A stretch of 40,097 nucleotides of DNA from positions 17,183 to 57,279 of the forward strand of contig PMBT01000111.1 in the NCBI GenBank assembly GCA_003153035.1, given 5' to 3'. A program made the position numbers and the translations under genes. Positions 1 through 40,097 of the stretch are shown here, one piece after another; the stretch's first letter is position 1, and each line of letters starts with the position of its first letter. The stretch comes from Opitutia bacterium (GTDB taxonomy: Bacteria; Verrucomicrobiota; Verrucomicrobiia; Opitutales; Opitutaceae). The notes beneath the pieces were generated by a model. That model searched no databases, was not told the origin of the DNA, and was given only the letters and a program-made list of their open reading frames with translations.

Positions 1-1112
1 CCGCCGCCGGAGCCGCCGAGCCATTCACCGAGGATCGCCCGGGCCGCGACCATGCGGCGCTCGGGCTCCTCCATCGGCCCGCTGAGCGACTTGATCTGCC
101 CGGTGGCCCGCATGCACGCGCCAATGAGCGCACCGAGCAGGTTCGTGGAAACGGCGAGCCGCGAGCCCTTGGGAATGCGGTTGACGCTGCTGACCAGCTC
201 GAAGCCGCGGCCGGGCCCGCAAATTACGCCGAGCAAATCGCCGAGTCGGGCCCCCGAACGCTCAATCCCCGGCGGCACCAGCCCGGCGGCGATGACCGCC
301 GCCTTCAACAGGCCGAGGTAATCGCGGCCGAAATCGAACACCTCGTCGAGGGTGTGCACCTCGGCGGTGGCCTCGAGGTCCACGCTGGCCAGCCGGATGA
401 CGGGTTCGTCGATGACCCGGAAATACGCCTCGACCGGCGGGCGCGGCCCGGCGTCGCGGCCGTGCACGCCCAGATCGATGGAAACGTTCAGCACCCGCGC
501 GCCCTCGGGAAAATCCATCCCGAGAAAGAAGATGTCGCTCCATCCGCAGTGGGTGAGATCCATGCGCACCGGGGTGCGCTCGCGCAGGACGGGGTGGGGC
601 GTGTCGCCGCCCCCGGCGCGCAGCAGTTCCGGCCGGACGCGCAGCGGCTGGTCGAGCGGATGGCCGAGGCGGAAGATCCAGGCATTGCCGCGAGTGGCGC
701 GCACCGTGTGGCGCACCTGGTCGGCAAGGGTCTGGAAGCCGAGGGCGTGATAGGCGGCCGCCAGCGCGCTGGAGAGGGTCTCGTTGGCTCCCTGCGCAGC
801 CTGCGCGCGGAGGAACCCGCTGATCGCCTCCTCAAAACGCCGCTCGAGCATGCGACCGAAACCGTCGTAGGGCACCCGGCCGGTGCGGGGGAATTCGCGC
901 CGTGCCGGCAGGTGGTAGCGGTGGATCGCCGCAAGGAAGAACAGGGCGCGGACGCGACGGTACAGGTTGGCTTCCTGACGCCGGTAGACGTCGAGCTCGG
1001 CGCAGGCGGCCAACAGTTCGGCGATCGGCCGGTCCGTGCACCAGCGCTCGATGGCGAGGTCGCGCACCTCCGGTGCCGTTGCCTCAATGATATCGGTGAC
1101 GCGCAGGCTCAT
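1..1112 (-). CDS. GHMP-kinase-like sugar kinase, N-terminal part (cut by window edge)
   Basis: The frame opens at ATG 1112 and stays open to base 1, so about 370 residues are visible and the C-terminus lies outside. The first ~130 residues are a helical region rich in Arg and Leu. Further on comes a GHMP-type nucleotide loop region reading IPKGSRLAVSTN, then a helix LLGALIGACMRATG, and the visible part ends in a Gly-rich EWLGGSGGG stretch. Predicted kinases related to galactokinase, fucokinase and mevalonate kinase carry a comparable Gly-rich segment. The loop is not the usual GSGLGTSS form, so substrate and even activity are uncertain. The stop of the upstream nucleotidyltransferase is only 3 bases from this start, so the two are surely co-translated. 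A kinase plus nucleotidyltransferase pair suggests sugar salvage to a nucleotide sugar, by analogy with fucokinase/GDP-fucose pyrophosphorylase. That role is inference. Confidence 0.6.
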   Translation of the reverse strand, partial: MSLRVTDIIEATAPEVRDLAIERWCTDRPIAELLAACAELDVYRRQEANLYRRVRALFFLAAIHRYHLPARREFPRTGRVPYDGFGRMLERRFEEAISGFLRAQAAQGANETLSSALAAAYHALGFQTLADQVRHTVRATRGNAWIFRLGHPLDQPLRVRPELLRAGGGDTPHPVLRERTPVRMDLTHCGWSDIFFLGMDFPEGARVLNVSIDLGVHGRDAGPRPPVEAYFRVIDEPVIRLASVDLEATAEVHTLDEVFDFGRDYLGLLKAAVIAAGLVPPGIERSGARLGDLLGVICGPGRGFELVSSVNRIPKGSRLAVSTNLLGALIGACMRATGQIKSLSGPMEEPERRMVAARAILGEWLGGSGG

Positions 1113-1115
1113 GGC

Positions 1116-1958
1116 TCAGCCCTGGCGGGTGGCGAGCAGTTCCACAAGCTGCGTAAGAACGCGGTCGCGGTCGCGGCCAGCGAGAGTCAGCGCGAACTGC
1201 GCGAACAGCAGGCCGTACGGCGCGCCGATGTCGTAGCGGCGGCCGGCAACGTTGAATGCCAGGTACCGCCGGCGGGCGGCGAGCGCATGCAGGGCGGGGG
1301 ACAACCCCAGCGACCGTCCGGCCGCGGCGGCGCCCTGTTCCTCGAGGACTTCGAAGATGTCCGCCGGCAGCACGTGCATGCCGAAAAAACACAGGTAATA
1401 GCCGGCGCGCAGTCCCGGCACCAGGAGTTGCTGCTCCGCAATGGTCGGAGTGGGTTTTTCGAGCACGGTTTCGATCTGATACAGCGGGCGGTCGCCGCCG
1501 ACGAGCCGGCCGCCCACCGTGCCGTACGCGGTGAGCAGGCTCTCGTGGGTCGGCTGGACGGCCGAGACGGGCGTGTCCTCGGACTCCGCCACGCCGATGA
1601 GCTGGCGGGCGCAGCTCGTCGCGCCTTGCGCCACGTGCAGATGGTCGCCCACGAGGTGGAGAAAAGCCTCGCCGCCGATGAAATCGCGTCCGCAGAGGAC
1701 GGCATGGCCATAGCCACGCGGCTCGCGTTGGGCAACGAAGCGAACACGGTCGCGGAGCGCGCCGCTGGCGCCGGCATAGGCGGATTCGTCGCCGGGGCAC
1801 ACGACCACGCAGAATTCCTCGACGCCGGCGCCGGCCGCCTCCTCCAGGATGATCTGCAGGGCGGACTTCGACTCGCCCTGCTGGTCGATCAGCATCTGGA
1901 GCGGCAGGGAGCGCTGGCGGGGATTGGCGGCGGTGACGAGGGCTTTGCGAACTTTCAT
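1116..1958 (-). CDS. Sugar-phosphate nucleotidyltransferase (GalU/RmlA-like)
   Basis: 280 residues from ATG 1958; the frame is open further upstream but that extension is Arg/Pro-rich and unlike the family. The start KALVTAANPRQRSLPLQ sits where nucleotidyltransferases carry their Gly-rich nucleotide loop, followed by ALQIILEEAAGAGVEEFCVVV, the Rossmann-type helix and strand of GalU-like proteins. LHLVGDHLHV matches the metal/sugar-binding GD segment, and RYDIGAPYGLLFAQFAL matches the C-terminal RYDIG motif of GalU-type enzymes. The loop lacks the usual GxGTR. It probably transfers a nucleotide to a sugar 1-phosphate in the cytoplasm. The kinase-like gene follows after 3 bases, so they probably act in sequence. 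Sugar and nucleotide cannot be read from the sequence. Confidence 0.75.
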   Translation of the reverse strand: MKVRKALVTAANPRQRSLPLQMLIDQQGESKSALQIILEEAAGAGVEEFCVVVCPGDESAYAGASGALRDRVRFVAQREPRGYGHAVLCGRDFIGGEAFLHLVGDHLHVAQGATSCARQLIGVAESEDTPVSAVQPTHESLLTAYGTVGGRLVGGDRPLYQIETVLEKPTPTIAEQQLLVPGLRAGYYLCFFGMHVLPADIFEVLEEQGAAAAGRSLGLSPALHALAARRRYLAFNVAGRRYDIGAPYGLLFAQFALTLAGRDRDRVLTQLVELLATRQG

Positions 1959-2440
1959 GGTGGCGGGGTTCGGCGGGCGCGGCAGCCGCGGCGGGTGGCG
2001 CGATCCGGCCGAGCACAACGATGCGGTGGAAGAGAGACAATCCGAAAGAGGCCGACGGGCCCGACCTGCGGCTGACGATTGCGCCCGGTGCGCCGCGCCG
2101 GCGGCCGATCGCCTGTAAGCAGGCTCCGACAAGACGAAGCTGATGGCACCGCCGCGAGACCCTGGAACATGTCAACCATTAGTTGACATGTCCCATGGTT
2201 CCAATCCTGGCCGGGCGCGCCGTCCCGTGTGTAAGCTAGAGACCGGGCTCCCGAAACCGCTGCGGTGCGGTCCGACTGCATGAATCCGGACCGGAATCGG
2301 CGGTGGGCTTTTTCAGGATCGGCGGTTGACCGCGGTGGATTTCTGACTAGTTACTGCCGCTTCATGTCCCGTCCAATCCCCTCCAACAGCCGGCGCCCGC
2401 GTTTGCGAAGACCTGCGATTGCGATTAACTTCCGAACCGC
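1959..2440. other. 482-base intergenic region between divergent genes
   Basis: No convincing gene is seen; the open frames here are GC-rich shadows or upstream extensions. It should hold promoters for the leftward nucleotidyltransferase and the rightward folE2, but no clear -35/-10 pair was found. Its one striking structure is a perfect palindromic element at 2167-2191, listed separately. Confidence 0.6.
2167..2191. repeat. Palindromic element, TGTCAAC family (intergenic copy)
   Basis: Arms ACATGTCAAC (2167-2176) and GTTGACATGT (2182-2191) are perfect reverse complements around a 5-base spacer. A weaker outer pair TGGAAC (2163-2168) / GTTCCA (2198-2203) frames it. The core TGTCAAC...GTTGACA is shared with the palindrome at 38356-38374 inside ilvN. 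It could be an operator for a flanking gene, but the second copy inside a coding sequence makes a dispersed repeat more likely. Confidence 0.7.
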
Positions 2441-3436
2441 ATGGCTGCAGATTCAAGACCGCGTATGAAACCCAGGCTGTATCTCCACCGGGCGGCCGGC
2501 GCGGCCGCGCCGCGGATTCCGCGCCGTTACGACCCGCAATTCAAAGTCACGCCAGCCTACCGCGCGGAACTGCCCGACATGATGCACGCGGTCGGAGCCA
2601 TCCAGGGCGCGAAGGTCCCCATCCAGCAAGTGGGCGTGGCGAATTTCCGGCTGCCAATCAAGGTGCGCGCGCAGCGGGGCGGGACGCTCACCCTCGAGGC
2701 GCGGGTGACCGGCACCGTGTCGCTCGAGGCCGAGCTCAAGGGCATCAACATGAGCCGCATCGTGCGTTCCTTCTACGATCACAAGGACGGGGTCTTCACG
2801 CTGGAGTGGCTCGGGCGGATTCTCCGGGCCTATCTGCGCCGGATCCGGAGCAAGGACGCGCGACTGAAGATCGAATTCTCCTATCCGCTCCTGCAGCGCA
2901 GCCTGCGCAGCGGGCTCGAGGGCTGGCAGTATTACCAGGCCGCCTACGAAGGCGTGCTGACCCACACCGGCCGCTACCGGCGGTTCCTCCATTTTGACTT
3001 CGTCTACTCCTCGGCCTGCCCCTGTTCGGCGGAGCTGGCGGAACACGCGCGCGACCGGCGCCGCGTCTACTCCATCCCGCACTCCCAGCGCAGCAAGGCA
3101 CGCGTCACCGTCGAGATCGCCGCCGGGCGGAAGCTGGCGCTCGAGGACCTGCAGGCGCACTGCGTCAATGCGCTCCGGACCGAGACTCAGGTGATGGTAA
3201 AGCGGGAAGACGAACAGGCGTTCGCGGAACTGAACGGCGCCTACATCAAGTTCGTGGAAGACGCGGCGCGGCTGCTCTATCGCGAGTTGAATCGCGATCC
3301 GCGCATCCGGGATTTTCAGGTGGCTTGCACGCACCTCGAGTCGCTGCATTCCCATGACGCGGTCAGCGTAATCTGCAAGGGCGTGAAGGGCGGCTTCGCC
3401 GCGGACTTCATCGATTTCGACCAGCTCGTTTGCTGA
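2441..3436 (+). CDS. folE2: GTP cyclohydrolase I type IB (FolE2)
   Basis: 331 residues from ATG 2441; an in-frame ATG at 2465 is an alternative and neither has a good Shine-Dalgarno. The enzyme converts GTP to 7,8-dihydroneopterin triphosphate, the first step of folate and, in some bacteria, queuosine synthesis. The diagnostic SACPCS segment (residues ~186-191) carries the metal-binding cysteine of the FolE2/MptA family. EHARD and IPHSQRS follow it, then [15 protein letters not shown] and [15 protein letters not shown] near the C-terminus, which supply the conserved His and Glu residues. FolE2 works with metals other than zinc and often replaces FolE under zinc limitation. No Zur-like site was recognised. 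The gene stands alone on the plus strand with a long leader upstream. Confidence 0.93.
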
Positions 3437-3635
3437 GCTTCGCCATCCGGGGCGAAGCTGTTTCGTTGCGGACTGCACGGAGCGCTTCGGTTGATTCGCG
3501 CGGACTGCATGCCGGTGTGGCAAACAGTTTGCGGAGAAGATCTTCATGTTATTCATGATGAACGGCTTGAGTTTCATCGATGAGGGCTGGCACGGTTCCG
3601 GCAGGAAAGACCGCGAATTGAACCAACCATCGATC

Positions 3636-3911
3636 ATGAAGTGGCCCAACGCATTCGGATTCTGCCTGATTGGACTGGTGATGTTGTGGCTGCCGGCGCT
3701 CGCGCCCGGCCTCTGCCCGCCGAGTCCGGTGTTCGGAAGCAGCACCCGGGAACTCTGGCTGCTGTTCATGGGTACGCTGAACACCGCGTTGGGCGCGGGG
3801 GCGCTGGGCTGGCATGCCATGCGACAGGCGTGGCTCATCCCGTCCTGGCTGGAGCCCATCCAGACGCCCGAGCCGGTGGGACTGCCTCAGCCGAGCCGGG
3901 CCGGCATTTGA
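3636..3911 (+). CDS. Small two-helix membrane protein, unknown function
   Basis: 91 residues if started at ATG 3636 (MKWPNAFG); the frame is open back to 3546, but that extension is polar and unlike a protein start. Two hydrophobic segments, FGFCLIGLVMLWLPALAPGL and LWLLFMGTLNTALGAGALG, should span the membrane. A short polar Pro-rich tail follows. I do not recognise the family. It lies about 200 bases after folE2 and 170 bases before creB on the same strand, so it may have its own promoter. Confidence 0.5.
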   Translation: MKWPNAFGFCLIGLVMLWLPALAPGLCPPSPVFGSSTRELWLLFMGTLNTALGAGALGWHAMRQAWLIPSWLEPIQTPEPVGLPQPSRAGI

Positions 3912-4080
3912 GATTGGTGTTCGCCTCGATCTTCGCTGCGCGGTGAGGAGGGGGCGGCCGAAGGCAGGCACTGCAATCCCCACTGTCGCGCCGAAGACCG
4001 CCCTTCGGTCAGGGCCGTCCCGGGCCGCGGGAGCGCAGGAATCTTGAAATCGCGCGGTGGTCGTGGCACACCTGCGGCAC

Positions 4081-4770
4081 ATGCCTGCCGCGCGTCAGAT
4101 CATCCTGATTGTCGAGGACGAGCCGCCGATCGCCGAGACCATGGTCTACGCGCTGCAGACGGAGGGGTTTGCGGCGCTTTGGAAGACCACCGGGCGCGAG
4201 GCGCTCGCCGTCCTGGCGGAGCAGGAGATCGCGCTGGTCGTGCTCGATGTGGGCCTGCCCGACATCAACGGCTTCGATCTCTGCCGTGAGATCCGCCGCC
4301 AGCGCAAGGTGCCCGTGATCTTCCTGACCGCCCGCAGCGGCGAGGTGGACCGTGTGGTTGGTCTCGAACTGGGCGGTGACGACTACATGACGAAGCCGTT
4401 CAGCCCGCGCGAGCTGACGGCCCGCGTGCGAGCGGTGCTGCGCCGGAGCAACGGGGAGGGCGAGGCGGCGCCGGTCTCCGCGGTCTGGCGGCATGACGAG
4501 GCCCGTTGCCGCATCAGCTATCGCGCCCGGCCGCTCGACCTAACGCGCAACGAATACCGGTTGCTGCGCACGCTGCTCGCGCAGCCGGGGCGGGTTTTCA
4601 GCCGCGACCAGTTGATGGAGGCGGCCTGGGAAGATCCCGGCGCCGCGCTCGACCGCACGGTGGACGCGCACATCAAGCTGCTCCGGGCCAAGCTGCGCGC
4701 AGTCGCCCCGGGTGCCGACCCGCTGGTTACGCACCGGGGGCTCGGTTATTCCCTACGGGAGGAGTCATGA
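4081..4770 (+). CDS. creB: Response regulator CreB (OmpR family)
   Basis: 229 residues from ATG 4081, exactly the length of Escherichia coli CreB; a GTG at 4057 would add eight residues with no match to the family. The receiver domain has the acidic pair in IVEDEPP, the phospho-acceptor Asp56 in LVVLDVGLPD, the Thr in FLTARS and the Lys in MTKPF. The C-terminal winged helix (~130-229) has the OmpR-family signatures LTRNEYRLLRTLL and VDAHIKLLRAKL, ending THRGLGYSL. It is phosphorylated by CreC and binds tandem TTCAC-type half sites (cre tags). The stop overlaps the creC start (ATGA). A matching operator lies after creC at 6215-6241. Confidence 0.92.
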   Translation: MPAARQIILIVEDEPPIAETMVYALQTEGFAALWKTTGREALAVLAEQEIALVVLDVGLPDINGFDLCREIRRQRKVPVIFLTARSGEVDRVVGLELGGDDYMTKPFSPRELTARVRAVLRRSNGEGEAAPVSAVWRHDEARCRISYRARPLDLTRNEYRLLRTLLAQPGRVFSRDQLMEAAWEDPGAALDRTVDAHIKLLRAKLRAVAPGADPLVTHRGLGYSLREES

Positions 4771-6200
4771 GCCTGCGGCTGCGCCTGCTGGTCCTGTTGC
4801 TGGCAATCTACGGCGCGGGCGGATTCTTGCTCACCCGGTGGGCGCTCAACCAGGTGAGACCGCGGTATCTCGAGTCGATGGAGGAATCGTTGGTCGACAC
4901 CTCGGTGCTGCTGGCCTCGGTGCTGGAGACTCAATCCCCAGCCGGCGGGGTGAACGGCGAGATGCTGCGGCAGGCCTTTGCGGCCTCGGGGCAGCATGAG
5001 TTCGAGGCGAAGATTTTTTCGCTGCGCAAGACCGCGATCGACCTGCGCGTCTACGTGACGGACGACCGGGGCCGCGTGGTGTTCGACTCCACTGGCCGGA
5101 GCGAAGGCCAGGATTTCTCCCGGTGGAACGATGTCCGCCGCACGCTGCTCGGCCAATACGGAGCCCGCTCGACCCGTGACATCGCCGCCAACGACGAAAC
5201 CCAGGTGATCTACGTGGCCGCCCCGGTGCGCCAGGCTGGCCGGATCGTGGGCGTGCTGTCAGTGGGCAAGCCGACGCATGGCATCAACGCCCTCGTCGCC
5301 GTGGCCAAGCGCAGGATTCTCCTGGGTGCCGTCCTCGGCGGCGTCGTGCTGCTGCTCGTCATGCTGCTGGCCGCCTCGTGGGTCATCGCGCCGCTCGAGC
5401 GGCTGACCGACTATGCCCGGGCGGTGCGCGACCGCCGGCCGGCCGTGCGGCCGCAACTTCCCGGCCGCACACTGCGCGACCTGGGCACGGCTTTTGAGGA
5501 GATGCGCGACGCCCTCGAAGGCCGTCAACAGGTCGAGCGCTACACGCAAGCGCTCGCCCATGAAGTGAAGGCGCCGCTTGCGGCGATCCGCGGCGCGGCG
5601 GAACTGCTGGGGGAGGAGATGCCGGAGGAACAGCGGAGGAAATTCCTGGGCAACATCCGGAGCGAGGCGGAGCGCATCCAGCAGATCGTCGACCGGTTGC
5701 TGGAGATGTCGTCGCTCGAGGCGCGCAAGACGCTGGGCCGGACAGAGCGGATCGAGGTCTCCGCGTTGCTGGCCGAGGCCGCCGCGGCGTTGCGGCCGGC
5801 GTTTGAAGCGGGGCGGGTGGCCCTGGCCGTTGCTGGCGGGACGGGACTCTGGCTGCGCGGGGAACGCGTGTTGCTGCGCGAGGCGCTGGTCAACCTCCTC
5901 CAGAATGCGCTCGATTTTGTCCCGGCGGGCGGAACGGTGACGCTGCGTGCAGAAGCGGCGTCGGCCCGCGTGGCCCTCGTGGTTGAAGACACCGGCCCGG
6001 GTGTGCCCGACTTCGCGTTGCCTCGGGTGTTCGAGCGTTTTTACTCGCTGCCCAGGCCCCGATCCGGTCGCAAAAGCACCGGACTGGGGCTGAGCCTGGT
6101 CCGCGAGATCGCCCATCTTCATGGCGGAGAGGTCGAATTGGCGAATCGGCCGGAAGGCGGCGCGCGGGCGACGCTGAGCGCGCCGCTTGATCAGACCTGA
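4767..6200 (+). CDS. creC: Sensor histidine kinase CreC
   Basis: 477 residues, starting inside the creB stop. A first membrane helix (LRLRLLVLLLAIYGAGGFLL) is followed by a periplasmic sensor domain with the CreC-specific stretches VFDSTGRSEGQDFSRWND and GQYGARST. A second helix (ILLGAVLGGVVLLLVMLL, about residue 190) and a HAMP linker come next. His265 in ALAHEVKAPLAAIRGAAELL is the phosphorylation site. The ATPase domain has LVNLLQNALDF (N box), EDTGPGVPD (G1), FERFYSLPR (F box) and STGLGLSLVREIA (G2). It phosphorylates CreB in response to metabolic or envelope signals. The match to E. coli CreC runs along the whole protein. Confidence 0.93.
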   Translation: MSLRLRLLVLLLAIYGAGGFLLTRWALNQVRPRYLESMEESLVDTSVLLASVLETQSPAGGVNGEMLRQAFAASGQHEFEAKIFSLRKTAIDLRVYVTDDRGRVVFDSTGRSEGQDFSRWNDVRRTLLGQYGARSTRDIAANDETQVIYVAAPVRQAGRIVGVLSVGKPTHGINALVAVAKRRILLGAVLGGVVLLLVMLLAASWVIAPLERLTDYARAVRDRRPAVRPQLPGRTLRDLGTAFEEMRDALEGRQQVERYTQALAHEVKAPLAAIRGAAELLGEEMPEEQRRKFLGNIRSEAERIQQIVDRLLEMSSLEARKTLGRTERIEVSALLAEAAAALRPAFEAGRVALAVAGGTGLWLRGERVLLREALVNLLQNALDFVPAGGTVTLRAEAASARVALVVEDTGPGVPDFALPRVFERFYSLPRPRSGRKSTGLGLSLVREIAHLHGGEVELANRPEGGARATLSAPLDQT

Positions 6201-6214
6201 TATTTCTCGCCGTT

Positions 6215-6241
6215 TTCATCCGGCGTTCACACTGGCTTCAT
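6215..6241 (+). promoter_or_regulatory. Triple cre-tag-like CreB operator
   Basis: Three direct half sites lie at exact 11-base spacing: TTCAT (6215-6219), TTCAC (6226-6230) and TTCAT (6237-6241), each separated by 6 bases. The E. coli cre tag is TTCAC-N6-TTCAC, and CreB controls creD through such sites. This one sits just after creC and before the small gene and creD, so it probably lets phosphorylated CreB drive the downstream pair. It also argues against a coding start at 6240, which would lie inside the operator. Confidence 0.7.
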
Positions 6242-6263
6242 GGGGATCGGCCAGAGTGAACGC

Positions 6264-6521
6264 ATGACTTCGATACCTGTTTCCGACCGCCGTTGGTCAT
6301 GGTTCAAGCGCGCCGGCTGGTTTTATCGCCCGGTGACCTTGGCCGGCCTGTTCGCCACGCTCCTGCCGCTGGCGCTCTGCCTTAACGTGTTCATTGCCGT
6401 CGATCGCCACTCGCATTCGGCGACCGATACGCTTTACGGCGTCTATCCATTCTTCATGACCACGTTCCTGCTGTGGTCGTGGGTGGCGGATCGGACCGCG
6501 GGAGAAAGGGGAGCGCCATGA
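6264..6521 (+). CDS. Small membrane protein inserted in the cre operon
   Basis: 85 residues from ATG 6264 (MTSIPVSD); an ATG at 6240 overlaps the operator. Features are a Trp/Arg-rich start (RRWSWFKRAGWFYRPV), a helix LAGLFATLLPLALCLNVFIAV, the polar segment DRHSHSATDTLYGVYPF and a second helix FFMTTFLLWSWVA. I recall similar small membrane proteins in other genomes but know no function. Its stop overlaps the creD start (ATGA), so the two are translationally coupled. A role as a small partner or modulator of CreD is plausible but unproven. E. coli has no such gene between creC and creD. Confidence 0.65.
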   Translation: MTSIPVSDRRWSWFKRAGWFYRPVTLAGLFATLLPLALCLNVFIAVDRHSHSATDTLYGVYPFFMTTFLLWSWVADRTAGERGAP

Positions 6522-7933
6522 ACCCCCCGGTGCCGCCCGCGATCGAAATGCCCGCCCGCCGTCGCCATTCGCCGTTTCTCAAGATCGCCGGCATTTGTGG
6601 ATTGATCCTACTCCTGCAGATTCCGCTGTTCCTGACGGACGGCGTTCTAGTCGAGCGACGGGGCTATCAGCGGCAGGCGACCGCGGAAATCGCCGGCATC
6701 TGGGGTGCGGACCAGCGGGTGACTGGGCCGGTGCTGGCCATTCCCTATGCCTACCCAACCCAGGTGATTCGTTCCAAGGTCGTCGCCGGAAAGGTCGTGC
6801 AGGTGGAGGAGACGGACCTCGCGACCGCCACGGCCTATTTTCTGCCGGAGACGCTGACCGCGGGCGGGCCGGTGGAGCCTGAGGTGCGGCACCGTGGCAT
6901 CTACGACGTGGTCGTCTACACCACCCGTCTGCGGCTGACGGGGCATTTCCGGCCTGATTTTTCCGCCGCCGGCATCGCCGTGGAACGCATCGACTGGCAG
7001 AAGGCGCGGGTGCTGCTGGGCGTCTCCGATTTGCGGGGCGTGCGCTCCGTGTCCCCGCTCCAGTTCGCCGACAGCAAAGCCTGTCCCTTCGAGTCGGCCG
7101 ACAGCACGGCCGGCGAGTTTCTGCCGCTGGTTGCCAGGGTCGAGAATGCCGCCGCGGACACCCGGCTGGAGTTTGCCTTCGAGGTGGCATTGCAGGGCAG
7201 CGAGCGACTCCAAATCGCTCCGGTCGGCAAGGTCACCACGGTTGCGCTCAGCTCATCTTGGCCGGATCCCTCCTTTGGCGGAGCCTGCCTGCCCGTGAAA
7301 CGGAGCGTTTCCTCCGATGGTTTCAAGGCGGAGTGGGAGACCTCGCATTTCAGCCACGGCTTTCCGCAGAGCTGGACCAGCCGCCTGATCAATTCCCCGG
7401 AGATGTTGCGAAAAATCGACGCGGCGTGTTTCGGCGTGACCTTCGCGCAGCCGGTGGATGGCTACCGGCTCGCCGAACGCGCGGAAAAATACGGCCTGCT
7501 GTTTTTCGTGCTGGTTTTCGCCATGTTCTTTCTGTTCGAGGTGACGGCGGCGCTGCGCATTCATCCGCTGCAATATGCCCTGGTCGGCGCAGCGCTGTGC
7601 CTGTTCTTCCTCGGGTTTCTTGCGCTGTCGGAGCTCATGGCCCCGGGCCTGGCGTATGGCGCGGCGGCGGCGGCGTGCACCGCCCTCGTGTCGCTCTACG
7701 CCTGGAGCTTCCTCCGCACCGGCCTGCGCACGCTGATCATCGGCGGGGGGCTGTCCGCGACCTACGGCTATCTCTATTTCGTCATCCAGTCCCAGGACTA
7801 CGCGCTCGTGGCGGGCTCGGCCGCGCTGTTTGCGTTGCTCGCGCTCGTGATGTTCTGCACCCGGCGCATCAACTGGTACACGCTCGACGCGAACCCGAGT
7901 GCGCCGAGACCGGTGCCCGCCGCGCAAACCTAG
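6518..7933 (+). CDS. creD: Inner membrane protein CreD
   Basis: 471 residues (E. coli CreD is about 450). An N-terminal helix KIAGICGLILLLQIPLFLT is followed by a periplasmic domain with the CreD motifs VERRGYQRQATAEIAGIWG, TGPVLAIPY, TATAYFLPETL and RHRGIYDVVVYTTRLRLTG. HFSHGFPQSW and GVTFAQPVDGYRLAERAEKYGLLF lead into a C-terminal block of about five helices, with HPLQYALVGAALCLFFLGFLALSE. CreD is the main target of CreBC; its loss or overproduction alters envelope integrity and beta-lactam or colicin tolerance in enterobacteria. The biochemical function is unknown. Translation is coupled to the small upstream gene. Confidence 0.92.
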   Translation: MNPPVPPAIEMPARRRHSPFLKIAGICGLILLLQIPLFLTDGVLVERRGYQRQATAEIAGIWGADQRVTGPVLAIPYAYPTQVIRSKVVAGKVVQVEETDLATATAYFLPETLTAGGPVEPEVRHRGIYDVVVYTTRLRLTGHFRPDFSAAGIAVERIDWQKARVLLGVSDLRGVRSVSPLQFADSKACPFESADSTAGEFLPLVARVENAAADTRLEFAFEVALQGSERLQIAPVGKVTTVALSSSWPDPSFGGACLPVKRSVSSDGFKAEWETSHFSHGFPQSWTSRLINSPEMLRKIDAACFGVTFAQPVDGYRLAERAEKYGLLFFVLVFAMFFLFEVTAALRIHPLQYALVGAALCLFFLGFLALSELMAPGLAYGAAAAACTALVSLYAWSFLRTGLRTLIIGGGLSATYGYLYFVIQSQDYALVAGSAALFALLALVMFCTRRINWYTLDANPSAPRPVPAAQT

Positions 7934-7987
7934 GCGGTGGCGAGATGCGGATGCGCCGTTGAACTCGGCCAAGTTGTGCCGGTCGCT

Positions 7988-8006
7988 CTTCGCCGGACCG
8001 GCGAAG
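7988..8006. terminator. Palindromic hairpin between convergent creD and ruvB
   Basis: Arms CTTCGCCGG (7988-7996) and CCGGCGAAG (7998-8006) are perfect reverse complements around one base. As RNA this gives a 7-pair GC-rich stem with a GGACC loop on either strand. It lies between the ends of two convergent genes, where a bidirectional terminator is expected. There is no U-tract on either side, so factor-independent termination is uncertain. Confidence 0.45.
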
Positions 8007-8010
8007 CTTG

Positions 8011-9084
8011 CTACAGGAGCGAGCCCTGTGCGCCGCCGGCCGATTTGAGGCCGATGGCCTGATAACCCTTGGCGGTGAGCATGCGGCCCTGGGGAGTGCG
8101 CTGCAGGTAGCCTTCCATGATCAGGAACGGCTCATGCACCTCCTCCAGCGTGTCAGCCTCCTCGCCGACCGCGACTGCGATGGTGTTCATGCCGACGGGA
8201 CCGCCGGCATAGTGCTCGGCCATCACGCGCAGGATGCGCTTGTCCATCTCGTCGAGGCCGCGCGCATCGATCTCAAGCAGCTCCAGCGCAGCGGCGGCGA
8301 CCGGCTTCGTGATCCGGCCCTGCGCCTTCTCCTGCGCGAAGTCGCGGATGAAATAGATGAGGTTGTTGGCGATCCGCGGGGTGCCGCGGGCGCGCGCGGC
8401 GATCTCGCTGGCACCGTCGTCGTCGATCTCGACCTTGAGCAGCCGGCAGGAGCGGCGCACGATGCCGAGCAGCGTGGCGGTATCGTAGTAGTCGAGCCGG
8501 GTCTGCAGGGTGAAGCGCGAGCGCAGCGGCGCGGTGAGCAGGCCGGCCCGCGTGGTGGCGCCGACCAGCGTGAACTTCGGCAGGCTCAGCCGCACGCTCC
8601 GCGCGTTGGGTCCCTGGTCGATCATGATGTCGAGGCGGTAGTCCTCCATGGCCGAATAGAGATACTCCTCGACCGTCTTGGGAATGCGGTGGATCTCGTC
8701 GATGAACAGCAGGTCGCCCTCCTCGAGGTTGGTGAGCAGGCCGGCGAGGTCGCCCGCCTTTTCGATCACGGGGCCGGAGGTCACGCGGACGTTGCGGCCC
8801 ATCTCCGCCCCGAGAATGAAGGCGAGCGTGGTCTTCCCGAGGCCGGGCGGGCCGCTGAAGAGGATGTGGTTGAGCGCCTCGCCGCGGCGCCGGGCCGCGC
8901 CGACCATGACCTTGAGACGCTCGACGGTCTTCAGCTGGCCGGCAAAATCGCCGAAGGCCAGCGGCCGTAGCGCCACCTCGGCGGAGCTCAGCGGCGCAGT
9001 GAGGGTGGAGCGCAGAAAGTCCAGCCCGGCGGCGGGGGGCGCCGGGTTTTTGAGTTTCGAATTCTGATTTTTGGGTTCAGGCAC
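8011..9084 (-). CDS. ruvB: Holliday junction branch-migration ATPase RuvB
   Basis: About 357 residues from GTG 9084; the frame is open to 9210, but that part reads from AT-rich repeat DNA and has no ATG closer in. Motifs run in RuvB order: ALRPLAFGDFAGQ, AARRRGEALNHILFSGPPGLGKTT (Walker A), LEEGDLLFIDEIHRI (Walker B), FTLVGATTRAGLLTAPLRSRF (sensor 1 and arginine-finger region), then RARGTPRIANNLIYFIRDFA and a winged helix ending EGYLQRTPQGRMLTAKGYQAIGL. RuvB is the hexameric motor that drives branch migration with RuvA. ruvA and ruvC are not in the window. It follows murA by about 150 bases on the same strand. The true start is the weak point. Confidence 0.93.
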   Translation of the reverse strand: MPEPKNQNSKLKNPAPPAAGLDFLRSTLTAPLSSAEVALRPLAFGDFAGQLKTVERLKVMVGAARRRGEALNHILFSGPPGLGKTTLAFILGAEMGRNVRVTSGPVIEKAGDLAGLLTNLEEGDLLFIDEIHRIPKTVEEYLYSAMEDYRLDIMIDQGPNARSVRLSLPKFTLVGATTRAGLLTAPLRSRFTLQTRLDYYDTATLLGIVRRSCRLLKVEIDDDGASEIAARARGTPRIANNLIYFIRDFAQEKAQGRITKPVAAAALELLEIDARGLDEMDKRILRVMAEHYAGGPVGMNTIAVAVGEEADTLEEVHEPFLIMEGYLQRTPQGRMLTAKGYQAIGLKSAGGAQGSLL

Positions 9085-9227
9085 GGTTGCAATCGATCGA
9101 AGAAGGAAGATCCAGAAGCGGGAACCGGAAAACGAAGAACCAAATGCGGTGAAAATGGAAAAAGCGGGGGACGAAAACGGGAAGATTGCCCGGCGGAGAA
9201 TGAAAATCAAAAACCGTAACTCAAAAA
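9047..9227. repeat. AT-rich inverted degenerate arms between murA and ruvB
   Basis: The plus-strand stretch 9047-9072 begins TTTTTGAGTTTCGAATTC and its relative lies on the minus strand at 9227-9202, beginning TTTTTGAGTTACGGTTTT. They agree at about 22 of 26 bases. About 130 bases, rich in AAAACG/GGAAAA-type purine runs, separate the arms. The low-coordinate arm lies inside the predicted RuvB N-terminus, encoding PKNQNSKLKNP. The layout (arms of degenerate repeats in opposite orientation) resembles the elements in the ADOP cluster. Confidence 0.5.
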
Positions 9228-9234
9228 TCGAGAA

Positions 9235-10527
9235 TCACCCGGTCCATTCCACCTCGGCGCCGAGGGCGCGCAGGTTTTCCACGAAGCGCGGATGGGCGCG
9301 CTGGATGATCCCGGCGTTGCGCACGACACTGCGGCCGGGGATGCTGGCCGCGACCATGTAAAGCGCCACGGCGGCGCGGATGACGTAGGGCGCCTCCACC
9401 ACGGCGGGTCGCAGCGGCCGGTTCCCAAAGACGATCACCCGGTGGGGATCGCAGGTGACCACGTGCGCACCGAATTTTGCGAGCTCGGGCATCCAGGAAA
9501 AGCCGCCCTCGTAGACCTTGTTCCAGAAATGGATCTCGCCCCGGGCGCGCACGGCGAGCGCGAGCATGCACGGAAGCAGGTCGACGGGAAAATAGGGCCA
9601 CGGCGCGGCCTCGATCTTCGCCAGCAGGTTCGGCGTGAAGGGCGGCTCGACGACCAGCCTCTGGCCGCGGCCCACCACGGCGGTCGTGCCCTCGTGCCCG
9701 AGCACGACGCCGAGCTTGCCGAACGAGCGGGTGATCAGGTCGAAGTGGTGCGGCAGCGACCGCTCGACCCGCACCTCGCCGCCGGTGATGGCGCCTAGCG
9801 CGAGAAAGGTGACCACCTCGTGATAGTCGGTGGCGATGGTGAACGTGCCACCATGCAGCGCGGCGACCCCTTCGACGCGCAGCATGCTCGTGCCCACACC
9901 CTCGATCTTCGCGCCCATCGCGTTAAGGACGGCGCAAAGGTCCTGCACGTGCGGCTCGCTCGCGGCGTTGATGAGGATCGACACGCCGTCGGCCAGCACG
10001 GCGGCCATCACGAAATTCTCGGTGGCCGTGACCGACATGTAGTCCTGCCAGTGCCGCGTGGCGCGGTAGCGGCCGTCCAGCGTAAGGGTCAGCGCACCGT
10101 CGCGGGCGATGCCGGCGCCGAGCGCCTTGAGAATCTCCAGGTGCGGATCGAGTTCGCGGATACCGAGCGAGCACCCCTTGGCGTTGGCCGGCACAATGAG
10201 CTTCTTCATCCGCCCGAGCAACGGCGCGAGGAGCAGCACCGTCGAGCGCATGCCGGCGGGCATTTCAACCTGGAGCCCGCCGGCGGAGAAGTTGGCGTGA
10301 TCCACGCGCATCTCGCCCTTGGCGCGGTCCCAGGTGATGCGGGAGCCCTGCGCGGTGAAGAAGCCGACCAGTTTCTCCAGATCGGTGATATCCGGCACAT
10401 TCAGCAGGCGAACCGGATCGCCAGCCAACAGGGTGGCGCAGAGGATGGGAAGCGCCGAGTTCTTATTGCCGGACGGCACGATCGTGCCGGAGAGCGGCTT
10501 GCCGCCGTTGACGATGAGATCAGCCAT
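9235..10527 (-). CDS. murA: UDP-N-acetylglucosamine 1-carboxyvinyltransferase (MurA)
   Basis: 430 residues from ATG 10527. MurA transfers enolpyruvate from PEP to UDP-GlcNAc, the first committed step of peptidoglycan synthesis. Catalytic positions are present: Lys22 in SGNKNSALP, Cys119 in NAKGCSLG (the fosfomycin-target cysteine; Cys115 in E. coli), Asp316 in YFPVDLLP and Arg384 in APYVIRAAVAL. The C-terminal part (GGFSWMPELAKFGAHV, PGRSVVRNAGIIQRAHPRFVENLRALGAEVEW) keeps the fold but differs from the common LVLAG...DRGYE form, so this is a divergent branch. A MurA paralogue with another enolpyruvyl-transfer role cannot be excluded. It starts 113 bases after the upstream gene, past a terminator, and so should have its own promoter. 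Confidence 0.88.
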   Translation of the reverse strand: MADLIVNGGKPLSGTIVPSGNKNSALPILCATLLAGDPVRLLNVPDITDLEKLVGFFTAQGSRITWDRAKGEMRVDHANFSAGGLQVEMPAGMRSTVLLLAPLLGRMKKLIVPANAKGCSLGIRELDPHLEILKALGAGIARDGALTLTLDGRYRATRHWQDYMSVTATENFVMAAVLADGVSILINAASEPHVQDLCAVLNAMGAKIEGVGTSMLRVEGVAALHGGTFTIATDYHEVVTFLALGAITGGEVRVERSLPHHFDLITRSFGKLGVVLGHEGTTAVVGRGQRLVVEPPFTPNLLAKIEAAPWPYFPVDLLPCMLALAVRARGEIHFWNKVYEGGFSWMPELAKFGAHVVTCDPHRVIVFGNRPLRPAVVEAPYVIRAAVALYMVAASIPGRSVVRNAGIIQRAHPRFVENLRALGAEVEWTG

Positions 10528-10567
10528 AGTTCAGCGGAAAAACTTATGTCGACGCCGGCGGGGCGCT

Positions 10568-10607
10568 GGAAAAAAGAGAGGCGCCCACCGGATGATGGAC
10601 GCCTCTC
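10568..10607 (-). terminator. Intrinsic terminator of the low-complexity gene
   Basis: Arms GAGAGGCG (10576-10583) and CGCCTCTC (10600-10607) form an 8-pair stem. Read on the minus strand, the stem is followed directly by a run of six T residues. It lies about 30 bases past the stop at 10640 and before the murA start, so it ends transcription of the upstream gene. Confidence 0.8.
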
Positions 10608-10639
10608 AATGCGATTCGAAGCGAAGCGGTTGGCAAGGC

Positions 10640-11728
10640 TTAACTGCCGGACGGCGGGCCGCCCTCGGGGCGTCCGTTGCCACGGTAATCACCGCCGCCA
10701 TGATGGCGATGGCGGCGTCCGTGGTGGCGCTGTTCGCCGCCGTATCCACGCTGGTCTCCGCCGGACTGACCGCCAGACTGGCCGTCCCGCGGGCCGCGCT
10801 GATCCCCTTGGAAATTGCGTCCGCGTCCGCCCCGGCGGCGGCGGCGGCGATATTGGCCCTCTTGGGGATATTCCCGTTCGCCGCGGAGCTCGCTGGAAGC
10901 CTCGGATTTCGGCGCGGCGGGCGCACCGCCGAAGAGTTGCTTCACCCAGGCGAAGAAGCCGCCCGATTTCGCAGGCGCCTCGGACTTGGACGGAGGAGGG
11001 GTTCTGGTCCCGGCCTGCTCATTGCCCGGAGGCCGGGCGGGCCCAGCCCAAGCCGGACGTGCCTCGGCGCGCTCATCAGCCGGCCGGTCATCCCGGCGGT
11101 CCCGTTCTGGGCGGAATACGGGCCGCTCATTGCGGCGGTCATCCCGCGGAGGACGGGGGGCATCGGGTGTCCGGCCAGGCTCTCCGGCAGGCTGGCTCGC
11201 GACGTTGCGGAAGGATTCGCTTTCCCAGTTGTGCTCGACGCGCTTGGTCGCCTCGGGCGGAAGGATCTTCAACTCCGGCATCGGTTCCGGCTCAGAAGGT
11301 CCGGTCCGAACCGGTGTCTCATAGGGAATCCGAACCGGCTCGCTGGTGACTGGACTGACCGGGGCGGAAGCTTCGGCCACCGGAGTGGCGGGAAGCGGAG
11401 CCTGCACGGTTGCCGGCGCCGGTGCTGGCAGATCGGCCACGACAGGCGCGGCTTCAACTGGAGCGACCACGGGGGCCGGCGGAGCGAACGGGTTCTTGTA
11501 TTCGGTCGGTGCGGTGAGGATGGACACCGCGGTTGGTTTGTATTCGATCGCGGGCGCGGCGGATGCAGTCTGGGCGGGCGGGTTGGCCGGGCGTTTGCCA
11601 CGGGCAAGGCCGGAGCCGCGGTTGTTGCTGAACGCGCTGGGGACCGGGGTGGGGTTGGGTGGCGTGCTTGGTGTGCTCGCAGGCCCGGCAGCCGAGGTTG
11701 CGGCGCCGGACGATTCTGGATCTGACAT
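10640..11728 (-). CDS. Low-complexity protein with basic Arg/Gly-rich tail
   Basis: 362 residues. Residues 1-~150 are Pro/Ala/Thr-rich and probably disordered. A charged middle (~190-230) has repeated R/D motifs such as RPPRDDRRNERP and ERDRRDDRP. A short conserved-looking hydrophobic island GGFFAWVKQLFGGAP follows (~residue 265). The tail is Arg/Gly/His-rich with RRRRRRGGRGR and repeats of GQSGG and RHHG. Such tails often bind RNA or other nucleic acid; that is analogy only. No signal peptide or membrane segment is seen. Base composition makes the opposite strand open as well, but the start position and the terminator right after the stop favour this strand. I know no function. Confidence 0.6.
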   Translation of the reverse strand: MSDPESSGAATSAAGPASTPSTPPNPTPVPSAFSNNRGSGLARGKRPANPPAQTASAAPAIEYKPTAVSILTAPTEYKNPFAPPAPVVAPVEAAPVVADLPAPAPATVQAPLPATPVAEASAPVSPVTSEPVRIPYETPVRTGPSEPEPMPELKILPPEATKRVEHNWESESFRNVASQPAGEPGRTPDAPRPPRDDRRNERPVFRPERDRRDDRPADERAEARPAWAGPARPPGNEQAGTRTPPPSKSEAPAKSGGFFAWVKQLFGGAPAAPKSEASSELRGEREYPQEGQYRRRRRRGGRGRNFQGDQRGPRDGQSGGQSGGDQRGYGGEQRHHGRRHRHHGGGDYRGNGRPEGGPPSGS

Positions 11729-12031
11729 GTTTTTTGTTGGTTTTTGAAACGGCGCTCACCGTTGCCGGGAGCAGCCTGTGGTTTATGTAGAGGCATGCGG
11801 AACGCGCATCGCGCGCTCAACGCCTGCCTTAAAGGAGGCACCATCGGTCAAAAGCGCACCCCCGGCAACTCCAAAACTGCCGGCGTGCCAGGAAATCGTG
11901 GTTGTGGATCCGTTAATTTCCTAGCTCTTAGTAACTTGCATATTGCGACCGGCTCGTGGCTGTAAGCGAAAAGCCGTAAGCCTTAAGCTGTAAGCCATAA
12001 GCACAGAGCTAGATGGCTTACAGCTTCCGCC
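11729..12031. other. Intergenic region with ADOP-end repeat
   Basis: 303 bases between the end of the leftmost ADOP gene and the start of the low-complexity gene. No gene is seen. It must hold the promoter of the latter (minus strand), for which no clear boxes were found. The part next to the ADOP stop is the inverted TAAGC element at 11962-12026. Confidence 0.6.
11962..12026. repeat. TAAGC inverted element after ADOP gene 1
   Basis: A left part has repeated TAAGC-type units (GTAAGC, TTAAGC, GTAAGC, ATAAGC). Within it, AAGCTGTAAGCC (11985-11996) is a perfect 12-base reverse complement of GGCTTACAGCTT (12015-12026), leaving an 18-base loop. The hairpin begins six bases past the ADOP stop. Related tracts follow other ADOP ends in this cluster. 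Confidence 0.75.
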
Positions 12032-14701
12032 TCACTCCGCTCGCAGGGTCACTGCCGGATCGACCTTGGCGGCACGGCGCGCCGGCAGCCAGCTCGCTGC
12101 CGCGGCCACGACTGTCAGCAACAACGCCACGACCGCATAGACCAAGTGATCGATGGGTTGGACCTCGAAAAGCAACCCCGTCACGAACCGGCTGAGCGCG
12201 ACGGCTCCGGCCAGCCCGGCGATGACACCGAGGCCGGTCTTCCATAATCCTTGGCGCAGAATCAGCACAACAATCTGCCAACGCGTGGCCCCGATGGCAC
12301 TGCGGATGCCGATTTCGCGGGTCCGTCGTGAGACATCGTAGGCCAGCATCCCGTAAATGCCGACCGCGGACAACAGCAGCGCAATTCCGGCGAAACTGGC
12401 GAGGAGCACCATGATGCCGCGTCGATTACTGACCGAGTCACTGATCACGCCTTCCAAAGTTTTCACCGCGTAGATAGGAAGTTCCGGATCGATCGCTGCC
12501 ACTTTCTCACGGAGCAAGGCTGCCACTTCGGACTCGGGTCGCGCGGTACGGATGAGGACACTCATCATACCGTAGAATGGCATCTGCGTCAGCGGCACGT
12601 AGAGGAACGGCTGGCCGCTCTTGTCCTCGACTCCGTTGTGGCGGACGTTGCCCACGACGCCGACGATTTCCAGCCAATCCTCGTCCTTTTGGGACGGTGA
12701 CCCGTTGACCACCATGTGTTGACCGACAGCGCTGCGCCCGGCGAAATAGCGTTTCGAAAAGCTTTCATCCACCACCGCCGCCCGGCCTTTTGCCATGTCG
12801 GATTCACTGAACCATCGTCCTTCGCGCAGCGGTATGCGCATCGTTTTCAGGTAAGACGGAGTTGCCCCGCAGTAGAACACACTGGGCATCGACATTCCGG
12901 ACGGCAGCTCATACTGGCGCAGATCGACGGCTCCGAGTGGCATGCTAACTTGGTAGGGTGGGACGAGCAGGAAAGGCGTCGCCGTTGCCAGGCTCGACTC
13001 CACCCCCGGAATTTCCCGCAGCGCGGCTTCCAGCCGAGGCGGAAAGCTCTTTTCCTTGTTCGCCGGAACGGCAATGCGCGCGCCGATCACCTGCTGCGGA
13101 TCGAACCCCGGATCGACCGCCAGGACGTTGGCGAAACTCCGGATCAACAGTCCGGCGCCCGTCAAGAGCATGAGCGCGAACGCAACCTGGGCAACCACGA
13201 GAGCGCTGCCCACCGCCTGGCGGCCGCGCCCGGCCGACGTGCTGCGACCTGGCAGGTGCATCGAGCCCGATGGTCTTCCACCCAGCAGATGCGCGACCGG
13301 CAACGATCCGACCAACAAGGTCAAAATTGCGGTGATGACGGCCGTGTATCCGAGCACCTGGCTATCCAACCCAAACGGCAGGGCGTCGGGCAGAAGTTGC
13401 GCGGTGAAGTGGTTGGCGGTGCTGAGGCCGCTCCACGCGAGGAGGAGCCCGCCTCCCGCGCCGAGGCACGTGAGCAGCGCACTTTCGACGAGCAACTGCC
13501 GCGCGAGTGCGCCTCGAGTTGCGCCGAGCGCCAATCGCATGGCAAACTCCCCGCTCCGTGCATTGGAACGGGCGAGGAGGAGATTGGCGACATTGACGCA
13601 GCCGATCAACAGCACGAAAAGCACGCCCCCCTGCAGCAGCCAGAGGGAGGTCTTGACCGGCTCAGCCCGCTGCGACTGCACCGTGTCAACCCGGATGCGG
13701 TGGCCGGTGCGTTCATAGAACTCGCGATTCTCCGGCGTGGTGCCGTCGTAATACTGCTTATCCAGTGCTTCGACCTGTGAACAGGCGTCGCCCAAATTCG
13801 CGCCGGGTTTGATCCGGCCGAAAAGTTGGGGTGAATAACCTGTGTGGCTGAACGGCTGACCTGGCGACCATGACAGGGGGCGGGCCAGCCTGACCCGGGC
13901 GTCGAACGCCTCGAAGACGCGGGGCGCAACTCCGATGATCTCGAATGGCTCGCCATCGAGACGCAGCATGCGCCCGAGGATACTTGGATTGCTTTGGAAC
14001 TGCGATTCCCAGAAAGATTGAGTGAGCACGACCACCTTGTCGGCGCCCGGAAGGTGATTTTGCGGAGTAAAGAACCGGCCGAGCAAGGGTTGCACCCCAA
14101 GCAGATCGAAAATCTCCGCCGTGGCGATGGCACCCGAGATGCGGGACGGGCCGCGGTCTTCGCCCAACGTGTAGTCATCGAGCCGCCACAGCGCGAGCTG
14201 GGCGAACGCCGGCGCGTTGTCCTTGAAGTCCAAATATTGGCCGAGGTTGCTCGCCAGCTTGGGCATGCCGACCTTGGGAAAGGAATTGTAGATCTCGACG
14301 AGCTGCCCCGGCTGGTGAAACGGCAGCGGCCGGATCACGAGGGCGTAAAGCATCGAGAAGATGGTCGTGTTGGCGCCAATGCAGAGCGCGAGGGAAGTCA
14401 CCGCGGCGGCGGTAAATCCGCGGTTTCTCCGGAGCATCCGCCCGGCATAGCGCAGATCACGCGCGCCATCCTCGAGCCAACGCAATCCACGTTCGTCGCG
14501 CCAAGCCTCCTTGACCTGATCCATGCCGCCGAACTCGCGGCGCGCGGCGCTACGTGCCTCGTCGGGGGACATTCCAGCTGCGAGGTTCGCCTCTGTGAGC
14601 ATCTCCAGATGCGTCCGGATTTCCTCGGACAACTGCGCCTCGATCTTCTTGCGACGGAAGAACGGTTGCAACCGGAAGAGGATTTGGCGGAGCCGGTTCA
14701 T
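12032..14701 (-). CDS. ADOP-family permease 1 (duplicated orphan permease)
   Basis: 889 residues. A cytoplasmic prefix domain (1-~85: RQILFRLQPFFRRKKIEAQLSEEIRTHLEM...AARREFGG) precedes a first helix (~97-123). A periplasmic MacB-like domain (~125-350) and a FtsX block of three helices (~353-470, with GCVNVANLLLARSNARSGEFAMRLALGATRG) follow. Then come a second helix (~499-523), a second periplasmic domain and a second FtsX block (RRTREIGIRSAIGATRWQI), ending ARRAAKVDPAVTLRAE. This is the full duplicated MacB/FtsX layout of the acidobacterial duplicated orphan permease family. No ATPase partner is encoded nearby, so transport or mechanotransmission by this family remains unexplained. It is the last gene of the padR1 module, 104 bases after ADOP 2. 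Confidence 0.88.
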   Translation of the reverse strand: MNRLRQILFRLQPFFRRKKIEAQLSEEIRTHLEMLTEANLAAGMSPDEARSAARREFGGMDQVKEAWRDERGLRWLEDGARDLRYAGRMLRRNRGFTAAAVTSLALCIGANTTIFSMLYALVIRPLPFHQPGQLVEIYNSFPKVGMPKLASNLGQYLDFKDNAPAFAQLALWRLDDYTLGEDRGPSRISGAIATAEIFDLLGVQPLLGRFFTPQNHLPGADKVVVLTQSFWESQFQSNPSILGRMLRLDGEPFEIIGVAPRVFEAFDARVRLARPLSWSPGQPFSHTGYSPQLFGRIKPGANLGDACSQVEALDKQYYDGTTPENREFYERTGHRIRVDTVQSQRAEPVKTSLWLLQGGVLFVLLIGCVNVANLLLARSNARSGEFAMRLALGATRGALARQLLVESALLTCLGAGGGLLLAWSGLSTANHFTAQLLPDALPFGLDSQVLGYTAVITAILTLLVGSLPVAHLLGGRPSGSMHLPGRSTSAGRGRQAVGSALVVAQVAFALMLLTGAGLLIRSFANVLAVDPGFDPQQVIGARIAVPANKEKSFPPRLEAALREIPGVESSLATATPFLLVPPYQVSMPLGAVDLRQYELPSGMSMPSVFYCGATPSYLKTMRIPLREGRWFSESDMAKGRAAVVDESFSKRYFAGRSAVGQHMVVNGSPSQKDEDWLEIVGVVGNVRHNGVEDKSGQPFLYVPLTQMPFYGMMSVLIRTARPESEVAALLREKVAAIDPELPIYAVKTLEGVISDSVSNRRGIMVLLASFAGIALLLSAVGIYGMLAYDVSRRTREIGIRSAIGATRWQIVVLILRQGLWKTGLGVIAGLAGAVALSRFVTGLLFEVQPIDHLVYAVVALLLTVVAAAASWLPARRAAKVDPAVTLRAE

Positions 14702-14714
14702 GGGGTTGAGGGCT

Positions 14715-14789
14715 CTAAGCGGCCAGCATTAAGCTTAAAGCTCGGAGTGGATTTGTGGGTTTGGGGCTTTCTGCTTAATACTTACAGCT
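14715..14789. repeat. TAAGC-type tract after ADOP gene 2
   Basis: CTAAGC, ATTAAGC and TTAAAGC units (14715-14741) are followed by GGGCTTT, GCTTAAT and CTTACAGCT (14764-14789) in the opposite sense, for example ATTAAGC against GCTTAAT. This is an imperfect version of the element after ADOP 1 and fills most of the 104-base gap between two ADOP genes. Confidence 0.55.
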
Positions 14790-14805
14790 GATCGCTGCTC
14801 CCGTG

Positions 14806-17442
14806 TCACTCCGCCCGCAGCGCCTCCGCCGGATCGACTTGCGCCGCCCGTTGTGCCGGCAGCCAGCAGGCGAGCAGTGCAACCACCAACAAACCGGCCG
14901 CCACGGCAATATAGATCGCTGGATCGCAGGGACCCGTCTCGAAGAGAACGCTCCGAAGAAAGCGCGTCAGTCCGGCGGCCGCACCCAAGCCTACGAGGAG
15001 GCCGATCGCCGCCAGCGCCAATCCGCGACCCAACACCAGACGCTGCACGGCGCCCGGACCCGCCCCCAAGGCGATTCGCAACCCGAACTCGCGCCGACGC
15101 TGCGCGACCGAATAGGCCATCACGGCGAACAATCCCATCGCCGCGAGACCGAGGGACAGCATCGCAAAGACCTCGAGCAACACCGTCGTCGTGCGCTCGA
15201 CGCGCACCGTATCTTTTGCGTAGTCGTCGAGTGGACGAACATGCATAGTCCACCGCGGTTCAACCGCAAACGCGGCGCGGCGGATCGCCGCATTGAGCCC
15301 CGCACTCTGCCCGCCCTCGACTCGAACAAGTATGGTCAACCAAGAAGTTCCGTCGCCATTCCGCTGCCAGAACGGGACGAATGTCTGCGGTAACGCCTCC
15401 GCCCGGGCACCTCTCTCACGGGTGTCGGCAACCACCCCCACGATTTCGGCGGCCGGCATACCAGGCATTTCGAGACGCCGGCCAAGCGGGTTTTCGCCGG
15501 GAAACGCCTTTCGCGCCAGGGTTTCGTTGACGATGACCACTGGAGCATCACCACGTTTGAAACCGACGAATCCCCTGCCGGCGAGCACCGGCAAGCCAAG
15601 CAAGTTGAAATACTCCGGCGAAACCTTGTTGCACGAGCAGTTGATCAGTGGTGCCTCCGGCCGCTCCGCTGCACGCACCTGGCAGTCGCCAATCCAGTTC
15701 GACAAAGGAAGGTTTTCCGCCAGCGCCACCGTCCGGACGCCGGACACGCGCCCGATTTCCTCGACGGCCCGCGAAGCGAGGTCGAGATACGGATCCACGG
15801 GAATCGCCCCGGTCTCCAAGGCACCGTCGACCGCGAGCTTCCCTGATGGGTCGAACCCGAAACCGGCTCGTTGCAGTGCGACATAACTCCGCATGGTGAC
15901 GCCCCCGCCGGCCAGCAACGCCACCGTCAGGGCGGTCTGGAGAACCACGAACATAGAACGCAACCGCTGTAACCTCCGGCTATCGCCGAGCGAGCCCGCT
16001 CCTTCCTTCAAGGCATCCTGAACGCTGGTCCGGCCGACTCGCCAGGCTGGGACCACGGCCAACGCTAGGCCAGTCACCACTGCACACACCGTTGCGACCA
16101 TCCAGATTTCGCCCGAAAAAGAAGAAAACGCAGGGCGCTCTCCCGGCAACGAATCGGCAGCTACCCCACCGAGCAAGTTGATCGCGCCGTGCGCAATTCC
16201 CAAGCCAGCAGCACCAGCGAGCGCGCAGAGCAGAAGGCTTTCCAAAAGCAACAGGCGACCGACTTGTACACGATTGCCACCCAATGCGATCCGCACGGCC
16301 AGCTCCCGCCGCCGCGATACGATGCGCATGAGAGCCAGGTTGAGGGCATTGACGATCGCAATCGAGTGCAAGAAGGCAGCGGCCCCCAGGAAGACCCAAA
16401 AGAGTCGCGCGGTTTCTGGTCGGTATTTGTCGCGAATCGGTATGACCTGCGGCTCCAGATGGTTCCAAAGATTCGGGCTGCCCGGCGTCGGCATCCCCAA
16501 CGCGGAGATCTCGGCTCCGGCTTCGCCCGGGAGGACTCCTGGTTTCAGCCGACCGGCCATCCAAACCCGGCTCCACGCCCCGGCCTTCACCAATTCGTCC
16601 TCGGCCAGCGGCAGGAACAGCCCCCAAGATGCGAACCCCGGCGGCGCGAGAAACCGCTCCGGCATGACGCCAACCACGCGCCGAAGCCGACCACCGAGGT
16701 TGATCTCGCGACCAATCACCGCCGTATCACCACCGAACCGTTGCAGCCAGACGCCGTGACTCAAGACAACCACAGCGCCCGAGGCCCCTCCCGTCACATG
16801 TTCCTCGGCGTAGAAGGTCCGCCCGCATGCCGCGTTGACGCCAAACACCGCAAAAAACTCCGGAGTCACCCAGGCCGAGATGAGGGCCTCGGGATCGCCA
16901 TTGACCACGAGGTTCATCTGCTCGGCCCCCTGAGCCGCAATCTTGGCGAAGCTGTTCGAGCTCGAACGGATCTGCACGTAGCGTGAGGCAAACTCGACCA
17001 TCGACGTATTTCGTTGCCGATCGAATTCATCGATAACGACCACGCGTTCCTCGTGTGCAAACGGCAAGGTGGGAAACAACCCCTGCCACACAATCACGAT
17101 CATCGCCGTCGTCGCGCCGATGCCAATCGCCAGCGTTGCTACGACGGCGAGCATGAATCCGGGATTCTTCCGAAGCGTGCGCACGACAAAAAGCAGATCG
17201 CGCAGGAAGTTCTCGACCCACCGGATGCCGCGTTCGTCGCGGTAAAGCTCCTTGGCCTTGTCCGTGCCACCGAAGTCCCGCTGTGCCGCGTGTTGCGCTT
17301 CCTCGGGCGACATGCCGGCGACGATATTTGCCTCGGTCGCCATGTCCAGATGCGTGCGCAACTCCTCGGATAAGCCCGCCTCGATCTTCCGACGCCGGAA
17401 GAACGGCTGCAGACGAAAGAGGATCTGGCGAAACCGATGCAT
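14806..17442 (-). CDS. ADOP-family permease 2
   Basis: 878 residues from ATG 17442. The prefix (RQILFRLQPFFRRRKIEAGLSEELRTHLDM) is nearly the same as in ADOP 1 and 3. The core is the most divergent of the five: the first helix reads MLAVVATLAIGIGATTAMIVIVWQGL, the first FtsX block has FLHSIAIVNALNLALMRIVSRRRELAVRIALGG in place of the usual ACANVANLxLAR, and a CxCN pair (LINCSCNKVSPEYF) sits in the second periplasmic domain. The C-terminal block QRRREFGLRIALGAGPGAVQRLVLGRG...ARRAAQVDPAEALRAE, written with its ends, is standard. The relaxed first block hints at a changed or weakened partner interaction. Gap to ADOP 3: 103 bases. Confidence 0.86.
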   Translation of the reverse strand: MHRFRQILFRLQPFFRRRKIEAGLSEELRTHLDMATEANIVAGMSPEEAQHAAQRDFGGTDKAKELYRDERGIRWVENFLRDLLFVVRTLRKNPGFMLAVVATLAIGIGATTAMIVIVWQGLFPTLPFAHEERVVVIDEFDRQRNTSMVEFASRYVQIRSSSNSFAKIAAQGAEQMNLVVNGDPEALISAWVTPEFFAVFGVNAACGRTFYAEEHVTGGASGAVVVLSHGVWLQRFGGDTAVIGREINLGGRLRRVVGVMPERFLAPPGFASWGLFLPLAEDELVKAGAWSRVWMAGRLKPGVLPGEAGAEISALGMPTPGSPNLWNHLEPQVIPIRDKYRPETARLFWVFLGAAAFLHSIAIVNALNLALMRIVSRRRELAVRIALGGNRVQVGRLLLLESLLLCALAGAAGLGIAHGAINLLGGVAADSLPGERPAFSSFSGEIWMVATVCAVVTGLALAVVPAWRVGRTSVQDALKEGAGSLGDSRRLQRLRSMFVVLQTALTVALLAGGGVTMRSYVALQRAGFGFDPSGKLAVDGALETGAIPVDPYLDLASRAVEEIGRVSGVRTVALAENLPLSNWIGDCQVRAAERPEAPLINCSCNKVSPEYFNLLGLPVLAGRGFVGFKRGDAPVVIVNETLARKAFPGENPLGRRLEMPGMPAAEIVGVVADTRERGARAEALPQTFVPFWQRNGDGTSWLTILVRVEGGQSAGLNAAIRRAAFAVEPRWTMHVRPLDDYAKDTVRVERTTTVLLEVFAMLSLGLAAMGLFAVMAYSVAQRRREFGLRIALGAGPGAVQRLVLGRGLALAAIGLLVGLGAAAGLTRFLRSVLFETGPCDPAIYIAVAAGLLVVALLACWLPAQRAAQVDPAEALRAE

Positions 17443-17467
17443 CTCAATTTCCGCAGTATAATCTGAC

Positions 17468-17530
17468 CACGGATTTCACTGATTGCACAGATACGGAAGG
17501 TTGTTTGGAACTTGGCGTTTGGAATTTGGC
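17468..17530. repeat. Two short tandem repeats between ADOP 2 and ADOP 3
   Basis: Three 9-base units of CACNGATTN type (CACGGATTT, CACTGATTG, CACAGATAC) run from 17468 to 17494. Two 14-base units follow, GTTTGGAACTTGGC (17503-17516) and GTTTGGAATTTGGC (17517-17530), which differ at one base. Both sit just past the stop of ADOP 3. Confidence 0.7.
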
Positions 17531-17545
17531 GCCGCAGCGCCGCGG

Positions 17546-20194
17546 TCATTCTGCCCTTAGCGCCTCCAGCGGATTGACCTTCGCGGCCCGGCGGGCCGGC
17601 AGCCAGCAGGCGAGCGCCGCGACACCGAGCAACCCGACCGCCACCACCCCGTAGACCAGGGGATCGTGCGGGCTAGTCTCGAAAAGCAGGCTTTGCAGGA
17701 GACGAGTGAGGGCCAAAGCGGCGGCGAGCCCGATGACCAAGCCGGCGCTCGCGAGCGTTGCCCCCTGCTGCATCGTCATGCGCACGACCGAGCGCGATGT
17801 GGCGCCCAGGGCGACGCGGATGCCAATCTCGCGCGTTCGTTGACTGACGCTGTAGCTCACCACCCCGTAGAGCCCCACGCCCGCCAACAACAGCGCCAGC
17901 GCCGCGAAGGCGCCCAGCAGCTTCACCACCAGCCGCTGGTTGGCGATATTCGAGGCGAACAACTGGTCCATCGTGCGCACACTGGCCATCGACAGGTCGT
18001 CGGCCACCTCGCGCAGCGCCGCCCGCAACGACGACACCACCGCCGTCGGCTCGCCTTCGGCGCGCACCGCGAAACCCATGGACTGCGGTATCGTCTGCTG
18101 GGTGAACCAGTAGATCTGCGGAAGCGAGGGCTGGCCAGGGCCGAGCGTGTTGATGTGCCCGACTACTCCGATGATCTCCATCCAATCAGTCTCGCGCTTG
18201 GGCGGTTCGCCCCCCGTCCAGATAAGTTGGCCGATCGGATTCCGTCCCCGGAATTCCTTCTCCACGAACTGGGTGTCGACGATCACCACGCGAGTGGACC
18301 GCCAGTCGTCACGGGCGTCGAAGGCGCGGCCGGCCATGAGCTTGACTCCCAGCGCACCGAGGCAATCCCCGCCGACGATCCCCCAGTTGGCCGACGGCCA
18401 GGGCCCACGTTCTCCGGGTATGGTCCCTCCCTTGATGAGGTAGACGGTCCGATTGTCTCTGCCCTCAAACGGCAGGGGGTCGACGATGCCGACGTGAGCG
18501 ACGCCCGGCACGGCAGCCAGGCGTTCGAGCGCGCGATGGATCAACCAGTAGCGCACCGCAGGGTCCTCGTAGCGGCCGCCCCTCACAACCCAGTTGAAGG
18601 TGAGCAGGTGCTCGGTCGAAAAGCCGGGCTCCGATCGATAGAGATTGCCTAGCGTACGGAGCATGAGTCCGGCCCCGACCAAGAGGGCGCACGTGAGAGC
18701 GCATTCGCCGATGATCAGCCCGGCACGCCAGCGGTTCCCGCGCGTCGAGCCCGCTAACCGACCCTCCTGCGCCAGGGCCTCGCGCACATTCTGCCGGGCC
18801 GCGTGAAACGCGGGCACGAGTCCGAAGAGCACACTGGTCAGGAGGCTGGCGACGACGGCAAACCCGAGCACCCACAGGTTGAGCGAGACCTCGTCCATGC
18901 GCGACGCGCCCGCCGGCAGCATCGCCGTCAGACCACCGAGCGCCCAGGAGCCGAGGAAGGCGCCGGCACCGCAGCCCAGCAGCCCGAGGATGAGGCTCTC
19001 GACCAGAAGCTGCCGCGCGATCCGCATGCGCCCAGACCCGAGAGCGGCGCGCACGGCGAACTCCCTGGCTCGAGCGTGGGCGCGGGCCAGTTGGAGATTG
19101 GCGACGTTGGAGCAAGCGATAAGCAGCACGAAGCCCGCCGCGCCGAGCAATACGTACAAAATCGGGCGTACTTCACCCGCGCCCGCCGTGGCGAGCGGCA
19201 GGAGCGTCGGGATGAGCCCGCCGCTTGGGTGTTCCTTGTCGAGTCCGGCGGCCAGAACGCGCATGTTGGCAGCCGCCGACTCGAGCGAGATGCCAGGCTT
19301 CAGCCGGGCATAGGCGTATAGAGCATTCGGGCGATAGCCGTATTGGAGCTCTTCGCCCGAAAGGGAATGACTGATCGGAGTCCAGAGCTCGGCGCCCTCC
19401 AGCGGAATTCGGAAGTTGTTCGGCAGGATGCCAATGATCGTGTAAAACTCGCCGGAGAGCTTGACCTTCTCGCCAATGACGGAATCCCGTCCGCCGAAGA
19501 GGCGTTTCCACAAGCTTGTGCGGATGACGACGGTGCGTTCGGCACCCGGCTTGTCGTCCTCGGCAGTGAAGAGACGTCCGCGGATCGGCGCCATGCCGAT
19601 GGCGGCAAAGAGGTCGTAGCTCGCCACGGCGCCGTTCAGCCGTTCGGTTTCGTTCGGGCCGACATAGCTGAACTGCCAGGGACGCGCCACACCAATGGCC
19701 GTAAAGCTCTGTTGCTGCTCACGCCAGACAACGAAGTTCAGGTAGGAGACCGGATCAAAGGTCGTCTCCTTGGACCAGTCGTGAATGAAGATGAGCCTCT
19801 CCTGCTCGGGGTAGGGCAGAGGCTGCAGCAGCACGCCGTAGAACACCGAGAAGATGGCAGTATTCGCCCCGATTCCGAGCGCCAGCGTCAGCGCCGCCAC
19901 GGCGGTGAATCCCGGATTCTTCCGCAGCATCCGAGCGCCGAAACACACGTCACGCGCGGCGTCCTCCAGCCATCGCACGCCGCGCTCGTCGCGATACGAT
20001 TCCTTCACCTGATCGATGCCGCCGAATTCGCGCCGGGCGGCGTACCGCGCCTCCTCCGGAGGCATGCCGGCGGCGAGGTTGGCCTCGGTCTGCATCTCGA
20101 GATGCGCGCGCATCTCCTCGGACAGATCCGCCTCGATCTTCCGACGCCGGAAGAACGGCTGAAGCTTGAAGAGAAACTGGCGGAGCCGGGACAT
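17546..20194 (-). CDS. ADOP-family permease 3
   Basis: 882 residues from ATG 20194, the first permease of the padR1 module. The prefix MSRLRQFLFKLQPFFRRRKIEADL... is shared with ADOP 1 and 2. Block 1 has ACSNVANLQLARAHARAREFAVRAALGSGRMRIARQLLVESL, and block 2 has GVGLYGVVSYSVSQRTREIGIRVALGATSRSVVRMTM, both canonical FtsX-type segments. The tail is WLPARRAAKVNPLEALRAE. Two large periplasmic domains of the MacB type lie between. It sits 116 bases after padR1 and is probably regulated with it. The conserved prefixes of ADOP 1-3 suggest they arose by tandem duplication. Confidence 0.9.
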   Translation of the reverse strand: MSRLRQFLFKLQPFFRRRKIEADLSEEMRAHLEMQTEANLAAGMPPEEARYAARREFGGIDQVKESYRDERGVRWLEDAARDVCFGARMLRKNPGFTAVAALTLALGIGANTAIFSVFYGVLLQPLPYPEQERLIFIHDWSKETTFDPVSYLNFVVWREQQQSFTAIGVARPWQFSYVGPNETERLNGAVASYDLFAAIGMAPIRGRLFTAEDDKPGAERTVVIRTSLWKRLFGGRDSVIGEKVKLSGEFYTIIGILPNNFRIPLEGAELWTPISHSLSGEELQYGYRPNALYAYARLKPGISLESAAANMRVLAAGLDKEHPSGGLIPTLLPLATAGAGEVRPILYVLLGAAGFVLLIACSNVANLQLARAHARAREFAVRAALGSGRMRIARQLLVESLILGLLGCGAGAFLGSWALGGLTAMLPAGASRMDEVSLNLWVLGFAVVASLLTSVLFGLVPAFHAARQNVREALAQEGRLAGSTRGNRWRAGLIIGECALTCALLVGAGLMLRTLGNLYRSEPGFSTEHLLTFNWVVRGGRYEDPAVRYWLIHRALERLAAVPGVAHVGIVDPLPFEGRDNRTVYLIKGGTIPGERGPWPSANWGIVGGDCLGALGVKLMAGRAFDARDDWRSTRVVIVDTQFVEKEFRGRNPIGQLIWTGGEPPKRETDWMEIIGVVGHINTLGPGQPSLPQIYWFTQQTIPQSMGFAVRAEGEPTAVVSSLRAALREVADDLSMASVRTMDQLFASNIANQRLVVKLLGAFAALALLLAGVGLYGVVSYSVSQRTREIGIRVALGATSRSVVRMTMQQGATLASAGLVIGLAAALALTRLLQSLLFETSPHDPLVYGVVAVGLLGVAALACWLPARRAAKVNPLEALRAE

Positions 20195-20271
20195 GAGAGA
20201 ACCGTGGAGTGCGGATTTCGGCTGGAGCTTATCGGAGCGGCGTCGGTGGCGCCTGGGGTGGGGGATTGGAT

Positions 20272-20306
20272 CTACTCACTTCTCACTACTCGATGCTCGC
20301 TACTGA
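20272..20306. repeat. CTCACT-type degenerate repeat after padR1
   Basis: A run of CTACTCACTT, CTCACTACTC and CTCGCTACTG-like units lies between padR1 and ADOP 3 and touches the padR1 3' end. It is a further low-complexity family at a gene end in this cluster. Confidence 0.45.
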
Positions 20307-20310
20307 AAAA

Positions 20311-20643
20311 TCAGGTCGCCTTGAGCATCGCGTTGATCGTGCTCGACAGGAGCTCCCACTGGGTGGTCTCGGCCTGGAGCTGTTTCCGGCCGGCGGGGGT
20401 CAATACATAGTAGCGCGCCTTCCGGTTGTGGTCGGAAACGCCCCATTCGGCCTTGACCCACCCCCGGGCCTCGAGCCGGCAGAGCGCCGGATAAAGCGAA
20501 CCCATCTCCACCTGAAACAGCTCCCGCGACATCTGCCGCAGGCGAATTGAAAGGCCGAAGCCGTGCATGGGCTTCAACTGGAGCGCCTTGAGGATCAGCA
20601 TGTCGAGCGTACCCTGGAGTAATTCAGATTTTTCGTTGGTCAT
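20311..20643 (-). CDS. PadR-family transcriptional regulator 1
   Basis: 110 residues from ATG 20643, with a clear AAGGAAG Shine-Dalgarno. The protein is a single PadR winged helix: LLQGTLDMLILKALQLKPMHGFGLSIRLRQMS, then VEMGSLYPALCRLEARGWVKAEWG and the wing NRKARYYVLTPAGRKQL, with a short dimerisation helix. ADOP genes are known to cluster with PadR regulators of this type. A matching inverted repeat (20659-20696) lies upstream of its own start, so it probably represses itself and the downstream permeases. The inducer is unknown. It is a close relative of the second PadR at 28663-29019. Confidence 0.92.
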   Translation of the reverse strand: MTNEKSELLQGTLDMLILKALQLKPMHGFGLSIRLRQMSRELFQVEMGSLYPALCRLEARGWVKAEWGVSDHNRKARYYVLTPAGRKQLQAETTQWELLSSTINAMLKAT

Positions 20644-20658
20644 GTTCTTCCTTTAGAT

Positions 20659-20701
20659 GTTCTGAATAAGGATCGGTGAAGGCTCTCCTTCAGAACGTCA
20701 A
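20659..20701 (-). promoter_or_regulatory. PadR1 operator with -35-like box
   Basis: GTTCTGAA (20659-20666) and TTCAGAAC (20689-20696) are perfect reverse complements spanning 38 bases. On the minus strand a TTGACG (-35-like) box overlaps the outer arm (20701-20696). The site lies 16-53 bases before the padR1 start. The same GTTCT...AGAAC design and TTGACG box precede padR2, which supports a real operator. Confidence 0.7.
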
Positions 20702-20741
20702 TAGGAAAAACGCGGAGCTGTCCGCGGCGGCAATCTTCAGC

Positions 20742-20837
20742 GGTAAGCTGAAAGCCATAAGCTGTGAGTTCTGGACTTCAGACCCGCAGGCTTTTCGGGC
20801 GGATTACAGCTTCGAACTGGCGGCTTGATGCTTACGG
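20742..20837. repeat. TAAGC inverted element after the ADOP stub
   Basis: Left units GTAAGCTGAAAGCC and ATAAGCTGTGA (20742-20768) face right units TTACAGCTTC, GGCTTGATGC and TTACGGCTTC (20813-20841) in the opposite sense, across a GC-rich centre. This is the same design as the elements that follow ADOP 1, 2 and 4, and supports the remnant upstream being the end of an ADOP gene. Confidence 0.6.
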
Positions 20838-20856
20838 CTTCTTGCCTGCCAGCTCA

Positions 20857-20904
20857 CTACGCCCGCAGCGCCACGCTCAGATCGACGCGAGCAGCCCGGC
20901 GGCA
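20857..20904 (-). pseudogene. 3' stub of a sixth ADOP permease gene
   Basis: On the minus strand the last codons read CRRAARVDLSVALRA and then TAG at 20859-20857. This matches the invariable ADOP C-terminus (ARRAAKVDPAVTLRAE in ADOP 1). Upstream the match ends at once where the DUF3788-like gene stops (20906). A TAAGC element follows the stub, as after intact ADOP genes. The rest of the gene was probably lost by deletion or replaced. Confidence 0.7.
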
Positions 20905-20905
20905 G

Positions 20906-21232
20906 TCAATGGGCGATCTTGACCTCCAGAAGAGCCACCGCCAACTCGATGTCCAGGGTTTGTCCCGTCAACGAAAACGCCGTGCCCTCCGGGTAGCGCT
21001 TGGCCTCTTTTAGCAAAGGCAGCATGGTCTTCGCCCACGGTCCTGCCTGCAGCGCGGCGACGGCCTTGCCGCCGAGAATCAGGGAAAGCCGGAAGCCGCC
21101 ACGAGTCGGAATCAGATAGAAGATCCAGCGCTTCTTCCGATTATAGATCAGATGCCAACCGGAGCGGGGCGAATATTCCCAGTCCGGCGCCGCGTTGATC
21201 GGGATATCCGGTCCTCGCGATACCAGGCCCAT
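20906..21232 (-). CDS. DUF3788-like small protein, possibly N-truncated
   Basis: 108 residues from ATG 21232, 3 bases after the serpin stop. WEYSPRSGWHLIYNRKKRWIFYLIPTRGGFRLSLILGGKAVAAL and the tail AKRYPEGTAFSLTG...IELAVALLEVKIAH (given with its ends) resemble DUF3788 proteins, whose members share the pattern of a GW...K+R...L.P..G.F and a Y-EG tail. The N-terminus is shorter than I expect for the family, so part may be lost. It abuts the ADOP stub: only one base separates its stop from the remnant. No function is known. The short spacing suggests translation coupled to the serpin. Confidence 0.55.
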   Translation of the reverse strand: MGLVSRGPDIPINAAPDWEYSPRSGWHLIYNRKKRWIFYLIPTRGGFRLSLILGGKAVAALQAGPWAKTMLPLLKEAKRYPEGTAFSLTGQTLDIELAVALLEVKIAH

Positions 21233-21235
21233 TCT

Positions 21236-22510
21236 TCACCGCGGATCCGTAAGTCGGCCGAGGAAAAGACAGGCGCCGGAAGGGACGTGCTGAATGGCGA
21301 ACAAGAAGGGACGATCGACGCGAACCTCGATCGGTGGCGGTGGATCGGGCCTCATGGCTGAACCGACCATCATGATGACTGCGGTTGCCGCGGCAGCCTC
21401 GGTGCCATTTTCGTCGAGCGACAACCAGGTCTTGTGGATCACTTCCGAGATGCAGAGGTAGTCATTCGGTTTTCGCGGTGCCATGCGGCCGAAGTCTGCG
21501 CTGCCACGAGGCTGATCGAACGCGACCATCATGCCGAGTCCGCGGAGTGCCTCGCCCAGCGAAAGGCTCGGCGGCTCGAGTTTGAACTTGGGCAGATGAA
21601 GGATCACATCTCGGTCGGGCAACCTGGTGCACCCGGCGAGGAGGTCTGAGGTGACGGCTCGTTCCAGATCGGCGAGACCGTCACGCTTGTCCGGCAGCAG
21701 AATCACGAACTGCAGCTGGTGCCCCACATACGGCAGGACAAGTGCGGCGTAACCGTTCCGCTGTTCATAACCGTAATGTCTTTGCTGAAGCATAGTCGCC
21801 ACGTCGGTCTGCATCTGGCCGCGGATCCAGAAAGGCTCGTTCTTGGTGGCATTCGGTTTGAATGCATGCTCCCAGGGGGCGCGGAGGTACAGCGCATTGG
21901 CGAGCACCGCGCGCGTTGTCTCGTTAACCCCGCCCCTGGGGACGAGATCGTGGATTTTTTCGCGGGTTTCGCGGGCGACCCAGGCATTGATCGCAACGCG
22001 GGCCGGCTCAGCGGCGTGGACGAAATCGAGTTCTTCAAGCGGTGCGCCGAATCGATCGCGCAACGCGGTTGTGAAAGCGGATCGGAACTCGAAGCCGCTT
22101 TGCGCGAAAAGTCGGTTGGCGACATTGATCTCAATCGGTTCCTCGAATCCTCCGTATTTGCGCGCTTCCTCGGCCCGACGACGGGAAGCAACCTGCAGGT
22201 CGGCGAGTTCTCTGGCGAGTCCGGAAAAACCATCGAGCACCGCCGCATCGTCGGCAGGCAGATGCAGCACGCGCTGCATTTCCTCGCGCGTGCGCCCGTC
22301 CGCGCCGGTGTACGCCATCGCGAGGGCGGTCTCGATGGAGTAAGGCGACAGCAGCAGGTTGCCATGATCACTGGCTGAGGCCTGGGCGCGCAGGAGGTCG
22401 AGGCCGAGCTGGTTTACCGCGGTGGTCATCGGGTTCGATTGCGCCATTAGGGGAGTCCCAGTGAACGTCAACGGAAGCAGGCAGACAATGCTTGTGGAGA
22501 ATGGCCTCAT
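21236..22510 (-). CDS. Secreted serpin-family protease inhibitor
   Basis: 424 residues from ATG 22510; a TTG at 22531 is possible but less likely. Residues 1-~22 are a signal peptide ending LMAQS. The body shows serpin landmarks: GNLLLSPYSIETALAMAYTGA, ANALYLRAPWEHAF, VLPYVGHQLQFVILLP, and near the C-terminus ISEVIHKTWLSLDENGTEAAAATAV (hinge with G-T-E-A-A-A-A-T). Then a long reactive loop IMMVGSAMRPDPPPP and VDRPFLFAIQH...GACLFLGRL follow. Small Ala hinge residues predict an inhibitory rather than non-inhibitory serpin. By hinge counting P1 falls at Gly-Ser, or at Met/Arg if the loop is aligned differently, so the target class is unclear. It sits in the ADOP module between ADOP 4 and the DUF3788-like gene. 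Confidence 0.9.
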   Translation of the reverse strand: MRPFSTSIVCLLPLTFTGTPLMAQSNPMTTAVNQLGLDLLRAQASASDHGNLLLSPYSIETALAMAYTGADGRTREEMQRVLHLPADDAAVLDGFSGLARELADLQVASRRRAEEARKYGGFEEPIEINVANRLFAQSGFEFRSAFTTALRDRFGAPLEELDFVHAAEPARVAINAWVARETREKIHDLVPRGGVNETTRAVLANALYLRAPWEHAFKPNATKNEPFWIRGQMQTDVATMLQQRHYGYEQRNGYAALVLPYVGHQLQFVILLPDKRDGLADLERAVTSDLLAGCTRLPDRDVILHLPKFKLEPPSLSLGEALRGLGMMVAFDQPRGSADFGRMAPRKPNDYLCISEVIHKTWLSLDENGTEAAAATAVIMMVGSAMRPDPPPPIEVRVDRPFLFAIQHVPSGACLFLGRLTDPR

Positions 22511-22536
22511 GGAAGGAGGCGCTTCAGGCAATAGGC

Positions 22537-22687
22537 GTTAAGCTATAAGCAGCAAGTGCAAAGCCGTAAGCAGCAGGGTTGAGGCAGTCCCCTCGAGAGG
22601 GACTTGTGGGTCTCGCAGCTCAGAGCTTCCTGCCAATCGCCTTCAGCCGAGAGCCTAAAGCGTGCAGCTTGAAGCTGCTTGCTTTCC
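22537..22687. repeat. TAAGC-type inverted tract after ADOP gene 4
   Basis: Left units TTAAGC, ATAAGCAGC and GTAAGCAGC (22537-22576) face right units CAGCTTGAAGCTGCTTGC (22665-22682) in the opposite sense; for instance AAGCAGC (22547) matches GCTGCTT (22674). The centre holds a small GTCCC/GGGAC hairpin (22587-22603). It fills most of the 186-base gap between ADOP 4 and the serpin. Confidence 0.5.
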
Positions 22688-22696
22688 GCGCGGCGG

Positions 22697-25330
22697 TCAC
22701 TCCGCGCGCAGCGCTTCCACCGGATTCACCCTCATCGCGCGCCGCGCCGGCAGCCAGGCGGCCAATAGGGCGACGATGAAAATGACGCCTGCTCCCAGTG
22801 CGACACCAGGCACATTGAACGGACTCGCGTCCTCCAGCATGCGGCGCAGGACCGAGGACACGGCCCACGCAAATGCCGCCCCGAGGCCCAGGCCCACGAT
22901 CACCCATACCGCCGCCTGCTTGAACACCAAGCGCACAATGTCACGCGGGGCCGCCCCGAGGGCGAGGCGGACGCCGATGTCGCGCCGTCGCCGGGCGAAA
23001 TGGAATGACAGTGTCCCGTACAGCCCCAGAGCAGCCAGTGCGACGATTGCCACCGTGAGCACATCCACTACGGAAGTGACGACCGTCAGGACCCGTCCCT
23101 GACTCTGAAACAGCGCGCCAAGTGTCCGCACGCCGGCCAGCGCGAGATCGCCGTCGATCCGCCCCAGTTCCTGTCGGATCGCCTCGACCGGCGCGGGCAA
23201 GCCCGCAGCCATGCGGACAACGAGAAACGACTCAGGAACTGCGAAGTCGGTGAACGGAAAATACATCTCGGGCTGGGCGGGTCGCTCCGCAAACTGCCGC
23301 ACATCCTCGATCACTCCGACGACCTCGCGGGACCAACCTTGGTCGGCTTGAGCGGGACGGATGTGCCGCCCGATGGGATCCTGTCCGGGCCAGTAGCGGC
23401 CGGCCATCGTACGATTGATCACCACCACCTGGGCCCGGCGGTTCTCGTCCGCCGGCGTAAACCAGCATCCCTGGATCAGCCGCGCCCCGATCGCCGGGAA
23501 AAACCCTGACGACACGAATGACTGCTCGATCCATGGGTACGATATGCCGGGACTAAAGGCCTGGTCGTCGATCAGCACGGTCGAAGACATTCCGCCGTCC
23601 AAGGGCAGCTTGGATGCCATCGCCGTCTCGCGAACGCCCGGCAGGGTGGCGCAATTGTCGAGCAGGCGCTTCCAAAACGCCACCCGCGCCTCATCGGTCT
23701 GGTACGCCGGTCCTTTCACGGCGACGGCGGCGGTCAGGATACTGTCGGAGATCAGCGCCCGGGAGCTTCCGAGCATACCGCGATACGTGCTCGAAAGTTG
23801 CAGGGCAACCGCGACCAAAATTAGCGCAACGGCGATCTGGCCCACCAGGAGATTGCGCAGCTTGCGCTGCATTTTGCGGGCCGGTCCTGAGCTCGCGCCA
23901 CCCTCCTTGATGCTGCTCACGACGTCGGTTCTGGAGGCGAGCATCGCGGGTGTGAAACCGGCCATCTGCATGCTGATCAAGGTCAGCACCGCGATGCTAC
24001 CCAGCAGCGACGTGTCGATATGCAGCCCGGCGCGCGGCATTACGTCAGCTGGGAGGAGGCGGGTCAGCGCCGATTGGCCCCAGAGGGTGAGCAGGAACCC
24101 GCCGATACTCGCCAGCAGACTCAGCAACAGGCTTTCCATCAGCACGAGGCGTAGGATATGACCGCGTCGTGCCCCCAGCGCCAGGCGCACCGCCATCTCC
24201 GGTTGCCGGCCGATGCCACGCGCGAGCATCATGCCCGCGACGTTCTGGGCTGCCAGCACGAGCAGGGTCCAGCCAGCCGCCAGCAAGGCCGAGATCCGCA
24301 GCGCCGGCAGGCCCCCGAGATCGATGGCGAGCGGAATGGACCAGAAGGTCTTGTGCGAATCCCGGTTGGGGTCCGTCTCCACGAGCTGCCGTGCAATGGT
24401 CCGCACTTCCTCAGACGCCTGGCTGCTGGTGACTCCGGGCTTCAGCCGGGCGATTGAGCCGAGCCAGTAACCGTTCCAATCGCCCTCTCCGCGGCGCAAC
24501 GACAGCAGGCTCCACAGGCCGAGCGACCGGGTGCGCATCCAGAGGGAAAGCACGGTAAACCCCTCGGGCATCACGCCGACGATGGTGTGGTTGCGACCGT
24601 CGAGCCGGACGGTGCGACCGATGACCGACGGATCGGAGTTGAAGTGCTGTTTCCAGAGCTCGTGGCTCAGGATGACCGCCGCAGTCTGGTCGCCGGCCTC
24701 GTCGTCCGGGGTGAACCACCGGCCATACAACGGTGGCACGCCCAGCGCCCGGAATAGCCCGGCCGTGCACAGCGCGCCCTCGACCGCTTCGGCGTGCTCG
24801 CCGCCAAGGTTGAAACGGCGGACGCTGAACGCGCCGATGTCAGCGAAACTTTTTGCCCGCTCTTGAAGATCGAGAACGTCGGAGGTGGTCAACGGCATGT
24901 AGTCGATCGCTGCATTGACGTCATGCCGTCTCACCGTGGTCAACCGTCCGGCGTCCGGATACGGGAGGGGATCGCGCAGCAACCCATTGATCACGCTGAA
25001 GAGCGACGCGGTCGCGCCGATGCCGATAGCCAGCGTCACGATTGCCACCGCGGAAAAGCCGCGGTTCTTCCGTAGGGTCCGCCCGGCGAGCAGGAAATCC
25101 TTCCAGAGCTGCTCCAGCCAGACCCAGCCGCGCTGGTCGCGGGCCTGCTCCTTGATCTGATCAACGCCGCCGAACTGCCGGCGGGCCGCGTACCGCGCCT
25201 CCTCGGCGCTCATGCCCGCAGCGCGGTTGGCCGCCTCCTGCATCTCCAGGTGGGCGCGCAGCTCATCGGTCATGTCGGCTTCAAGTTGTTCTCTCGACAG
25301 GAGCGCTTTCAGCTTCGGCCAGATTCTCAT
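22697..25330 (-). CDS. ADOP-family permease 4
   Basis: 877 residues from ATG 25330 (MRIWPKLKALLSREQLEADM); the frame is open further upstream but without family likeness. The prefix domain differs from ADOP 1-3 and matches ADOP 5 (LRAHLEMQEAANRAAGMS...QFGGVDQIKE and WVWLEQLWKDF). Block 1 reads AAQNVAGMMLARGIGRQPEMAVRLALGARRGHILRLVLMESL and block 2 FHFARRRRDIGVRLALGAAPRDIVRLVFKQA. It ends ARRAMRVNPVEALRAE. It lies 98 bases after the Coa1-domain gene and belongs to the padR2 module. The A-Q-N-V-A-G-M form of block 1 departs from the usual N-V-A-N-L. Confidence 0.88.
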   Translation of the reverse strand: MRIWPKLKALLSREQLEADMTDELRAHLEMQEAANRAAGMSAEEARYAARRQFGGVDQIKEQARDQRGWVWLEQLWKDFLLAGRTLRKNRGFSAVAIVTLAIGIGATASLFSVINGLLRDPLPYPDAGRLTTVRRHDVNAAIDYMPLTTSDVLDLQERAKSFADIGAFSVRRFNLGGEHAEAVEGALCTAGLFRALGVPPLYGRWFTPDDEAGDQTAAVILSHELWKQHFNSDPSVIGRTVRLDGRNHTIVGVMPEGFTVLSLWMRTRSLGLWSLLSLRRGEGDWNGYWLGSIARLKPGVTSSQASEEVRTIARQLVETDPNRDSHKTFWSIPLAIDLGGLPALRISALLAAGWTLLVLAAQNVAGMMLARGIGRQPEMAVRLALGARRGHILRLVLMESLLLSLLASIGGFLLTLWGQSALTRLLPADVMPRAGLHIDTSLLGSIAVLTLISMQMAGFTPAMLASRTDVVSSIKEGGASSGPARKMQRKLRNLLVGQIAVALILVAVALQLSSTYRGMLGSSRALISDSILTAAVAVKGPAYQTDEARVAFWKRLLDNCATLPGVRETAMASKLPLDGGMSSTVLIDDQAFSPGISYPWIEQSFVSSGFFPAIGARLIQGCWFTPADENRRAQVVVINRTMAGRYWPGQDPIGRHIRPAQADQGWSREVVGVIEDVRQFAERPAQPEMYFPFTDFAVPESFLVVRMAAGLPAPVEAIRQELGRIDGDLALAGVRTLGALFQSQGRVLTVVTSVVDVLTVAIVALAALGLYGTLSFHFARRRRDIGVRLALGAAPRDIVRLVFKQAAVWVIVGLGLGAAFAWAVSSVLRRMLEDASPFNVPGVALGAGVIFIVALLAAWLPARRAMRVNPVEALRAE

Positions 25331-25346
25331 GAGAGGAGATCTTGAT

Positions 25347-25421
25347 TGAACAGGAGGCAGCGGAGGGAACGGAGAAGTGCTGGGAAGAACCGCTGCAGTT
25401 TGTTCTCTTTGTTTTCTTGTG
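25347..25421. repeat. Purine/pyrimidine inverted arms after the Coa1-domain gene
   Basis: A purine-rich left part with GAACAGGAGG, GGAGGGAACG and GGAGAAG units (25347-25377) faces a pyrimidine-rich right part TTTGTTCTCTTTGTTTTC (25399-25416). The arms are complementary in kind but not base for base. It sits within the gap before ADOP 4 and resembles the other arm-type elements in layout with a different sequence. Confidence 0.4.
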
Positions 25422-25428
25422 TGGCGTC

Positions 25429-25932
25429 TCAGTCCGGGTCCGTTGGTCGCACGGCCGCATCGAGCGTTCGCGCTTTCTCCACCAGGAAAATCTGCTCGCC
25501 CGTCGCCCGCAGCGTGACTGTCAGCGTCGAGAATGCCCATGTCCCGGTCGCTTTCGATGCGACAACATGAATGCGCGCCCTCCCACGGGGACCGGTCACG
25601 GGAATCGTGATGTCAGCGCTCTGGCCCGGATCGAGGGTACCGGTGACAAACCATCCGATCTCGATCGGGGAGCCAAGCGCTTGGACGACAGCTGGCGTGG
25701 CTGCGGCCCGGGCGACCGCCTCCTGGCAGGCGCCGGAAGAGCGCATCATGCCGAAAGCCCCGACAACGATGAAAACGATGCCGCCGAAGAACAGGACGAC
25801 GGCTCCACAACTGCCGACCACCAAAACGCGGACCCAGTTGCGGCTCCACCAGGTATCACCGGCTCCGGAGATACCTGGCGACATGGGCGGCAGTTCGTTG
25901 GCCGCGGCGTCCAGTTGAGAGGGTGGGTTCAT
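25429..25932 (-). CDS. Coa1/Tim21-domain membrane protein
   Basis: 167 residues from ATG 25932 with an AAGGAAGAA Shine-Dalgarno. A soluble Pro/Ser-rich N-terminus is followed by one long membrane helix (VLVVGSCGAVVLFFGGIVFI, ~36-63). The domain that follows (~70-150) has VVQALGSPIEIGWFVTGTLD, then DITIPVTGPRGRARIHVVAS and WAFSTLTVTL. This fits the cytochrome-oxidase assembly Coa1/Tim21-like domain: a short chain beginning with a mutated-Leu-Gly-x-P segment, then a G-P-K/R-G loop. In bacteria such proteins are common and mostly uncharacterised. It lies between ADOP 5 and ADOP 4 in the same direction, so it probably belongs to the padR2 operon. Confidence 0.7.
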   Translation of the reverse strand: MNPPSQLDAAANELPPMSPGISGAGDTWWSRNWVRVLVVGSCGAVVLFFGGIVFIVVGAFGMMRSSGACQEAVARAAATPAVVQALGSPIEIGWFVTGTLDPGQSADITIPVTGPRGRARIHVVASKATGTWAFSTLTVTLRATGEQIFLVEKARTLDAAVRPTDPD

Positions 25933-25954
25933 CGGTTCTTCCTTTCTTTGAAGA

Positions 25955-28642
25955 CTACTCCGCCTTCAAGATCTCCACGGGATTCACGCGCGTGGCTCGT
26001 CGCGCCGGTATCCAGCATGCGAGCAGAGCAATGCCCGTCAGGAGAAGGCCGGCGGCCAGCATCACTGGTGAGCTACCCGCCGCCAAGCCGTAGAGAATGC
26101 GCGGCAGGACCCGGATCAGTGCCAAGGATAGCACCGCTCCGATGGCGACCCCAGCCAACGTCAGTTTTAGGCCGTCCCCCAACACCAGCCGGAGGACGTC
26201 GCCCTTCTGCGCACCCAAGGCCAGGCGGATGCCGATCTCACGCGTCCGCTGGCTAGCCACGAACGAAACTACGCCGTAAAGACCCATCACGACCAGCACA
26301 AGGGCGAACAGGCCCTGAAGCACCGCGAGGGCGGCCCCGGTGCGGAGCGGCAGCAGGGCCAGCAGGCCGTCGTTCAGATGGCGATCCATCGTCTCAACGT
26401 TGTAGAGTGGCAGGGCCGGATCGAGAGCCTGCACCAGGTTGCGAACATCGGGAATGAGCGCGGCCGGATCACCCTGCGTGCGCAGGTACAAGGTCAGGGG
26501 AGTCTTGTCGTAGGATTGGGCCAGCGGCTGGAGGATGAAGGGCGAAGCGGCTTCCCCGACCATCATGTACCGCCCGGTGCGCACCACCCCCACGACCTCG
26601 AGCGCCGGCGGCCCGCCAACATAGCACCGTTTGCCCAACGGATCCTGTCCCGGCCAGAACTGCGCCGCCATCTCCTCATTGATGATGGCCACCATGGGGG
26701 CGCCGGTCTTGTCCTGCGTGCTGAAATCGCGGCCGCGCAGCAGGGTCATGCCCATCGCCTGGACAAAATCAGGCGCGACCAGGCCATAAGGGGTGACGGT
26801 CATGTCCTGGATCCCGCGGACGGTTTTGCCTTCCGGAACGGCGACGTTCAGCGACGAGTAGAGTGCAAAAGGAACGAAAGTGCCGAGGGTCGCGGCCTCC
26901 ACGCCGGGCAGGGCTCTGGCTTTCTCGAGCAACTGCTGCTGAAACCGCCCGGCGCGGTCCGGGTTGTAGCCGTGCAATCCGAGATCGAACGTAGCCATCA
27001 GCAGGTGGTCGGTGCGGAAGCCCAGAAACTGCGGGGACACGTGCTGCAGGCTGCGCAGGAATACTCCGCCGCAGACCAGCACGACCAGCGAAACGGCCAC
27101 CTGCGACACCACGAGGATGCTGCGAAATGGGTGTCGGGAGGCAGCGCTCAACGCAACGCCGCCCTGCTTCAGGGACGTTTGCAGGTCCACGCGGCTGACT
27201 TTCAGCGCGGGCATCAGCCCGGTGAGCAATCCGGCGAGCAGGGCCATGGCCGCGGCGAACAGAAACACGCGCCAATCCCAGCTCGCGCCAACCAGCGCCA
27301 AAGGCGTCGCCGAGGAAACGAAGCGCACCAGCCAGCTGGCACCCCAGTATCCGAGCACCAGACCCACGGCGCTGGCGGTGGCCGCGAGCAGGAAACTTTC
27401 GGCCAGCAACTGCCGGCATAACTGCCAGCGGGAGGCGCCCAAGGCCGAACGGAGAGTCATCTCCCGTCGCCTGACCGTGGCGCGCAAAAACATTAGGTTT
27501 GCCACGTTGGCGCAGGCGATCAACAGGACCAGCCCCACCAAGCCCATGAAGACTTTCGATATCAGCGGCATGAACTCGGTAAACCCGGGATCGGGCCGGG
27601 TGCGTTGTTCCCGGATCACCAGAGGCGTGCCGCCGACGCTCTCCTTCGGATAGGTCCGGGCGATCCGCTCGACCACGGTGGCGACCTCGGCCTGCGCCTG
27701 GTCCAGACTCACGCCCGGCTTGAGCCGGCCCATGACTTTGAGCGGCATCCCGGCACGAGCCTGCAGCAATTGGGCGCCATTGGTCATGAGGTCGCCGGTC
27801 ATGGTCACGGGCAAAAAGACGTTGGCGGACAAGCCGGCTTGGGTGCCGGTAAAGGTCGCCGGCGCTATACCCACGACGATGTAGGGATGCCCGTTTACGT
27901 TGACGCTCCGGCCCACGACCGAGGGATCGCCGCCAAAGTGCTGCTGCCAATAGGCGTTGGAAAGCACCAGGATGGGATCGGCTCCGATCTCCTGGCCTTC
28001 GCCGGGCAGGAAGAGGCGTCCCCGGGCCGCTGGCACACCGAAAAAGGAAAAGAAGTTGCCGGTGACGACGGCGGCGTAGGTCCGGTCCGGCTCGACCCCC
28101 GAGGCGGCGAGATCAATCGGTGCGGTCGAGTAGGCCATGAGATCGGAAAAGGCGTCCACCTGGGCGCGAAGGTCCAGGTAATTGGGGTATTCGTATCCCC
28201 GCAGGAGGCTGCTGACCGGGGTCCGGGCCGCGACCACCACCAGGCTCCCGGGGTCCCGGACCGGCAGGGGCTGGAAGAAGAGATTGTTGATGATCGAGAA
28301 AACGGCGGTGTTTACGCCGATCCCGAGCGCGAGCGTGAGCAGGGCAACAGCGGTGAAGCCGGGGCTTTTCCGTAGCGAACGGGCCGCAAACCGAAAATCC
28401 TTCCAGAGTTGCTCCAGCCAGACCCAACCGCACTGGTCGCGGACGGTTTCCTTGATGCCGTCGAGGTGGCCAAACTGGCGCTGTGCGGCGAAACGCGCCT
28501 CGTCGGGTGACATGCCCGCCGCACGGTTGACTTGTTCCTGCATTTCGAGGTGCGCACGCATCTCTGCAGCCATGTCGCGCTCGACGACTGAGCGACGGAA
28601 CAGCGTCCGCAGGCGGTACTTGAATTGGGGCATCCAACTCAT
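25955..28642 (-). CDS. ADOP-family permease 5
   Basis: 895 residues from ATG 28642 (MSWMPQFKYRLRTLF), 20 bases after the padR2 stop. The frame is open further upstream, but that part overlaps padR2 and is unlike the family. Prefix: VVERDMAAEMRAHLEMQEQVNRAAGMSPDEARFAAQRQFGHLD, with WVWLEQLWKDF as in ADOP 4. Block 1 ACANVANLMFLRATVRRREMTLRSALGASRWQLCRQLLAES and block 2 VMGLYGVVSFVASQRTREIGIRLALGAQKGDVLRLVL are canonical FtsX-type. It ends ARRATRVNPVEILKAE, with K for the usual R in the last residues. Its position directly after padR2 makes it the first target of that regulator. Confidence 0.9.
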   Translation of the reverse strand: MSWMPQFKYRLRTLFRRSVVERDMAAEMRAHLEMQEQVNRAAGMSPDEARFAAQRQFGHLDGIKETVRDQCGWVWLEQLWKDFRFAARSLRKSPGFTAVALLTLALGIGVNTAVFSIINNLFFQPLPVRDPGSLVVVAARTPVSSLLRGYEYPNYLDLRAQVDAFSDLMAYSTAPIDLAASGVEPDRTYAAVVTGNFFSFFGVPAARGRLFLPGEGQEIGADPILVLSNAYWQQHFGGDPSVVGRSVNVNGHPYIVVGIAPATFTGTQAGLSANVFLPVTMTGDLMTNGAQLLQARAGMPLKVMGRLKPGVSLDQAQAEVATVVERIARTYPKESVGGTPLVIREQRTRPDPGFTEFMPLISKVFMGLVGLVLLIACANVANLMFLRATVRRREMTLRSALGASRWQLCRQLLAESFLLAATASAVGLVLGYWGASWLVRFVSSATPLALVGASWDWRVFLFAAAMALLAGLLTGLMPALKVSRVDLQTSLKQGGVALSAASRHPFRSILVVSQVAVSLVVLVCGGVFLRSLQHVSPQFLGFRTDHLLMATFDLGLHGYNPDRAGRFQQQLLEKARALPGVEAATLGTFVPFALYSSLNVAVPEGKTVRGIQDMTVTPYGLVAPDFVQAMGMTLLRGRDFSTQDKTGAPMVAIINEEMAAQFWPGQDPLGKRCYVGGPPALEVVGVVRTGRYMMVGEAASPFILQPLAQSYDKTPLTLYLRTQGDPAALIPDVRNLVQALDPALPLYNVETMDRHLNDGLLALLPLRTGAALAVLQGLFALVLVVMGLYGVVSFVASQRTREIGIRLALGAQKGDVLRLVLGDGLKLTLAGVAIGAVLSLALIRVLPRILYGLAAGSSPVMLAAGLLLTGIALLACWIPARRATRVNPVEILKAE

Positions 28643-28662
28643 GGGGTTGCTGAGCCTATCGC

Positions 28663-29019
28663 CTAGAGCTTGGGGCTGGCGGCCCCTCGGGCGCCCTTCA
28701 GCACAAGATTGATCGCCGCCGATAGCTTGGCCCAGTTGGCCGTCTCTGACTCGAGCTGGCGGCGACCGCTCGCGGTGAGCGAGTAGAACTTCGCCTTCCG
28801 GTTGTTGTCGGAGGTGCCCCACTCCGACTTGATCCAGCCCTGATCCTCGAGCCGATAGAGGGCGGGGTAGAGCGAGCCTTGTTCCACCTGCAACACCTCG
28901 TCCGAAATCTGCCGGATGCGGACGGAAATGCCGAAGCCGTGCATCGGTTCGAGCTGGAGCGCCTTCAGAATGAGCATGTCCAGCGTGCCCTGTAACAAGT
29001 CGGTTTTTTCCTTGGTCAT
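28663..29019 (-). CDS. PadR-family transcriptional regulator 2
   Basis: 118 residues from ATG 29019, with a GGAG Shine-Dalgarno (AGGAGAACTCA before ATG). The sequence LLQGTLDMLILKALQLEPMHGFGISVRIRQIS and VEQGSLYPALYRLEDQGWIKSEWG, then NRKAKFYSLTASGRRQL, is strikingly close to PadR 1 but with a different C-terminal helix. It heads the module ADOP 5, Coa1 protein, ADOP 4, serpin, DUF3788-like. The inverted repeat 29035-29070 upstream should be its operator. The close likeness of the two regulators and their operators suggests module duplication and possible cross-regulation. Confidence 0.92.
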   Translation of the reverse strand: MTKEKTDLLQGTLDMLILKALQLEPMHGFGISVRIRQISDEVLQVEQGSLYPALYRLEDQGWIKSEWGTSDNNRKAKFYSLTASGRRQLESETANWAKLSAAINLVLKGARGAASPKL

Positions 29020-29034
29020 TGAGTTCTCCTAGAT

Positions 29035-29075
29035 GTTCTACAGGAAGACAAATAACCTCTCCTGTAGAACGTCAA
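29035..29075 (-). promoter_or_regulatory. PadR2 operator with -35-like box
   Basis: GTTCTACAGG (29035-29044) and CCTGTAGAAC (29061-29070) are perfect 10-base reverse complements with a 16-base spacer. On the minus strand a TTGACG box (29075-29070) overlaps the outer arm, as at PadR1. The site lies 16-56 bases before the padR2 start, as expected for autoregulation. Confidence 0.75.
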
Positions 29076-29186
29076 GGAGAGAGGCGTTTTCCTGTGCAGA
29101 GAGCAACTCAGCTAATTGTTTTTAGTGGGATTTCTTCTGGGCCGGATGTTTCACAGTCCGGCAATTCATCGCGCATGCTTTCAGCT

Positions 29187-29246
29187 GGAGCCGCGACGCC
29201 CCGTCGCGGACTTGCGATCGAAATGCGACGAGGGCGTCGCGACTCC
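29187..29246. repeat. REP-like compound palindrome
   Basis: GGAGCCGCGACGCCC (29187-29201) and GGGCGTCGCGACTCC (29232-29246) are reverse complements at 14 of 15 positions. Inside, CGCGACG (29192-29198) also pairs with CGTCGCG (29202-29208) across three bases, so alternative folds exist. It resembles extragenic REP-type sequences. No second copy was noticed in the window. Confidence 0.55.
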
Positions 29247-29344
29247 AAGAAATGCCCGAACCAAGTCGGCACGGCCCGGTCTGTCACCCAGCGCCGTCTT
29301 CCAGCAGGTTGCACCCCGCGGCGCATCCGTTATCCTTCCCCTCC

Positions 29345-32300
29345 ATGAAGATGATCAAGCTTTCGCCCCGAGCTCGTCGTGCCCTCTGGATTGCCGCCGC
29401 CCTGATGGTCCTGTATACGGTAACGGGTTTCTTCATCCTGCCACCGATTGTGAAGGGTCAGCTGGTGAAACGGCTGTCCGCCGAGCTGAGCCGCCCGGTC
29501 ACGCTCGGCAAGGTGCGCGTTAATCCCTACACGCTCTCCGTCACGCTAATCGACTTCGAGGTGGGGGAAAGGGGCGCCCCCGGCTCATTCTTCGGCTGGC
29601 GGCGCCTCTATGTTAATTTCGATGCGGTCCCGTCGCTGATGGGCGAATGGGTTTTCAGCAAGATTGCGATCGATGGCTTTCACTCGCATGTGCTGATCAA
29701 CCAGGACGGCACATTCAATTTCTCCGATCTGCTCGCCAAAACTGCGGCGCTGCCGGCGCAACCGGCGGCCGCGAAACCGCCGCGACCGATTCTCATCGGC
29801 AGTCTCAAGGTCACCGGGGCGAGCCTTGATTTCGCCGACAACAGCCGGAAGAAGCCGTTCCGGACGGTCGTCGGTCCGGTCAGCTTTACCCTGACTGAAT
29901 TCCGCACCGCCGGCAATCGCGGCGCCCTCTATCATTTCGAGGCTGTGACCGAGGCCGGGGAGCGCTTCGCGTGGACCGGCACGTTGAGCGCTGATCCGGC
30001 TTCCTCCTCGGGTGAATTCGCCGTTGAGAATCTCAATCTGCCAAAATACGCGCCCTACACCGACCAAGCGTCAAATGCCGATATCACGGCGGGAAAGCTC
30101 ACCGTCCACGGGCATTACGAGGCGAAGCTCGCTGGCGGGACCCGGGTGCTCAAGCTGGCCGATGGCGCTCTGAGTCTGCGCGATCTCCGGATTGCCACCC
30201 GCGGGAATGGCCAGCTGGCAATCGAGCTGGCGGCGCTGGAGGTCACGGGGATCAGCGCCGACGGCGTCGCGATGAAGACCGCCATCGGCCGCATCGCGCT
30301 GGACGGCGGGCACCTCGCGGTCCGGCGCGATAAAGACGGCACCATCAACCTGCTGACCCTATTGCCGTCTGGAGGGCCCGCGCCGGGCGCAGTACCGGCG
30401 CCCGCCCCGTCTATGCCGCCGATTGATCTGACAGTAGGGGAGGTGGCGTTGAAAGATTTCAAGGTCGATCTCACCGATCTGGCGGCGCCGCGACCGGTGC
30501 AGCTTGGCCTGAGCAACCTGCAATTCTCGGTGAAAAACGTCACGCTCGCCGAGGGAGCGACCATGCCGCTGCAGCTTTCGCTGGCGTGGGCGCCCCACGG
30601 CACCCTGCAGGTCGAGGGCAGCGTGTCGATCAAGCCAGCCCTCCGGGTCACGCTCAAAGCCGAGGCCGCGGACCTGGCGATTCTGCCGCTCAGCCCCTAC
30701 CTGGAGCAGTTCATCAACGTCCGCCTCACCCAGGGCGCGGTTTCGGCGTTTAGCCAGGTGCAGCTCACGCTCGCCGATCATCAGCCGTCCGCCATCCTGG
30801 AAGGGGATGTGCGCATGGAGAAGTTCGGGCTGGTGGACGGCGCGCACTCGGAGGATCTGGCCGGATTCTCGGCCCTCGCGCTCCACGGCCTCAAGGTCAG
30901 CACTGCCCCGCAGCTCAACGTTGCGCTGGCCGAGGTGACGCTGGCGGGGCCGTATGCCCGGGTCGTGGTCGACAAGGACAAGACGCTCAATCTTGCGGCG
31001 GTGGTGAAGCCAACCGGTACGGCGCCCCCGGCAATAAAGATCGGCGAAGCCGCGCCCCTGCCGAAGATTGAAATCGGCAAAGTGACGATCATCGGTGGCG
31101 GCTTCAGCTTCACCGACCGCTCGCTCGAACCCAACGCGAAGATGGTGGTGAATCAGTTCAGCGGCACCATTAGCGGCCTTTCGTCCGGAAACCTTGGCCG
31201 GGCCGACGTCGATTTGAAGGCCACGGTGGACGGCGCCGGGCCGGTGGCGATCACCGGCAAGCTGGATCCGCTCAGCGAGAACAAATTCGTGGATCTCACC
31301 ATTGACGTCAAATCCGTCGACCTGCTACCGCTCAGCCCCTACAGCGGACGATTCGCCGGCTACGAACTCGCGCGCGGCAAGCTTTTCCTCGCGATCAAGG
31401 CCAAGGTCGCCGACCGCAAGGTCGACATGTCGAATATCGTCACGCTCAACCAGTTCACCTTCGGCGCGGCCACCAACAGCCCGGACGCCATTCATCTGCC
31501 GGTGCGTCTGGGCGTGGCGCTTTTGAAGGATCTCGACGGCAAGATTGTTATCGATATCCCGGTGGAAGGCAGTCTCGACGACCCCAGCTTCCGCATCAGC
31601 AAGGTGGTCTGGCGCGTGATCGGCAACCTCCTGACCAAGGCGGCGGTGTCGCCATTTTCACTCATCGGTTCGATGTTCGGCGGCGGCGGCGAGGAACTTT
31701 CGTTTCAGGAATTCGCTCCCGGCGCCGTGGTCCCGCTGCCGGCCGAGGGGCCGAAACTTGAAACGCTGGTGAAGGCGTTGACCAACCGGCCGGGCCTCAA
31801 CGTCGGCATCGAGGGCAGCTACGATGCTGCCGCGGACGCCTATGCGCTGAAGCAGCAGAAGCTCGCCGACCTGATCCGCCGCCAGATCTGGGAAACGCGC
31901 CGCGCGACCGATCCCAACATTCCGCCCCCTGAGCAGTTCGCAATCACGCCGGAGGAACGCGGCACAATGCTGAAGAAGCTTTTTGACGCGAAGTTTCCGC
32001 CGGGCACGGAATTTGGCACCCCGCTGCCGAAGCCGCCGGCCGTGGCGCCACCGCCGCCCGCGCCACCGCCGGGTCTCGTGAAGCGCGTGGTGAATGTCAT
32101 CACCTTCCAGAGCGCGCGCAGCCGGCGGGCGGCGGAAAAGGAGCAGGTCAAGGCGGCCGAGGAATTGAAGAACACCACCGCGGCGGCGGTGGCCGGCGGG
32201 CTGCCCCCGGAGGCGATGACCGCGCGCCTCGCCGACACCATGGAAGTCAACGACGACGATCTGCGGACGCTGGCCACGGCGCGTGCGACGCACGTGCGCG

Positions 32301-32416
32301 ATTACCTTTTGACCACGGGCAAGATCGCCTCGGAGCGGTTGTTTCTGGCCAAACTATCGGCGTCGGGCCCGGCCCAAAAGAACCAAGGCCCGCGGGTCTT
32401 CTTCGAGCTGCAATAA
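29345..32416 (+). CDS. DUF748/AsmA-like envelope protein
   Basis: 1023 residues from ATG 29345; an ATG six bases on is an alternative. A short basic start and one membrane helix (ALWIAAALMVLYTVTGFFIL) precede a long periplasmic body. The first part (GQLVKRLSAELSRPVTLGKVRVNPYTLSVTLIDFEV, in sections) is typical of DUF748/AsmA-type proteins. Beta-rich repeats follow, with LLPLSPYSGRFAGYELARGKLFLAIKAKV and IDIPVEGSLDDPSFRISKVVWRVI near the middle. The tail has a Pro-rich linker (~900-920) and an OmpA-like end, RATHVRDYLLTTGKIASERLFLAKL. AsmA-like proteins act in lipid transport or outer membrane assembly; direct evidence for DUF748 is scarce. It converges with the DUF481 gene. Confidence 0.85.
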   Translation: MKMIKLSPRARRALWIAAALMVLYTVTGFFILPPIVKGQLVKRLSAELSRPVTLGKVRVNPYTLSVTLIDFEVGERGAPGSFFGWRRLYVNFDAVPSLMGEWVFSKIAIDGFHSHVLINQDGTFNFSDLLAKTAALPAQPAAAKPPRPILIGSLKVTGASLDFADNSRKKPFRTVVGPVSFTLTEFRTAGNRGALYHFEAVTEAGERFAWTGTLSADPASSSGEFAVENLNLPKYAPYTDQASNADITAGKLTVHGHYEAKLAGGTRVLKLADGALSLRDLRIATRGNGQLAIELAALEVTGISADGVAMKTAIGRIALDGGHLAVRRDKDGTINLLTLLPSGGPAPGAVPAPAPSMPPIDLTVGEVALKDFKVDLTDLAAPRPVQLGLSNLQFSVKNVTLAEGATMPLQLSLAWAPHGTLQVEGSVSIKPALRVTLKAEAADLAILPLSPYLEQFINVRLTQGAVSAFSQVQLTLADHQPSAILEGDVRMEKFGLVDGAHSEDLAGFSALALHGLKVSTAPQLNVALAEVTLAGPYARVVVDKDKTLNLAAVVKPTGTAPPAIKIGEAAPLPKIEIGKVTIIGGGFSFTDRSLEPNAKMVVNQFSGTISGLSSGNLGRADVDLKATVDGAGPVAITGKLDPLSENKFVDLTIDVKSVDLLPLSPYSGRFAGYELARGKLFLAIKAKVADRKVDMSNIVTLNQFTFGAATNSPDAIHLPVRLGVALLKDLDGKIVIDIPVEGSLDDPSFRISKVVWRVIGNLLTKAAVSPFSLIGSMFGGGGEELSFQEFAPGAVVPLPAEGPKLETLVKALTNRPGLNVGIEGSYDAAADAYALKQQKLADLIRRQIWETRRATDPNIPPPEQFAITPEERGTMLKKLFDAKFPPGTEFGTPLPKPPAVAPPPPAPPPGLVKRVVNVITFQSARSRRAAEKEQVKAAEELKNTTAAAVAGGLPPEAMTARLADTMEVNDDDLRTLATARATHVRDYLLTTGKIASERLFLAKLSASGPAQKNQGPRVFFELQ

Positions 32417-32446
32417 CCGACGCCGCCGCACGGGCGGGTCCGTGGC

Positions 32447-33502
32447 TCACTCCACGACGTACACGAACCGCAGATAGTAAGTGGTATCGAGCTTCTTGGC
32501 GGCTTCGCCGACAGGCTTCGACGTGTACTCGTTGGTGAGGCCGAGGCGCATCGACCAGACCTTGGAGCCGCCGAACGGCATCGTGAGGTTGGAGTCGTGA
32601 TCGAAGATAAAATTACTGGTGTCCTTGAACGAAGGCACATAGCTGAGGGCGTTGTGCATGACTGCCCAGGGAGCGAGTTCGACGCGGTGCACCAGTCCCA
32701 GGTTGAGGCCCGCGGAAGCATAGTTGGGCGTGGGCGGCACGGTGTTGTAAGTATCATACCGGTAGGAGAGACCGGCGCGGAACTGCAGGTCTTCCTGCTT
32801 GCTCCGAACGGCGTTCCAGCCGATGCCGCCGAGGGTACTGACGCGCAGGGCGATGTCTTTGACGTTATCCTGCATCAACTCGGTGGAGACGAACCATGAC
32901 CATACCGGCGAGAAGAAGGCATTGTACTCGATGCCCCCCTTGTAGGCATCCTCCGAGGTTTGGTGATTCGCCACACTGTGGTTGGCCGCGGCATAGAACT
33001 TAAGTGCGTCCGTCGGCGTCTTGAGCGTGGCCACGGCCCCGATCGCATCGGCAAAGCCGGTGGAATTGCCGCTCTTGCCGGCAATATCCGTCGAGAGCTC
33101 GAGTATCCAGTGCCGGCGCAGAGCGAGCACTTCAGGATCCTCGGCGCCTTGGCGCCACGAAGATTTGACGCCCTCGACCTTAGTTGCATAGCTGCCGCTG
33201 GCGCTGGCCACGATGAGCCCGGACTCTTTTTGGTCGACTTTGCCGAGCACCGTCGAGTTGTCCTTGGTCTTCACAAACACCGGCTCGTCGGTCTCGAAGC
33301 TGGCGACCTGGTCCTGTTTGATCGTCAGGTCGCCGGCGAATCCCGTGGAGAGGGCGATAGTACCGTCGGTGATCTTGAGGATCTTGCCGTGGACCACGGA
33401 TCCGTCCTTAAGCGTAACGGTGTCGGCCCGGGCCGACAGCGCGACAATGCCCAAGGTCGCGATAATTAGAGCTGCAACAGCTGGAATGAACTTTGGTTTC
33501 AT
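32447..33502 (-). CDS. DUF481-type outer membrane protein
   Basis: 351 residues. Residues 1-~26 are a signal peptide (IIATLGIVALSARA-DT). An N-terminal module (TVTLKDGSVVHGKILKITDGTIALSTGFAGDLTIK, ~27-60) is typical of proteins that start DUF481 barrels in this group. The remainder (HWILELSTDIAGKSGNS..., then GIEYNAFFSPVWSWFVSTELMQDNV and alternating aromatic strands ending YYLRFVYVVE) looks like a beta-barrel of the DUF481 family. The final Val-Glu follows an alternating hydrophobic pattern fit for outer-membrane insertion. It follows the EF-hand gene by 18 bases in one direction and is probably its operon partner. Confidence 0.85.
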   Translation of the reverse strand: MKPKFIPAVAALIIATLGIVALSARADTVTLKDGSVVHGKILKITDGTIALSTGFAGDLTIKQDQVASFETDEPVFVKTKDNSTVLGKVDQKESGLIVASASGSYATKVEGVKSSWRQGAEDPEVLALRRHWILELSTDIAGKSGNSTGFADAIGAVATLKTPTDALKFYAAANHSVANHQTSEDAYKGGIEYNAFFSPVWSWFVSTELMQDNVKDIALRVSTLGGIGWNAVRSKQEDLQFRAGLSYRYDTYNTVPPTPNYASAGLNLGLVHRVELAPWAVMHNALSYVPSFKDTSNFIFDHDSNLTMPFGGSKVWSMRLGLTNEYTSKPVGEAAKKLDTTYYLRFVYVVE

Positions 33503-33520
33503 AGGTAGATAGGAGATGGT

Positions 33521-35776
33521 TCAGGGGGTGGCGGGTTTGACAGCGGGCGCGGCGGCTGGTGCCCCCGGTGCGGCCGGAGCAGTCGCCGGGGCTGGTGCTG
33601 GAGGCGTACCTCCGGTCACCCACCACCACCACTGGTCGCGCCACCAAAAGGCGGCCGCGGCGATGACAACAAAGATCAGCAAGGCAATCGTCCGACGGCG
33701 GGCGGCGGCGGCCGCCTTGTCCTCGTACGGATCCTGCAGCGATCGCCGGGCATTGGCTGGCAGCCGGGCCAGGGAAGTGAACGACGTCCCGAGCGGGATG
33801 TTGATCTTGACGCGACCGTTGATGGCCCAGCCATTGGCTTCGAGAATCGGGCCGAGGGTCCGCTGGCGCAGCTTCAACCACGCAATGAGCATCGACGGCA
33901 GCGAGATGATCAGCATGAGCGCGACGAGAACGAGGGGCAACTGCCACCATGCGAGCCGGGCAAGGCCGGTGGCGATTGCTCCGAGCGCGCCGCCGATCGC
34001 ACCAACGGCCACGCCCAGCGCGGCAACGGTGCCGATGTCGATCTTCTTTGCCTCGGGCTTGCCGACGTCTTTGTCGGCATTGGCGGTCGCAGTGGTGGCG
34101 GCGGATAGTTTCGAGTCGGAGGCCGACTCGGCGGCCGCGGCGCGCTTGGCAACCTGTTCTTCGATCAACCGCACGACCTTCTTGTAGGGCCCCCAGAACG
34201 CCTGCCGGATCGAAATCGGATTGTCGATCACCTTGGTGATCGTGGCGTCCCAATCGCGGCCCTTCCGGTCGATAAACAGGCCGTTGCGGCCCGGCATGAG
34301 GAAGTCGGAGTCGCCGTTGGAGAAGACGGCGGCGACCTTCATCGTTTCGCCGCGCCGCCGAAGATCGCAGTAGGCGATATAGCACCGGCTCATCGTGCCA
34401 AGGGCGGCATGGGCGCCGGCGTCGTCGACTTGAATGCACAGGTCGCAATGGCGGCTGTCGAGGAAGAGGGTGCCGGCCTGGAAGATCGCTGGGCGGGTGG
34501 GATCGTAGAAATCGGCGAAGTTGACGAAATTCTTCAGGAGCCGCGTGAGGTCGCGGCAGTAGCGCGCGAGCCGGTCGACGTTATCGATGGCCGCCATCTC
34601 GCCAGCGAGGGCGAGGTCCTTGGCGAGCAACGCCGCGATTTCGGCCCGGGCGTTGCCCGCGAGGATTTCGCGGATCCGGGCAAGCCCGAGCTTCTCGACC
34701 GCCGCGCCGGCTTTGGCGGACATCCAGGTCTCGTAGTCGGCGACCTTTGCCTTCAAGGAGGCCCACTCCGCTTCCGTGAGAATGGTCTTCGCGGCGCCCA
34801 GCACGACGGTAACCGTGTCCGCATGGAATTTGGCGACGGCCGCCGACCAGGCGGGATTGATTCCCTCGGTCAGCGGCAGCGCCCGGCCGGCTTCGATCCG
34901 GGCCAGTGGAAGCGCCGCGATCTCGGCGCCCAGCGTGGAAAGGTCCTTGCTGGCGAGCGCGGCGAATTCAGCTTCGGCGCGATTGAGGTGGCTGGTGGCT
35001 CGGGCGTCGAAAGCCGCCAGACGGCAGCGGTTGAAGTAGTCGTCGACTTTGCCGGCGACAGCGCAGAGCGCGGCGGCGGCGGCCGGGGTTTTGTCACCAA
35101 GGGTCAGTATCGGAGACGCCGCGGCCGCTTCGCCCTGGGTGCTCCAAGCGGCGAAGGCGGCGAGGTCGGTGAAGAAGCGGTCGACTAAAGCCTGATCGAC
35201 CCCGGCGAGGCCTGAGCGGTCGGGCTTGGCACCCTCGGTGGCGATAATGTCGGCGATGACCTGTTTCACCGCGGGGCTGCTCGCGGACTCGGCGGGCAAC
35301 ACGCCATCACCGTTAAAGAGGGTCTTCGCAAAGATCCGGGCGGTGTCGGCCGCGTCTTCGACTGAGATCGCGTTGGCATCGGGTTTGCCCAGCGAGATGA
35401 GGATCTGGCGTGCCGAGGCGAGAATCGCGCTGCCTTCCGGAGCAGAATCGTCGATGGCGGCGAGCGGAAGGGCCGCTCCTCCTTTGGCGAGATCGTCCGC
35501 GCTCTTCAGGCGCGCCAACGCCCATTTGACCGCCGCGATCACTTCGGGGACGCGGACGCGCCCGTCTTTGTCAACGTCGATCAATTGCAGCGTTTTCTCG
35601 TCGAATTCCAGGCCCTTGGTGGGGCAGGCGAGGGCCACCCAGAGTTTCGGGTCGAGCTTTTCGAGATCGGCAAGGTCCGCGCCAGATTCGAGAGCAACCT
35701 GGTCAAGACCTCCGGTGCGGATGAACTTCCAAGTATGTGTAGGGGTAGAACTTTGGGCGGGAGAATGGTTGGCCAT
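33521..35776 (-). CDS. EF-hand membrane protein, unknown function
   Basis: 751 residues from ATG 35776 (MANHSPAQ). The frame is open upstream, but that part is unlike a protein start. A canonical EF-hand loop lies at residues 67-78 (DVDKDGRVRVPE, with Asp at 1, 3 and 5, Gly at 6 and Glu at 12). The centre is Ala-rich and helical (~100-470), then FADFYDPTRPAIFQAGTLFLDSRHCDLCIQV and NGLFIDRKGRDWDATITKVIDNPISIRQAFWGPYKK form a globular part. Two to three helices (GTVAALGVAVGAIGGALGAI, LPLVLVALMLIISLPSMLI, IALLIFVVIAAAAFWW) and a Pro/Ala tail end it. I know no function; calcium sensing at the membrane is a guess. The DUF481 gene follows by 18 bases. Confidence 0.75.
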   Translation of the reverse strand: MANHSPAQSSTPTHTWKFIRTGGLDQVALESGADLADLEKLDPKLWVALACPTKGLEFDEKTLQLIDVDKDGRVRVPEVIAAVKWALARLKSADDLAKGGAALPLAAIDDSAPEGSAILASARQILISLGKPDANAISVEDAADTARIFAKTLFNGDGVLPAESASSPAVKQVIADIIATEGAKPDRSGLAGVDQALVDRFFTDLAAFAAWSTQGEAAAASPILTLGDKTPAAAAALCAVAGKVDDYFNRCRLAAFDARATSHLNRAEAEFAALASKDLSTLGAEIAALPLARIEAGRALPLTEGINPAWSAAVAKFHADTVTVVLGAAKTILTEAEWASLKAKVADYETWMSAKAGAAVEKLGLARIREILAGNARAEIAALLAKDLALAGEMAAIDNVDRLARYCRDLTRLLKNFVNFADFYDPTRPAIFQAGTLFLDSRHCDLCIQVDDAGAHAALGTMSRCYIAYCDLRRRGETMKVAAVFSNGDSDFLMPGRNGLFIDRKGRDWDATITKVIDNPISIRQAFWGPYKKVVRLIEEQVAKRAAAAESASDSKLSAATTATANADKDVGKPEAKKIDIGTVAALGVAVGAIGGALGAIATGLARLAWWQLPLVLVALMLIISLPSMLIAWLKLRQRTLGPILEANGWAINGRVKINIPLGTSFTSLARLPANARRSLQDPYEDKAAAAARRRTIALLIFVVIAAAAFWWRDQWWWWVTGGTPPAPAPATAPAAPGAPAAAPAVKPATP

Positions 35777-36035
35777 GGGAGGAAGGAGGCTAGCCAAGAC
35801 GCGCAGATATGCGAAATATTTTTCTTTTTTCCGTGACCCCCAGTCAAGAACTGAATGACAAGCGCCGGCTCCGGGAAATTCCACGGTGCTAAACGATTAG
35901 AGCGCAGCCGCGGTACGGCAGCCACGTGCAAACCTCGCCGTCGGGCCTTCGTAACAGTGCCCGGAGGCTGGTCGGAGATCCGTCAATTTCGGGACTGAGC
36001 TTGAGTGGTTCGCGGGAGCGCTTCTCAATGCCAGG

Positions 36036-36347
36036 ATGGTATGCAGGTCGCAATGCGGGGCGTGCTGTATCGCGCCGTCGATCAGTTCACCGATCCCCGG
36101 CATGCCGCACGGAAAACCGGCAGGTATCCCCTGCATGCAGCTCCTGCCCGATTACCGCTGCGCGCTCTTCGGCAAACCCGAGCGTCCCGCCATCTGCGTG
36201 AGCCTGCGTCCGACGGAGGAGATGTGCGGAACCTGCCGGGAGGAGGCGATGGCGTCGCTAAGCCAACTGGAGCGGCTCACCGCCCCGAAAGTGGAAGCCG
36301 GCGGGAGACTCAGGCCTGTTTCAGGGTCTCGGGAAAGTGCTCGCTGA
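36036..36347 (+). CDS. YkgJ-family cysteine-cluster protein
   Basis: 103 residues from ATG 36036. Cys3, Cys7, Cys10 and Cys11 form the N-terminal C-x3-C-x2-CC cluster, followed by the family stretch IAPSISSPIPGMPHGKPAG, then Cys33, Cys42 and Cys54 with LFGKPERPAICVSLRPTEEMC. The last segment matches E. coli YkgJ closely. These proteins bind a metal (zinc or an iron-sulfur cluster has been proposed) and have no settled role. The last 38 bases overlap the 3' end of the GH125 gene on the other strand (36310-36347). Nothing suggests that they share regulation. Confidence 0.85.
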   Translation: MVCRSQCGACCIAPSISSPIPGMPHGKPAGIPCMQLLPDYRCALFGKPERPAICVSLRPTEEMCGTCREEAMASLSQLERLTAPKVEAGGRLRPVSGSRESAR

Positions 36348-37779
36348 GGTGAACGATCAGCTCGCCGAACTGCGAATTGCACCACGCAAACCAGGGCCGG
36401 GAGAATTTCGCGGGATCATCAGGATCAAACGATTCGTGCATGAATCCAGTGTCCGCGTGGGTGGCGGCGAGCATACGCAGACATTGCACGATCTCCGGTT
36501 CATCGCGGCTGGTGCGGGCCCGCATGATGATCGACAACGGCCAGATCATGGTGGGCGCCACGTGGGGTCCCCCCACGCCTTCCGCCAGCCGCCCCTGATG
36601 AAAATAGGGATTGTCGGGGCTGAGGACAAATCCGCGGGTTCGATGATAAACCGGATCCCCGGCTCTGCAGGCTCCCAGGTAGGGCAGCGCGAGCAGGCTG
36701 GGAATGTTCGCGTCGTCCATCATCAGGGCGTTTCCAAAGCCGTCAACCTCGAAGGCAAAGATGCGTCCATGGACGGGATGTTCACAGGTGGCATGCCGGG
36801 CCAGGGTGGATTTAAGCGTATCCGCCAAGCGGAGGCATTCGGTTGCCAGTGACTCTTGGCGATAGATTTCGCGGGCCAGCTCGGCAAGCTGGCGCAGGGC
36901 GGTTTCGGCGAAGAAATTCGCCGGAATAAGGAAAGGAAAGAAACAGCCGTCGTCGGAGGGGCGAAAGGCTGAGTGGATCAGTCCGATCTTCCGCGTGGGG
37001 TTGCCCCGGCCTCCATTGGGCGAGTGGTCATAGAAAAAGTCGGATTTGCGGGCGAACCGGTAGGGCCCGGGCGCGGTCAGACGTTGCTGAACCTGGAAGG
37101 TGTCCAGGATCAGCCGGGCGGCGTCGAGCCAGCGGGCGTCAAGCGGGGCCCGGTCCGCCGTGGCCCGCCAGTAGGCATGGGCCAAACGAAGCGGATAGCA
37201 GAGCGAGTCGATTTCCCATTTCCGTTCGTGAACACCGGGCTTCATCTCGGTCTCATCGTCGCGGAACTCGCCGGTTTCCTGGCCTCGGTAAAATGCGTTG
37301 GCATACGGATCGAGCAGCACACACGCCGCCTGCCGGCGGAGCAGTCCGCGGAAAAGGCGCCGCAGGGACTCATCCTGCGGAGCGAGGTCGACATACGGCA
37401 GGGTTTGCGCAGTGGAATCCCGCAGCCACATGGCCGGAATGTCGCCGGTGATGACAAAGGTGTCCTCGCTGCCCGGTTCGCCACCGAGCGTCACGGTCGT
37501 GTCGAGAGTGTTCGGGTAGCAATTGCGAAAGAGGCGGGCCAGTCCGGGATGGGTGACCCGGGGCGCGAGGGCCTCGATGCGTGCCTCGACGGCGGCGCTG
37601 GCAAAGCAGCGCCGCTCAGGGGGCGGGCGTTCCGTCCCGCGAGGAAAGACCGGCTGCTGGGGAGAGGATTCGGGCGACGGCTTGTCCGGTTCGTGATCGG
37701 GGAGCGCGTGCATAAGGTTGGGCAATGCGAGGCCTGAGGCGAGCAGGCCTCCCTGGCGTATAAATGTCCGGCGGTTCAT
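36310..37779 (-). CDS. GH125 exo-alpha-1,6-mannosidase, Tat-exported
   Basis: 489 residues. The start MNRRTFIRQGGLLASGLALP is a Tat signal peptide (RRTFI). The family runs throughout: TLDTTVTLGGEPGSEDTFVITGDIPAMWLRDST, then ERKWEIDSLCYPLRLAHAYW, GFGNALMMDDANIPSLLALPYL and GFMHESFDPDDPAKFSRPWFAWCNSQFGELI, all signatures of GH125 (formerly DUF1237). GH125 enzymes release terminal alpha-1,6-linked mannose by an inverting mechanism; the acidic residues in EIDSLCYP and the E of FMHESFD lie at the positions expected for catalysis. The Tat signal places it outside the cytoplasm, perhaps for degrading mannans or N-glycans. The 3' end overlaps the YkgJ gene on the opposite strand. Confidence 0.92.
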   Translation of the reverse strand: MNRRTFIRQGGLLASGLALPNLMHALPDHEPDKPSPESSPQQPVFPRGTERPPPERRCFASAAVEARIEALAPRVTHPGLARLFRNCYPNTLDTTVTLGGEPGSEDTFVITGDIPAMWLRDSTAQTLPYVDLAPQDESLRRLFRGLLRRQAACVLLDPYANAFYRGQETGEFRDDETEMKPGVHERKWEIDSLCYPLRLAHAYWRATADRAPLDARWLDAARLILDTFQVQQRLTAPGPYRFARKSDFFYDHSPNGGRGNPTRKIGLIHSAFRPSDDGCFFPFLIPANFFAETALRQLAELAREIYRQESLATECLRLADTLKSTLARHATCEHPVHGRIFAFEVDGFGNALMMDDANIPSLLALPYLGACRAGDPVYHRTRGFVLSPDNPYFHQGRLAEGVGGPHVAPTMIWPLSIIMRARTSRDEPEIVQCLRMLAATHADTGFMHESFDPDDPAKFSRPWFAWCNSQFGELIVHLSEHFPETLKQA

Positions 37780-37810
37780 GGGGCAACCGGGAAATCATGC
37801 CGTCGGACGC

Positions 37811-37835
37811 GGCGGGGCAATCGGATTGCCCCGCC
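37811..37835. repeat. 12-base GC-rich palindrome upstream of GH125
   Basis: GGCGGGGCAATC (37811-37822) and GATTGCCCCGCC (37824-37835) are perfect reverse complements around one base. It lies between the ilvN stop and the GH125 start, both on the minus strand. Read on that strand it could end ilvBN transcription, although no U-run follows, or act as an operator of the mannosidase gene. Which is not known. Confidence 0.5.
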
Positions 37836-37963
37836 TGGTGCAGGCTCCGCGCAATTGGAGATGGCACTAATCGGCCGCGGCGGCTTCCGAAAGAGTCAGC
37901 CGAACGCCGCCTTGATCGTCAGGCCGAGCGGGCGTTTGCGGGATCAGCGGGGATTGGGCGGGC

Positions 37964-38470
37964 TCACGGCACACCGTTCGGGTCGCCGCCAATCCCGCCG
38001 GCGGCCGACGGAACCAGCTGGTAGAAAAATTCCCCGCGGAGATCGGGGCGGTGCCGGACGGTGAGGACATCATAGAGTTTGGCGAGCTGGCGCTCGACCT
38101 GTTCCAAGCGCGGTTCGGCAGCGACCAGCAGCAGCATGCAGCTGGTCGCGCCATCGTCGACTGGTACGCAGACAATGGCCTCGAGGTTGAACCCGCGGCG
38201 CGCAAACAAGCCCGTGATATGGGACATGGTCCCCGGGTGGTTGCGCACGCGCAATTCGAGTACGGAAGTTCCCGCCTCGAATGATTTGTCATTTGACAGA
38301 TGACAAATGCTTCTGGGTTTTTCGGCGGGCGCCGCCGGCAGCGCGCCAGAGGATATGTCAACTAATAGTTGACAGATTCCGCTGGGGACCACGGATGGTT
38401 TGTCATTTGACAGATGACAAACCATTTCGGGGTTTTCACGGGGAGTGGGGGACGGAATTGGGTCAGGCAT
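37964..38470 (-). CDS. ilvN: Acetolactate synthase small subunit with repeat-bearing N-terminus
   Basis: 168 residues from ATG 38470, overlapping the ilvB stop by 8 bases. The ACT domain starts near residue 68: TSVLELRVRNHPGTMSHITGLFARRGFNLEAIVCVPV, then MLLLVAAEPRLEQVERQLAKLYDVLTVRHRP. It is the regulatory subunit for valine feedback inhibition of acetohydroxyacid synthase, close to the E. coli IlvN type. The E. coli protein is only ~96 residues. The extra ~60 residues here hold three palindromic elements whose translation gives MVCHLSNDKP (16-25), ICQLLVDIS (32-40) and ICHLSNDKS (55-63). Another start within the extension cannot be excluded, but the overlap with ilvB favours 38470. Confidence 0.88.
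   Translation of the reverse strand: MPDPIPSPTPRENPEMVCHLSNDKPSVVPSGICQLLVDISSGALPAAPAEKPRSICHLSNDKSFEAGTSVLELRVRNHPGTMSHITGLFARRGFNLEAIVCVPVDDGATSCMLLLVAAEPRLEQVERQLAKLYDVLTVRHRPDLRGEFFYQLVPSAAGGIGGDPNGVP
38284..38308. repeat. Palindromic element A in ilvN
   Basis: Arms ATTTGTCAT (38284-38292) and ATGACAAAT (38300-38308) with spacer TTGACAG. The spacer and inner arms are identical to those of element C. On the coding strand it reads I-C-H-L-S-N-D-K. It lies just before the ACT domain. Confidence 0.85.
38356..38374. repeat. Palindromic element B in ilvN
   Basis: TGTCAACTA (38356-38364) and TAGTTGACA (38366-38374) are perfect reverse complements around one base. The core matches the intergenic palindrome at 2167-2191. 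On the coding strand it reads I-C-Q-L-L-V-D-I, in the same frame phase as elements A and C. Confidence 0.85.
38395..38425. repeat. Palindromic element C in ilvN
   Basis: Arms ATGGTTTGTCAT (38395-38406) and ATGACAAACCAT (38414-38425) are 12-base perfect reverse complements with spacer TTGACAG, the longest of the three. On the coding strand it reads M-V-C-H-L-S-N-D-K-P. Its ATG is also a possible internal start. Confidence 0.85.
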
Positions 38471-40097
38471 GGGCGGAGGCGAGTTCGGGTTCGGAGATCA
38501 TATGGCGGTTGGCGGCACCGGGAGGCACCATCGGGTAGACGTTGGCCTGCTCGTGAATCGGGACGTCGATCACGCAGGGGCCGGGCGCGACGAGCGCTTC
38601 GGCGAGCCGGTCCAGCGGATCGCGTTCAGGATCCAGCCGGAGACCGCGGATTCCGAACGCCCGCGCCAGGGCGGCGAAGTCCGGCACCGCGGTGAAGTGC
38701 GCGGCTTCGTAGCGGCGGCCGTAGAAGAGCTCCTGCTGCTGGCGCACCAGCCCAAGCTGGGCGTTGTTGAAGATGAGCACAGCCACCGGCAGATCCAGTT
38801 CGGCCAGCGTGGCGAGCTCCTGGATGTTCATCAGGATGGAACCATCGCCGCTCACACAGACCACCCGGCGGTCCGGAGCGGCGAGCCCTTCGACCGAGCT
38901 CAGGGCGAGGGCGGCGCCAATGGCAGCGGGCAGGCCGAAACCCATCGTGCCGAGGCCGCCGGAAGTGAGCAGGGTGCGCGGCCGGCGGACGGGGTAGGCC
39001 TGTGCGACCCACATCTGGTGCTGGCCCACGTCCGTGGTGACAATCGTGTCCGGCGGCAGGAGTTCGCCGAGGAAACGGCAGAGGTTGATGGGATGCAGCG
39101 GATCCTCAGTGCGCGGAGCATGGCGCAGCGGATGGGTGGTCCGCAGCTCAGCCGCCCGCGCGCGCCACGCCGGCCGGTGCTGGGGGGGCAGCCGGTCGAG
39201 CAGGCGGCACAGGATGTCGGCGGCGTCACCCACCAGCCCAAGAAACGCCGGTTTGATTTTCCCGATCTCGGCGGCGTCTACATCGATATGGGCGATCGTG
39301 GCGTGCGGACAGAACTCCGCGACCTTGCCGGTGGCCCGGTCGTCGAAGCGCGCCCCGATTGCGACCAGCAGGTCAGCTTCCTCGAGCAGGAAATTGGTAC
39401 CCTGGGCGGCGTGCATGCCAAGCATGCCCATGAACAGCGGATCGTCAGGCGGCATGACGCCGAGTGCCATGAGCGTGCATACCACCGGCGCGGAGACGCG
39501 CCGGGCCAGCGCCTGGGCGAGGTCGGCCGCGCCGGCAGCGATCACGCCGCCGCCGAGGTAGAGAACCGGGTGCCGGGCAACGGTGAGCTGCCGCACCAGC
39601 GCGTCGAGCTGCTCGTCGGGACACGGCGGAAGGGGCACCGGGCTGCCTGGCTCGGGCCAGGCGATGACGTCGGTCGTGGCGTTTTGCACGTCCTTGGGCA
39701 CGTCGATCGCCACGGGGCCGGGCCGTCCGGACTCCGCGAGCTGGAAAGCCAGTGGCACGACCTCCAGCAGCTCGGCCGGATGGCGCACGAGAAAATTATG
39801 CTTGGTAACCGGCAGGGTAAGCCCGTAGGTGTCGACCTCCTGAAAGGCGTCCGTGCCGATGAGCGACTGCGCCACCTGGCCGGTGATGGCCACGAGGGGC
39901 ACGGAATCGAGCCGGGCATCGGCGATCGCCGTGAGAAGATTGGTCGCGCCCGGCCCGGAGGTGGCCAGACACACGGCAGCCTTGCCGGTGACCCGGGCCA
40001 TGCCTTGGGCGATGAAACCGGCGCCCTGTTCATGGCGCGTCAGGACGTGACGAATGGCGCTGCCGTGCAATGCGTCGTAGAACGGCAGGATGGCCCC
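38463..40097 (-). CDS. ilvB: Acetolactate synthase large subunit (cut by window edge)
   Basis: 545 residues visible; the N-terminus lies beyond the right edge, as the frame is open past 40070 (GAILPFYDALHGSAIRHVL). The start of the visible part has RHEQGAGFIAQGMARVTGKAA with the catalytic Glu, then ATSGPGATNLLTAIADARLDS and FQEVDTYGLTLPVTKHN. VARFDDRATGK-like IGARFDDRATGKVAEFCP marks the FAD region, and GDGSILMNIQELATLAELDL...FNN is the thiamine-diphosphate motif. With IlvN it condenses pyruvate (or pyruvate and 2-oxobutyrate) in branched-chain amino acid synthesis. The closest match I recognise is the E. coli IlvB isozyme. The ilvB stop overlaps the ilvN start. Confidence 0.95.
   Translation of the reverse strand, partial: GAILPFYDALHGSAIRHVLTRHEQGAGFIAQGMARVTGKAAVCLATSGPGATNLLTAIADARLDSVPLVAITGQVAQSLIGTDAFQEVDTYGLTLPVTKHNFLVRHPAELLEVVPLAFQLAESGRPGPVAIDVPKDVQNATTDVIAWPEPGSPVPLPPCPDEQLDALVRQLTVARHPVLYLGGGVIAAGAADLAQALARRVSAPVVCTLMALGVMPPDDPLFMGMLGMHAAQGTNFLLEEADLLVAIGARFDDRATGKVAEFCPHATIAHIDVDAAEIGKIKPAFLGLVGDAADILCRLLDRLPPQHRPAWRARAAELRTTHPLRHAPRTEDPLHPINLCRFLGELLPPDTIVTTDVGQHQMWVAQAYPVRRPRTLLTSGGLGTMGFGLPAAIGAALALSSVEGLAAPDRRVVCVSGDGSILMNIQELATLAELDLPVAVLIFNNAQLGLVRQQQELFYGRRYEAAHFTAVPDFAALARAFGIRGLRLDPERDPLDRLAEALVAPGPCVIDVPIHEQANVYPMVPPGAANRHMISEPELASAHA

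Follow-up and report, generated by a model that had tools for sequence, protein, structure and literature searches.

A predicted CreB-responsive, leaderless creD promoter and an optional small membrane protein gene in Opitutaceae

A separate creD promoter carrying a cre/blr-tag has already been reported for E. coli and S. maltophilia (PMC4689548), and control of creD by its own CreB promoter is known in kind. The cre/blr-tag itself has been published as TTCACnnnnnnTTCAC (PMC3660660) and is bound by CreB in vitro (PMC3962086). In E. coli K-12, TTCAC half-sites with an 11-bp period are located in the last part of creC and in the gap before creD, two of them perfect and a third degenerate, together with a CATAGT -10 element and a leader containing the ribosome-binding site AAGGAG, which leaves the creD ATG 55 nt from the third half-site; no small gene is found between creC and creD. 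In S. maltophilia, creD likewise has a separate promoter, whose tag TTCACACTCGCTTCAA spans -80 to -65 relative to the start codon within the short gap between creC and creD, and an extra gene, hp136, lies downstream of creD. Furthermore, CreBC lowers creD expression in this species, and the loss of creD triggers a sigma-E envelope response (PMC4689548). Outside the Cre systems proper, BlrAB and the blr-tag of Aeromonas drive beta-lactamase genes (PMC3660660).

The stretch of DNA analyzed here, 40,097 nucleotides from an Opitutia bacterium of the family Opitutaceae (hereafter, the window), carries creB, creC, and creD in the same order as E. coli. To our knowledge, the Cre regulon has not been studied in this bacterial group. 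All three genes are on the forward strand and exceed the NCBIfam equivalog cut-offs: the response regulator gene creB (4081..4770, 229 aa; NF008296, 324 bits versus a cut-off of 273), the sensor histidine kinase gene creC (4767..6200, 477 aa; NF008312, 572 versus 356 bits), and a full-length creD (6518..7933, 471 aa; 450 versus 275 bits), which also matches Pfam PF06123 with 450 bits (2–428 of 428). CreB is 53% identical to its E. coli counterpart, with DRTVDxHIKxLRAKLR in the DNA-binding region unchanged; the stretch expected to contact DNA is nearly unchanged as a whole. For comparison, 252 genomes from the window's family were searched for CreD (PF06123), which is present in 102 of them, although it is absent from all five genus-mates sampled, and 97 creD loci were collected, nearly all of them from this family; many genomes in the sample are metagenome assemblies.

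The original prediction for this locus, made by reading the window on its own, described three TTCAT/TTCAC half-sites that match the cre tag at 11-bp spacing between creC and a small membrane protein gene. These half-sites were confirmed as TTCAT, TTCAC, and TTCAT at positions 6215, 6226, and 6237, spaced by exactly 11 bp, and thereby form an operator TTCAT-N6-TTCAC-N6-TTCAT at 6215..6241 on the forward strand, i.e., direct repeats of the TTCACnnnnnnTTCAC type upstream of the gene to be regulated. The exact pattern TTCAY-N6-TTCAY-N6-TTCAY occurs only here, both within the 40-kb window (both strands) and within the 4.0-Mb assembly, for which about 0.004 copies are expected from base composition. 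Conservation in relatives, which the original prediction had named as a test, was pronounced: within up to 420 bp upstream of creD, an exact triplet with period 11 was found in 76 of the 97 loci, and triplets with periods of 8–10 or 12–16 in none of them. Moreover, scanning 80 genomes of the family with the pattern gave 108 matches as opposed to 4 for a reversed control pattern, and creC adjoins the operator in most loci. Half-site pairs with two mismatches were discarded as noise (22 found versus 20 expected), and weight is placed only on the exact triplet and its conservation.

The surroundings of the operator were examined by aligning 85 promoters on the last half-site, using offsets set by script under fixed rules; the remaining 12 of the 97 loci were dropped, several of them being truncated or devoid of an operator. 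The resulting logo comprises, in this order, a weak fourth half-site (TTCnn), CGAW, the TTCAY-N6-TTCAY-N6-TTCAY triplet, ten unspecific bases, a YANNNT hexamer, and the start codon. In the window, the fourth half-site is represented by a degenerate and weaker TTCTC (6204..6208, forward strand), at which TTC is kept in 78–80 of 85 relatives, and the hexamer by a -10-like CAGAGT (6252..6257, forward strand), 10 bp after the last half-site. With A at position 2 in 82 and T at position 6 in 81 of the 85 promoters, the hexamer is strongly conserved, and since it played no part in the choice of sites, this conservation constitutes independent evidence. A reading of the hexamer as a Shine-Dalgarno sequence was considered, as G prevails at its third position, but the letters that are conserved, A2 and T6, fit a -10 element and not AGGAG. 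In 79 of the 85 promoters, the distance from the first base of the last half-site to the start codon is 27 nt (57 loci) or 28 nt (22), a spacing that is partly due to selection, as a start codon at 26–29 nt was a criterion for including a site.

In the window, the ATG at 6264 follows the first base of the last half-site by 27 nt and is most likely the start of the small gene, because the promoter spacing then matches that of the relatives, while the upstream ATG at 6240 overlaps the last half-site and would break the 27-nt spacing common to them. Judged by this spacing alone, transcription is predicted to start at the A of the ATG (6264, forward strand), and a leaderless mRNA beginning directly on the start codon is likely. 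Counted from this predicted start, the operator occupies the place of a -35 element, with the hexamer at -12 to -7. We consider it highly probable that the conserved arrangement represents an operator combined with a promoter.

Compared with E. coli, three to four half-sites are present here instead of two perfect and one degenerate, and the -10 elements agree in their distance to within 1 bp; however, the start codon follows at 27 nt rather than 55 nt, and no leader is predicted. The original prediction had contrasted the locus with E. coli, where creD follows creC directly; this is correct with regard to gene order, but cre half-sites are found there as well. S. maltophilia differs in having one half-site pair rather than a triplet and in the position of its extra gene, which lies downstream of creD and not between creC and creD. 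The Aeromonas blr-tag was compared in half-site consensus and spacing, both of which are the same as here. A literature search for leaderless transcripts in Verrucomicrobia returned nothing on point, and a leaderless promoter of this kind, with its three to four half-sites, appears, as far as we could find, to be a new variant.

The position of the operator supports the view that its promoter serves the gene directly downstream, which is creD itself in most relatives and the small gene together with creD in the window. That phosphorylated CreB raises the expression of the small protein and CreD separately from CreBC was likewise part of the original prediction. A conserved CreB-type operator indeed lies in the promoter of the downstream gene, and separate control is likely because creBC lacks such a triplet, the one described being unique in the genome; raised expression remains at the level of a deduction. 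More generally, we infer that CreB is the binder, that it activates rather than represses, and that the small protein and CreD share a role, although the sign of control is uncertain by analogy to S. maltophilia, where CreBC acts negatively on creD.

The small gene (6264..6521, forward strand) encodes a membrane protein of 85 aa, which is supported by homologues, by dN/dS, and by an AlphaFold model with a pLDDT of 86. Two helices and translational coupling to creD had been anticipated correctly; the model places the transmembrane (TM) helices at residues 26–47 and 53–78, connected by a DRHSHS loop, and adds an N-terminal beta-hairpin (residues 14–23), and the coupling consists of an ATGA overlap with creD, which is present in all five intact copies of the gene. 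The positive-inside rule predicts a periplasmic location for this loop, in which D-R-H-S-H-S is conserved. Pairs within the family gave dN/dS values of approximately 0.1–0.45, which are rough given high dS but indicate that the small protein is under purifying selection. Relatives with about 40–57% identity were found in Acidobacteriota, Bacteroidota, and Burkholderiales, and alignments of 8 and 15 members together with the model revealed the motifs WFKxxGW and DRxSHSxSDTLY as well as the two TM helices as common features. Therefore, the small protein represents a real, unnamed family, even though it had no significant match in Pfam, NCBIfam, or PHROGs, and the best match among PDB folds was no better than E = 1.

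Across the 97 loci, the small gene is intact in five, namely the window, L109 (G374), L110 (G169), L064 (G457), and L086 (G602), and always at the 27-nt position. In 73 loci, creD itself starts directly behind the same promoter, without a small gene. In L066 (G458), the small protein has been cut to 40 residues (ORF 1428–1550, in creD orientation) by the loss of internal sequence between two GGATC(A/G)CGTC stretches that resemble each other, with an intact mini-creD (see below) behind it, and in L101 (G525) the slot between creC and creD is filled by an unrelated protein of 97 residues with three TM helices (1182–1475). L090 contains an ORF of 21 aa in the slot, and the ATGA coupling is retained even by the 40-aa and 21-aa ORFs. 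The role suggested for the small protein, a missing part of CreD function, thus found no support, being contradicted by the 73 loci without the gene, its disruption in L066, and its replacement in L101. It should be noted that the three-TM slot protein, which has no Pfam family above the cut-off, carries a DEGTxAHxxQL motif, and that L112, from an acidobacterium, has a seemingly similar protein (330–647) in front of a weak CreD relative.

In wider sampling, the association with creD varies. When 387 genomes of the phylum were searched with a family profile, all three matches were located in a cre operon. Adjacency in other phyla, which the original reading had suggested looking for and which was judged within flanks of 1.5–4 kb, was found in two Bacteroidota genomes, with the small gene after creD in L115 and before creD in L127. 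With 70% identity between them, these two proteins may go back to a single origin. Most relatives in other groups do not adjoin creD: among the Bacteroidota, Acidobacteriota, and Pseudomonadota sampled, about a dozen further loci of the small family lie away from it; such solitary relatives in Bacteroidota, Acidobacteriota, and Roseateles share WFKxxGW and DRHSHSxSDTLYG at about 40–57% identity and, unlike the small gene of the window, are mostly unlinked to creD. An additional 26% match from the first search for relatives (L002, G013) was rejected, being missed by the profile and not near creD. In the Bacteroidota loci L118 and L119 (L117 is similar), a divergent relative comes third, after the gene for an ECF sigma factor and that for an unnamed membrane protein, which may be an anti-sigma factor. 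Taken together, it seems fair to conclude that the link between the small gene and creD is recurrent but loose, and the small gene is best read as a putative accessory in a swappable slot, rather than as a missing part of CreD.

CreD itself occurs in two forms, with 49 of the 97 loci encoding full CreD and 43 a mini-CreD, mostly of 205 to 244 residues. In mini-CreD, roughly residues 72 to 313 are missing, with the helix at the N-terminus and the membrane helices at the C-terminus being retained; in the AlphaFold model of the window CreD, which consists of an N-terminal helix, a beta-rich domain (66–308), and C-terminal membrane helices, the missing segment corresponds to the beta-rich domain. 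The shortened form, examples of which are L110, L096, and L014, is not an assembly fault, as it is also encoded in the single-contig genomes G169 and G319. In a tree built from the C-terminal part common to both forms, mini-CreD is a single clade (SH-aLRT 100), but on the CreC tree the form changes 11 times, and a constraint that keeps the mini loci together there was rejected (AU p = 0.0046); the two trees were built quickly and are modestly supported. The small gene, for which the CreD tree implies five changes of state and the CreC tree six, is found with both mini and full CreD and tracks neither.

The simplest reading of these trees is that creD cassettes may have been exchanged behind a fixed creBC and promoter. 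A broader version, which we put forward only tentatively, would have the cre operator as the fixed edge of an exchangeable cassette, with full CreD, mini-CreD, and different small membrane proteins changing places among lineages behind the same leaderless CreB promoter. In that case, the core that does the work would be the membrane part of CreD, its periplasmic domain would be dispensable or replaceable, and the small proteins would tune or replace the input of this domain. The natural variants with and without the small partner and the periplasmic domain constitute ready-made experiments on the working part of CreD.

For the window, we propose that phosphorylated CreB would activate the promoter through three good and one weak half-sites, the 11-bp direct repeats of which would replace a -35 element, and that transcription would begin on the start codon to yield a leaderless mRNA. 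With the small gene directly behind this promoter and translationally coupled to creD, CreB activation would produce the small protein and CreD together, beyond any read-through from creBC. The small protein would most likely act in the inner membrane under the same stress as CreD, which would not depend on it. This account as a whole, a CreB-activated leaderless creD promoter with an optional small accessory protein, is in our judgment fairly likely, and that the small protein serves as an accessory in the Cre envelope response is slightly more likely than not.

The small gene could also be a passenger, i.e., an unrelated membrane protein gene in an insertion-tolerant spot behind a strong regulated promoter and without a tie to CreD. 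The occupation of the same slot by the three-helix protein of L101, the 40-aa remnant of L066, and the 21-aa ORF of L090 is consistent with this, as is the solitary or ECF-sigma-linked occurrence of most relatives in other phyla; however, the two gene orders next to creD in Bacteroidota, the confinement of all profile matches in the phylum sample to the cre slot, and long-term purifying selection speak for a tie, leaving the passenger possible but doubtful. It is unlikely that the ORF serves mainly as a translated leader that couples creD to the leaderless start, with its length and identity being minor: although even the 40-aa and 21-aa ORFs keep the ATGA coupling, full-length copies maintain their amino-acid sequence, as indicated by the dN/dS values, and most relatives have no leader ORF at all. 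The operon position, the ATGA coupling, and the adjacency to creD in two phyla would also suit an obligate partner of CreD or a missing CreD subunit, but creD starts at the same promoter without the small gene in 73 of 97 loci, it stays intact where the small gene is broken (L066), and the creABCD locus of E. coli has no such gene. An obligate partnership is largely refuted for the family and quite improbable overall.

Turning from the small gene to the operator, PhoB boxes also consist of 11-bp direct repeats located about 10 bp before a -10 element. These shared features, as well as the occurrence of the motif before other genes in genomes without creD, would fit the use of the site by PhoB or another OmpR-family regulator in place of CreB. 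Against this, the half-sites match the CreB tag, including the one at E. coli creD, and creC adjoins the site in most loci; CTGTCAT-type repeats and phosphate genes, as expected for PhoB, were not found, since the half-sites are TTCAY and the targets examined are creD, a VIT/VWA-domain protein, and membrane proteins. Recognition by such a regulator is very unlikely, and CreB is retained as the presumed binder.

With CreB in this role, the 85-locus promoter logo provides a precise and testable definition of the Cre regulon that also predicts the start of the transcript. The same promoter type was found before genes for a VIT/VWA-domain protein or a 187-aa membrane protein (L148, L150, and L139; L143 and L154), the downstream protein in L148 matching Pfam PF08487, and some of these relatives have no creD. 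Both are candidates for further members of the Cre regulon. In addition, YceI-like genes in L131 and L156 have TTCAY triplets that are preceded by inverted ATGAA half-sites, an arrangement that looks like a different operator.
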